A stretch of 36,527 nt of DNA, from positions 1 to 36,527 of IMG/VR virus record IMGVR_UViG_3300035698_005309. One strand, 5' to 3'. Every line of letters begins with the position of its first letter. The first letter of the stretch is position 1. Below the pieces are notes generated by a model that was given only the letters and a program-made list of their open reading frames with translations, made no database searches and was not told the origin of the DNA. Shown here in pieces: positions 1 to 36,527 of the stretch. The position numbers were made by a program, and so were the translations under genes. The DNA is from a virus.

Positions 1-104
1 ACATTTGACCTGATTGAATATCAGTAATAGCAACAGAATACATTCGTTTCATATCACCATTTTCTGCATTATCTCGAAGAGTGTTAAGTGTATCAATCAC
101 CTTA
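1..104. repeat. Terminal direct repeat, left copy
   Basis: These 104 bases are identical to the last 104 bases of the window (36424-36527). The repeat falls in the middle of a reading frame that is restored when the ends are joined. This is most simply the overlap left by assembling a circular or circularly permuted genome, but a real short terminal repeat is not excluded. Confidence 0.95.
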
Positions 105-217
105 GCACATTCTTCTTTGATAGTTTGTACGTGATCTCCTACCTCAGTTCCATTTGATGGATTGAAAGTAAGACCTACTGACTTTTCACCAAAAGTTAAT
201 TCTCGTTCTTCATTCAT
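1..217 (-). CDS. Acb2/Tad1-type cyclic-nucleotide sponge, 5' part (gene continues at 36392-36527)
   Basis: Joining the window ends gives an 82-residue protein, starting with ATG at 217 and ending with TAG at 36392. It has the pattern I associate with the phage Acb2/Tad1 helical-hairpin family: a FGEKSVGLTFNPS block near residues 9-21, a helix with EECAKVIDTLNTLR, and the ending SVAITDIQSGQMWGVKAVTW. Known members oligomerise and sequester the signal molecules of CBASS (cyclic di- and trinucleotides) or Thoeris (gcADPR), which blocks abortive infection. The assignment is by motif memory only; ligand specificity cannot be read from this sequence. It is the last gene of the rightward-to-leftward transcript, follows the structured RNA at 244-376, and is followed by the terminator at 36351-36378. 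No SD precedes the ATG. Confidence 0.62.
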   Translation of the reverse strand, partial: MNEERELTFGEKSVGLTFNPSNGTEVGDHVQTIKEECAKVIDTLNTLRDNAENGDMKRMYSVAITDIQSGQM

Positions 218-243
218 ATAAATATTTTTTAATTAATTAATAA

Positions 244-376
244 TACTGCGTGAGCAGTTATCAGGAGGTAGTCTTTTTAGCCACTTATTTGTTTTGATTT
301 AATAGGATCTTTACTACCTAAGCAGGTTCTCACTACAACAACCATGAATATTTTTCTCCTGATAACTAACCACGAG
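244..376 (-). ncRNA. Structured intergenic RNA element, copy 1
   Basis: This gap lies between the zinc-ribbon gene ending at 377 and the Acb2-like gene, in a genome where gaps are usually under 10 nt. Read on the minus strand it starts CTCGTGGTTAGTT and ends AACTGCTCACGCAGTA, both shared with 3852-3976. The inner stem CTCCTGATA (+ 356-364) pairs with TATCAGGAG (259-267). The conserved flanks extend it: GUGGUUAGUU pairs with AACUGCUCAC with one mismatch and two G-U pairs. The same AACUGCUCAC also takes part in a competing hairpin ACUGC-UCAC-GCAGU, so two exclusive folds are possible. On the plus strand the flank pairing has three mismatches, which favours a minus-strand RNA. The function is unknown; a cis-regulatory switch or processed RNA is plausible. 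Confidence 0.7.
277..345 (-). CDS. Possible 22-residue leader peptide inside RNA element 1
   Basis: An ATG at 345 opens a 22-codon frame ending in TAA at 277, wholly within the interior of RNA element 1. The peptide begins MVVVVRTCLG and is then Lys/Ser-rich. An AGGAG (+ 356-360) lies 10 nt upstream, but it is in the 5' arm of the main stem and would be masked by CUCCU of the 3' arm. Ribosome passage would therefore be tied to the RNA fold. The second RNA copy has no comparable frame, so this may be fortuitous. Confidence 0.25.
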   Translation of the reverse strand: MVVVVRTCLGSKDPIKSKQISG

Positions 377-541
377 CTAATATGAAGGACTCATACGTTC
401 AATCATGGTTTTTAGTTTATCAGTTCCAATAGCAAAACAATCCTTAACTTTACATCGATGAACTGTTTTATGTTCTTCTATTGGACCATTACACTTAGGA
501 CACTTACCATCTGTTAAATTTTTCCAGTTTAATTTAGACAT
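377..541 (-). CDS. 54-residue zinc-ribbon protein
   Basis: ATG at 541, TAG at 377, so 54 residues. A CPKC pair at residues 14-17 and two more cysteines (about 30 and 35) form a compact C4 zinc ribbon; the rest is basic (KHKTVH, KTMIERM). No family is recognised. The start is 2 nt from the stop of the HNH gene above (544), in the normal dense packing of this operon. Its stop is directly followed by the conserved CTCGTGG of RNA element 1. It could bind nucleic acid or act as an inhibitor; nothing decides this. Confidence 0.72.
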   Translation of the reverse strand: MSKLNWKNLTDGKCPKCNGPIEEHKTVHRCKVKDCFAIGTDKLKTMIERMSPSY

Positions 542-543
542 AG

Positions 544-810
544 CTATTTTTTTCTTTTCTTATGCTTTTTAATATTATCGAGGATAGTCTTTGCTAACTC
601 CTCTAAGTAATCTTGGACCTGAGTATCAGAGTAATCAATATTGCCACCCTTCTTCCCATTACAATTTTTACAAATATATTGATAATTATTCTTCTTGATT
701 TTCTTAGGTATTTTTACTCCAAACTGACCCATCTTAGATACAAGCCATTTAGGAACTACATGATCTCTTGTGAGAATCTGGACCTCAAGTTTGCATTTAG
801 GACATATCAT
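544..810 (-). CDS. Small HNH endonuclease
   Basis: Starting at the ATG at 810 the protein is 88 residues and begins MICPKCK; a GTG at 816 would add two residues. The order is CPKC, then TRDHVVPKWL (the core His with DHVVP), then ICKNCNGKKGG. That is the zinc-braced HNH layout: CxxC, DHxxP, CxxCNxxKG. HNH proteins nick or cut DNA; in phages they often sit beside terminase genes or act as homing or host-takeover nucleases. Here it is in the early cluster, far from the terminase in map terms but only about 1.2 kb away across the circular junction. The start overlaps the upstream gene by about 14 nt. Confidence 0.8.
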   Translation of the reverse strand: MICPKCKLEVQILTRDHVVPKWLVSKMGQFGVKIPKKIKKNNYQYICKNCNGKKGGNIDYSDTQVQDYLEELAKTILDNIKKHKKRKK

Positions 811-1054
811 ACTCACCTAGTATATCTGCTTTTTGTAATGCTAGATACCTAACTCTTTTTAGAATATTAATTAAATAAAGAGTTTTCTTTCTCCTGTTCT
901 TAAGTAATCTACCTTGAAGTATAGCGATTTGATATTCCATATCGTACATAATAGTTAAATATAAAGATTCTTTTGATTCTTTATTTTTAATATCTAGTTT
1001 ATCGACCTCTTTTTTAAACAGTTTCTGAGCTGTTTGTTCTGCTTGAGAAAGCAT
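797..1054 (-). CDS. Hypothetical helical protein (85 aa)
   Basis: ATG at 1054, TAA at 797. The sequence is charged and predicted helical (FKKEVDKLDIKNKESKESL, then a basic KNRRKK), with no cysteine motif or membrane segment. It begins 4 nt after the stop of the next gene upstream (TAG-TAAT-ATG) and overlaps the HNH gene below. No family recognised. The strict operon packing is the main argument that it is real. Confidence 0.65.
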   Translation of the reverse strand: MLSQAEQTAQKLFKKEVDKLDIKNKESKESLYLTIMYDMEYQIAILQGRLLKNRRKKTLYLINILKRVRYLALQKADILGEYDMS

Positions 1055-1058
1055 ATTA

Positions 1059-1280
1059 CTAATTAGATTCCTTAGGTTCTCCTAGTGTAAGATCAACAGA
1101 TACATTAAACCTTTCTTTTTGATATGTAACATCAGCATTTATATTCATATCCTTAGCGTTCATCTCAGCCATAGCACTACCCATTCTTAACATAGCGTGG
1201 TAGAGGAGTGTTACTGGATCTGCTGATTTTAGTTCCTCTCTAAGTTCTGGACTTAGTTCTTTCTTTTCTAATTCAGACAT
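1059..1280 (-). CDS. Hypothetical protein (73 aa)
   Basis: ATG at 1280, TAG at 1059. The N-terminal half is an acidic helix (ELSPELREELKSADPV) followed by a Met-rich helix; the C-terminal half looks like a beta hairpin (INADVTYQKERFNVSVDLTL). No homologous family comes to mind. It starts 5 nt after the stop of the zinc-finger gene at 1286 with no SD (GATTAAATAAT-ATG). Confidence 0.68.
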   Translation of the reverse strand: MSELEKKELSPELREELKSADPVTLLYHAMLRMGSAMAEMNAKDMNINADVTYQKERFNVSVDLTLGEPKESN

Positions 1281-1285
1281 ATTAT

Positions 1286-1816
1286 TTAATCTCTAACTTG
1301 TTTATGCTTTGATAATGCATTAGCGAACTTCTGACCTTTCTTAGTAAGTTTACTTGCAGGATTCATACCTGAACCTAGATTCTCTACTAATCCCTCCTCC
1401 TCCATATCCTCAATACAATCAAGATCATCATGATCTGCATCACGTTTCTTTTCATTCTCTCCTGCATCTTTTTGGAATCCTCTTAATCGAGTTCCCCATT
1501 CAGGTTTCCAAGCATCACTTGGACCGAACATTGATGGAGGAGCTATCGCAGGATGTTTAATTCTTAAATGAGTTTTATCTAAGACACCTTTATGATTTAC
1601 TGCACGATATTCAATATACGCAGATTCTTTTGCTCCAAAATCTACAGAACCTAAGCTATCTCCTAGTTGATCACCACACCTTCCACAATAACGATAACCA
1701 AAGAATCTAGTACAGATATTACTATGACCAACAAGAGAACAAATAATTGATTTCTTCTTTTCTAAATCGATATCTCCTAGACCATCTACCTTCTTTTTTA
1801 ATTCTTCTTTAGTCAT
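1286..1816 (-). CDS. Phage zinc-finger protein (176 aa)
   Basis: I place the start at the ATG at 1816, which overlaps the end of the upstream gene in ATGACTAA; a TTG at 1825 is less likely. Near residues 24-54 there is a metal-binding block, IICSLVGHSNIC...FGYRYCGRCGDQLGD. I associate this C/H-C-CxxC arrangement followed by QLGD with small phage proteins of unknown function. The middle (IKHPAIAPPSMFGPSDAWKPEWG) is Pro/Trp-rich, then an acidic DDLDCIEDMEEE stretch and a basic tail. Possible roles include binding nucleic acid or host proteins; no enzyme motif is seen. Confidence 0.72.
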   Translation of the reverse strand: MTKEELKKKVDGLGDIDLEKKKSIICSLVGHSNICTRFFGYRYCGRCGDQLGDSLGSVDFGAKESAYIEYRAVNHKGVLDKTHLRIKHPAIAPPSMFGPSDAWKPEWGTRLRGFQKDAGENEKKRDADHDDLDCIEDMEEEGLVENLGSGMNPASKLTKKGQKFANALSKHKQVRD

Positions 1817-2066
1817 ATAAATCAAATATCTCCATTAAACTATCTATTAATTCCTCATCCTGATCTTCAAAAGGTACTCCCCATTTCCAATCACGTTTTA
1901 ATCCTGCAGCATTACCAAAATATATTTGCATCTTATATGCCTTAACATTTGATTTCTCAATAGCATTGAATACTGCCTCAATACAAATAGGTTTCATAAT
2001 CAATCCAGTGAAACTCTTTTGTTGTATATGTTTTTTAAGTCTTAAGACTTTTTCGAATTTTTTCAT
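1809..2066 (-). CDS. Hypothetical protein (85 aa)
   Basis: ATG at 2066, TAA at 1809. It has a basic N-terminus (MKKFEKVLRLKKHIQQKS) and an acidic C-terminus (FEDQDEELIDSLMEIFDLYD). The middle contains YKMQIYFGNAAGLKRDWKWG. No known motif. It overlaps the next gene by 8 nt (ATGACTAA) and follows the gene above after 21 nt. Confidence 0.65.
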   Translation of the reverse strand: MKKFEKVLRLKKHIQQKSFTGLIMKPICIEAVFNAIEKSNVKAYKMQIYFGNAAGLKRDWKWGVPFEDQDEELIDSLMEIFDLYD

Positions 2067-2087
2067 TACTTTCTTTACTTAGTTCTA

Positions 2088-2321
2088 TTAATTATCGATT
2101 TGATTCTGAGCTATTTCTAATAGGATATCGAATACCTCATCCTTTGTTTCCTGAGTTAATGGAGTAGTAATAGTAAAACCTCTCCTGAACCATTCATCAT
2201 CTATTAAAGTATTACAATACATCTCATTTTTAACGATAGTAATATATATCTTCTTTTTGTTATAAAAAGAAATTTTATATATTAATTCATCTGGACCGAG
2301 TTTTAATGTTTTAGTTTCCAT
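2088..2321 (-). CDS. Hypothetical protein (77 aa)
   Basis: ATG at 2321, TAA at 2088. The sequence is beta-rich (LIYKISFYNKKKIYITIVKNEMY) with a helical C-terminus. It contains LGPDE, encoded through one of the dispersed GGTCCA motifs. It overlaps the 3' end of the upstream gene by 11 nt. No family recognised. Confidence 0.66.
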   Translation of the reverse strand: METKTLKLGPDELIYKISFYNKKKIYITIVKNEMYCNTLIDDEWFRRGFTITTPLTQETKDEVFDILLEIAQNQIDN

Positions 2322-2721
2322 ACCTTAATGTTTGTTGTGCCATCTTACGCTTAGTTTCCCTCATCTTACGCTCTTTAGAGGTTCGAGCCTTGTCTACATT
2401 AGGATCAGTAGGTTTATACAGTCCTAGAGCGTTCTGGATGCCTCTGCGTGTGCTTGAAATCGTTTCGAATGGAGGAAGATTAATGAAATCTTTTAATAAG
2501 ACATATCTACTACCTCTTTCTCCATGTATTACTCCTGTCTTTCCTTTAGTTAATAGTTCCTTGTTATGGAATCCTACTATGTATTTAGCGTAAAGGTGTT
2601 GGTCGTTGTTACGTGATTTTTCATCCTCAGATAGTATTTGTAGGACCTTGTATTGAATAGTTCCTTCCTTGATATCTAATTGGACCAAATCAAGTTCGTG
2701 AAATTGTTTTATATTTTCCAT
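2311..2721 (-). CDS. Hypothetical basic protein (136 aa)
   Basis: ATG at 2721, TAA at 2311. The N-terminal part is mixed alpha/beta, with GKTGVIHGERGSRYVLL in the middle; GKTG here is not a full Walker A. The C-terminal 35 residues are strongly basic (DKARTSKERKMRETKRKM), which suggests nucleic-acid or ribosome contact. It overlaps both neighbours (11 and 13 nt), so translational coupling is likely. Function unknown. Confidence 0.68.
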   Translation of the reverse strand: MENIKQFHELDLVQLDIKEGTIQYKVLQILSEDEKSRNNDQHLYAKYIVGFHNKELLTKGKTGVIHGERGSRYVLLKDFINLPPFETISSTRRGIQNALGLYKPTDPNVDKARTSKERKMRETKRKMAQQTLRYGN

Positions 2722-2945
2722 ACAATCTTTCTGCGTACTGCCACAGTATTATTCTTATAAAAATCAAAGTGAGGTGTTTCTTTATCACCATGTAATGCTT
2801 TGTTCCATAGTTCAGCTTTTCCTACTGCTGCTATATGCATACGAATACTATTATCTGTAAATAAATCTTTATTTCCACAAATAGGACAAACCACAGTATT
2901 TCCTCCAAATCTATGTTGTACGTTAGTTTCTTTAAAGTCTTTCAT
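2709..2945 (-). CDS. Zinc-finger-like protein (78 aa)
   Basis: ATG at 2945, TAA at 2709. The segment CPICGNKDLFTDNSIRMHI near residues 20-38 places a CxxC pair before a conserved hydrophobic core and a His, with another His further on (HGDKETPHFDF), so a single zinc-finger or ribbon fold is likely. The C-terminus is basic (VAVRRKIVWKI). It starts 1 nt from the stop of the gene above. Possibly nucleic-acid binding; family not recognised. Confidence 0.66.
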   Translation of the reverse strand: MKDFKETNVQHRFGGNTVVCPICGNKDLFTDNSIRMHIAAVGKAELWNKALHGDKETPHFDFYKNNTVAVRRKIVWKI

Positions 2946-2946
2946 A

Positions 2947-3261
2947 TTAGTATCTATTTAATGCGAATATTTTTGCTATTCCTAGATATTCATCTTCACA
3001 TAATTGAAACGATTCAGAATACATAGTCATTGAATCTTTATAATAATTTAATTTCCAATCTGTTTCATGACCTGCAACCATATCTAATCCACTCAAAATA
3101 TCTTTGAAACATACAAATACTTCACCACAAGAATTAGTATATTGACCTAACTCTTTCAATCTACCTGTTGTTACTTGATCAATAATATTATCAAATCCTT
3201 CTAATCCACTCTCAATAATTGAATCACGTAAATCATTTAGTTTTATTTTAGGTCTTGTCAT
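2947..3261 (-). CDS. Hypothetical protein (104 aa)
   Basis: ATG at 3261, TAA at 2947. The protein looks soluble and mostly helical, with SIIESGLEGFDNIIDQVTTG and a short strand region CGEVFVCFKDI. Four cysteines are spread without a CxxC pair, so zinc binding is not evident. It sits 2 nt downstream of the membrane-anchored gene at 3264. No family recognised. Confidence 0.66.
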   Translation of the reverse strand: MTRPKIKLNDLRDSIIESGLEGFDNIIDQVTTGRLKELGQYTNSCGEVFVCFKDILSGLDMVAGHETDWKLNYYKDSMTMYSESFQLCEDEYLGIAKIFALNRY

Positions 3262-3263
3262 AA

Positions 3264-3842
3264 TTAAGATTCTAATTCTCGAATAATTTCAATACGTGCT
3301 TTTGCGTTAATCTTATTAGCACTATTCTCCCAGTTCCATATACCACCTACTTCTTCAAAGATAACCTTATAAGTTACTTCACGTGATATCTCTTCATCTA
3401 GTGAGTATTCTAATGCCTCATGTTCTGTAAGCTCTACATCGTAGTATTTCTTATAGTAATGCTGCATTGTTGAGATTTTAAAGTTGTATGGACCAAATGA
3501 ATAACAATAGAGTTTCACTCCTCCTACCTTCTGACAATTACTTAGGTTTTTACGTGTTGGATCAAAGACAATAATTAAATCATCTGGACCAAGATTACCT
3601 ACCTCTTTTTCTCGTAAATCGTTTAAGAGGTTTTGTTTTAGTTCTTCTACCTTATCTTCTAAGGATTTACCTACGTTTTTTTCTACTACCACTGTTACTT
3701 CCCTTTCTACTACATCAGGAGTTCTTACGTTCTTGTAAATAAGGATAGTAATCATAACTAAGACTGAAAGAATAACGAGCATCTTCAATAACTTAATTAC
3801 ATTAATAATAAATTGATTAATTTTTTGTTTGATTTTTTTCAT
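3264..3842 (-). CDS. Membrane-anchored protein with extracytoplasmic domain (192 aa)
   Basis: The start is taken at the ATG at 3842, just after RNA element 2; an in-frame ATG at 3887 would extend into the conserved RNA and is less likely. A basic N-terminus (KKIKQKINQ) precedes one hydrophobic helix (LVILSVLVMITILIYK, about residues 22-40). The remaining 150 residues include an Asn-Cys/Tyr-Cys pair that may form a disulphide and a C-terminal motif VIFEEVGGIWNWENSANK with paired acidic residues. The last motif recalls lysozyme-like or cell-wall proteins but I cannot assign it. Possibly an envelope-acting early protein. Confidence 0.7.
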   Translation of the reverse strand: MKKIKQKINQFIINVIKLLKMLVILSVLVMITILIYKNVRTPDVVEREVTVVVEKNVGKSLEDKVEELKQNLLNDLREKEVGNLGPDDLIIVFDPTRKNLSNCQKVGGVKLYCYSFGPYNFKISTMQHYYKKYYDVELTEHEALEYSLDEEISREVTYKVIFEEVGGIWNWENSANKINAKARIEIIRELES

Positions 3843-3851
3843 ATAATTTTT

Positions 3852-3976
3852 ACTGCATGAGCAGTTAGTAGAGTATGTAAGTTGCATTAGGTATAGTATT
3901 TTCCTTTTTATCCTGCTATTTCGACACTGAATACTGTGCCAATCTATTTACCCATACCCTACTAACTAACCACGAG
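3852..3976 (-). ncRNA. Structured intergenic RNA element, copy 2
   Basis: This second member of the RNA pair shares the termini of 244-376 (minus: CTCGTGGTTAGTT ... AACTGCTCATGCAGTA) but has an unrelated interior. The main stem here is different in sequence: + 3865-3877 with 3953-3965. Its only imperfect pair is A-C on the plus strand but U-G on the minus strand. Relative to copy 1, the loop change C to U (GUGA/AUGA loop on plus) keeps pairing with G in the outer stem, another sign of selection on a minus-strand fold. An interior hairpin GGCAC-N8-GUGUC lies at 3923-3940. It lies between a stop codon (3980) and the membrane protein start (3842). Confidence 0.7.
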
Positions 3977-3979
3977 TGA

Positions 3980-4333
3980 TTAGAATCGATATTCTGTTTC
4001 GAGAATACCTGCCTGTTTCTTAAAGAGGTTAATGAACTCTCTAATTTGATTAACTCTTACTTCCTGCTCCCTCACTTTCCAGTACATAGGTTCTAGTTCC
4101 ATATACTCCTGAATCCTGTTTACTGGAACACCTTTATCTAGGAGAGGTTTCTTCTTCTCTTCTGCTAGTTTGTTTTGGAGAGTAAAGAGATTTCTGTTTT
4201 CTTTAGTTAATAGAATGTTCAATTTGATTGCTACGTTCATCCATTGAGATGGAGGAATTACTTGATGTTGTTCAATCCACTCTTGGACCTCTGTAATCTC
4301 TTGAAATTCTAATGTTTGGTTAATATCTTCCAT
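3980..4333 (-). CDS. Hypothetical helical protein (117 aa)
   Basis: I choose the ATG at 4333, one base after the upstream stop; ten extra residues are possible from 4363. The protein is nearly all helix and charged (EITEVQEWIEQHQ; NLFTLQNKLAEEKKKPLL; WKVREQEVRVNQIREF), consistent with a coiled coil or a protein-binding helical bundle. No family recognised. It follows the HU-like gene and precedes RNA element 2. Confidence 0.68.
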   Translation of the reverse strand: MEDINQTLEFQEITEVQEWIEQHQVIPPSQWMNVAIKLNILLTKENRNLFTLQNKLAEEKKKPLLDKGVPVNRIQEYMELEPMYWKVREQEVRVNQIREFINLFKKQAGILETEYRF

Positions 4334-4334
4334 G

Positions 4335-4586
4335 TTATTTAAATAGTGTTTGTTTAAACTCATGACTCACTCTTGCTGTTACTTCATTAACTGTTTTATT
4401 CATATCAGTTATTCTGAAACCTTTTAAGTGATCATCAGGATCTATTAATTCACGACCTTTTATTGTTTTCTTCTTTATCTTAAGAGTTACGATTCCTAAG
4501 ATATTTACCTGCCCATGTTTTCTTAACTCATCCTTAATCTGTTTTCGTACATCGATAGGTAATACTATTTTTTTACTACCACTCAT
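4335..4586 (-). CDS. HU-like DNA-binding protein (weak match)
   Basis: ATG at 4586, TAA at 4335; 83 residues. The order is a helical start (VRKQIKDELRKHGQVNI), then a beta segment (LGIVTLKIKKKTIKGREL), then a short C-terminal helix region (VSHEFKQTLF). This mirrors the HU/IHF beta-arm region 'G-x-V-x-I-x-G-x-x-T' and the flanking arms, but the first dimerisation helices are short and the classic Pro at the arm tip is not evident. If correct it would bend or coat phage DNA. An unrelated basic beta protein is the alternative. Confidence 0.45.
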   Translation of the reverse strand: MSGSKKIVLPIDVRKQIKDELRKHGQVNILGIVTLKIKKKTIKGRELIDPDDHLKGFRITDMNKTVNEVTARVSHEFKQTLFK

Positions 4587-4588
4587 AA

Positions 4589-4930
4589 TTAGTTAATAAG
4601 ATTCTGAGCTAATCCAACCATTGCGTATACAAATACTCCCCAGAATACTAAATGGAAGAATGTAAGATCACCATTTTTTTCTCTAAGTGGTTTTCTTTCT
4701 GGTTTTGGTTTGTTGTAAAAATAAGACATTGCTTTATAAGATTTATTAGTTTCTGTTACATCACCTACTTCTGTAGGATTAATGAATGAGAATCCTGGAC
4801 CTGCGAATAATCGTTTTGCATTTTCGTATGCATAGAGATGAGCATTAATTATGCTATCTACTAAACCAACTTTAGGGAGTGCATGAAATTTCCCTTCTTG
4901 TAAATTGAATACATATACTTTATCTTTCAT
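4589..4930 (-). CDS. C-tail membrane protein (113 aa)
   Basis: The start is the ATG at 4930 (MKDKVYVF); a frame extension to 4948 would run into the palindrome upstream. The N-terminal 85 residues are soluble (KVYVFNLQEGKFHALPK; FAGPGFSF), and a single hydrophobic helix lies at the C-terminus (FFHLVFWGVFVYAMVGL), so it is probably a tail-anchored membrane protein. A promoter-like sequence overlapped by a perfect 13-bp inverted repeat lies immediately upstream, suggesting its own regulation. Function unknown. Confidence 0.68.
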   Translation of the reverse strand: MKDKVYVFNLQEGKFHALPKVGLVDSIINAHLYAYENAKRLFAGPGFSFINPTEVGDVTETNKSYKAMSYFYNKPKPERKPLREKNGDLTFFHLVFWGVFVYAMVGLAQNLIN

Positions 4931-4932
4931 AT

Positions 4933-4962
4933 AAAAACATAGTAGCACGCTACTATGTTTTT
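4933..4962. terminator. Perfect 13-bp palindrome (terminator and/or operator)
   Basis: AAAAACATAGTAG and CTACTATGTTTTT form a perfect 13-bp inverted repeat around a CACG loop, with T-runs at both ends. It could terminate transcripts from either side. It also spans the spacer between the candidate -35 and -10 boxes at 4939-4968, the usual place for a repressor operator. The gene it precedes begins only 2 nt after it, so a pure terminator would be odd. Confidence 0.6.
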
Positions 4963-4968
4963 AGTCAA
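4939..4968 (-). promoter_or_regulatory. Candidate promoter for the 4589-4930 gene
   Basis: On the minus strand TTGACT (+ 4963-4968) and TACTAT (+ 4939-4944) are 18 bp apart. The -10 box lies 8 nt before the ATG at 4930, so the mRNA would have almost no leader. The same 18-bp spacing occurs in the promoters at 8078-8107 and 32528-32557. Confidence 0.45.
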
Positions 4969-4973
4969 TTAAG

Positions 4974-4982
4974 TTATCCACA
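4974..4982 (+). other. Single DnaA-box consensus
   Basis: TTATCCACA matches the bacterial DnaA box consensus exactly. It lies in a 53-bp intergenic gap next to an AT-rich palindrome and near the DnaC-like loader gene. A single box is weak evidence for an origin; chance is possible. Confidence 0.3.
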
Positions 4983-4983
4983 A

Positions 4984-5370
4984 CTATACAGTTTCAATAC
5001 TAAATTCTAATATACCTTCATCGAATACTGAGTAATATTGATAATCAAGATACATTAAGATCATTCCACCATCACATCCACCTGGATGATTTTCTTCCCA
5101 TGTATCTATTATCAAAGTTAGTTTATCTTGAATATCAAAACCATTTTCAATATCAACGATATAAGCATTTTTATTAGCTTTTACTTCATTAAAAATATTA
5201 TATGATTTCTTTATTTCGTTTTTTACTAAATATGGTTCTTCATCTTCTATTCCACATTCATTCATATATATTTCTACAGTTGGATATAGTGATAAGTGAG
5301 CATTTATTATTTCTTGAGTATATCCTTGTAAATCAAGATGTTTCATTAACTTTTGAATATTTTCTTGCAT
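4984..5370 (-). CDS. Hypothetical acidic protein (128 aa)
   Basis: ATG at 5370, TAG at 4984. The protein is acidic, with a helical N-terminus and a C-terminal region ENHPGGCDGGMILMYLDYQ followed by strands. No enzyme or DNA-binding motif is evident. It follows the DnaC-like gene by 1 nt and is the last gene before the palindrome and DnaA box at 4933-4982, so it is likely co-transcribed with the replication genes. No family recognised. Confidence 0.68.
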   Translation of the reverse strand: MQENIQKLMKHLDLQGYTQEIINAHLSLYPTVEIYMNECGIEDEEPYLVKNEIKKSYNIFNEVKANKNAYIVDIENGFDIQDKLTLIIDTWEENHPGGCDGGMILMYLDYQYYSVFDEGILEFSIETV

Positions 5371-5371
5371 A

Positions 5372-5866
5372 TTAATTAAATCTTCTATCGTTACCTAATA
5401 ATTCTACAATCTGACACAACCCCATGATTCGTGAGCAGATTCTATCTCCTACCTTTTTCTCTAGTTCACTTAATGAGAGATTACTTGAGATGATTAACGT
5501 CTTTCTATTCTCATACATATTGTTGATGAGTTGATATAGATCTTCAATCTTTTTCTCTGAAAGAGTTTCCGTACCAAAGTCATCAAGGATAAATGTATAT
5601 TCACCTGAAAGAAGTTTTTTTATTCTATTGTAGTTGTTTCCATACACTGATCGATCTTGGATTGATTGCATACGTAGATGAGCAAGTTCATTAAGAAATT
5701 CTGGAACAGTGAAGAAGAAGGTTTTTTGTTTAGCTCTTTCTTTAAGGAGTTTAAGGTTATGAGTTTTTCCTACTCCAGTTGCTCCGAATATAAATATTCC
5801 AGGTTTATCTTCTGTTCTAGTATCTAACCAATCTTGGACCAGTGGATGTAGTTTTTCTTTACTCAT
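5372..5866 (-). CDS. DnaC/IstB-like AAA+ helicase loader
   Basis: The 164-residue protein has a Walker A GATGVGKT at 28-35, Walker B FILDD at 92-96, a sensor-1 strand LIISSNLSLSEL, and an arginine-finger region RICSRIMGLCQIVELLGNDRR at the C-terminus. This is the order of DnaC/DnaI/IstB ATPases, which load the replicative helicase. It is short for the family (usually 230-280) because the N-terminal helicase-binding domain is reduced to about 20 residues. With the initiator at 7163-7948 it implies recruitment of host DnaB, since no helicase is encoded. The ATG overlaps the stop of the gene below by ATGA. Confidence 0.85.
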   Translation of the reverse strand: MSKEKLHPLVQDWLDTRTEDKPGIFIFGATGVGKTHNLKLLKERAKQKTFFFTVPEFLNELAHLRMQSIQDRSVYGNNYNRIKKLLSGEYTFILDDFGTETLSEKKIEDLYQLINNMYENRKTLIISSNLSLSELEKKVGDRICSRIMGLCQIVELLGNDRRFN

Positions 5867-6246
5867 AATATTTCTTTCAGTCTTTCTACTACATCCTCAG
5901 ATGTATGACCATCAAACTCAAATAATGCAGTATCATGAACTGCAACATTAAACATATCCCAATCATCCATATGGTAATGATTTGATATTTGTCCTCCTGG
6001 AAGAATTGCTACTACGATAAACCATTCACCACTAAAACATTCTTCACCATCGTGATGTTTTTTAGATTTATGGACCAAGTACTTACTTTGTTTAGCCCAC
6101 TCATTAAACAATGCAGCATTGTATACCTTTCTAAAATCATAGAGTTCAGCGAATGTATGGAATCCATCTGAGTAGTTTTCTATTGCTACTTTTCTAAATG
6201 GTTCAGGTAGCAGTTCTTTATTTTTTTGTAGATCTAGGATTTTCAT
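5863..6246 (-). CDS. WDGH-domain phage protein
   Basis: The start chosen is the ATG at 6246 (1 nt after the upstream stop), giving 127 residues; in-frame starts at 6264 and 6270 overlap the upstream gene. The block KSKKHHDGEECFSGEWFIV, then LPGGQISNHYHMDDWDMF, then FEFDGHTSEDVVERL, is the signature of the phage WDGH family: conserved HHDGE, GQISNHY and DGHT motifs. The biochemical role is unknown; the conserved His/Asp residues suggest metal or nucleotide binding. It is coupled by ATGA overlap to the DnaC-like gene. Confidence 0.72.
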   Translation of the reverse strand: MKILDLQKNKELLPEPFRKVAIENYSDGFHTFAELYDFRKVYNAALFNEWAKQSKYLVHKSKKHHDGEECFSGEWFIVVAILPGGQISNHYHMDDWDMFNVAVHDTALFEFDGHTSEDVVERLKEIL

Positions 6247-6247
6247 A

Positions 6248-6514
6248 TTAATCTTTAACTTCATACTCAACCCTAGTAATTGACGTAATCATAGGATATT
6301 TTCTTTCTAACTCACATTGTCTTACGAGCATTATAAAAATAATAAAGTGAAGTATTGCTACTATCGAGTTTGAGTACATAAAGAATATTTCACCTTGTTC
6401 TATGTTCAAGATTACCATCACTGTAAATATAGCAGCGATGAATAAACTTACTGGTCGTTTATAATAAACACTTTCTTCTAACTTTTTATCCATTTTCATT
6501 TCGATGTTTTTCAT
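6248..6514 (-). CDS. Two-helix membrane protein (up to 88 aa)
   Basis: Two hydrophobic helices are clear: VSLFIAAIFTVMVILNI and IVAILHFIIFIMLV, separated by a short polar loop, with charged ends. Starts at 6514, 6499 and 6493 are all ATG; 6493 gives an 8-nt overlap with the upstream gene, the style used elsewhere here, so the true protein may be seven residues shorter. Function unknown; an early inner-membrane protein, possibly for superinfection exclusion, is a guess without specific support. Confidence 0.66.
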   Translation of the reverse strand: MKNIEMKMDKKLEESVYYKRPVSLFIAAIFTVMVILNIEQGEIFFMYSNSIVAILHFIIFIMLVRQCELERKYPMITSITRVEYEVKD

Positions 6515-6944
6515 ATTGTTCTTTATAGTTATCTACTAATTCTTTGTTTTCAGGATCATTACGACATTCTTCCCAAGAGTCATCAGTGAGAAAATGTTTT
6601 AACCATTCTTCTGTTTCAGGTTTTTCTTTATAAGAATCTTTCCAATACATATCACCTTCCATTTGATAGTTTTCAAAACATCTATTACAGATACTAAAAC
6701 TACGACAATGACAATCACCAACAAGATGGAAACATTGCTCACCTGTAGAATCATCATGATGATATGTTTTTTTATGTTCACTGCAGAAATATCTATCACA
6801 ACCCACTTCACTACTCATTGGTTCACCACAGGCATATGACACCCCTCTATCAATTTCCTTATTACAATCAGGATGATCACATATTGCAGGTACTCCATAT
6901 CCTGCCAAACGATTTTTATTTAATTTATAAATTGCATATCCCAT
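6486..6944 (-). CDS. Cysteine-rich zinc protein (152 aa)
   Basis: ATG at 6944, TAA at 6486. About ten cysteines and several histidines lie between residues 22 and 90: CDHPDC, ACGEP, GCDRYFCSEHKK, QCFHL, CHC, CNRCF. This is a multi-zinc fold, perhaps two or three cross-braced sites. The C-terminal part is acidic with KPETEEWLKHFLTDDSWEE, a pattern I associate with other small phage proteins of unknown role. It is the largest of several zinc-binding proteins in this genome. Spacing to neighbours is 1 nt above and an overlap below. Confidence 0.7.
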   Translation of the reverse strand: MGYAIYKLNKNRLAGYGVPAICDHPDCNKEIDRGVSYACGEPMSSEVGCDRYFCSEHKKTYHHDDSTGEQCFHLVGDCHCRSFSICNRCFENYQMEGDMYWKDSYKEKPETEEWLKHFLTDDSWEECRNDPENKELVDNYKEQYEKHRNENG

Positions 6945-6945
6945 A

Positions 6946-7161
6946 TTATTTACTCTTTATTTCAATTCGAATAGTTTCCCCTATTCTTTGAGCTGATATA
7001 AATTTTTCTGCTTGGAGTATTGCTCCTGCATAAATCTCTTCTTTCCTCTTTTCAATATTCTCCTTTGCTTTTTCCAACTCCTGATCTACTGCTCTATTCA
7101 TAGCTATTTGCATAGCGTTAATTATAAACTCAGGGATTGGTATACTCTCATTCATTGCCAT
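6946..7161 (-). CDS. Hypothetical coiled-coil protein (71 aa)
   Basis: ATG at 7161, TAA at 6946; an in-frame ATG two codons later is also possible. Residues 25-45 form an amphipathic, Lys/Glu-rich helix (DQELEKAKENIEKRKEEIY). The terminus is beta-like (GETIRIEIKSK). A weak GAGG lies 4 nt before ATG, one of few SD-like sites. It follows the initiator gene directly and may be part of the replication operon. Confidence 0.66.
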   Translation of the reverse strand: MAMNESIPIPEFIINAMQIAMNRAVDQELEKAKENIEKRKEEIYAGAILQAEKFISAQRIGETIRIEIKSK

Positions 7162-7162
7162 A

Positions 7163-7948
7163 TTATCCTCTTTTTACCTGAACATTCGCATACTTGTCTT
7201 CCTCAGCGTGATGAATGTTAGTGTTGTTATTAAAACTATTTCCCTTGATCAAGAAATCTGATGGTTCTTTTTCATAGAAATCAGCAAGACCATTGCTTTG
7301 TCCTAAGAATTTCTGAATGGACCACTTGTGCGACCACCAATATTCCTTTCCATGATAAACCTTCGCATAAACATCAATCCCTGTTTTTATCTCTTCAATA
7401 GTAAATTTATTTAATGCAGCTTTTATCTTAGCTTTTTGAGTATCTAACATCTTCCTATGGACCTGAAGTTCTTTTCCATTCCAATAATCAAATATTTCTT
7501 TAACTTGATTAGAAGAAGAACCCTCTCCGATAGGTTTAGTATGGTTAAGTAAGGTTAGGTTTAGTGTACCATCCTGTACCCACCCTGTTATCTTTTCTTT
7601 AACATCATTAGGAAACCCTTTAAATATACGCCTAGCTCCCTTTTCCATTGATGGATTTTGTGATTGATTCTTATGAAAATTAACAAGAATTAAATAATCT
7701 TTATATCTCAATAATTTACCATCAGATTCAAACTTTTCTAACATTGGACCGATAATTTCTTTCTCAAATCCACACTCAAAAGCAATCCGTTTTTCAACGA
7801 TTTCGTATATACCTAAAACATTACATTGAGAGTTCGTTAAAAGATATATAAACAAAAGTTTATAATCAGGCGATAAATAAGATATATAGTTATCTGCCCA
7901 AAAACTATCTCTCACTGGTCTTTGTCTTCCGTGATCATCTCTACTCAT
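7163..7948 (-). CDS. Phage replication initiator / replisome organiser
   Basis: 261 residues. The first 100 residues (RDSFWADNYISYLSPDYKLL...NVLGIYEI...AFECGF...LVNFHKNQSQNP) match the winged-helix N-terminal domain of phage replisome organisers. The C-terminal region IFDYWNGKELQVHRKML...YWWSHKWSIQKFLGQSNGL resembles the conserved C-terminal domain of phage replication proteins ('W-S-L-x-x-F-L'). The middle is a polar linker. It likely binds the origin and recruits the DnaC-like loader (5372-5866) with host DnaB. The ATG at 7948 overlaps the stop of a 22-codon leader frame, and expression is probably controlled by the leader RNA at 7976-8069. Confidence 0.8.
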   Translation of the reverse strand: MSRDDHGRQRPVRDSFWADNYISYLSPDYKLLFIYLLTNSQCNVLGIYEIVEKRIAFECGFEKEIIGPMLEKFESDGKLLRYKDYLILVNFHKNQSQNPSMEKGARRIFKGFPNDVKEKITGWVQDGTLNLTLLNHTKPIGEGSSSNQVKEIFDYWNGKELQVHRKMLDTQKAKIKAALNKFTIEEIKTGIDVYAKVYHGKEYWWSHKWSIQKFLGQSNGLADFYEKEPSDFLIKGNSFNNNTNIHHAEEDKYANVQVKRG

Positions 7949-8013
7949 ATATTCTTTACTTCATTACAGGTTAATAAAAAAACAGAACAAACGACAGGAG
8001 GCTTAGATTTCAA
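7945..8013 (-). CDS. Candidate 22-codon leader peptide coupled to the initiator
   Basis: A TTG at 8013 lies 7 nt downstream of AAGGAGG (+ 8021-8027), the strongest SD in the genome. The frame encodes MKSKPPVVCSVFLLTC and six more residues, and ends in TGA overlapping the initiator ATG (ATGA, 7945-7948). The SD is paired with CCUCCU inside a hairpin and the TTG is in its loop. The arrangement is that of a translational leader; the peptide sequence itself need not matter. A TTG start and small size keep confidence moderate. Confidence 0.5.
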   Translation of the reverse strand: MKSKPPVVCSVFLLTCNEVKNI

Positions 8014-8069
8014 GTAGAAACCTCCTTGCGTTCACTCTGTTTGGTTGAATCTAATTTAATCCTACTTGA
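7976..8069 (-). ncRNA. Structured leader RNA of the initiator gene: long hairpin with loop-to-5'-end pseudoknot
   Basis: On the minus strand a 13-bp stem with three G-U pairs (+ 7981-7993 with 8029-8041) is capped, across a 2-nt mismatch, by AGGAGG/CCUCCU (7996-8001 with 8021-8026) and a 19-nt loop, and is followed by seven U (+ 7976-7982), so it can act as an intrinsic terminator. The loop octamer CUACUUGA (+ 8010-8017) is the exact complement of UCAAGUAG (+ 8062-8069), which begins within a few bases of the predicted transcription start. Either a terminated RNA of about 95 nt or an attenuator/pseudoknot controlling the initiator is expected. Confidence 0.7.
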
Positions 8070-8077
8070 TACCGATA

Positions 8078-8107
8078 AGTATATCATCTTTTTTATAAAC
8101 TCTGCAA
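8078..8107 (-). promoter_or_regulatory. Promoter for the replication/early operon
   Basis: On the minus strand TTGCAG (+ 8102-8107), an 18-bp spacer, and TATACT (+ 8078-8083). The predicted start near 8071 puts the RNA 5' end at the octamer that pairs with the leader hairpin loop. The spacing and -35 sequence resemble the promoter at 32528-32557 (TTGCAT-N18-TATAAT). Confidence 0.65.
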
Positions 8108-8109
8108 AT

Positions 8110-8144
8110 AAAAATAAACTAACCCTAAAGATAAGTTTATTTTT
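8110..8144. terminator. Bidirectional terminator-like hairpin
   Basis: AAAAATAAACT and AGTTTATTTTT are perfect 11-bp complements around a 13-nt loop, and the A/T flanks give U-runs on both strands. It lies directly upstream of the promoter at 8078-8107 and probably insulates it from read-through. Confidence 0.65.
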
Positions 8145-8145
8145 G

Positions 8146-8226
8146 TAGGACAACACTATTATTATTAACCAAAAAATATATGAAAAAACATTCTCTGTCC
8201 TAGTTCATCACGCTAGGACATTTTTA
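8146..8226. terminator. Second hairpin with alternative partner
   Basis: TGTCCTAG (8196-8203) pairs with CTAGGACA (8213-8220); on the plus strand TTTTT follows at once, a classical terminator. On the minus strand the same arm could instead pair with a further UGUCCUA copy (+ 8146-8152). Together with 8110-8144 it forms the end of the transcript carrying the gene at 8242. Confidence 0.55.
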
Positions 8227-8241
8227 TTATATCAGTTTTTA

Positions 8242-8625
8242 TTATGTTTCTAAAATATCTATACCATGAATTGCTTTCATCATCTTTTTCTTTAGTGAAA
8301 AAATATAATATGGATTACCACCCTTCCTACCCTTCACATCTTCATAAATCATTTCTCCGTTTTTCTCTCTATACTGAAAATCTAAATAGTATTTGCAAAT
8401 ATGCTCTCCGTTAATATCTAGCGAGTAAGGTATTTGATCCTGAAGTTCCGATATCTCTCCTGCTTGTTCAAGCAGTAAGAGATCACAGTGCCTCTGATAT
8501 TCCTTCTTGGACCGATAAGTTTTTCCATCAGCTTTAATCATCTGAGCTTTCATCTTGGAACTAACCTGAGATTTATTATTTTTATTGAGTTCATTAAACT
8601 CAGCGAGTGTCATTTGTATAACCAT
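8242..8625 (-). CDS. DUF1064-family putative nuclease
   Basis: 127 residues. The sequence KTYRSKKEYQRHCDLLLLE, GEISELQDQIPYSL, KYYLDFQYREKNGEMIYEDVKG, then FSLKKKMMKAIHGIDILE follows the phage DUF1064 family in order. Conserved E of SKKE, D of YYLDF and E-x-K of EDVKG fit a PD-(D/E)xK nuclease core, so a role as a resolvase-like or recombination endonuclease is likely. The start at 8625 is preceded, exactly 6 nt upstream, by an extended -10 (TGA-TACAAT), suggesting a separate, possibly leaderless transcript; an in-frame ATG at 8613 is an alternative. Confidence 0.78.
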   Translation of the reverse strand: MVIQMTLAEFNELNKNNKSQVSSKMKAQMIKADGKTYRSKKEYQRHCDLLLLEQAGEISELQDQIPYSLDINGEHICKYYLDFQYREKNGEMIYEDVKGRKGGNPYYIFSLKKKMMKAIHGIDILET

Positions 8626-8631
8626 AAAAAC

Positions 8632-8640
8632 ATTGTATCA
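8632..8640 (-). promoter_or_regulatory. Extended -10 promoter, six nt before ATG
   Basis: TGATACAAT on the minus strand (TACAAT at + 8632-8637) ends 6 nt before the ATG of the DUF1064 gene. Transcription would start at or next to the start codon. No good -35 is seen, which is common for extended -10 promoters. Confidence 0.45.
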
Positions 8641-8731
8641 GAAACAAGATATTACTGGACCTATGTATCATCTTGATATTTTTAAACCTCTTAAATCGCC
8701 TTATATTAAGCCGTTTTTCAGGAATATAAGT

Positions 8732-8791
8732 AAAAAAGCGTGTTATTAATATGAATGAGATAAGTTCTCTTTTCATAGTTTTCACACGCTT
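8732..8791 (-). terminator. Multi-helix intrinsic terminator after the lysis block
   Basis: On the minus strand AAGCGUGU (+ 8784-8791) pairs with ACACGCUU (8736-8743), followed by UUUU. Inside are short nested stems AUGAA/UUCAU and GAGA/UCUC. It marks the probable end of the late transcript that carries the lysis genes and the 8836-9060 gene. An open frame of about 58 codons runs through it but is not supported otherwise. Confidence 0.55.
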
Positions 8792-8815
8792 ATGAGTGAG
8801 GGATTAGCACACTCG

Positions 8816-8835
8816 TTAGATCACACCACCTCCTT
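8816..8835 (-). promoter_or_regulatory. Orphan strong ribosome-binding site with two-codon frame GTG-ATC-TAA
   Basis: Directly after the stop of the 8836-9060 gene comes AAAAGGAGG (GGAGG at + 8829-8833). No long frame follows: the only starts at suitable spacing are GTG-TGA and GTG-ATC-TAA (8816-8824). Most genes here have no SD, so a consensus SD without a gene is notable. It may be a remnant, a minigene, or part of an RNA. Confidence 0.4.
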
Positions 8836-9060
8836 TTAATTTTGTTCCCAATACTGTTGGTCATTAGGATTAACCGATTCAAATTGTACTTCAAGTTGTG
8901 ATACATCCACCTTCTCATCGAGCATAATTTCTTTGAGTGTATGGAGTATTGCGACTTCGATTCGTGTTTTTGTTTTTTGCTCTAATTCTTCGTGAGAATA
9001 ATCTTTGCCATTGATAGACACGCAACCAATGTTTGGATAATAAGATACGTTTAGACACAT
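8836..9060 (-). CDS. Hypothetical protein (74 aa)
   Basis: ATG at 9060, TAA at 8836. The N-terminus is beta-like and contains NIGCVSINGKDYS; the rest is helical and acidic (EELEQKTKTRIEVAILHTL; EKVDVSQLEVQFES). No family recognised. It has a separate promoter candidate (9096-9124) and lies between two terminators, so it is likely a monocistronic gene at the end of the lysis region. Confidence 0.66.
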   Translation of the reverse strand: MCLNVSYYPNIGCVSINGKDYSHEELEQKTKTRIEVAILHTLKEIMLDEKVDVSQLEVQFESVNPNDQQYWEQN

Positions 9061-9095
9061 CGCTATGGTTTTAAATTGTTTAACTTCTTAAATCC

Positions 9096-9124
9096 ATTAT
9101 ATCTAAAATAAAAAAACCAGACAA
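9096..9124 (-). promoter_or_regulatory. Candidate promoter for the 8836-9060 gene
   Basis: TATAAT (+ 9096-9101) with TTGTCT (+ 9119-9124) at 17-bp spacing on the minus strand. The -35 overlaps the 3' arm of the terminator at 9110-9135, so termination and re-initiation would be adjacent. The 5' leader would be about 30 nt. Confidence 0.45.
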
Positions 9125-9135
9125 ATATCTGATTA
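9110..9135 (-). terminator. Intrinsic terminator after the holin-like gene
   Basis: On the minus strand AAUCAGA (+ 9128-9134) pairs with UCUGGUU (9115-9121) around a 6-nt loop, with one U-G pair, and U-run follows (9110-9116). The stop codon of the holin-like gene lies at its edge. Confidence 0.7.
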
Positions 9136-9543
9136 TTTTTGTACTCCTATAGTTGGTGATTCAGGTACTTCCACTCTTTGGAATCCTTCTCCGATTGGAA
9201 AGATAACATCTGCAGGAGCGATATCCTCACCATTCTTAGATTTCTTTTGTAAACCTTTTAACTGTGAGTACGCTCCTGATCCTGCAAGAGAGATAAGACT
9301 TGCTGTAAGTAATATTCCTGTTATTGCAATCCATACGTTTTCTGGAGATGCAGCCATAACAATGATTGTTCCGAAGATTAATCCGAATAACCATGAGTAG
9401 GCAATTCCATATTCCTTTTGTTTCTTCCAGATTAGTTTAACTATCTGAGTAAACCCTGCGACTACCAATGCAAGAGCAATAATAATCCAATCAGGAATCT
9501 TAGCTAGTTCCGATAATGCTGTAATAAATGGTTCGATATTCAT
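9133..9543 (-). CDS. Holin-like membrane protein (136 aa)
   Basis: I start at the ATG at 9543 (MNIEPFITALSEL), since upstream extension enters the endolysin coding end and adds a Cys/Arg segment unlike a holin. Three hydrophobic helices follow: WIIIALALVVAGFTQIVKLI, WLFGLIFGTIIVMAA, and VWIAITGILLTASLISLAG. The C-terminus is polar and probably cytoplasmic. The gene directly follows the endolysin (9552), the usual partner of a holin, which would form membrane lesions for endolysin release. Two other small membrane proteins in the block (11285, 11588) could play this role instead. Confidence 0.68.
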   Translation of the reverse strand: MNIEPFITALSELAKIPDWIIIALALVVAGFTQIVKLIWKKQKEYGIAYSWLFGLIFGTIIVMAASPENVWIAITGILLTASLISLAGSGAYSQLKGLQKKSKNGEDIAPADVIFPIGEGFQRVEVPESPTIGVQK

Positions 9544-9551
9544 ATAAATAA

Positions 9552-10739
9552 TTATGTTAGTGATTCTTCTAATGTTGCAAAGGTTCGATTCAGCCATCCG
9601 TTAATATACTTTTGGACCAAATCAGACCTTAATGAATAATAATACTTCACTCGCTCCTTCACGAAATCAACGTAGACCCCATTTCCTGCCTCTTGGAGAG
9701 CTTTTAAGGTGATAGGACCTATGATTCCATCAGAAGTAACTCCAAGAGCCTTCTGAACGAGTTTAATTGAAGTTATAACTCCACCATTGACTGCCATATC
9801 AAATACATTAATAGCAGCCTTATAATCCATTTTATCGCAAGATGCCTTTAACCAATAGTCTTTGTAGTAGATATCCTCTGCTTGTTCTACTGTAAGATTT
9901 TTAATATCAAGATAAGGATAGGACCTTTTAGAGATTCCGTACTTAGTTTCTCCTCCAGGATCAACTGGATCATTTACATATCCACCTTCCCACCTTAATA
10001 CATGAGCAACTGCTTTTTTAAAGCTCTCAGTCTTATCAATAGGATCAACTGGATCAGGAACTGGTATAGGTTCTTGAATAATTCCTTTACTAAGGATATC
10101 CAATCCAGATTCTAATCGATCTAAGTTAGGTTTTAATGATGCAAAGGTTACATGGTAATTACCTAAATTAACTGTAGGGAAACTATTTTTATAATAAGGA
10201 ATCCATTCATATGTTCCATTGGATTGTTTTACTAAGGTTTTATCCATTGAATCATAAACAAGTAGTTTTAAATCTCTGATGATATTACAGAAAGCGTGCA
10301 TTGGTTCATGTTTGAATACGTGCTTTTCAGAATATTCAGGTATCTGACACATCTCCGTTCCAGGATAGAGTTCTGATCCATATACATATGCTGCAATATA
10401 TGAATTTTTATCAGCCTCTTTAATCCTATAAATACTAAAGGCATTGGTTTCGTGTAGGAAATAAACCATATGATATTCTCCAGGTTTAACCTGCTCACGT
10501 ACATGACGTTTAATATCATCTACTCCGAATACTCTTTTGTTTTGAGTTGATACTCCAACCTCTACATATTTAATTGGAAAATCTACTTCTCTAACTTCTG
10601 ATGTAATATCGATAGCTCCTACGTCAAATGCTTTTGGAAACTTCTTCTTAAAGTATTCTTCTTGATCTTCAATATTATCTTCTACCCAATCTTCATCTGT
10701 TCCCTTGTTTACAAGGAATAAAAATTTCACATTAATCAT
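9552..10739 (-). CDS. Bimodular endolysin: HExxH domain plus GH108 muramidase
   Basis: 395 residues. The C-terminal half is a clear GH108 (Gly-hydrolase 108 / PG-binding-3) lysozyme: AVAHVLRWEGGYVNDPVDPGG with the catalytic Glu near residue 250, then ETKYGISKRSYP, AEDIYYKDYW and the QKALGVTSDGIIGP peptidoglycan-binding part. It should cleave the glycan strand. The N-terminal 220 residues are not a standard endolysin domain; they contain KHEPMHAF (His144-Glu-x-x-His148), a possible zinc-peptidase motif. A Pro-rich linker (PIPVPDPVDPIDK) joins the halves. No signal peptide is seen, so a holin is needed. Confidence 0.82.
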   Translation of the reverse strand: MINVKFLFLVNKGTDEDWVEDNIEDQEEYFKKKFPKAFDVGAIDITSEVREVDFPIKYVEVGVSTQNKRVFGVDDIKRHVREQVKPGEYHMVYFLHETNAFSIYRIKEADKNSYIAAYVYGSELYPGTEMCQIPEYSEKHVFKHEPMHAFCNIIRDLKLLVYDSMDKTLVKQSNGTYEWIPYYKNSFPTVNLGNYHVTFASLKPNLDRLESGLDILSKGIIQEPIPVPDPVDPIDKTESFKKAVAHVLRWEGGYVNDPVDPGGETKYGISKRSYPYLDIKNLTVEQAEDIYYKDYWLKASCDKMDYKAAINVFDMAVNGGVITSIKLVQKALGVTSDGIIGPITLKALQEAGNGVYVDFVKERVKYYYSLRSDLVQKYINGWLNRTFATLEESLT

Positions 10740-10743
10740 AATA

Positions 10744-11283
10744 CTATTCAGGTTTAAGGATTAACTCATCTATATCTTCAAGACTTTCTATATTAAGCTC
10801 GATAGTTTTAAAGTGTTCTATCTCACTCTCCCAATCAATCTTTAATGTTTTTTCTTTTGTAACCCCTTTAGGTAAATAAAGAACTACCTTATCGATTGTA
10901 TAAAATTGAGCTACTTTCTCTATTGGTCTATTTAAAGTTATTTCAAAGTTTAATTCCTTTCCATTACCATCCTTCTCATAAATGAAGTTGGTTCGAGGGA
11001 TAGTGTATAACTGAGTAGGGATATCATCATCAATACGATATACCTCTTTAACTGACGTAGCATCAATATCAAATCGTGCTGTTCTTACTAAACTAAATCG
11101 TTGTGTTTGTTTTCCTACTCCAACATTATACGCCTTTATATTCTCTATCTTAACGAAATGACTAAATGGCATTAGTTCAAGATAGGACCAAATAATTAAA
11201 TTTGATACGAATTGTATTCCAACAATAAATATTACTGCTCCTAATGTTGCGTAAACTGTTCTTTTTGTTTTAGTTATTTTCAT
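10744..11283 (-). CDS. Single-pass membrane protein with extracytoplasmic domain (179 aa)
   Basis: A basic N-terminus (MKITKTKRTVY) precedes one hydrophobic helix (TLGAVIFIVGIQFVSNLIIW). The remaining 140 residues are beta-rich and acidic (FDIDATSVKEVYRIDDD; IDKVVLYLPKGVTKEK) and would face outward. It lies between a membrane protein and the endolysin, so a lysis-related role is plausible, for example a spanin-like or envelope-binding component, but no family is recognised. Confidence 0.68.
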   Translation of the reverse strand: MKITKTKRTVYATLGAVIFIVGIQFVSNLIIWSYLELMPFSHFVKIENIKAYNVGVGKQTQRFSLVRTARFDIDATSVKEVYRIDDDIPTQLYTIPRTNFIYEKDGNGKELNFEITLNRPIEKVAQFYTIDKVVLYLPKGVTKEKTLKIDWESEIEHFKTIELNIESLEDIDELILKPE

Positions 11284-11284
11284 G

Positions 11285-11581
11285 TTATTTCTTCAATACA
11301 CTAATTACTTTCTCGATTGCAGGACCGACTAATTTAATTCCTACAAAATCTCCTACAAGTATTCCACCTACAACATTAAAAATTGGATCAAGTTGATTTC
11401 CTGTTATAAAGAAAGAATAGATATGAAAAGTAAGCCATAGAAGAGAGATATAGCCGACAATAGTTTCATGCTTTTCTATTTTATCTTTCTTTTTGTTATA
11501 TACCTTGTACAAGATGAACATACCAATAGGTACTCCAATCATCACGCCAATAGCTATTAACTTAAATGTTTCTAAATCCAT
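11285..11581 (-). CDS. Multi-pass small membrane protein, holin candidate (98 aa)
   Basis: Three hydrophobic segments: FKLIAIGVMIGVPIGMFILY, TIVGYISLLWLTFHIYSFFI, and PIFNVVGGILVGDFVGIKLV, with a charged loop KNKKKDKIEKHE. Size and topology fit a holin or phage membrane accessory protein. ATG at 11581 follows the 26-residue peptide gene by 6 nt. Which of the membrane genes is the true holin cannot be decided from sequence. Confidence 0.65.
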   Translation of the reverse strand: MDLETFKLIAIGVMIGVPIGMFILYKVYNKKKDKIEKHETIVGYISLLWLTFHIYSFFITGNQLDPIFNVVGGILVGDFVGIKLVGPAIEKVISVLKK

Positions 11582-11587
11582 AATTCT

Positions 11588-11668
11588 TTATCTTGCTATT
11601 ATAGGGAATAATATAAAAAGCAATGCAATTTCAACAAGTAGAACTATTGTCGCATTTTGATCACTCAT
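11588..11668 (-). CDS. 26-residue single-helix membrane peptide
   Basis: ATG at 11668, TAA at 11588. After a short polar start (MSDQNAT) the rest is a hydrophobic helix (IVLLVEIALLFILFPIIA) with one Arg at the end. It is the first gene after the terminator of the giant gene, has a TATAAT box 6 nt before ATG, and is followed 6 nt later by another membrane gene. The position at the head of the lysis transcript suggests a role in membrane disruption or lysis timing. Short length limits certainty. Confidence 0.55.
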   Translation of the reverse strand: MSDQNATIVLLVEIALLFILFPIIAR

Positions 11669-11674
11669 ATTTCT

Positions 11675-11680
11675 ATTATA
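11675..11680 (-). promoter_or_regulatory. TATAAT box six nt before ATG of the lysis transcript
   Basis: TATAAT on the minus strand, then AGAAAT, then ATG at 11668. It directly follows the terminator at 11692-11717, so it is well placed to start the lysis transcript, possibly leaderless. No convincing -35 is seen. Confidence 0.5.
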
Positions 11681-11691
11681 TTACACATAAT

Positions 11692-11717
11692 AAAAAAACA
11701 CGAACTAAATCGTGTTA
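11692..11717 (-). terminator. Intrinsic terminator of the giant gene
   Basis: AACACGA (+ 11710-11716 complement) and UCGUGUU form a 7-bp stem around a 6-nt loop, followed by seven U on the minus strand (+ 11692-11698). The TAA of the giant gene is within its 5' base. A-run on the other side also allows plus-strand termination. Confidence 0.75.
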
Positions 11718-14700
11718 TTTTTTACCTCCACCAAATCTCCTATAGAATATATCTCCAATGAGTGGAATCCTTCGCAAGGTCTTTGCTTTATATATTGGAT
11801 CGCCATCTGATATTTTTTGAACATCTTTAATAGCATCATCCACGATATCTGCAGTAACTGAACCAACTGGAGGAATATACCCTTGATACAGTGAATTAAC
11901 ATACCCATCACGTTTACCAATATTTAGTAAATATGAATTTAATCCGAAGATATTAAGGATGTTATCCATCATATTATCAGGGAATTTATCCTGAGCCTTT
12001 CCTCTAATCCAGTCTTTCAACCAATCTACTCCTGCTCCAACGAATCCAATTACCGACATAAGAACTACAAGTTTACCCATTCCTTCAGCAACCATCTTTT
12101 TATCTTTGGTTCTTATACCTTCATTAATTACATCGAATGATTCAGCACGTACAAACTCTAACTGCTTAATAGCAAAGTTCTTCAGTACATACCATGCAGG
12201 ACCACGAATAGAACCTCGTGCCTTCTGGAGCTTGGTAATAGGTCTTATACGTGCAACCTCAGAGAATATGATTCGTGCAATATCATCATTAATTTCTCCT
12301 TCCTTACCAGTCCTTGATTTTATTTCAGCGATTACTTCAGCTCCCTTTTCTGGACCAAAGATATTATTAATCGTTTTTGTTATTGTTCTATTATTCTTTT
12401 TTACTGAACTCACTATTCTTCTATACGCAGCATTTTGATATACACGTAAGAAGAATGAATCTGCAGCAGCAAATGGAGTCATTGTCTTAGCAAGGAGTTT
12501 AGGGAATTTCCCTTTTCTCCTATTCTTCAATCCTGATTCCAATTCGAGAATACTATCCGATGCATAGATATCTTCAGGTTTTAATTTCATAGATCCAATC
12601 GTATTAATCTTCCCTGCGAATACATCATTTACGAGTATCTGCATAGAGAGATCTTTTAACTGGTTTATTGTAGAACCAATCTGACCAAGTGTTAGAGGAT
12701 AAATATAATCTGAAGTGAATTGTTGTACGTTATTGTTTAATTTACCAGGTTTATATTGAAACAAGGTAATCATTGAATCACGTAATGAATCCATATCATC
12801 AGCAGTAATTTCTCCTTTTTCTTTTAAATCGTATACCTTAGCTCCAATCGTATTCTCTAGTGAGCCTTCTAAATCAAGCGTATCAGTAGCAAACTTACCA
12901 AAATATCTACGTTGCTCAATAGTTGCGTTTGCTCCTGTTAGGTAGCTAATTAATGCTGTAGGGAAATCTTCGTAGAAACCAATCGTTGTATCATCAATCG
13001 TTTCAACTAATCGTTCTGCCTCAAATCTCTTTCCTGATAGAGTAATAAATTTCATAGCACTCATATCAAATCCTCGCATTAATCTATTCGTTACATCAGC
13101 TCGTTCAGATGGTGTAGCTTTTCTTCCATGCTTAAACTCAAATTGTTGGAGCATTTGCTCTGCCTTCTTCTGAGTCATAGGTTTTAGTTTACGTGGGAAA
13201 TAGTTCTCACGATATGGAATATCTAATCCAACATCTTTCAAATCCTTAAATATTTTATTTAATGCCTTACGTGAATTTTCTAATGATCTGATTCTATAAC
13301 CTACTGCAGGTTCATACTTAGAAAGAAGAGCTAATAATTGATCATACTTTCCGTTGTATGCAGCTTTAGTGATTTCTACCTTGTCTACATCACTCGCTTT
13401 ATCATAGATATCAACTATCTCTTGGACCTGTTCCAATGATTTCTGATTTCTTTTATTAGTTTCAAACTGTACTGTCATCAGACTTTCGAATATAGGTTCA
13501 CTAATCTTTTTAATTTTACGTTCAATAGGAGCAATAAAATCTTTATCTAATTTATCAACTCCCTCCTTAGCTTTCTGGAATATATTCTTATCCTCAATCA
13601 ACTCTGATGTTTCAAAGTAACTAGGTTTATTATTTTTCCTAAATTCAATACGTTCTCTTAATGCAGATTCAAATCGTAGCAATTCATTAAGATTCATTTC
13701 ACGAATATATTTTAATCGTGGTTTTTCCTGACCTTTCTTATCCCCAACTTTATACAGTCCTCGAATACCAAGATCATCTTTTACATCTAGGACCAAAGTT
13801 TGCTCTAAATCAAATACTTTTCTGATATATGCAATACGCTCTTGGACCTCGTTACGAGCGTTCTTTTGTCGTTCCTTAACTCCTAGTGCTATTTTCCTAT
13901 CTCGAATCCGTTCAATAACATTAATGAATTTAGATTCAGATAATCCAACATCTGAGATTGCTTGCATATACGTTCCCCAGTTCTCTCGTGGTACATCTCG
14001 AAGATAATCCAAAGCTGACTTCTGATACATTCTCCGAGTGATTCCTTCACGTAGAGTTTTTAATTGATCTTTTCGAATAACCTCTTGGACCGATTGTGTA
14101 TATTTATTTTCTGCTCGTGCCTTACCAATCTGAATACCTTGACGTTCTCCTTTCTTCTGAGCTTTCTCACCCATCTTTTCGAATCTTCTTAATTGTCTTT
14201 TACGTGAATTAAGTTGTTTGATTTCATCCCTTATTACCTTTTTACGTTTAATACGTTCAGATATTTTAACTCTCGTTAATTTCTTTTCTCTAATATATCG
14301 TTCTTTGTTTTTAAGGTACTTCTGGTATTCATTACGTGCATCCTCTGAACTTTCAAAACCTAATTCATTTACGATATCATCTCCACGTGTACCAAAGATA
14401 GAATCTTGCCCTCCTAATACCTGAGGTATTTCTCCATTCTTATTAGCATATTTAGATAATACTTTTCCAGGACTCATATCTAATCCATCTTCAATGAACT
14501 GTAATTGGACCTTAGCAATATCATTAAGATTATTAATACGCTCTAACTCTTCCTTACGTGTTTCAATCTTGTTTACTGATAATTGGTATTCAGCCTCTAC
14601 TTCATTCAAAGAGTATTTCTTAGGTACTACTTCTTTTGCAGTTTTTAGTTTAGGTGTTTCTCCAAACTCTTTAAACCGAGCGTTCATAAAGTTTGATGTT

Positions 14701-17700
14701 TCTCCTGTATTAGCAAAGGTAATAATTTCCTTATTCTTTCCAAAATAGAGAGTATCTAAGAATTTATTAATTGAGCTTGTTTCTGCAGGAGTTAGGTTAA
14801 GCATATCTCCCATAGCTTTATATAGGTTCTCTACGAACTGTTTAATCTTTCCCTTGAGTGTCGTAGGTTTGTTAGCTTGGATATCTGCTGCATATTGCTC
14901 AACCATAAGCATAAGATCTTCTTCTAATTGAATATTAGTCTTTCCTTTGTTTCCAGGAAGTGCTTTCAATTCAGTTAAAATAGATTCTTTAGTTAATCCT
15001 TTGAATGAAGGAATTGTTGCTAGGTTATTAAATACAAAGTGTCCGAACTCATGATCAGCAGTAAATTTAGTAATACGTTCAGCGAGTGAGATCGTATTAT
15101 CTAAGAACATTCCATACGCAGTTCCTGGACCATTTGGACCAACTCCACCTGTATAAATCTTTTCATATATGTTTACAGGTAATTCAACTCCATGTCTTTT
15201 TGATAATCTTTCGATGGTTTTTAATCCTTCTTCTGCTGATACTTTTTCGTTGAGGTCTGATTTATTTTTCTTAAAGAGAACTTTTTGATCATTTGCAAGT
15301 TCTTTTAATTTTGTACCACGCTCTTCTGTTGAATCGTAAGTAAGTACCTCAATATCATTCTTCTGAAGAATATCTAATACATCTTTAGGTGTATTAGTAG
15401 GTACAAGTGCTGCTTTAAATTCATTAATATCTACCACTCTATTAAATTTAGTTTCAAAATACTCTGTAGGCATCTTAACTAATTCCTTTCTGAAATCATC
15501 AATTTTTGAAACTAATGTATCAGGAATACCTTCAAACAGTTTGAAGAAATCACTTGAATCTCCTGATAGATACTCAGATATTACCTCTGATTCTATATCT
15601 GATTGAGTGAATTGGTTAGAACTTCTTTCTTTTGCATACTCATGGACCTCAGCTTTTAAGCTATACCATTTACTTTCGAATTGATCTTTTACTTTTTCAA
15701 AATTATCTTTATCTAAAAGTAGATCTTTATTTTGCTTAATATCCTTAAGATTTTTAAACTTTTTAACTATTCTTGCTCGTACTGTTCCTAGTCCTTGAAA
15801 GAAGTTTTCACCTCCTTGAGTATCTTCTTTATTCATTAACTTTGAGGCGTTTTCTGCTGTAGCATCAACATATTGACGAGTTCCAGATGGAGTATAACCC
15901 TTAAAGATTCTCTGTTTGATATCACTAAAATAATCAATATAACCTTCTACAAAAGCATTAAATTCATTTGGAATAGTATCTATTGCTCTTCTTAATTCCC
16001 TACGAATATCGTAGTAATCCATATCCTCAGTAATATTATATTCTACTTTAGTTTTTTGATTATTCTCCTTGAGATACATCATCATCATATGAGGTAAATC
16101 TCTAAGGTTTCTACCTAGATCAGAATTAAAATCAAGAGTTTGAGATACATCAGCCTTTACATCACTCTCATATTTTTTCATATCATTAGTAATTTCTTTC
16201 TGAGTTGCTCTAGGAATAATATATTCCATATGAGGAAATCGAGGAGAGTAAATATCTGATGCGTAACTTCCTGCTCTTCTTGAAAAAAGAATATTAGGTT
16301 CTGCAATTAAAGAGATAGCTCCATATGAATCAAAATTGGTTTTGTTTGTATCAATAACTGCAAGAGATGGATTAGCAAATCCACCAATCTTATCAGAAAA
16401 TTTTATATTATCTGCATTTAAATTATGTACTGCAACAAGAGAATCTTCTTTTACATCCTCCTTAAACAATGGACCATCAGGATTAGCAATAAAAATATCA
16501 TCAGGATTAGCAACTATAATTTCTTCTCCAATATATTGACCAGTATCAGCATCATTAATAAACAATATTTCACCTTCATCAAGGTTATTTACTATTTCTT
16601 CACGTGATGAACCAAATCCTATATCTTCACCTTGTTCTTGAATAAGTTTATCGTACTTAATATAAACCTCATACACCTTACCTTCAGGATCTTGTGATTC
16701 TAATTTTTCTCGTTTCTGTTCATATTCTTTTTCAAGTTTTTCTGTCTTAGATTTTAATTCTGTATATTCCTTTGTTAAATTTTCTATAAACTTTTGAGAG
16801 AATTTATAACGCTTATCATCTGTAATATATCTATTCAATATAAATATTTCATCAACGTTTTTTAAATCTCCTCCTCTTAATTTATTTTGGACCATCTCCT
16901 TAGAGAATAACTCTTGATCAAAAGATTCAGATATTTTTCCTTTTTCTTTAATTCTATTTTTATAATCCTCGTATAATTTATTAGCTTGTTCATTAAAATC
17001 ACCTGAGTATTGTCTACTAAAAGGTTCAGCATTATCGAAAGAAGTTGCAAAAGATATACCTGATACAGAATATGCACCTGATTGATTTCCTGATTGATCA
17101 GGAGTCATAAATTTATCAAACTTATATGGAGTACCATGATATGCCTTTATATAATTTTTATTTCCTAACCATTCTTTAAATTTTTTAGATTTAGTGATTT
17201 CATTATCTATCTTGAACAAAGGATATTGCCTTGAATTAATATCATCTTGTGAAACTAAAGAATTATTTTCATCAAGCATTGCATCCTCATACTGTTTCTT
17301 AAATGAATTATATATTTCATTTGTATCATATCCCCACTCATTAATATCATTACCATCCCACCAAGCATCTTTTTTATTAATTTCTTGCTTGATAATTCTA
17401 TATTTACCATCAAAACGAGCATCTCCATGATCTACTGCATACTGTTTAGAAAAAGTAATCCAATCACCATCAATTAAACTTGCTTGATCAACTGATTTAG
17501 GTACTGCTCTATAGGCAATAATGACATCTGATTTACCATCAAGAACTTTTCTTATAGCTTTATAGCTCTCTTGTCCTGATTTATTTTGGTAAGAATAATA
17601 TCTTGCTCCAACAACTGGATCAAAATAATCATCAGGTTGATTACTGAATCCTTTTGATACTTCATCTAAAGAGAAATCTCCTCCACTATCCAACTTTTCT

Positions 17701-19925
17701 TCTGTTGGAGTATTATCCCATCCAGGAGATCTATGACCATCTTTATATCCTGTATACTCACTCCATTTTGAATTAGCATAATCATCAGCATCCTTATAGG
17801 TTTCTTCTTCCTCCTTAAACAATGGACCATCTGGTTTATTAGCAATAAATTCAGCATCTTCATGAGTAATATCCTGAGTATCATCTACTTCAGGTTTTTC
17901 ATCTGGACCAAGATCATCTTTAATTTCTTTTGTAGAAATAATTTCAGCATCAGTAAGGATTTTATTTAATTGAGTTGCTATACGCTTATTAGATAAATCA
18001 GGACTAATTCCATACTTCTCAGTAAAGGTATCAATATCATTCTCTAATGTTTTTTGAGTTTTACCATTTGCGATAATTCCTTCTCTTAGGTAATCAATAA
18101 CATCTGATATTTCAGTTTCAGTTTCGTTGTCTATTTGGTTTGATTCATTGAATCGTGGAGATTCTTTTACTTCTTCATAAACCTTAACTGTTTTAATTCC
18201 ATCCTTTTTTAATTGAGTGATACGACCCATACCATCAATAACACCACCATCAGCTTGGATGATAGGATTACCTTGAAAAGCAGGACCACTGAAATTTCTA
18301 CGTTTAGGATTTGAATCAATATAGTTTTTTAAATCAATATCATTTGCAATAACATCATCGATATCTTTTTCTATTAATTGATAATCACGACTTGCAATAT
18401 TCTCACGAGTTATTTCATTTATGGTTCTTCCTGCTACTTTACTCTTTCCACCATCAGTTCCATATTCATCAAATTGTTTTGCAACATCCTCTCCTTTTAC
18501 AATTTCTTTTGTTTCCTTAAATAATGGACCATCAGGTTCTTTAGCAATTCTTTCTGCATCCTCTTTAGTTAGATCAAGTGTATCATCCACCTCTTGCTCC
18601 TCTACACGCTTAAATGGTACATCTTCAGCATCTAGTAGCTCATCACCTGTTTTCTCTTGCTGAGGCGTATTCTGTGCCTCTGTAGGACCATCAAACTCTT
18701 TGGACTGAATATCAGCATTAGGTTCTTCTTTAATTAATACATCTTCAGCTCCATCAAGATTAACTTCATTAGGATTATCTAATTCATTTCTTAAGCTAGA
18801 AATACGTTTAGACTCATCTTGAACAAAAATATCATCCTTACCAAGAACTGCATAGTTATCTACCAACATTCCTGCAAGAACATCAGCATCTTCGTCTTTA
18901 ATATTATCTCCATTTTGGACCAATACGTCTTTAATTTCACTCTGAGCTTTTTCTAAATGATTTTTTCTTAGTTGCATTTCTCCTGCTCCTCCAAAAAGAA
19001 TACCAGTTGGAATAGATACGAGAGTTGTGAATATAGCATCTTTAATCGTATCTTTAGCTGTTACATCATCTTTATACGTTAAAGCTGCTGTAGTGCCTTC
19101 TATAGCTGTCTGAAGTCCTTCTGTACCTGATTCTATAGCTGTTTCTTTAGCTAATCGTAATACAGTATTTTTAATTCCTGTTTTAAGAGGTTTAGAAAGT
19201 AAATCCCTACCAATACCAACTGCTCGACCTACTGGAATTGCCTCTAGTGAATTAGCAGCTCCAACGATAAGACCATTAATTTTAGCAATCTTACGTGCCT
19301 CATCTTCTGTTTTACCATTTGCGATAGAACCTTCATATGCTGATTTATACGCCTCTTTTCCACCTTGCTGAGTTTGAGCTGCAATAGTTGTAAATCCTGC
19401 AATAGGATTAATTGCAAAAGCTCCAAGCTGACCTAATCCTTGTCCGATACCATTTGATGCATGATAAAGATAAGAGTCTGCTCGATCTCCAAGAGTTTCT
19501 CTTACTGCTTGATTAGTTCTCTCCTCCCATTTAGCTAAATTCTGTTCACTCTTTTCATGTACAGGTTCATAAGAATCACCAAAAGCACCCTTACCTCCAT
19601 TAAAAGTGTTATAGAACCATTTATTATAATCATTAGCAGCTCCAAGAATATCAACTCCAATAGTATTTAATCCTTGACCAATACCCATTTGAACTGTTTC
19701 TAGTTTCGTTGCTTGAGGTTCGCTAAACAATTTAGAAGTTTGTTTCTTTTGGACCACATTATTCTGACTAGGAATAGTTGTATTTGTAGGTGTATTTGAA
19801 GTAGGTGTATCAAACAATCTACTTCTACGTTCAGTTCCTGTATCAGGATTACTCACTGTTGATTCAGAATCTTGTGTAGGTACTTGCTGAAATAACCGAC
19901 TCTTTTTTTTATTATTTTCATCCAT
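11715..19925 (-). CDS. Giant polyvalent virion protein (2736 aa)
   Basis: Domains in order: a disordered N-terminus with three S(R/K)LF motifs; a Gly/Ala-rich helical region (about 80-330); a ParB-like domain (about 490-600, GGVIDGMGRI near 560); a first ADP-ribosyltransferase-like domain (about 710-880; YRAVPKS, GDWITFSKQYAVDHG, WWDGNDINEWGY); a second, ART-PolyVal-like (about 920-1145; AYHGTPYKFDKF); an LVAVHNL domain common in polyvalent proteins (from 1162); a zincin (HEFGH at 1625-1629); long coiled coils; and a C-terminal part with a membrane helix (about 2611-2635) ending RRIPLIGDIFYRRFGGG. Polyvalent proteins are thought to be injected with the DNA and to act on host defences. PDGPLFKE recurs at 464, 698 and 1149 between domains. 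Confidence 0.85.
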   Translation of the reverse strand: MDENNKKKSRLFQQVPTQDSESTVSNPDTGTERRSRLFDTPTSNTPTNTTIPSQNNVVQKKQTSKLFSEPQATKLETVQMGIGQGLNTIGVDILGAANDYNKWFYNTFNGGKGAFGDSYEPVHEKSEQNLAKWEERTNQAVRETLGDRADSYLYHASNGIGQGLGQLGAFAINPIAGFTTIAAQTQQGGKEAYKSAYEGSIANGKTEDEARKIAKINGLIVGAANSLEAIPVGRAVGIGRDLLSKPLKTGIKNTVLRLAKETAIESGTEGLQTAIEGTTAALTYKDDVTAKDTIKDAIFTTLVSIPTGILFGGAGEMQLRKNHLEKAQSEIKDVLVQNGDNIKDEDADVLAGMLVDNYAVLGKDDIFVQDESKRISSLRNELDNPNEVNLDGAEDVLIKEEPNADIQSKEFDGPTEAQNTPQQEKTGDELLDAEDVPFKRVEEQEVDDTLDLTKEDAERIAKEPDGPLFKETKEIVKGEDVAKQFDEYGTDGGKSKVAGRTINEITRENIASRDYQLIEKDIDDVIANDIDLKNYIDSNPKRRNFSGPAFQGNPIIQADGGVIDGMGRITQLKKDGIKTVKVYEEVKESPRFNESNQIDNETETEISDVIDYLREGIIANGKTQKTLENDIDTFTEKYGISPDLSNKRIATQLNKILTDAEIISTKEIKDDLGPDEKPEVDDTQDITHEDAEFIANKPDGPLFKEEEETYKDADDYANSKWSEYTGYKDGHRSPGWDNTPTEEKLDSGGDFSLDEVSKGFSNQPDDYFDPVVGARYYSYQNKSGQESYKAIRKVLDGKSDVIIAYRAVPKSVDQASLIDGDWITFSKQYAVDHGDARFDGKYRIIKQEINKKDAWWDGNDINEWGYDTNEIYNSFKKQYEDAMLDENNSLVSQDDINSRQYPLFKIDNEITKSKKFKEWLGNKNYIKAYHGTPYKFDKFMTPDQSGNQSGAYSVSGISFATSFDNAEPFSRQYSGDFNEQANKLYEDYKNRIKEKGKISESFDQELFSKEMVQNKLRGGDLKNVDEIFILNRYITDDKRYKFSQKFIENLTKEYTELKSKTEKLEKEYEQKREKLESQDPEGKVYEVYIKYDKLIQEQGEDIGFGSSREEIVNNLDEGEILFINDADTGQYIGEEIIVANPDDIFIANPDGPLFKEDVKEDSLVAVHNLNADNIKFSDKIGGFANPSLAVIDTNKTNFDSYGAISLIAEPNILFSRRAGSYASDIYSPRFPHMEYIIPRATQKEITNDMKKYESDVKADVSQTLDFNSDLGRNLRDLPHMMMMYLKENNQKTKVEYNITEDMDYYDIRRELRRAIDTIPNEFNAFVEGYIDYFSDIKQRIFKGYTPSGTRQYVDATAENASKLMNKEDTQGGENFFQGLGTVRARIVKKFKNLKDIKQNKDLLLDKDNFEKVKDQFESKWYSLKAEVHEYAKERSSNQFTQSDIESEVISEYLSGDSSDFFKLFEGIPDTLVSKIDDFRKELVKMPTEYFETKFNRVVDINEFKAALVPTNTPKDVLDILQKNDIEVLTYDSTEERGTKLKELANDQKVLFKKNKSDLNEKVSAEEGLKTIERLSKRHGVELPVNIYEKIYTGGVGPNGPGTAYGMFLDNTISLAERITKFTADHEFGHFVFNNLATIPSFKGLTKESILTELKALPGNKGKTNIQLEEDLMLMVEQYAADIQANKPTTLKGKIKQFVENLYKAMGDMLNLTPAETSSINKFLDTLYFGKNKEIITFANTGETSNFMNARFKEFGETPKLKTAKEVVPKKYSLNEVEAEYQLSVNKIETRKEELERINNLNDIAKVQLQFIEDGLDMSPGKVLSKYANKNGEIPQVLGGQDSIFGTRGDDIVNELGFESSEDARNEYQKYLKNKERYIREKKLTRVKISERIKRKKVIRDEIKQLNSRKRQLRRFEKMGEKAQKKGERQGIQIGKARAENKYTQSVQEVIRKDQLKTLREGITRRMYQKSALDYLRDVPRENWGTYMQAISDVGLSESKFINVIERIRDRKIALGVKERQKNARNEVQERIAYIRKVFDLEQTLVLDVKDDLGIRGLYKVGDKKGQEKPRLKYIREMNLNELLRFESALRERIEFRKNNKPSYFETSELIEDKNIFQKAKEGVDKLDKDFIAPIERKIKKISEPIFESLMTVQFETNKRNQKSLEQVQEIVDIYDKASDVDKVEITKAAYNGKYDQLLALLSKYEPAVGYRIRSLENSRKALNKIFKDLKDVGLDIPYRENYFPRKLKPMTQKKAEQMLQQFEFKHGRKATPSERADVTNRLMRGFDMSAMKFITLSGKRFEAERLVETIDDTTIGFYEDFPTALISYLTGANATIEQRRYFGKFATDTLDLEGSLENTIGAKVYDLKEKGEITADDMDSLRDSMITLFQYKPGKLNNNVQQFTSDYIYPLTLGQIGSTINQLKDLSMQILVNDVFAGKINTIGSMKLKPEDIYASDSILELESGLKNRRKGKFPKLLAKTMTPFAAADSFFLRVYQNAAYRRIVSSVKKNNRTITKTINNIFGPEKGAEVIAEIKSRTGKEGEINDDIARIIFSEVARIRPITKLQKARGSIRGPAWYVLKNFAIKQLEFVRAESFDVINEGIRTKDKKMVAEGMGKLVVLMSVIGFVGAGVDWLKDWIRGKAQDKFPDNMMDNILNIFGLNSYLLNIGKRDGYVNSLYQGYIPPVGSVTADIVDDAIKDVQKISDGDPIYKAKTLRRIPLIGDIFYRRFGGGKK
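16458..16481 (-). repeat. PDGPLFKE spacer, copy 3
   Basis: Residues 1149-1156 of the giant protein, preceded by DDIFIAN and followed by DVKED, at the boundary between the second ART-like domain and the LVAVHNL domain. The DNA carries a GGTCCA motif. Confidence 0.85.
17811..17834 (-). repeat. PDGPLFKE spacer, copy 2
   Basis: Residues 698-705, in the longer repeat DTQDITHEDAEFIANK before it, at the boundary between the ParB-like domain and the first ART-like domain. Confidence 0.85.
18513..18536 (-). repeat. PDGPLFKE spacer, copy 1
   Basis: Residues 464-471, preceded by DTLDLTKEDAERIAKE, directly before the ParB-like domain. Copies 1 and 2 align over about 25 residues, so the spacer and part of its flank are duplicated. 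Confidence 0.85.
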
Positions 19926-19931
19926 AGAATT

Positions 19932-19937
19932 AGTATA
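19932..19937 (-). promoter_or_regulatory. TATACT box six nt before ATG of the giant gene
   Basis: TATACT on the minus strand, then AATTCT, then ATG at 19925. It follows the terminator at 19965-19996, as expected for a promoter that starts a new, possibly leaderless mRNA. No good -35. Confidence 0.45.
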
Positions 19938-19964
19938 CTATTTTTATTAATTGTTTATAAGAGT

Positions 19965-19996
19965 AAAAACTCTTCAGTTTTAGTGAAGAGTTTTTT
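19965..19996. terminator. Bidirectional terminator between the internal virion genes
   Basis: AAAAACTCTTCA (19965-19976) and TGAAGAGTTTTT (19984-19995) form a 12-bp stem around a 7-nt loop, with U-runs on both strands. It ends the transcript of the 579-residue protein. Confidence 0.75.
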
Positions 19997-19998
19997 GT

Positions 19999-21738
19999 TT
20001 AATCATCTAAGTTCTTAATTGCTTTCGTAAGTGCCTCATATTGATCTGAAGTGAATCGTTGATTCTCTGCAATTTGAGTGAAACTATATCCTTGCTGTAG
20101 ATAATTATTGATTGTTTCTAATTGAGTATCATCAAGTCCTGCATTATTTAACTCTTCTTTTCGTGATTTACCAAAACCAAAGAATCCTTTTCCACCATCT
20201 AATTTCTTAAATGATTGTCCTTTGTACGCAGGATCTTTTTCCAACAGGTCTTCTCCACTCTTTCCTGTTACTGCTGAATATAGACTATTTAAATAAGAGG
20301 TACTTACTTCAGGATATGTTTCATATAACTGAGCGAGTGTAACTCCTTCAGCGTTCTGAAGTCCATAGGTAATATCTGAAAGTAATGCATCAGGAATATT
20401 AGATGCTGTGTAATTACTTCCTGAAGATCCTCCATATCCACTACCACTTGTAGATGGTTTAGAGTATAGGACCTCTACGTTTCCTTCTTTATCTAATGAA
20501 ATAAGAGAGTTACCCATTACTCGAATATCCTTATCTTCCTGTGGAGGTAATGATGCAAATAATCCAACTGGTAATCCTGCTTGCATTTCCCAATCATTAA
20601 TTTGATTCTTTTGAGTATCTGATAGTGAGTTGTAATCCTTACCTGATTCCTTAACTAAAGTATTGATAGTTGTAAGGTTAGCTTGAGCATTAGCCTTTAA
20701 TTTATCTTGAGCTGTAATTTCTCTATCTTCTACATTCTGAGCAAGTTCAATCATCTTAAGGTTCTGATTGAATTTATTTGTATATGAATTTACTGCATTA
20801 GTGTAATCAGTTTGAGTGAAGTCCATAACCATCCCTAGTGCTGCAGTTTTATTGGAAACGATACGAGCCACTGCTGAACGCTCTACATTCAAGTAGGCAA
20901 GCTCACGTTGAGCCTCACGAGAGATAGCACTCCTTCTACGATTGATACGAGTCATCCCCTCAGCACGATCACCTGCCCTATCTCCTTCAACAAGATCTGC
21001 TGCTTTTATTCTATCAATATCAGCATCGATTGATGCAAGTTCATCCTCATACCCAGTAAGACCTAAATCTTGACGTGTACGAGAATACAATTCAGCCATT
21101 GATGTAGGTTCAGGAGGTTGGTTATTATTTCCTTCAATAATCTTATCCGTAAGTTCAGCAATACGACTTGATGATTTTCTTAATTGGACCTCATCATCAT
21201 TTTCAGTTTCATTATAAAGAGTTTGAGCTTGTTCATTAGCTACTGCCTCTAAATCTTGCTTTGGATTAGCTTGAGGATTAACTTGAGCATCTTCAGTTCC
21301 AACTCGATAAACCTCAGGAATACTTGTATTTACTTGAGGTTGTTGGTTTGGATTATAGGATTGACCAAAATCATATGGATTTTGTTTTGGTCGAACTGTA
21401 GTGTTTCCATTACGTTCATCAATAGCCATTGGATTAGCGTAAGACATACCGAAATCATATTTATTATTCTTAGGAGTATTAAATTGAGTTATCCCACCCA
21501 TACCATTAGGCATCTCATTTTGAACATATTCTTGTTGAGTATTATTAATTCCACTTAGAGAATTAAATGTTTGATTCCCTGCGATACCATCTACAGTAAG
21601 ACCTTTCGCTGTTTGGTATTTCCTTAATACAGACTCAGTTTGTTTACCAAAAATACCATCAGATTTAATACCTAATGATTTTTGTAAACTAGCTACGTTA
21701 TCTCCTCTTGATCCAATTTTAAGATTATATTTATCCAT
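19999..21738 (-). CDS. Internal virion protein with peptidoglycan-binding domain (579 aa)
   Basis: Residues 5-62 are a PG_binding_1 domain: LKIGSRGDNVASLQKSLG, KSDGIFGKQTESVLRKYQ, and LTVDGIAGNQTF are its three repeat helices. A Gln/Asn/Pro-rich linker with repeated YDFG(Q/M)SY follows (about 95-130), then long helices (about 165-370; RINRRRSAISREAQREL), a Gly/Ser linker and a helical end. The protein likely sits inside the capsid or tail tip and contacts the cell wall during DNA entry, before the giant protein encoded downstream. Its gene has its own TATAAT 6 nt before ATG. Confidence 0.75.
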   Translation of the reverse strand: MDKYNLKIGSRGDNVASLQKSLGIKSDGIFGKQTESVLRKYQTAKGLTVDGIAGNQTFNSLSGINNTQQEYVQNEMPNGMGGITQFNTPKNNKYDFGMSYANPMAIDERNGNTTVRPKQNPYDFGQSYNPNQQPQVNTSIPEVYRVGTEDAQVNPQANPKQDLEAVANEQAQTLYNETENDDEVQLRKSSSRIAELTDKIIEGNNNQPPEPTSMAELYSRTRQDLGLTGYEDELASIDADIDRIKAADLVEGDRAGDRAEGMTRINRRRSAISREAQRELAYLNVERSAVARIVSNKTAALGMVMDFTQTDYTNAVNSYTNKFNQNLKMIELAQNVEDREITAQDKLKANAQANLTTINTLVKESGKDYNSLSDTQKNQINDWEMQAGLPVGLFASLPPQEDKDIRVMGNSLISLDKEGNVEVLYSKPSTSGSGYGGSSGSNYTASNIPDALLSDITYGLQNAEGVTLAQLYETYPEVSTSYLNSLYSAVTGKSGEDLLEKDPAYKGQSFKKLDGGKGFFGFGKSRKEELNNAGLDDTQLETINNYLQQGYSFTQIAENQRFTSDQYEALTKAIKNLDD

Positions 21739-21744
21739 ATGATT

Positions 21745-21753
21745 ATTATATCA
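21745..21753 (-). promoter_or_regulatory. Extended -10 (TGA-TATAAT) six nt before ATG
   Basis: TGATATAAT on the minus strand (TATAAT at + 21745-21750), then AATCAT, then ATG at 21738. It is the best match of the leaderless-type promoters. No clear -35. Confidence 0.5.
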
Positions 21754-21762
21754 GTTAAATTA

Positions 21763-22599
21763 TTAATGCTCTATCTTAGAGTTTAGCTCTTTAATAGCTT
21801 GGACCAATACAGGAATGATCTCTTCAGGTGTGATAGATAAGAATCCATCTTTCCCCTTACTTGTAATTTCTGGTAATACTTTATTTATCTCCTGAGCTGA
21901 GAAACCAAGATGAGTTCTCTTTTCCTTATCTCGATTAAATGAAATAGGATTTATTTTCAAGATTGAATCCAATCCATAATGTATATCTTTAATATTTTTC
22001 TTTAATCTAATATCTGAAGAAACATCAGGTGAGTTAAGAAGGTATATCGTTCCGAATCTATCTGATGCAATGAAACTACCTCCTAAATCCTGAGAATTAG
22101 ATGGAACTATAGAACTTTCAGTAAACTGAAAACCATTTGCTCCAGTAGTTAAATAAAGAGAGTTTGTACCTAATCCAAAGATTCCTCCTGATGCAACTCC
22201 ATCAAATCTAGCAAAGTAGATTCCTGATGCATCTAATGAAACTCGTTGGACAGGATTTCCTAAATAATCTTGATATACCAGTAAAGCATTTGATGATGAA
22301 GATAATTCTACACGTGTATTTGAATCAACAGTCTTAATAGTTCCTCCAGTAATAGTAGAACCATTAATTGTAGCACCTGTAAGTGTTGTACCAGTAAATG
22401 AAATACCTTCTACTTCACCGAGCATATTTACACGAAAAGGAGCATCTGCGAAACGCTTTGCTCCTAACCACATCCCTCTAATATCAGCTCCGAATACTGT
22501 ATTACCTGCTCCAATAAGAATTGATTTAGTCTTTCTAAGATTTTGAGGTTTACGTGTTGTATCTCTAGTATCTATTTTTTTAGGTGTAAACTCATTCAT
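21763..22599 (-). CDS. Tail fibre/spike with C-terminal S74 autoprocessing chaperone
   Basis: 278 residues. The middle is a beta-repeat region with ISFTGTTLTGATINGSTITGGTI, typical of beta-helical fibre shafts. The C-terminal 85 residues are an intramolecular chaperone (peptidase S74): SSDIRLKKNIKDI near 193, then LGFSAQEINKVLPE and IIPVLVQAIKEL. In this family the chaperone drives trimer folding and then cleaves itself before the Ser of SDxRLK. The protein is short for a full fibre, so it may attach to the proteins encoded upstream. Probably host recognition. Confidence 0.83.
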   Translation of the reverse strand: MNEFTPKKIDTRDTTRKPQNLRKTKSILIGAGNTVFGADIRGMWLGAKRFADAPFRVNMLGEVEGISFTGTTLTGATINGSTITGGTIKTVDSNTRVELSSSSNALLVYQDYLGNPVQRVSLDASGIYFARFDGVASGGIFGLGTNSLYLTTGANGFQFTESSIVPSNSQDLGGSFIASDRFGTIYLLNSPDVSSDIRLKKNIKDIHYGLDSILKINPISFNRDKEKRTHLGFSAQEINKVLPEITSKGKDGFLSITPEEIIPVLVQAIKELNSKIEH

Positions 22600-22601
22600 A
22601 A

Positions 22602-24743
22602 TTATTGTTTATTACTCTTCACTGGACCAATAGCGAATGATTCAATTTCTGGAGCATCATTATTATTCACCTCTAGTGAGATTTTTAACTGTAATGCTAC
22701 TAAACTTGATTGTTGCCTATCTGATTTTACTTGCATAAGTTTAGTATCAATAACTCCAGGTTGAACAACATAGTTAGGATCATCATATCGTTTTTTAACT
22801 GCGAATATTACATTTGTATCAGTAGGTAAAGAAACATAATTAGCATAAAACTTACTAACATTTTGAAAATAGACTCGATCATTACCTCCAGTAAGAATCA
22901 TAGTTTCAATGTATGGATTTGAATACTTAGCAGTGTAGTCAAGTTTATCTAGCCCTGCTGATGTATCAGACTTCCACGCTACAAGGAGTTCAGAACCTTT
23001 TGATATGATTCCCCCTATCACTACGTTTTCAAGCTCTCCTGATGACACAGGGAACGATAGATCCATAATCTTAGAGTAATCACGTGAATATGAACCGAAA
23101 CTATATACTCCTTGTAATTGAGGATTTCCTTCTAGTTGAGATAATCCAAATCGTGGAATACCAAGCATATTGGCAACTGATACTTGATGAACGATTCCTT
23201 TTGCAGCATTTCCCCAATCTCCTGGAATATTTTTATATGGTTCTAGTTTTTCTCCATTATAGAAATATATCTTTCCTGATTTACCTGCTTGAACGTACAT
23301 ATAGTTATCATCAGGAATAAAAGCATTAATACCATCTTCAGGAACTGTATCTTCTGCATACCATGATTCACTTTCCAAATCCCATCGTAATACACGACAT
23401 TCATTTTTATTACTTGTGAAATATGTTCCTACGAGCAAATCAATTTCAAATGGATAAATAGTTTTAATACGTTCAGGTTCATTTATATTAAATTCAGTTT
23501 CAGGTAAAAATAAATGTTTTTCATTTGATGAAGATTCAGGTTCTGCATCATCATAATCAGGATTAGGATAAATCTGAGCAATCGTATTCTGATCTCCAAT
23601 GAATAGATCAAGTCCTGCATGAACTGTTTCATGATAATTTTCATCACCAAAGACAAACATCCCAAACAGAGAAACTGTCCAGGTTGGTAATGTTGCTAAT
23701 GGAACTTTGAAACAAAAAGCAGCAGTTGAATAATAGATATTCCCTTCATGCTCTTGTACTCCTAAACAAACAGGTGAATCACTTTTTCCAAATGGATGGT
23801 AGGCAAATGATTCAGTACCTACAGTATCTGTTTCATCTGTTACCAAGAGTATTTGACCACCTGAGAGAACCTCGTGATCAGTTTGTTCAGACACAGTGAA
23901 GTTAAAGAAACTCATATTATTAACCTGAGGAGCAATAATACTTAATGAATTTGTTGTTAAGTCCTGATCTAGTGCATCAATAAAAATATCAAGATTTGTA
24001 ACCAATGGACCTGATTGAAGTACATCTTTAAATACTATTACGTACAGGAATCTATTAGTACGTGCTGCATTAAAGGTTGCTGTAACAGTTCGAGTTCCTG
24101 TTGTTGGATTGAGGACATATGAAGTATCAAGTTCAGCATCAGTATCTACTCCACTAGGAGAATTATAATCTATTTCAGTTGTAGGAGTTCCATCAACATC
24201 TGAAACGATAGAAGATGATGCATTGTAATTATATGAACCTGCGAATACGAGCATTGCCATATTATCTTCATCTGGAACATCTATATCTAATGAGATAGTT
24301 GTACTTGAACCTGCCTCATTATTATTTTCATTAGCAACAGGAGTTGGAGTTGTTCCATCACCAACTAAACCTCCACTATAAAAAGCAGAGTTTACTGCAG
24401 ATGCAAAATTAGTTCCTACTGAATTTATTAAAGGATCAAAAGGTGTAGCATCAGTTTCAATATCAATCGTATGGACCAATGTTACCGTTCCATCTAACTC
24501 TCTCCACACCTTCCCTGATTCACTTGAAAACCACAAAGTAGAACCATCAGATAATGGAACTCTTTGTTTACATAACTCAGTAATAAGACTCTCACTAATT
24601 TTTGAGAGTTTTTGTTGGACCTTAAATAAACCAGGAGTTGAATGGTAATCCATTCCTACTGATCTATATACTGATCCCTCAGGACCTGCCCATTTAGAAT
24701 CAGCAAGACCTTGTATTCCTTTTTTAAATAAGGTGTATGCCAT
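22602..24743 (-). CDS. Large tail protein, nozzle/propeller-like (713 aa)
   Basis: The opening MAYTLFKKGIQGLADSKWAGPEG and many repeated blocks of the type LWFSSESGKVWREL, GNIYYSTAAFCFKV, YMYVQAGKSGKIYFYNGEK suggest a beta-propeller, as in podovirus tail nozzle proteins of the T7 gp12 / P22 gp10 kind. An inserted Ser/Thr-rich beta-sandwich (about 145-250; STTISLDIDVPDEDN...FLYVIVFKD) interrupts it. Position between the adaptor genes and the fibre supports a tail-tube tip role. The assignment is from layout and repeat style, not from a specific motif. Confidence 0.6.
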   Translation of the reverse strand: MAYTLFKKGIQGLADSKWAGPEGSVYRSVGMDYHSTPGLFKVQQKLSKISESLITELCKQRVPLSDGSTLWFSSESGKVWRELDGTVTLVHTIDIETDATPFDPLINSVGTNFASAVNSAFYSGGLVGDGTTPTPVANENNNEAGSSTTISLDIDVPDEDNMAMLVFAGSYNYNASSSIVSDVDGTPTTEIDYNSPSGVDTDAELDTSYVLNPTTGTRTVTATFNAARTNRFLYVIVFKDVLQSGPLVTNLDIFIDALDQDLTTNSLSIIAPQVNNMSFFNFTVSEQTDHEVLSGGQILLVTDETDTVGTESFAYHPFGKSDSPVCLGVQEHEGNIYYSTAAFCFKVPLATLPTWTVSLFGMFVFGDENYHETVHAGLDLFIGDQNTIAQIYPNPDYDDAEPESSSNEKHLFLPETEFNINEPERIKTIYPFEIDLLVGTYFTSNKNECRVLRWDLESESWYAEDTVPEDGINAFIPDDNYMYVQAGKSGKIYFYNGEKLEPYKNIPGDWGNAAKGIVHQVSVANMLGIPRFGLSQLEGNPQLQGVYSFGSYSRDYSKIMDLSFPVSSGELENVVIGGIISKGSELLVAWKSDTSAGLDKLDYTAKYSNPYIETMILTGGNDRVYFQNVSKFYANYVSLPTDTNVIFAVKKRYDDPNYVVQPGVIDTKLMQVKSDRQQSSLVALQLKISLEVNNNDAPEIESFAIGPVKSNKQ

Positions 24744-24752
24744 AATAATTAA

Positions 24753-26336
24753 TTAACTAAGAACTCTACTTACTAATTTTTGAGTAGCGTCAAATTCATA
24801 GATATAACCTTTATAATTAAGAACTCCTAAAGTATAAGTGAAAGCTCCTGTTTCTTGTAAAGTTCCTGAAGAGTTATATTTCTTCATTGTTCCTTGATCA
24901 GTACTACTTAAGGTAAAAATATTTCCACTTAAATCTACTGCGAAATTATAATTAAAAGTAGAAGAATCAGAAAGATTAATTGTTGAACTATAAGTTAGTG
25001 TTGTACCTGATAATGTATACTTAGCAATATCATAAGAGTTTGCTGAATTACCTGCCTCAAAACTAAAGTAGAAATTAGTACCATCACAAGCCATAACCAT
25101 AATTTCATCAGTCTGAGCGAGTGTTGTAGATCCTGAGAATGTTATAAGTGTTCCTGGAGCAGTGATATCAGTTAAATCATACCTATACACTCTAAATGTA
25201 TCTGGTGATGTTGTTGTATTTTCCAAAAGTATATACATATATCCATTTGAAATTACAATATTACTTTTGTTGTTTGTATCAGTCCATGTTGAAACATCAG
25301 TATCTACAGTATTTCTAATACCTCCTGATGTTTCTGTAGCAATATATGGAACTCTAAAGTTACCACCAGATGAATTAACATCTTCATCTGTATAGGAAAT
25401 ATTAGATGTATATGGAGTTCCGATTCTTCCAATCCCTATAACAAAAGGTATATCTCCACCTGCTAAATCTAAGATTTTCTGGACCGTAGTCTTTTTTAGA
25501 TTATCTGAATCAGAAGTATCTCCATAAAGAACAACATCATCTGCAGCGATATCTACAGATGTTCTATTACTAATAGCTGTTTTATTTAAGGTTGTAGCTG
25601 TAGCACCTATAACTTCCCCTGTATGAGTTGCATTAGTTGTCTTGGAGTTATTTAGCGATACTTGTGCTTGGAGCTTACCTAAGGCACTCAGTACAGTATC
25701 ACTAGCTGTTATAACTGATGTTGATGCAAAAGATATTGCTGCTAATACTGTAGCTCGAACTGTAGATGCAAAATCTGAAATAGTATTTGCTAACTGAGTT
25801 CCTGTCATATTAGAACGTGCAAAAGCATCAGCTTGAATAGTTTGAGGATCATATACTGCCTCAGTCATATCTCCTGAACCTGGACCTGTAGGACCTGTTG
25901 GACCTCGTACATCAAGTGCATCTCCAATAGCTGATACAAATCCTGTTGGACCAAGATAATCACCTGTATCAGGTTTAGTTCCTTCTCCTCCAACCCAATC
26001 AGAAACTTGGAATACTCTACGTTCACCATCTGATACTGCTGCTAAAATTGGCGACCATCCATTAGCCCCACGTGGAATACCAAAATTGAATACTGCATCT
26101 GAAGTAGTTCCTGCATTTACAACTGTAGGAGTTACCCCTGCAGCAAGTTCAGTTACTGTCCCAACTTCAATCGTAGCTGCATCTCCTGTATCACCCTTAA
26201 ACTCTGATTTAGCAGCTTTCTTAGTAGTTCCTTCAGCACTCTGAGATGTATCAGACACATCAACAACTGCAACCCAATCGCCATCAGCGACTGGATCAAG
26301 TGTTTCTAAATCTGTAATTTTTTTATCTAAATCCAT
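24753..26336 (-). CDS. Collagen-like tail fibre (527 aa)
   Basis: The N-terminus (MDLDKKITDLETLDPVADGDWVAVVD) is a typical fibre attachment segment, followed by a TVTELAAGVTPTVVNAGT region and a short Gly-X-Y collagen-like stretch GPTGPTGPGSG near residue 145-155. A helical middle (LGKLQAQVSLNNSKT) and a C-terminal half of repeated strands (YMYILLENTTT, NFYFSFEAG, YIYEFDATQK) look like a propeller-type receptor-binding head. Likely a trimeric or hexameric fibre. The collagen codons contain three GGTCC motifs in 20 bases. Confidence 0.72.
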   Translation of the reverse strand: MDLDKKITDLETLDPVADGDWVAVVDVSDTSQSAEGTTKKAAKSEFKGDTGDAATIEVGTVTELAAGVTPTVVNAGTTSDAVFNFGIPRGANGWSPILAAVSDGERRVFQVSDWVGGEGTKPDTGDYLGPTGFVSAIGDALDVRGPTGPTGPGSGDMTEAVYDPQTIQADAFARSNMTGTQLANTISDFASTVRATVLAAISFASTSVITASDTVLSALGKLQAQVSLNNSKTTNATHTGEVIGATATTLNKTAISNRTSVDIAADDVVLYGDTSDSDNLKKTTVQKILDLAGGDIPFVIGIGRIGTPYTSNISYTDEDVNSSGGNFRVPYIATETSGGIRNTVDTDVSTWTDTNNKSNIVISNGYMYILLENTTTSPDTFRVYRYDLTDITAPGTLITFSGSTTLAQTDEIMVMACDGTNFYFSFEAGNSANSYDIAKYTLSGTTLTYSSTINLSDSSTFNYNFAVDLSGNIFTLSSTDQGTMKKYNSSGTLQETGAFTYTLGVLNYKGYIYEFDATQKLVSRVLS

Positions 26337-26343
26337 AATAATT

Positions 26344-26499
26344 TTATTTAGCTATCTTAGTAAATGTTCCATGAACCACCTCTCTATCTTCTTTGAATAT
26401 TTGAATAACCAACCTTCCACCATTTTCCTGGAGAATATATCCATCTTCTTCAGTTTGAAGATATCCTCTCTGACCCCACTTAGTATACTCTACACTCAT
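26344..26499 (-). CDS. Small tail-region protein (51 aa)
   Basis: ATG at 26499 overlaps the TGA of the upstream adaptor gene (ATGA), and TAA at 26344 is 7 nt before the next gene. The peptide is beta-rich (GYLQTEEDGYILQENGGRL). No family recognised, but coupled translation and good packing make it credible. It could be a small adaptor or fibre-associated protein. Confidence 0.65.
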   Translation of the reverse strand: MSVEYTKWGQRGYLQTEEDGYILQENGGRLVIQIFKEDREVVHGTFTKIAK

Positions 26500-27215
26500 A
26501 AGTCATATCCATTACCATATAATAAAGAAAAACTTGGAACTTCTCGTACTTCATCCATCGTCTGATCTGCAGGAGCTGAGAACTCTTCTAACATCATTTC
26601 AAGGTCTATATCGTACTCTTGTTCTTCTTTAGTTAATGGAATCTCTTCTTTATCTTTATAAGCAATAACTACTCGCCTGTTCCATAACTCATGGAACTCT
26701 TGAGGGAATCCATGTTCTGTATTTGTTGGATCAACTGACATATCAACTGTGCTTGTTAAATCAGAGATATTTGCAGGAAGTGAGTTATAAGTTAATAGCC
26801 CTCCTTCAGTTATATCTTCTATAGTTTCAGAAAGAATATAAATTGCTTTTCTACGAATGAAGTAGTGAGGATTACCTGAATACCATCCTGATATATCATC
26901 TTCATTTTCAAGTGAAAGTTCTTTAGGTTGCTCTTTTAAACCTACTGCAGGAATATAATTACTTGTAGAAGATAGTTTCAAGTCGAGTGAATTTATAGAA
27001 TTAATAACATCTGCAGGGAATCCATATTCACGTTTACCTGCTACTAAATCAAAATTCGCAGGAACATTCCATATTCCTGGTCGTAATCGTTGGATTCTAC
27101 CTGCAATCTCATCCTTATAGATATTCATAAGCAAAAGAATCTCTGAATCCGTAAAGGTTGCATCAGTAGTTCTTGCTTTGTAATGTATTAAATCTTTGAA
27201 ATTTGTAGGTGTCAT
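26496..27215 (-). CDS. Head-tail adaptor / tail tubular protein A-like (239 aa)
   Basis: The helical start (NFKDLIHYKARTTDATFTDSEILLLMNIYKDEIAGRIQRL) followed by a beta domain (FDLVAGKREYGFPADVINSINSLDLKL; HYFIRRKAIYILSE) and an acidic helical end matches the general plan of podovirus adaptor proteins (T7 gp11 / P22 gp4 type), which sit between portal and nozzle. It is placed between capsid and tail nozzle genes. No single motif is diagnostic. Confidence 0.65.
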   Translation of the reverse strand: MTPTNFKDLIHYKARTTDATFTDSEILLLMNIYKDEIAGRIQRLRPGIWNVPANFDLVAGKREYGFPADVINSINSLDLKLSSTSNYIPAVGLKEQPKELSLENEDDISGWYSGNPHYFIRRKAIYILSETIEDITEGGLLTYNSLPANISDLTSTVDMSVDPTNTEHGFPQEFHELWNRRVVIAYKDKEEIPLTKEEQEYDIDLEMMLEEFSAPADQTMDEVREVPSFSLLYGNGYDL

Positions 27216-27223
27216 AATAGTTA

Positions 27224-27607
27224 TTATTTATCAGTTTCCTTATCTTCAGGAATACACATAGGACAAACTTGAGATTGTTTCTTTTCTATCATTACCTCAA
27301 GTTCATCATTACGTTTAATCATCCCATCAGCTAGATCTTCCATAACCTTGATTTCAAGCTCTAGTTTATTCTGATGATCAGTGAGCGTTAGTATCACTTC
27401 CTTTAGTTTACCAAGAATTTCAGCCTCTTTCTTCATCTTATCCTCAACTTCTTGCTGTTGGTTAAGGATGATATAGAAGTCATCAACTTTCTTACCTAAA
27501 TCTCTAAGTTTTTTCTCAAGGGATTTAAGGTCTTTTTTCTTTTGGTTTAAAGTTTTTTCTACTGTTCGCTCTGCTGTAGATTTCTTTTTCTTCGTTTCTG
27601 TATTCAT
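27224..27607 (-). CDS. Coiled-coil structural protein (127 aa)
   Basis: Almost the entire sequence is a long charged coiled coil: KKKDLKSLEKKLRDLGKK, EVEDKMKKEAEILGKLKEV, QNKLELEIKVMEDL, ending with a CPMC pair (VCPMCIPED). It may be a scaffold-like, internal or assembly protein, or a small zinc-linked dimer through CxxC. It lies between head decoration and adaptor genes. No family recognised. Confidence 0.66.
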   Translation of the reverse strand: MNTETKKKKSTAERTVEKTLNQKKKDLKSLEKKLRDLGKKVDDFYIILNQQQEVEDKMKKEAEILGKLKEVILTLTDHQNKLELEIKVMEDLADGMIKRNDELEVMIEKKQSQVCPMCIPEDKETDK

Positions 27608-27651
27608 TGTATCAATAAGGTTATTTTAATAATTCATTTCTATCGTCATCA

Positions 27652-27674
27652 CAATCTCCCATATAGAGAGATTG
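27652..27674 (-). terminator. Hairpin between head-completion genes
   Basis: CAATCTC (27652-27658) pairs with GAGATTG (27668-27674), 7 bp around a 9-nt loop. No U-run follows on the minus strand, so mRNA processing or stabilisation is as likely as termination. GGGAG in its minus-strand 3' arm precedes a 7-codon frame. Confidence 0.4.
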
Positions 27675-27688
27675 AGTGGCAATACAAA

Positions 27689-28000
27689 TTATCCAAGTGC
27701 TAACACTCGATATTGTTTTGCTGAGATTGCTGCTGCTGCTGCAATGGTTACTTCTGAACCATCTACATTAATAGCGTTATCTCCTCCTACTAAATCAAGA
27801 GTTCGTGTACCTGCAGCAACTGTTTTAAGAGTTGTACCTGCAGTCATTCCTTCGTGCCATTCGTGAGTAATACGATCTGTTTCGTTTACTAACTTAATGT
27901 ACTTAGGATCAAACCCAAAATTCTCTGTAACAATCGCTCCTGCACCAGTAAAACTAGCTGTGAGTGAGTGTACAATTCCGTCTGTGTAATCAATATCCAT
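27689..28000 (-). CDS. Head decoration-like protein (103 aa)
   Basis: The protein is beta-rich and Ala/Gly/Thr-rich (GIVHSLTASFTGAGAIVTENFGF; LKTVAAGTRTLDLVGGDNAI; EVTIAAAAAISAKQYRVLALG), with a short motif THEWHEGM. Size, composition and position two genes after the major capsid protein fit a capsid decoration or stabilising protein. No specific family is certain. Confidence 0.58.
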   Translation of the reverse strand: MDIDYTDGIVHSLTASFTGAGAIVTENFGFDPKYIKLVNETDRITHEWHEGMTAGTTLKTVAAGTRTLDLVGGDNAINVDGSEVTIAAAAAISAKQYRVLALG

Positions 28001-28028
28001 AAAAAGAATTTAGATTAGGTGAATAATA

Positions 28029-28442
28029 TTATCCTCCGTAGTTAGTCAAATGCACTGTTCCATCCCCTCCTAAACGATTAGGATGTTCTTGAGCTGCATA
28101 TGATTGTTGAATCTTTGTTTCAAGAATCTTAGCTACAGATTCAGGTACTTTAACCTGTTCTCCTTTTCGAATATACAAAGGATATCCATTAAGAATCACT
28201 GACTGATAAGCACCTTTTTTCTCTCCTGAAGAGAGAGGCATGAAGATTGAAACCTTATCCTCTTTTTCAAGTTTAGATTTCATATCCTTAGCCTTTCCAG
28301 TAAGAGGAACTTCTCTTCCTGTTTGAGGATTTTTTACTTCCTCTGTTCCTGCAATTTCCATTTCAGGAACTTCTACTACTTCTTTCTTAGAAGTTTTAGC
28401 TTTCGTATTCTTTTCTTTTACTGCTGATTTTTTTCTAGCCAT
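28029..28442 (-). CDS. Head-associated protein (137 aa)
   Basis: A Lys/Ala-rich disordered start (MARKKSAVKEKNTKAKTSKK) leads to a compact domain: VSIFMPLSSGEKKGAYQSVILNGYPLYIRKGEQVKVPESVAKILE. I recall this kind of VSIF-x-P ... NGYPLYI-x-KG-x-x-V-x-VP pattern in uncharacterised phage head proteins. It lies directly downstream of the capsid gene with a 15-nt gap. Likely capsid vertex or completion protein. Confidence 0.6.
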   Translation of the reverse strand: MARKKSAVKEKNTKAKTSKKEVVEVPEMEIAGTEEVKNPQTGREVPLTGKAKDMKSKLEKEDKVSIFMPLSSGEKKGAYQSVILNGYPLYIRKGEQVKVPESVAKILETKIQQSYAAQEHPNRLGGDGTVHLTNYGG

Positions 28443-28457
28443 AATAATTAATTAAGA

Positions 28458-29411
28458 TTAGCCAGATACTGCGTGTCGTAGAGATCCTCCAAAGGCATCG
28501 TTCAGAATAGTTGCAACGAATGTTGCTTTCCACGCTGAAGTTTTTCGTTGGTTCAATGGATCGTTGTTTCCTCCTGGACCATGAATGATGTTTTGCATCG
28601 CCTCACCAGAAATACGAGTAGTTGCGTAGAACCCTTTTCCGAAGATAAGAGTTGAGTACACATCGATTGATCCTGTTCCTGCTCCTACAAACACTTTAGC
28701 ATTTGTAGTTTCAACGAATCGAACTTCATCCAATGCTCCAACTTCTCCTGGCATTGCTTTCTTTTGTCCATACTCCTCAACACGAATAAATCCTGAGATG
28801 TTTTTAAGATCATAGGTAGTGTTTGGATGTACGATTCCAATGTACGCTGCATCGATAGGAGCTGTATTAGTTCCATTTGATGCATTGACCATTGAGGTAA
28901 TTTTCTGAGCGTTATTGTTCTTTAGAGTTCGAACCATAGCTTGTACTTCTGCTTTGGTAATCTTATCTGTAGTATCAATATCACTGTTTTGAGTGTTACC
29001 TGTACCTGCAAATTGAACTGTCGTAGTTGTGTTCAATTCATCACGAGTAAGTTGGTCAAGAGTATTCGCAGCGTTTTCACCGAGAATATCTGCAACTTCT
29101 GTAAGAATTGGATCAACTGTTTCAAATAACAATTTGTCAGTTAAGAGGAATCCACGACCATACTGTTCCACAGTAGCATCAACATTTACAACTTGAAGTT
29201 GATCTAATGATGGTGTTACTCCTTCTACGAGTGGCGTAGCATCTACTGATAATAGTGAATATCGTCTGAATCGAATTTTTCCTGTTTGATTCTTTGGAAT
29301 ATTCTTTACTTCTCCCCAGTTAAGGTGAATAAGTAATGGTTTTGCCTTCATGAGCATCGAACGATCATAGAACGTATTGATTGCTGAAGGTACTGTTGTT
29401 GTTGTATTCAT
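28458..29411 (-). CDS. Major capsid protein, N4-gp56 family
   Basis: 317 residues. The run YDRSMLMKAKPLLIHLNWG, IPKNQTGKIRFRRYSLL, PLVEGVTPSLDQLQV, VEQYGRGFLLTDKLLFETVDPI is the N-terminal and E-loop pattern of the N4-gp56 HK97-fold family. The spine and P-domain region contains VHPNTTYDLK and a GYNVFV-like FVGAGTGSIDVYSTL segment. It forms the icosahedral shell together with the scaffold encoded just upstream (29447-30094). A-rich GGAAA precedes the ATG, and no classic SD. Confidence 0.87.
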   Translation of the reverse strand: MNTTTTVPSAINTFYDRSMLMKAKPLLIHLNWGEVKNIPKNQTGKIRFRRYSLLSVDATPLVEGVTPSLDQLQVVNVDATVEQYGRGFLLTDKLLFETVDPILTEVADILGENAANTLDQLTRDELNTTTTVQFAGTGNTQNSDIDTTDKITKAEVQAMVRTLKNNNAQKITSMVNASNGTNTAPIDAAYIGIVHPNTTYDLKNISGFIRVEEYGQKKAMPGEVGALDEVRFVETTNAKVFVGAGTGSIDVYSTLIFGKGFYATTRISGEAMQNIIHGPGGNNDPLNQRKTSAWKATFVATILNDAFGGSLRHAVSG

Positions 29412-29446
29412 TTTCCATTTGTGAATAAGTTCTTATAAAATCTAAA

Positions 29447-30094
29447 TTAAGATAATGCTTTGATTCGAGCCTCTTCGAACTCTTTATCAGTCATATCCCA
29501 AGCACTCTTCCCTGTAGAAGATTTAGGTCGTGCTTTATTTCTACCAGGAGTTTTTGATTTCTTTGCCTTAGCGTTAGCTATAGCCTTCTTTCCAGAAATA
29601 TCAGCTTTTGGACCAAGTAGTCCACGAGCGATAAATTCAACCGAAACATCCTTATAGGCAGGTGAATCCATATACTTTCGAATCTTTGTTTCAAGACCTT
29701 TAGCATCTGGATATCTATCTAAAACATCTTGGAGTTCCTTCTCATCAGTTTCCTGAGTAAGTTTATCCCTAAATGGTTTTAGTGATTTATCGATTACCTT
29801 TTTTAATTCAGGATCATCGATATCTTCTTCTTCATCCAACGATCCATACTTGTCCTTGTATCGTTGGATCTCTTCATCCTTCTTTGAGAGTTGATTATCC
29901 TTTCGTTTAATAATGTAGTCCTTTACGTTTTTACGTACTGGAGGTTCATCATCTTCCTCTGGATCATCTTCTGGTTCATCCTCTTCTTCTTCAGATTCAC
30001 CTTCTTCATCAATCTCTTCTTCAATTTCCTCTTCAGGAACTTCCTCAACTTCAGGTTCAAGACCTTCCTCGTTGGTATTTAAATCATCTTCCAT
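29447..30094 (-). CDS. Capsid scaffold protein (215 aa)
   Basis: The first 50 residues are almost only Glu and Asp (GLEPEVEEVPEEEIEEE...SEEEEDEPEDDPEEDDEPP), followed by a charged coiled coil (DNQLSKKDEEIQRYKDKYG; DELQDVLDRYPDAKGLETKIRKY) and a basic C-terminus (KKAIANAKAKKSKTPGRNKARPK). This acid-helix-basic layout with position directly before the capsid gene is that of a phage scaffolding protein; the basic tail would bind capsid subunits. The N-terminus may also be packaged or degraded. Confidence 0.78.
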   Translation of the reverse strand: MEDDLNTNEEGLEPEVEEVPEEEIEEEIDEEGESEEEEDEPEDDPEEDDEPPVRKNVKDYIIKRKDNQLSKKDEEIQRYKDKYGSLDEEEDIDDPELKKVIDKSLKPFRDKLTQETDEKELQDVLDRYPDAKGLETKIRKYMDSPAYKDVSVEFIARGLLGPKADISGKKAIANAKAKKSKTPGRNKARPKSSTGKSAWDMTDKEFEEARIKALS

Positions 30095-30103
30095 ATAAAT
30101 ATA

Positions 30104-30169
30104 TTATTTACTGTTTATTACATACTCACTAATAATGGAGAAAATAGTGAATAGATTTGAATTACTCAT
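30104..30169 (-). CDS. Possible 21-residue peptide before the scaffold gene
   Basis: ATG at 30169 (after CGGAAG) opens MSNSNLFTIFSIISEYVINSK and stops with TAA at 30104, 9 nt before the scaffold ATG. It is hydrophobic in the middle. The spacing to the next gene is typical, but the gap also holds a regulatory hairpin, so it may only be part of the untranslated leader. Confidence 0.28.
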   Translation of the reverse strand: MSNSNLFTIFSIISEYVINSK

Positions 30170-30188
30170 CTTCCGATGGATAAATCCC

Positions 30189-30245
30189 TGTTTTTAGGCA
30201 GGATGCTAGATACAATTTTTATATCCAATATCCTACCCAAAAACA
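30189..30245 (-). promoter_or_regulatory. 16-bp hairpin in the leader of the capsid genes
   Basis: Minus-strand UGUUUUUGGGUAGGAU (+ 30230-30245) pairs with AUCCUGCCUAAAAACA (30189-30204) without interruption; two pairs are G-U, whereas the plus strand has two mismatches, so the RNA is the minus one. The 25-nt loop can form a small extra stem. No U-run follows. It lies after the 100-residue gene and before scaffold and capsid, where phages often place processing or stabilising hairpins. Confidence 0.65.
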
Positions 30246-30252
30246 AAGTCTA

Positions 30253-30555
30253 TTAATCTTCTTCTAATACGTCTTTCGTTCCATACCCTTCATATGCCTC
30301 TACATCAACTCCTTCATCTTCTTCATAGAGTTCACGTATCAGGTTCTCAGGCAACTTCATTAAATCAAGCCTATCAATACGTTCACGTTGTAACTGTTCA
30401 ATAGTTTCTTCTTCTCTTAGTGGAGTTTCACCATGTAGCTTAGATTCTGTAATGGTTACATCCTCTTGAAGTTCTTCAAGTAAAACTTTCCATCCATCAC
30501 TTTCTACTAAGCTCTGTAATGCTGAAATTCTTTTGTTCTTTTCAAATTGATCCAT
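30253..30555 (-). CDS. Hypothetical acidic protein after portal (100 aa)
   Basis: The protein is helical and acidic (ISALQSLVESDGWKVLLEELQED; GETPLREEETIEQLQRER; EEDEGVDVEAYEG). Small acidic helical proteins beside the portal gene are common in podoviruses and may help portal or scaffold assembly; none is specific. It follows the portal stop by 2 nt. Confidence 0.65.
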   Translation of the reverse strand: MDQFEKNKRISALQSLVESDGWKVLLEELQEDVTITESKLHGETPLREEETIEQLQRERIDRLDLMKLPENLIRELYEEDEGVDVEAYEGYGTKDVLEED

Positions 30556-30557
30556 GA

Positions 30558-32507
30558 TTAAACTTGTTTAGCTGTTAATGGTTGTTTCTGTACATCAGGA
30601 CTAGCAACTGTATCAAACCCTTTCACATCTTCAGTTCCTGTTGCCATTCCTTGTTGAGGGAATAGTTCAGGATTATTCTTCTGCATCTGCATCATAATCT
30701 TATGAGCCTGAATATGAGCTTTTGTTGCTGCAGTCTGATTAGCTTTTTGGTGAGCCTCAAGGTGAGCAATATGATCATCATTGATATTTGCCTTAACCAT
30801 TTTGTTATCATTTAAGATTTCATTCTCATCATTAGCTAAGAGTTCATCAGGTGTAGGAGGTAAGATAAATGATATCTCTTCAGGTTTCACTTGATTTACT
30901 CTCAAGAGTTTCTTACTTAAGTATCTATTATTTACTCCTGGTACTTGAGCAAGGATTTGAGTTACCTGAGCAAATGCTGCTCCTTCACGTTGCCTTTTAG
31001 CCTCAATATTGGACCTTGAATCAACTGTTACATCAGGATCAACATATGCCTCGATATTCTCTTTGGTAAGTTTACGCCATTCAGTTCCAAGTGGACCACG
31101 AATACGAATTATCTTTTCATCAATCTCATCTTCAAAGTATGTCTTATACATGAAGTACCAGAGTTGCCAGAATCGTTCTTCTGATTGAGAGAATAGACTT
31201 GCTGCAACACTCATACGTGCTGAACGCCCTGCTGCTACCATCTCTTGCTCTCCTAGAGTACGTACTTGAGTTGGAGCTACACCTTGAGCTACTTCTGGAG
31301 CTGCAACTGATTTCTGAGCTGCTAGATCAAGAATACCCATAATATCTTGTACGTTTGTAGATAATTGATTAGCAGTCTGCATTGGAGCGTATACATCTGA
31401 AACATTTCCATTCACTCCAATAGCTTTATTGAATCCAAAGTTAAGATCTGATTTATTTCGTATCTTCTTTTTATTGTAAAGATACATTGGATAGAGTTCA
31501 GCTACTGCTCCCTCTAATCGTAGGTTAATCATCTTAGCCCTTGCTCGTTGTTTATCTTCAACAAGATCAGGAATACTTACTCCATCCCAGTCATTAGAAA
31601 TAGGAAATAGACTTCTATCAACGATACACCATCGATCTCCTTCTAATTCTTGGTATCGAATAATAACTGAACGATCACTATTAGTAGTTACAATACATTT
31701 CTTTCCTTTGAAAATAGTGAACCATTGGAGAACAGTGTAATCAGTATTCTCTTCAAGACCTTCCTCTTCGTAAGTAGTATCTTGATTTCCTGATGCAGCA
31801 TTACGCCCTTGTTCAGCCTCAAGGATAAGAGAGTCATAGTCTTTTCCTTTTTTAATTCTACTAAGATTAAAGAAATCGTAATCTTCATCTTCCATTTCAT
31901 CCATCGTCATTTCTAATTCACGACCTCCGAAACGCATAGAACCTCTTCCTTGCATATCACCATTAACTGATGATGCTGATGGATCTCTTAACCAAGTAAG
32001 CATATCTACAACTTCTGGAGCAGGAGTCATACGCTCTCTATCAAACTCATTAAGGATTACTAATGCTCTTCCAAAGAATAGCGTATTCCAATCCCACTCA
32101 TAATCGAGTTGAGCTTTTTGCATCATCTTGTAATCGAACTCAGCTAGGTGAGTTAAGTTGATTACTGTTTCTTCATCACCTTCATCATTAGCATCCCATT
32201 GGACCGATAGCTTGTCATCGTATAACGCAGAAAGCACAGTCTGAAAAACTGTGAATAGTAAGACATCTCCAACCTTATCTTTTTTACGAGATTGATTGTT
32301 ATATAACTTTAACCTACGAATATTTTCAGCACGCTTTGGTTCTGAAAAATCATAGGATATTTTATATTCAGCCTGTATTTGTTTTCGAAGGGATGCTTGA
32401 TCCTCTGAGGATAAAATCTCAGTATCAATCGTAGTAGCCTCTTCTGTGTTCGTTTCTTCGTTACTTTCGTTAGATTCATTACTCTTTTTTTCTGAGTAAT
32501 CTTTCAT
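30558..32507 (-). CDS. Portal protein (649 aa)
   Basis: Residues 40-560 have the podovirus portal plan: a clip/stem-type helical region with KDKVGDVLLFTVFQTVLSALYDD, wing region with WNTLFFGRALVILNEF, then LTWLRDPSASSVNGD and a beta-rich TDYTVLQWFTIFKGKKC. A long helix with SVAASLFSQSEERFWQLWYFMYK and a Gln/His-rich C-terminus (IAHLEAHQKANQTAATKAH) likely reach the capsid interior as a barrel. A Ser/Asn/Glu-rich N-terminus is probably disordered. Size, position after the terminase and before scaffold support it strongly. Confidence 0.82.
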   Translation of the reverse strand: MKDYSEKKSNESNESNEETNTEEATTIDTEILSSEDQASLRKQIQAEYKISYDFSEPKRAENIRRLKLYNNQSRKKDKVGDVLLFTVFQTVLSALYDDKLSVQWDANDEGDEETVINLTHLAEFDYKMMQKAQLDYEWDWNTLFFGRALVILNEFDRERMTPAPEVVDMLTWLRDPSASSVNGDMQGRGSMRFGGRELEMTMDEMEDEDYDFFNLSRIKKGKDYDSLILEAEQGRNAASGNQDTTYEEEGLEENTDYTVLQWFTIFKGKKCIVTTNSDRSVIIRYQELEGDRWCIVDRSLFPISNDWDGVSIPDLVEDKQRARAKMINLRLEGAVAELYPMYLYNKKKIRNKSDLNFGFNKAIGVNGNVSDVYAPMQTANQLSTNVQDIMGILDLAAQKSVAAPEVAQGVAPTQVRTLGEQEMVAAGRSARMSVAASLFSQSEERFWQLWYFMYKTYFEDEIDEKIIRIRGPLGTEWRKLTKENIEAYVDPDVTVDSRSNIEAKRQREGAAFAQVTQILAQVPGVNNRYLSKKLLRVNQVKPEEISFILPPTPDELLANDENEILNDNKMVKANINDDHIAHLEAHQKANQTAATKAHIQAHKIMMQMQKNNPELFPQQGMATGTEDVKGFDTVASPDVQKQPLTAKQV

Positions 32508-32527
32508 AGCTATTTGTTTACCCTTTC

Positions 32528-32557
32528 ATTATACATTGTTTTTAATATTTTATGCAA
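32528..32557 (-). promoter_or_regulatory. Sigma70-type promoter for portal and head genes
   Basis: TTGCAT (+ 32552-32557), 18-bp spacer, TATAAT (+ 32528-32533) on the minus strand. The predicted start near 32521 gives a short leader before the portal ATG at 32507. It directly follows the terminator at 32559-32590, so the head genes appear to form a separate transcription unit. Confidence 0.7.
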
Positions 32558-32558
32558 A

Positions 32559-32590
32559 TAAAAAAACCATTAAATCTATTAATAGTTTTT
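32559..32590 (-). terminator. Intrinsic terminator after the terminase-region genes
   Basis: On the minus strand AACUAUUAA (+ 32579-32587) pairs with UUAAUGGUU (32565-32573), 9 bp with two G-U pairs around a 5-nt loop, and UUUUUUU follows. It ends the operon khpA-terS-terL-zinc ribbons. Confidence 0.72.
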
Positions 32591-32807
32591 ATCCTTCACA
32601 GCTAGTACATACGTTTAAAGGTTCATCGTTATCTCTTATCCCTGCAGGAGCATCTGATTCAAATGGATCAACTATCTTTTCAAAATCAATATCTCTATTT
32701 AAGTTCTCAGGATTAGTTCCACCTTTAACTTGAACATCTTCGCATAGATTATATGGAATACCTTCTATTTTTATTAGATCACCTTTTTTTAAGTTCAATT
32801 TATACAT
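32589..32807 (-). CDS. Hypothetical protein with C-terminal CxxC (72 aa)
   Basis: ATG at 32807, TAA at 32589 at the edge of the terminator. A beta-rich start (YKLNLKKGDLIKIEGIPYNL) and an Asp/Pro-rich middle lead to a final CTSCEG. The CxxC at the end may complete a zinc site with another protein or with the Cys near residue 22. It follows the zinc-ribbon gene by 4 nt. Unknown role. Confidence 0.62.
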   Translation of the reverse strand: MYKLNLKKGDLIKIEGIPYNLCEDVQVKGGTNPENLNRDIDFEKIVDPFESDAPAGIRDNDEPLNVCTSCEG

Positions 32808-32811
32808 GATT

Positions 32812-32958
32812 TTATTTTACCTTAATTTTAAACTTACCTCCACATTTACATGGATCACTAGATTTATAAGTAGTCCATTTCTCATTAGAACTTTCTTTAT
32901 TTATTTCAGGTTCTCCTTTGCACTTATTACATTCAAAATATATTTTTGGTTTAGCCAT
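32812..32958 (-). CDS. 48-residue zinc-ribbon protein
   Basis: ATG at 32958, TAA at 32812. FECNKCKGEP at residues 9-18 and DPCKCGGKFK near 35-44 give four zinc ligands in two knuckles, a simple C4 ribbon. Very basic overall. It is too short for most gene finders but has close operon spacing (4-7 nt) on both sides. Possible nucleic-acid binding. Confidence 0.68.
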   Translation of the reverse strand: MAKPKIYFECNKCKGEPEINKESSNEKWTTYKSSDPCKCGGKFKIKVK

Positions 32959-32965
32959 AATGTTT

Positions 32966-33262
32966 TTAATTAAGTGAATTGTAATCAGGATTCATTACTT
33001 TATAAACATCTACAATCACATCACGATATTGATCATCTAATTCTTGTACCTCCCTAGTAAGATCCTCAAAGGGAACTAATGATCTATGAGTTGGATCTAT
33101 ATTATTCTGCCATACACTCCAAGCATCGTGCACGTGAATACTTCTACAATTTATTCCATGAGTAAAATATAAAAGAGTATACACATCAAGTAATCCTATA
33201 TATTCCTCATTGAAATTAAAATGTTCTTGTAATTTGTTTTTTATTTCTTCAATATAATTCAT
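32966..33262 (-). CDS. Hypothetical protein (98 aa)
   Basis: I take the ATG at 33262 (MNYIEEIKNKLQEHF), 4 nt after the upstream TAG; an extension to 33304 would overlap the zinc-ribbon gene in another frame. The sequence is helical with a His-rich centre (NCRSIHVHDAWSVWQNN) and a C-terminal helix (TREVQELDDQYRDVIVDVYKVM). No family recognised. Confidence 0.66.
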   Translation of the reverse strand: MNYIEEIKNKLQEHFNFNEEYIGLLDVYTLLYFTHGINCRSIHVHDAWSVWQNNIDPTHRSLVPFEDLTREVQELDDQYRDVIVDVYKVMNPDYNSLN

Positions 33263-33266
33263 AATT

Positions 33267-33437
33267 CTATCTATCACAAAACTGGCAAATACCAATCTCA
33301 TCATTAACTAATAACACTCCACATTCCTTACAATAATAATCTTCAGTTGTTTGTTTTACTTCTTTGCTCATATATTTTTGTAATTCATTACTTTTATAAT
33401 TCCTTGAACAACATGTTCTATCGTTACATCTTTTCAT
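33267..33437 (-). CDS. 56-residue zinc-ribbon protein
   Basis: ATG at 33437 is 2 nt after the TerL stop, TAG at 33267. N-terminal cysteines (MKRCNDRTCC) and the C-terminal knuckles YYCKECGVLL and GICQFCDR make a double zinc-binding protein; the last two CxxC pairs fit a rubredoxin-like ribbon. No family recognised. It is the first of three small cysteine proteins between TerL and portal. Confidence 0.7.
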   Translation of the reverse strand: MKRCNDRTCCSRNYKSNELQKYMSKEVKQTTEDYYCKECGVLLVNDEIGICQFCDR

Positions 33438-33439
33438 AA

Positions 33440-35137
33440 TTAATCCTCATACGCATCAACATCAACTGCCTGATATCCTTGATCATCTCTTCTCTTAGGT
33501 CGATACACTACTGCCTGATATCTTGTTTGCCATGCAATCGCACACGCCATCAACATATCGAAGTGCCTTGTTGTTAATCGTGGATCAATACTCTTATCCA
33601 TAAGATCATCTTTAGTATAACTCATTGCCTCTTGGATTAAATCAGGATCAGATAGTTCTAAATGACCATCTTCAATAGCCTCTAGTAATTCTCCCATCAT
33701 TTGAGGTTTAGTCATGTTATTAGTATGCCATCCATAAACTAATGATTCTTTTTCTTTAATGTTCTCAGCTTTCTGTCTACGTTCATAGATATTTGGATAA
33801 TCTAATTGTTCCATTCTTAGAACGATTACATCTCCTTGATAGTTCATCTCAGGAGCGAATACACACTCTCCAAACCTATTACCATGCCTTATCATAGTAT
33901 CAGCATAGACTTTTGGTATCTCATCATTACTCGCATACGTTGATACAACTCTATTTGGTGTAGAAGTAAAATCAATAATTATATCTGATGAGGAATCTAA
34001 TCCAACTCCACCTCCAATATCAGAACCACCACCATATCGATGAGATGATTTAAAGTCATAGAATATCTTTTGACCATTAAGTTCCTTGATAGGTTCTCGT
34101 GCCTCCATCTCTTTAAGAATCTTTCTATCGAAGTACACATCTCTACCTGCTGATGGTTCATTCAAGTATTCTCCTTCGAAGTCTTGAGTTTCTTTTCTCA
34201 TTTGCTCAACTTCTTCGATGGTATATGCATCCCATAAGAGATCACCATCTTTAATATATTTACCTTCAGGACCAATCGCCCATACAATGTTTTCAATAAT
34301 TGGAAGAATAAATATCTTTTTAAGTTTATTTTTATATTGAGTGATGAGCTTGTGTACGTTCCCACGCTCAGATACATAGTTACACGTATACACTGCAACT
34401 CCAGTCTTTGAGAGTCCAGTACGTGCCTCCTCCATGTTATCCCAGATAGCTTGAGTTTCTACAGGTGAACGTAGAGTCTTTCTTGTTTCAAAGTCATCAA
34501 ACCAAATAAAGTCTGGTCGTGCATCCTCTTGAATATCTCCACGTTGATCAGTTCCTACAGTTCCTGCCTCAACTTTAATAGATCCATATTCTTTTGAAGT
34601 AGTGAATACACTTTGACGTTCTTGCCTCTTCTCATCACCTGATTGAAAGATTCCAGGATAATCACGTTTGATTTCAGGGAGCATCATCAGGTTATAGAGG
34701 TCTGTAACAATCTGTGTAGCGTTCTTACCTGCCTTACAGAGAACTTTGTAGTATCGCCTATAGTGATCCCTATCGTTCAATATACAGAAAGATATAAAGA
34801 GTTTAGTACGTGTAGTCTTAGCTGCTTTACGAAAGAGAACATCCAGAAAATATTTAATAGCATCTTCATCATCTAACTCTCCATTGTAGGAGTACGTTCT
34901 GAGATTATAGAGATCAAGTAATGCATGAAAAGGAGCATCATCTGATTTCATGAACTTCGTATGATAATAACGCATCCAAACATTAAACTTAAATAGCACC
35001 TCATCTTCAGGTGTTTCATTATCGAACTCAAAGAAGTACCTACGATCCTCTATCGTTGCATCGATGATTTCGTTATTTATGAAGGTTATCAAGGTAGCCT
35101 CGAATCTTGTTTGATTTTTCTTGTCTTTTTTCTTCAT
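33440..35137 (-). CDS. Terminase large subunit
   Basis: 565 residues. An ATPase domain (to about 270) has the motor motifs in order: FRKAAKTTRTK as a degenerate Walker A (about 87-97, lacking the usual Gly-Lys end), VFTTSKEYGSIKVEAG, then Walker B DFIWFDDFE, and a coupling motif VAVYTCNY. The C-terminal RNase H-like nuclease has GSDIGGGVGLDSSSDIIID (metal Asp), ECVFAPEMNYQGD, and RHFDMLMACAIA. It cuts and pumps genome DNA into the prohead. The ATG at 35137 overlaps TerS by 65 nt; a TTG at 35092 would reduce this. Confidence 0.85.
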   Translation of the reverse strand: MKKKDKKNQTRFEATLITFINNEIIDATIEDRRYFFEFDNETPEDEVLFKFNVWMRYYHTKFMKSDDAPFHALLDLYNLRTYSYNGELDDEDAIKYFLDVLFRKAAKTTRTKLFISFCILNDRDHYRRYYKVLCKAGKNATQIVTDLYNLMMLPEIKRDYPGIFQSGDEKRQERQSVFTTSKEYGSIKVEAGTVGTDQRGDIQEDARPDFIWFDDFETRKTLRSPVETQAIWDNMEEARTGLSKTGVAVYTCNYVSERGNVHKLITQYKNKLKKIFILPIIENIVWAIGPEGKYIKDGDLLWDAYTIEEVEQMRKETQDFEGEYLNEPSAGRDVYFDRKILKEMEAREPIKELNGQKIFYDFKSSHRYGGGSDIGGGVGLDSSSDIIIDFTSTPNRVVSTYASNDEIPKVYADTMIRHGNRFGECVFAPEMNYQGDVIVLRMEQLDYPNIYERRQKAENIKEKESLVYGWHTNNMTKPQMMGELLEAIEDGHLELSDPDLIQEAMSYTKDDLMDKSIDPRLTTRHFDMLMACAIAWQTRYQAVVYRPKRRDDQGYQAVDVDAYED

Positions 35138-35645
35138 CGTTTAAGTTTAGTACCACGTGTTTCTCAGGAGCATACGACCCATTGATTTTATAGAACATAT
35201 CTAATCCATCTTTGACTGCTCGTGGATCAATCTCTCCAGTGTCTACAATAACTGTTTTAGTTTCGACCTTATCTGTTTCAGGATTCTTTGATGTTACAGG
35301 TACATGGAGCAATTTAGTTTTATTAATCAACGCCATATGTTTCTCGAATATATGACTCTCATCAAAGCGATTACTATACTTATTGACCACTTCAGAAATA
35401 CTAGGTTTTACTAAGTTCTCAGTTGCTATAACAGATGCAGTTTTTTCATTAGTAGTATTATAAGCAACTAATGCAGCACGAGTTCCATTTCCACCATTAT
35501 TTAAATACTCCTCAATAAACTTTTGTTGCTTAGGAGTTAATTTTTTAATCTCAGGTTTAGTGAGATTTTTACGCTTGACTGGTTTCTTCTTCGTGATTGT
35601 TTTCTTGGAAACTTTTTTCTTTTCTTTTATTGCTTTCGTTTTCAT
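35073..35645 (-). CDS. Terminase small subunit
   Basis: 190 residues. After a very Lys-rich start (KKKVSKKTITKKKPVKRKN), LTPKQQKFIEEYLNNGGNGTRAALVAYN is the classical helix-turn-helix opening of the Terminase_2 small subunit family, followed by TASVIATENLVKPSISEVV and a central oligomerisation region with VKDGLDMFYKINGSYAPEKH. It recognises the packaging site and recruits TerL, encoded directly downstream with overlap. Confidence 0.83.
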   Translation of the reverse strand: MKTKAIKEKKKVSKKTITKKKPVKRKNLTKPEIKKLTPKQQKFIEEYLNNGGNGTRAALVAYNTTNEKTASVIATENLVKPSISEVVNKYSNRFDESHIFEKHMALINKTKLLHVPVTSKNPETDKVETKTVIVDTGEIDPRAVKDGLDMFYKINGSYAPEKHVVLNLNDEEKRQEKSNKIRGYLDNLHK

Positions 35646-35943
35646 GTTTTATATTCTCTATTGCCTTAAACAATAGGTATGATTCTTGGAGATTGTAAGC
35701 TCCAGTGCTTTGACCTTGATGTACTGCCCTCTCAAGTAAAACGAGGGATTCCATATACTGCTGACTTAAAGGAGTGTATTTAGTTTTTATTATATTCTTA
35801 TTAAAGATTAAGTTTGCTGTAATATTTGGACTATTCTCTACTACATCTCTTAATGAACCAATACCATTTTCTGAAAGAAACTCTTTAATGGTTACTTGTT
35901 CTCCTGCTGATGCAGGTAATAATACTTTTCTTGATATTTGCAT
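35569..35943 (-). CDS. Hypothetical protein before TerS (124 aa)
   Basis: ATG at 35943, TAA at 35569. The first part (KVLLPASAGEQVTIKEFLSENGIGSLRDVVE) is mixed alpha/beta; a long helix follows (TPLSQQYMESLVLLERAVHQ; NLQESYLLFKAIENIKHE), then a Glu/Lys-rich end. It overlaps TerS by 77 nt in another frame, which is long for this genome but the two proteins have independent composition. No family recognised. Confidence 0.62.
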   Translation of the reverse strand: MQISRKVLLPASAGEQVTIKEFLSENGIGSLRDVVENSPNITANLIFNKNIIKTKYTPLSQQYMESLVLLERAVHQGQSTGAYNLQESYLLFKAIENIKHENESNKRKEKSFQENNHEEETSQA

Positions 35944-35947
35944 AAAA

Positions 35948-36094
35948 CTATTTTTTCTTAATTAATTCTTTTCTTCTAATCTGATTAGCACGATTCATCC
36001 AAAACTGAGTTCCAAAGATTCCTCCGAATCTAGTAGTTTTAGGATTGAAATGTTTTCTTGCTAACTTTCGTTTTTGTTTATGTGTCATTTTCAT
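35948..36094 (-). CDS. 48-residue basic protein
   Basis: ATG at 36094, TAG at 35948. More than a third of residues are Lys, Arg or His (MKMTHKQKRKLARKHF; QIRRKELIKKK), with a Phe/Gly core TRFGGIFGTQFW. It could bind DNA or RNA, for example as a ribosome-like tail or a packaging aid; no family recognised. Spacing to neighbours is 4 nt each side, and it is co-transcribed with khpA. Confidence 0.62.
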   Translation of the reverse strand: MKMTHKQKRKLARKHFNPKTTRFGGIFGTQFWMNRANQIRRKELIKKK

Positions 36095-36098
36095 ATTT

Positions 36099-36332
36099 CT
36101 ATTCTGGTTCTTTTACTAAGATGCTAATTTTTTCTTCTTTGGAATATAGTTTAACAACTAATCTGATTGCTTTAATATTATCTCCCTTCTTTCCAATAAT
36201 AGTTCCCATATCCTCCTTATGTACTCGAATAATAAATAGTTTCCCTTTTTCATCCTCTTTTTCTTCAATCCTTAACTGATCAGGGAGAGAAACCATACCT
36301 CTGATGAGTTGTTCAAATAATTCAATAGCCAT
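36099..36332 (-). CDS. khpA: KhpA-like KH-domain RNA-binding protein
   Basis: 77 residues. The sequence has the KhpA layout: an N-terminal helix (IELFEQLIRGMVSLPDQL), a strand (KLFIIRVHKEDMG), then TIIGKKGDNIKAIRLVV with the GxxG loop GKKG at 47-50, and a last strand (KISILVKE). Bacterial KhpA works with KhpB/EloR to bind many mRNAs and small RNAs. A phage copy as the first gene after the global terminator may act on phage or host RNA, for example by modulating translation of SD-less messages. The symbol is given for the family, not proven orthology. Confidence 0.8.
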   Translation of the reverse strand: MAIELFEQLIRGMVSLPDQLRIEEKEDEKGKLFIIRVHKEDMGTIIGKKGDNIKAIRLVVKLYSKEEKISILVKEPE

Positions 36333-36340
36333 ACGATTTA

Positions 36341-36346
36341 ATTATA
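36341..36346 (-). promoter_or_regulatory. TATAAT box upstream of khpA
   Basis: TATAAT on the minus strand ends 8 nt before the khpA ATG, directly after the terminator at 36351-36378. It would start the first late transcript with almost no leader. No -35 is evident because the terminator occupies that space. Confidence 0.45.
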
Positions 36347-36350
36347 TATT

Positions 36351-36378
36351 AAAAAAAACCTATTGAGTAGGTTCTTTT
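36351..36378 (-). terminator. Intrinsic terminator after the Acb2-like gene
   Basis: AACCUA (minus, + 36368-36373) and UAGGUU (36357-36362) form a 6-bp stem around CUCAA, followed by eight U on the minus strand. It closes the circle of transcription between the sponge gene and khpA. Confidence 0.78.
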
Positions 36379-36391
36379 AAATTAATACAAT

Positions 36392-36527
36392 CTAATATTT
36401 CCAAGTTACTGCTTTCACTCCCCACATTTGACCTGATTGAATATCAGTAATAGCAACAGAATACATTCGTTTCATATCACCATTTTCTGCATTATCTCGA
36501 AGAGTGTTAAGTGTATCAATCACCTTA
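36392..36527 (-). CDS. Acb2/Tad1-type sponge, 3' part of the gene that starts at 217
   Basis: This is the C-terminal half of the 82-residue sponge described at 1-217, here repeated for 104 bases and then completed to TAG at 36392. The unique residues are GVKAVTWKY after QMW. The duplicated part is identical to 1-104, so this is one gene, not two. Confidence 0.62.
   Translation of the reverse strand, partial: KVIDTLNTLRDNAENGDMKRMYSVAITDIQSGQMWGVKAVTWKY
36424..36527. repeat. Terminal direct repeat, right copy
   Basis: Exact copy of bases 1-104. See the left copy. Confidence 0.95.

Follow-up and report, generated by a model that had tools for sequence, protein, structure and literature searches.

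The replication initiator gene in the stretch of DNA analysed here (the window, 36,527 bases long and filed as an IMG/VR virus record) is preceded by a predicted RNA of about 97 nt whose first nucleotides are exactly complementary to the apical loop of a strong intrinsic terminator. Related leaders, each an RNA of about 100 nt with its own promoter, were found in Bacteroidota-type phages ahead of initiators homologous to that of the window. Many have two hairpins, and 7-10 nt in the loop of the first are an exact complement of the apical loop of the second, the terminator. A promoter-like motif, the terminator, the exact complementarity, its upkeep among relatives and the position at the head of the replication operon can all be read from the sequences. 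This arrangement is apparently widespread among phages and undescribed. A partial literature search found no description of such an RNA; in Rfam 15 the window had no match at the gathering cut-off and no credible hit at high E, and six relatives had no match at E up to 1. We consider it probable that the leader, placed at the start of the replication operon, attenuates transcription, with word-loop pairing as the adjustable step.

The window carries an exact 104-bp direct repeat at its two ends (1-104 and 36424-36527) and thus probably represents a complete, circularly assembled genome. All of its main genes lie on the minus strand. A first-pass annotation had placed a promoter, two complementary words, an AAGGAGG string, a U tract and a short reading frame on this strand ahead of the initiator, and each was located where it had been placed (Table 1).

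Table 1. Predicted features of the initiator leader and the adjoining gene in the window.
Feature	Position	Strand	Basis
Replication initiator / replisome organizer, DnaD-like helicase-loader family	7163..7948	minus	phrog_6251 (E 4.5e-17), phrog_1701 (E 1.5e-13)
Predicted promoter: TTGCAG 8107-8102, 18-nt spacer, TATACT 8083-8078, extended -10 TGATATACT 8086-8078	8078..8107	minus	Sequence; motif enrichment
Predicted leader / terminated RNA, about 97 nt (start about 8071)	7975..8071	minus	Fold of 99 nt
5' word UCAAGUAG (TCAAGTAG at 8069-8062), first RNA nucleotides	8062..8069	minus	Exact complement of the loop word
Loop word CUACUUGA (CTACTTGA at 8017-8010)	8010..8017	minus	Compensating word at the same position in relatives
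Terminator hairpin: 14 bp outer stem, inner AGGAGG/CCUCCU stem, large apical loop	7979..8042	minus	Fold
Terminator U tract, seven T	7975..7981	minus	Sequence
AAGGAGG (SD-like) in the 5' arm of the hairpin; probably mere stem sequence	8021..8027	minus	SD-like strings in 3/24 related hairpins
22-codon TTG frame, from 8013 to TGA 7947-7945, with ATGA overlap on the initiator start (ATG at 7948); probably incidental	7945..8013	minus	5.8% of shuffles; not conserved

The extended -10 motif TGATAYAMT occurs eight times in the window, always on the minus strand (8/8) and seven times in non-coding DNA. This distribution supports the predicted RNA start near 8071. A different arrangement, TANNNT exactly 6 nt 5' of the start codon, was found at 7 of 45 window genes, compared with 1-3 at other spacings (starts at 8625, 19925, 21738, 28000, 30094, 32807 and 35137, minus strand), and suggests a signature of leaderless mRNAs in this phage. 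The initiator lacks it and would thus have an unusually long leader.

The terminator hairpin (8042-7979) lies 27 nt upstream of the initiator. It folds at about -25 kcal/mol (-24.8), and no other U-tailed hairpin in the window, whichever the strand, is as stable. The predicted 99-nt RNA folds at -27.7 kcal/mol (z = -3.87 against dinucleotide shuffles, 1 of 200 of which was equally stable), whereas a longer 136-nt stretch reached only z = -1.7. The octamer match was less extreme: at least 8 Watson-Crick pairs formed in 2.9-3.6% of shuffles and with 1.0% of other 31-mers of the window genome, and a duplex as strong as that observed (-12.4 kcal/mol) arose in 0.8% of shuffles. Taken alone the match, which was chosen post hoc, is only modestly improbable (chance 0.8-4% depending on the measure) and is suggestive rather than decisive. 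A clear 5' hairpin is absent from the window copy, where at most 3 bp can form. Its first word is on this reading a 5' tail and not the loop of a 5' hairpin, and the window is a variant of the group; its promoter type also differs from that of the relatives.

Evidence for the pairing came from other phages. The best named database match of the window initiator was Tenacibaculum phage JQ, and the initiator at relative locus L149 shares 41% identity with the window initiator over 112 aa (E 9e-29). Scans with the window initiator alone returned only distant C-terminal relatives, and no close relative of the window's own leader was found in the scans. The JQ initiator is preceded by a leader of the same layout whose words are unrelated to those of the window: AGCATCCTAC lies close to the RNA start, and GTAGGATGCT occupies the loop of a U-tailed hairpin. 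Scans for JQ-type initiators gave about 85 loci with upstream DNA (86), many of which have, in this order, a Bacteroidota-type promoter, a 5' hairpin and a U-tailed hairpin. BLAST of the relatives' RNAs against named phages yielded nothing useful. In structural relatives of the window, identified by terminase, portal and capsid scans, neither the initiator nor the leader DNA was found. They carry different replication modules and thus provide no covariation for the window leader.

As a control, each initiator was assigned the strongest U-tailed hairpin from the 700 nt in front of it, blind to complementarity. A strong hairpin was present at 62 of the 86 relative loci and absent upstream at the other 24. 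After removal of redundancy 33 hairpins remained, and 24 of these matched their own 5' flank exactly over at least 7 nt. Only 8.8% of flank/loop swaps between loci and 7.5% of shuffles reached this length. By eye, three hairpins that reach at least 7 nt in this test (L254, L257 and L273) lack the architecture, and four cases with 6 nt (L241, L242, L245 and L249) show it. An earlier, looser scan, which accepted a TAnnTTTG with a hairpin at any place in any locus, was uninformative and was replaced by this initiator-restricted test. One locus with an 11-nt match (L079) showed neither an initiator nor the setting of an operon head and was not counted as a relative.

The words themselves are highly variable, with 22 distinct words among 24 RNAs. 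When five related leaders were aligned, every cell of the 7-bp loop-loop helix was paired (100%), two-sided changes occurred in 6 of its 7 pairs, and none of 500 shuffles gave as good a whole structure. The 7-nt loops of L298, L301, L302, L307 and L308 pair fully. The 5' hairpin of the relatives was assigned from the subfamily alignment and inspection only; a generic test for its stem did not separate the leaders from random sites. Initiator DNA, promoter and linker are almost the same at loci L149 (2090-2800) and L151 (2080-2800). The two loci share neither hairpin and neither word, yet the words remain complementary within each locus. A small neighbouring gene also differs between the two, and the change is therefore probably a recombined module rather than a point mutation. 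The loop-to-5'-end pairing and the terminated RNA of about 95 nt, both proposed in the first-pass annotation, are strongly supported by relatives whose words differ and are still complementary.

The position of the element points to the replication operon. In 17 of 24 RNAs the host promoter motif TAnnTTTG is found no more than 45 nt ahead of the word (about 0.9 expected). A single RNA of the 24 has the motif in the 70 nt that follow the U tract, and downstream genes would therefore need read-through. In relatives the initiator or next gene often begins 7-20 nt past the U tract. The distance from RNA to initiator ATG is 9 nt in L155, L290 and L292 and 548 nt in L287 and L291; the L155 RNA recurs nearly unchanged in L287, with about 540 nt extra before the initiator. 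The RNA thus keeps its place in front of the operon as genes come and go. The element was not seen at six chromosomal initiator relatives or at the initiators of Firmicutes and Stenotrophomonas phages, which lie inside gene clusters.

We suggest the following course of events. The promoter would start the replication operon, and the RNA would meet the terminator after about 97 nt. Many transcripts would stop there as a short RNA, and only read-through would reach the initiator and later genes. To reach the initiator, a transcript from the only evident promoter has to pass the terminator, which often sits just a few bases ahead of the next start codon, and the replication operon would therefore depend on read-through. 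The first RNA nucleotides, replaced in relatives by the loop of the 5' hairpin, would pair with the apical loop of the terminator. Synthesis of the loop word precedes that of the 3' arm; the 5' word could thus pair while the terminator is still forming, and this pairing would set the frequency of termination, which it might raise or lower. In the minimum-energy fold of JQ the word-loop helix is present in place of the terminator, a single case that hints at antitermination. In the L298-type RNAs (subfamily A5) the complete terminator stem is compatible with loop-loop pairing, and since this holds for several relatives, pairing need not oppose termination. No classical antiterminator partner for the 5' arm of the terminator was found by eye in the window. 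The released RNA carries both words and might therefore also bind nascent leaders in trans, a feedback that would depend on copy number and use a phage-specific word. Such action in trans is a possible explanation for the different words of close relatives. Tentatively, the leaders may be read as a widespread phage RNA family that holds a phage-specific word in duplicate and whose released RNA serves in trans as an incompatibility or superinfection tag. Under that reading, and with the same caution, L149 and L151 would have a near-same initiator with swapped words and hence would not silence each other.

Control at the level of translation was the model of the first-pass annotation, in which a hidden SD, a coupled 22-codon leader and a pseudoknot switch act as in the IncB/IncI plasmids. 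The SD-like string, the TTG frame and the ATGA overlap do exist. The relatives, expected under that model to share the complementarity and the frame, kept the first and mostly not the second. An SD-like string is present in only 3 of 24 related hairpins, a frame that leaves the hairpin and extends to the following start in only 6 of 24, and a coupled frame of at least 22 codons arises in 5.8% of shuffles. AAGGAGG is also not unique: the window has 8 copies where 4.6 would be expected, and one other copy is non-coding (8829-8835). The annotation was right that the phage is SD-poor: nearly all window genes lack an SD, and the initiator start is like the rest. According to PMC9976891, SDs are not recognised by ribosomes in Bacteroidota, which would apply to the window if its host belongs there. 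Both the frame and the AAGGAGG are most likely incidental. Control by SD and leader peptide is unlikely in a phage with SD-less genes, and we give the translational model as a whole very little credence. Conserved features of the leaders are promoter, terminator and loop word, which places the element closer to transcription attenuation than to IncB/IncI leader-peptide control.

The same RNA could instead be a stand-alone sRNA gene of about 100 nt, with the kissing fold providing stability or a protein site, targets acted on in trans in the host or phage, and the initiator, a neighbour by chance, transcribed by read-through from upstream. The compact unit with its own promoter and terminator would fit, as would the coexistence of the kissing complex with a full terminator stem in L298-type RNAs. 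We nevertheless regard this as unlikely, since the RNAs sit at the head of initiator operons with the next gene often so close to the U tract and a promoter motif past it in a single case, and freely varying words are ill-suited to a fixed host target. It is less likely still that the window, whatever holds for the relatives, has a plain terminator and a chance octamer. The rate of the octamer in shuffles, the missing 5' hairpin and the different promoter type and phage lineage would allow for this; against it, homologous initiators with a strong terminator mostly carry the same arrangement, giving a high prior for a real match, and the match sits at the expected place, in the first RNA nucleotides. 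Inverted repeats adjoining an initiator gene might also act as DNA, by binding the initiator or a repressor or as an origin hairpin. This we hold to be very improbable: all members have a U tract, the RNA would begin with the first word to judge by its distance from the promoter, and the words differ in nearly every phage yet stay complementary, which fits RNA pairing better than a conserved protein site.

Attenuation by a loop-paired leader has partial counterparts among known systems. RNAI and RNAII of ColE1 pair through 7-nt kissing loops, but between molecules, in the control of a primer and with no intrinsic terminator as gate; the likeness lies in 7-nt loops that pair completely, as in L298 and the four leaders named with it. 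The RNAI/SLI system of the I-complex plasmids (IncB/IncI/IncK) shares loop-loop kissing in a rep leader, and changes in the loop define compatibility (PMC10724649). Control there is translational and by antisense RNA, whereas here the terminator is the conserved element. Transcription attenuation in front of a rate-limiting replication initiator would be shared with RNAIII/repR of the Inc18 plasmid pIP501, in which a separate convergent antisense RNA induces termination (PMC4981023), whereas the complementary word is here part of the same sense RNA. The P4 immunity CI RNA with its seqA/seqC (cf. IsrK of Gifsy-1), as described in PMC4825925, combines an untranslated replication-operon leader, short complementary words, premature termination and a small stable RNA; the anatomy of the leaders here fits this plan, with termination and the short RNA as predictions. 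CI is processed from the leader and pairs with other leader sites, whereas the word here would pair with the apical loop of the intrinsic terminator within the same RNA of about 100 nt. No tyrosine integrase over the cut-off was present in the 20 carrier records, some of which may be fragments. Lysogenic immunity of the P4 type is therefore unlikely for the carriers, which are mostly without integrase.

The group defined here, loop-paired initiator-leader RNAs, has no Rfam family and lies upstream of many phage initiators. To our knowledge, replication control in virulent Bacteroidota-type phages has been little studied. If the attenuator reading holds, a compact RNA element with a base-pairing code would predict when and how strongly the replication genes switch on. 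As the word differs among phages and the rest is conserved, mutual recognition of co-infecting phages through RNA, as in plasmids, becomes testable. The leaders would also offer a ready set of orthogonal loop-gated terminators.

Several smaller observations were made along the way. Flanking the kissing word, the terminators of L154, L239, L241 and L245 have the internal-loop motif GAGTAG ... CGAAA in common, which may be a protein site. Relatives of the window's major capsid protein (L049-L056, 42-55% identity) come from bins (MAGs) of Bacteroidia, Ignavibacteriae, Rhizobiales, Verrucomicrobiota and several candidate phyla, and one of them sits in a 445-kb Ignavibacteriae contig. In the window itself, the region 8837-8737 (minus) contains the second non-coding AAGGAGG (AAAAGGAGGTGGTGTGATC, a near-full anti-SD complement), with no well-spaced gene, followed by the second-strongest U-tailed hairpin. 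A very stable long hairpin without a U tract (30252-30178, minus, -35.6 kcal/mol) occupies the gap between a gene end at 30253 and a gene start at 30094.
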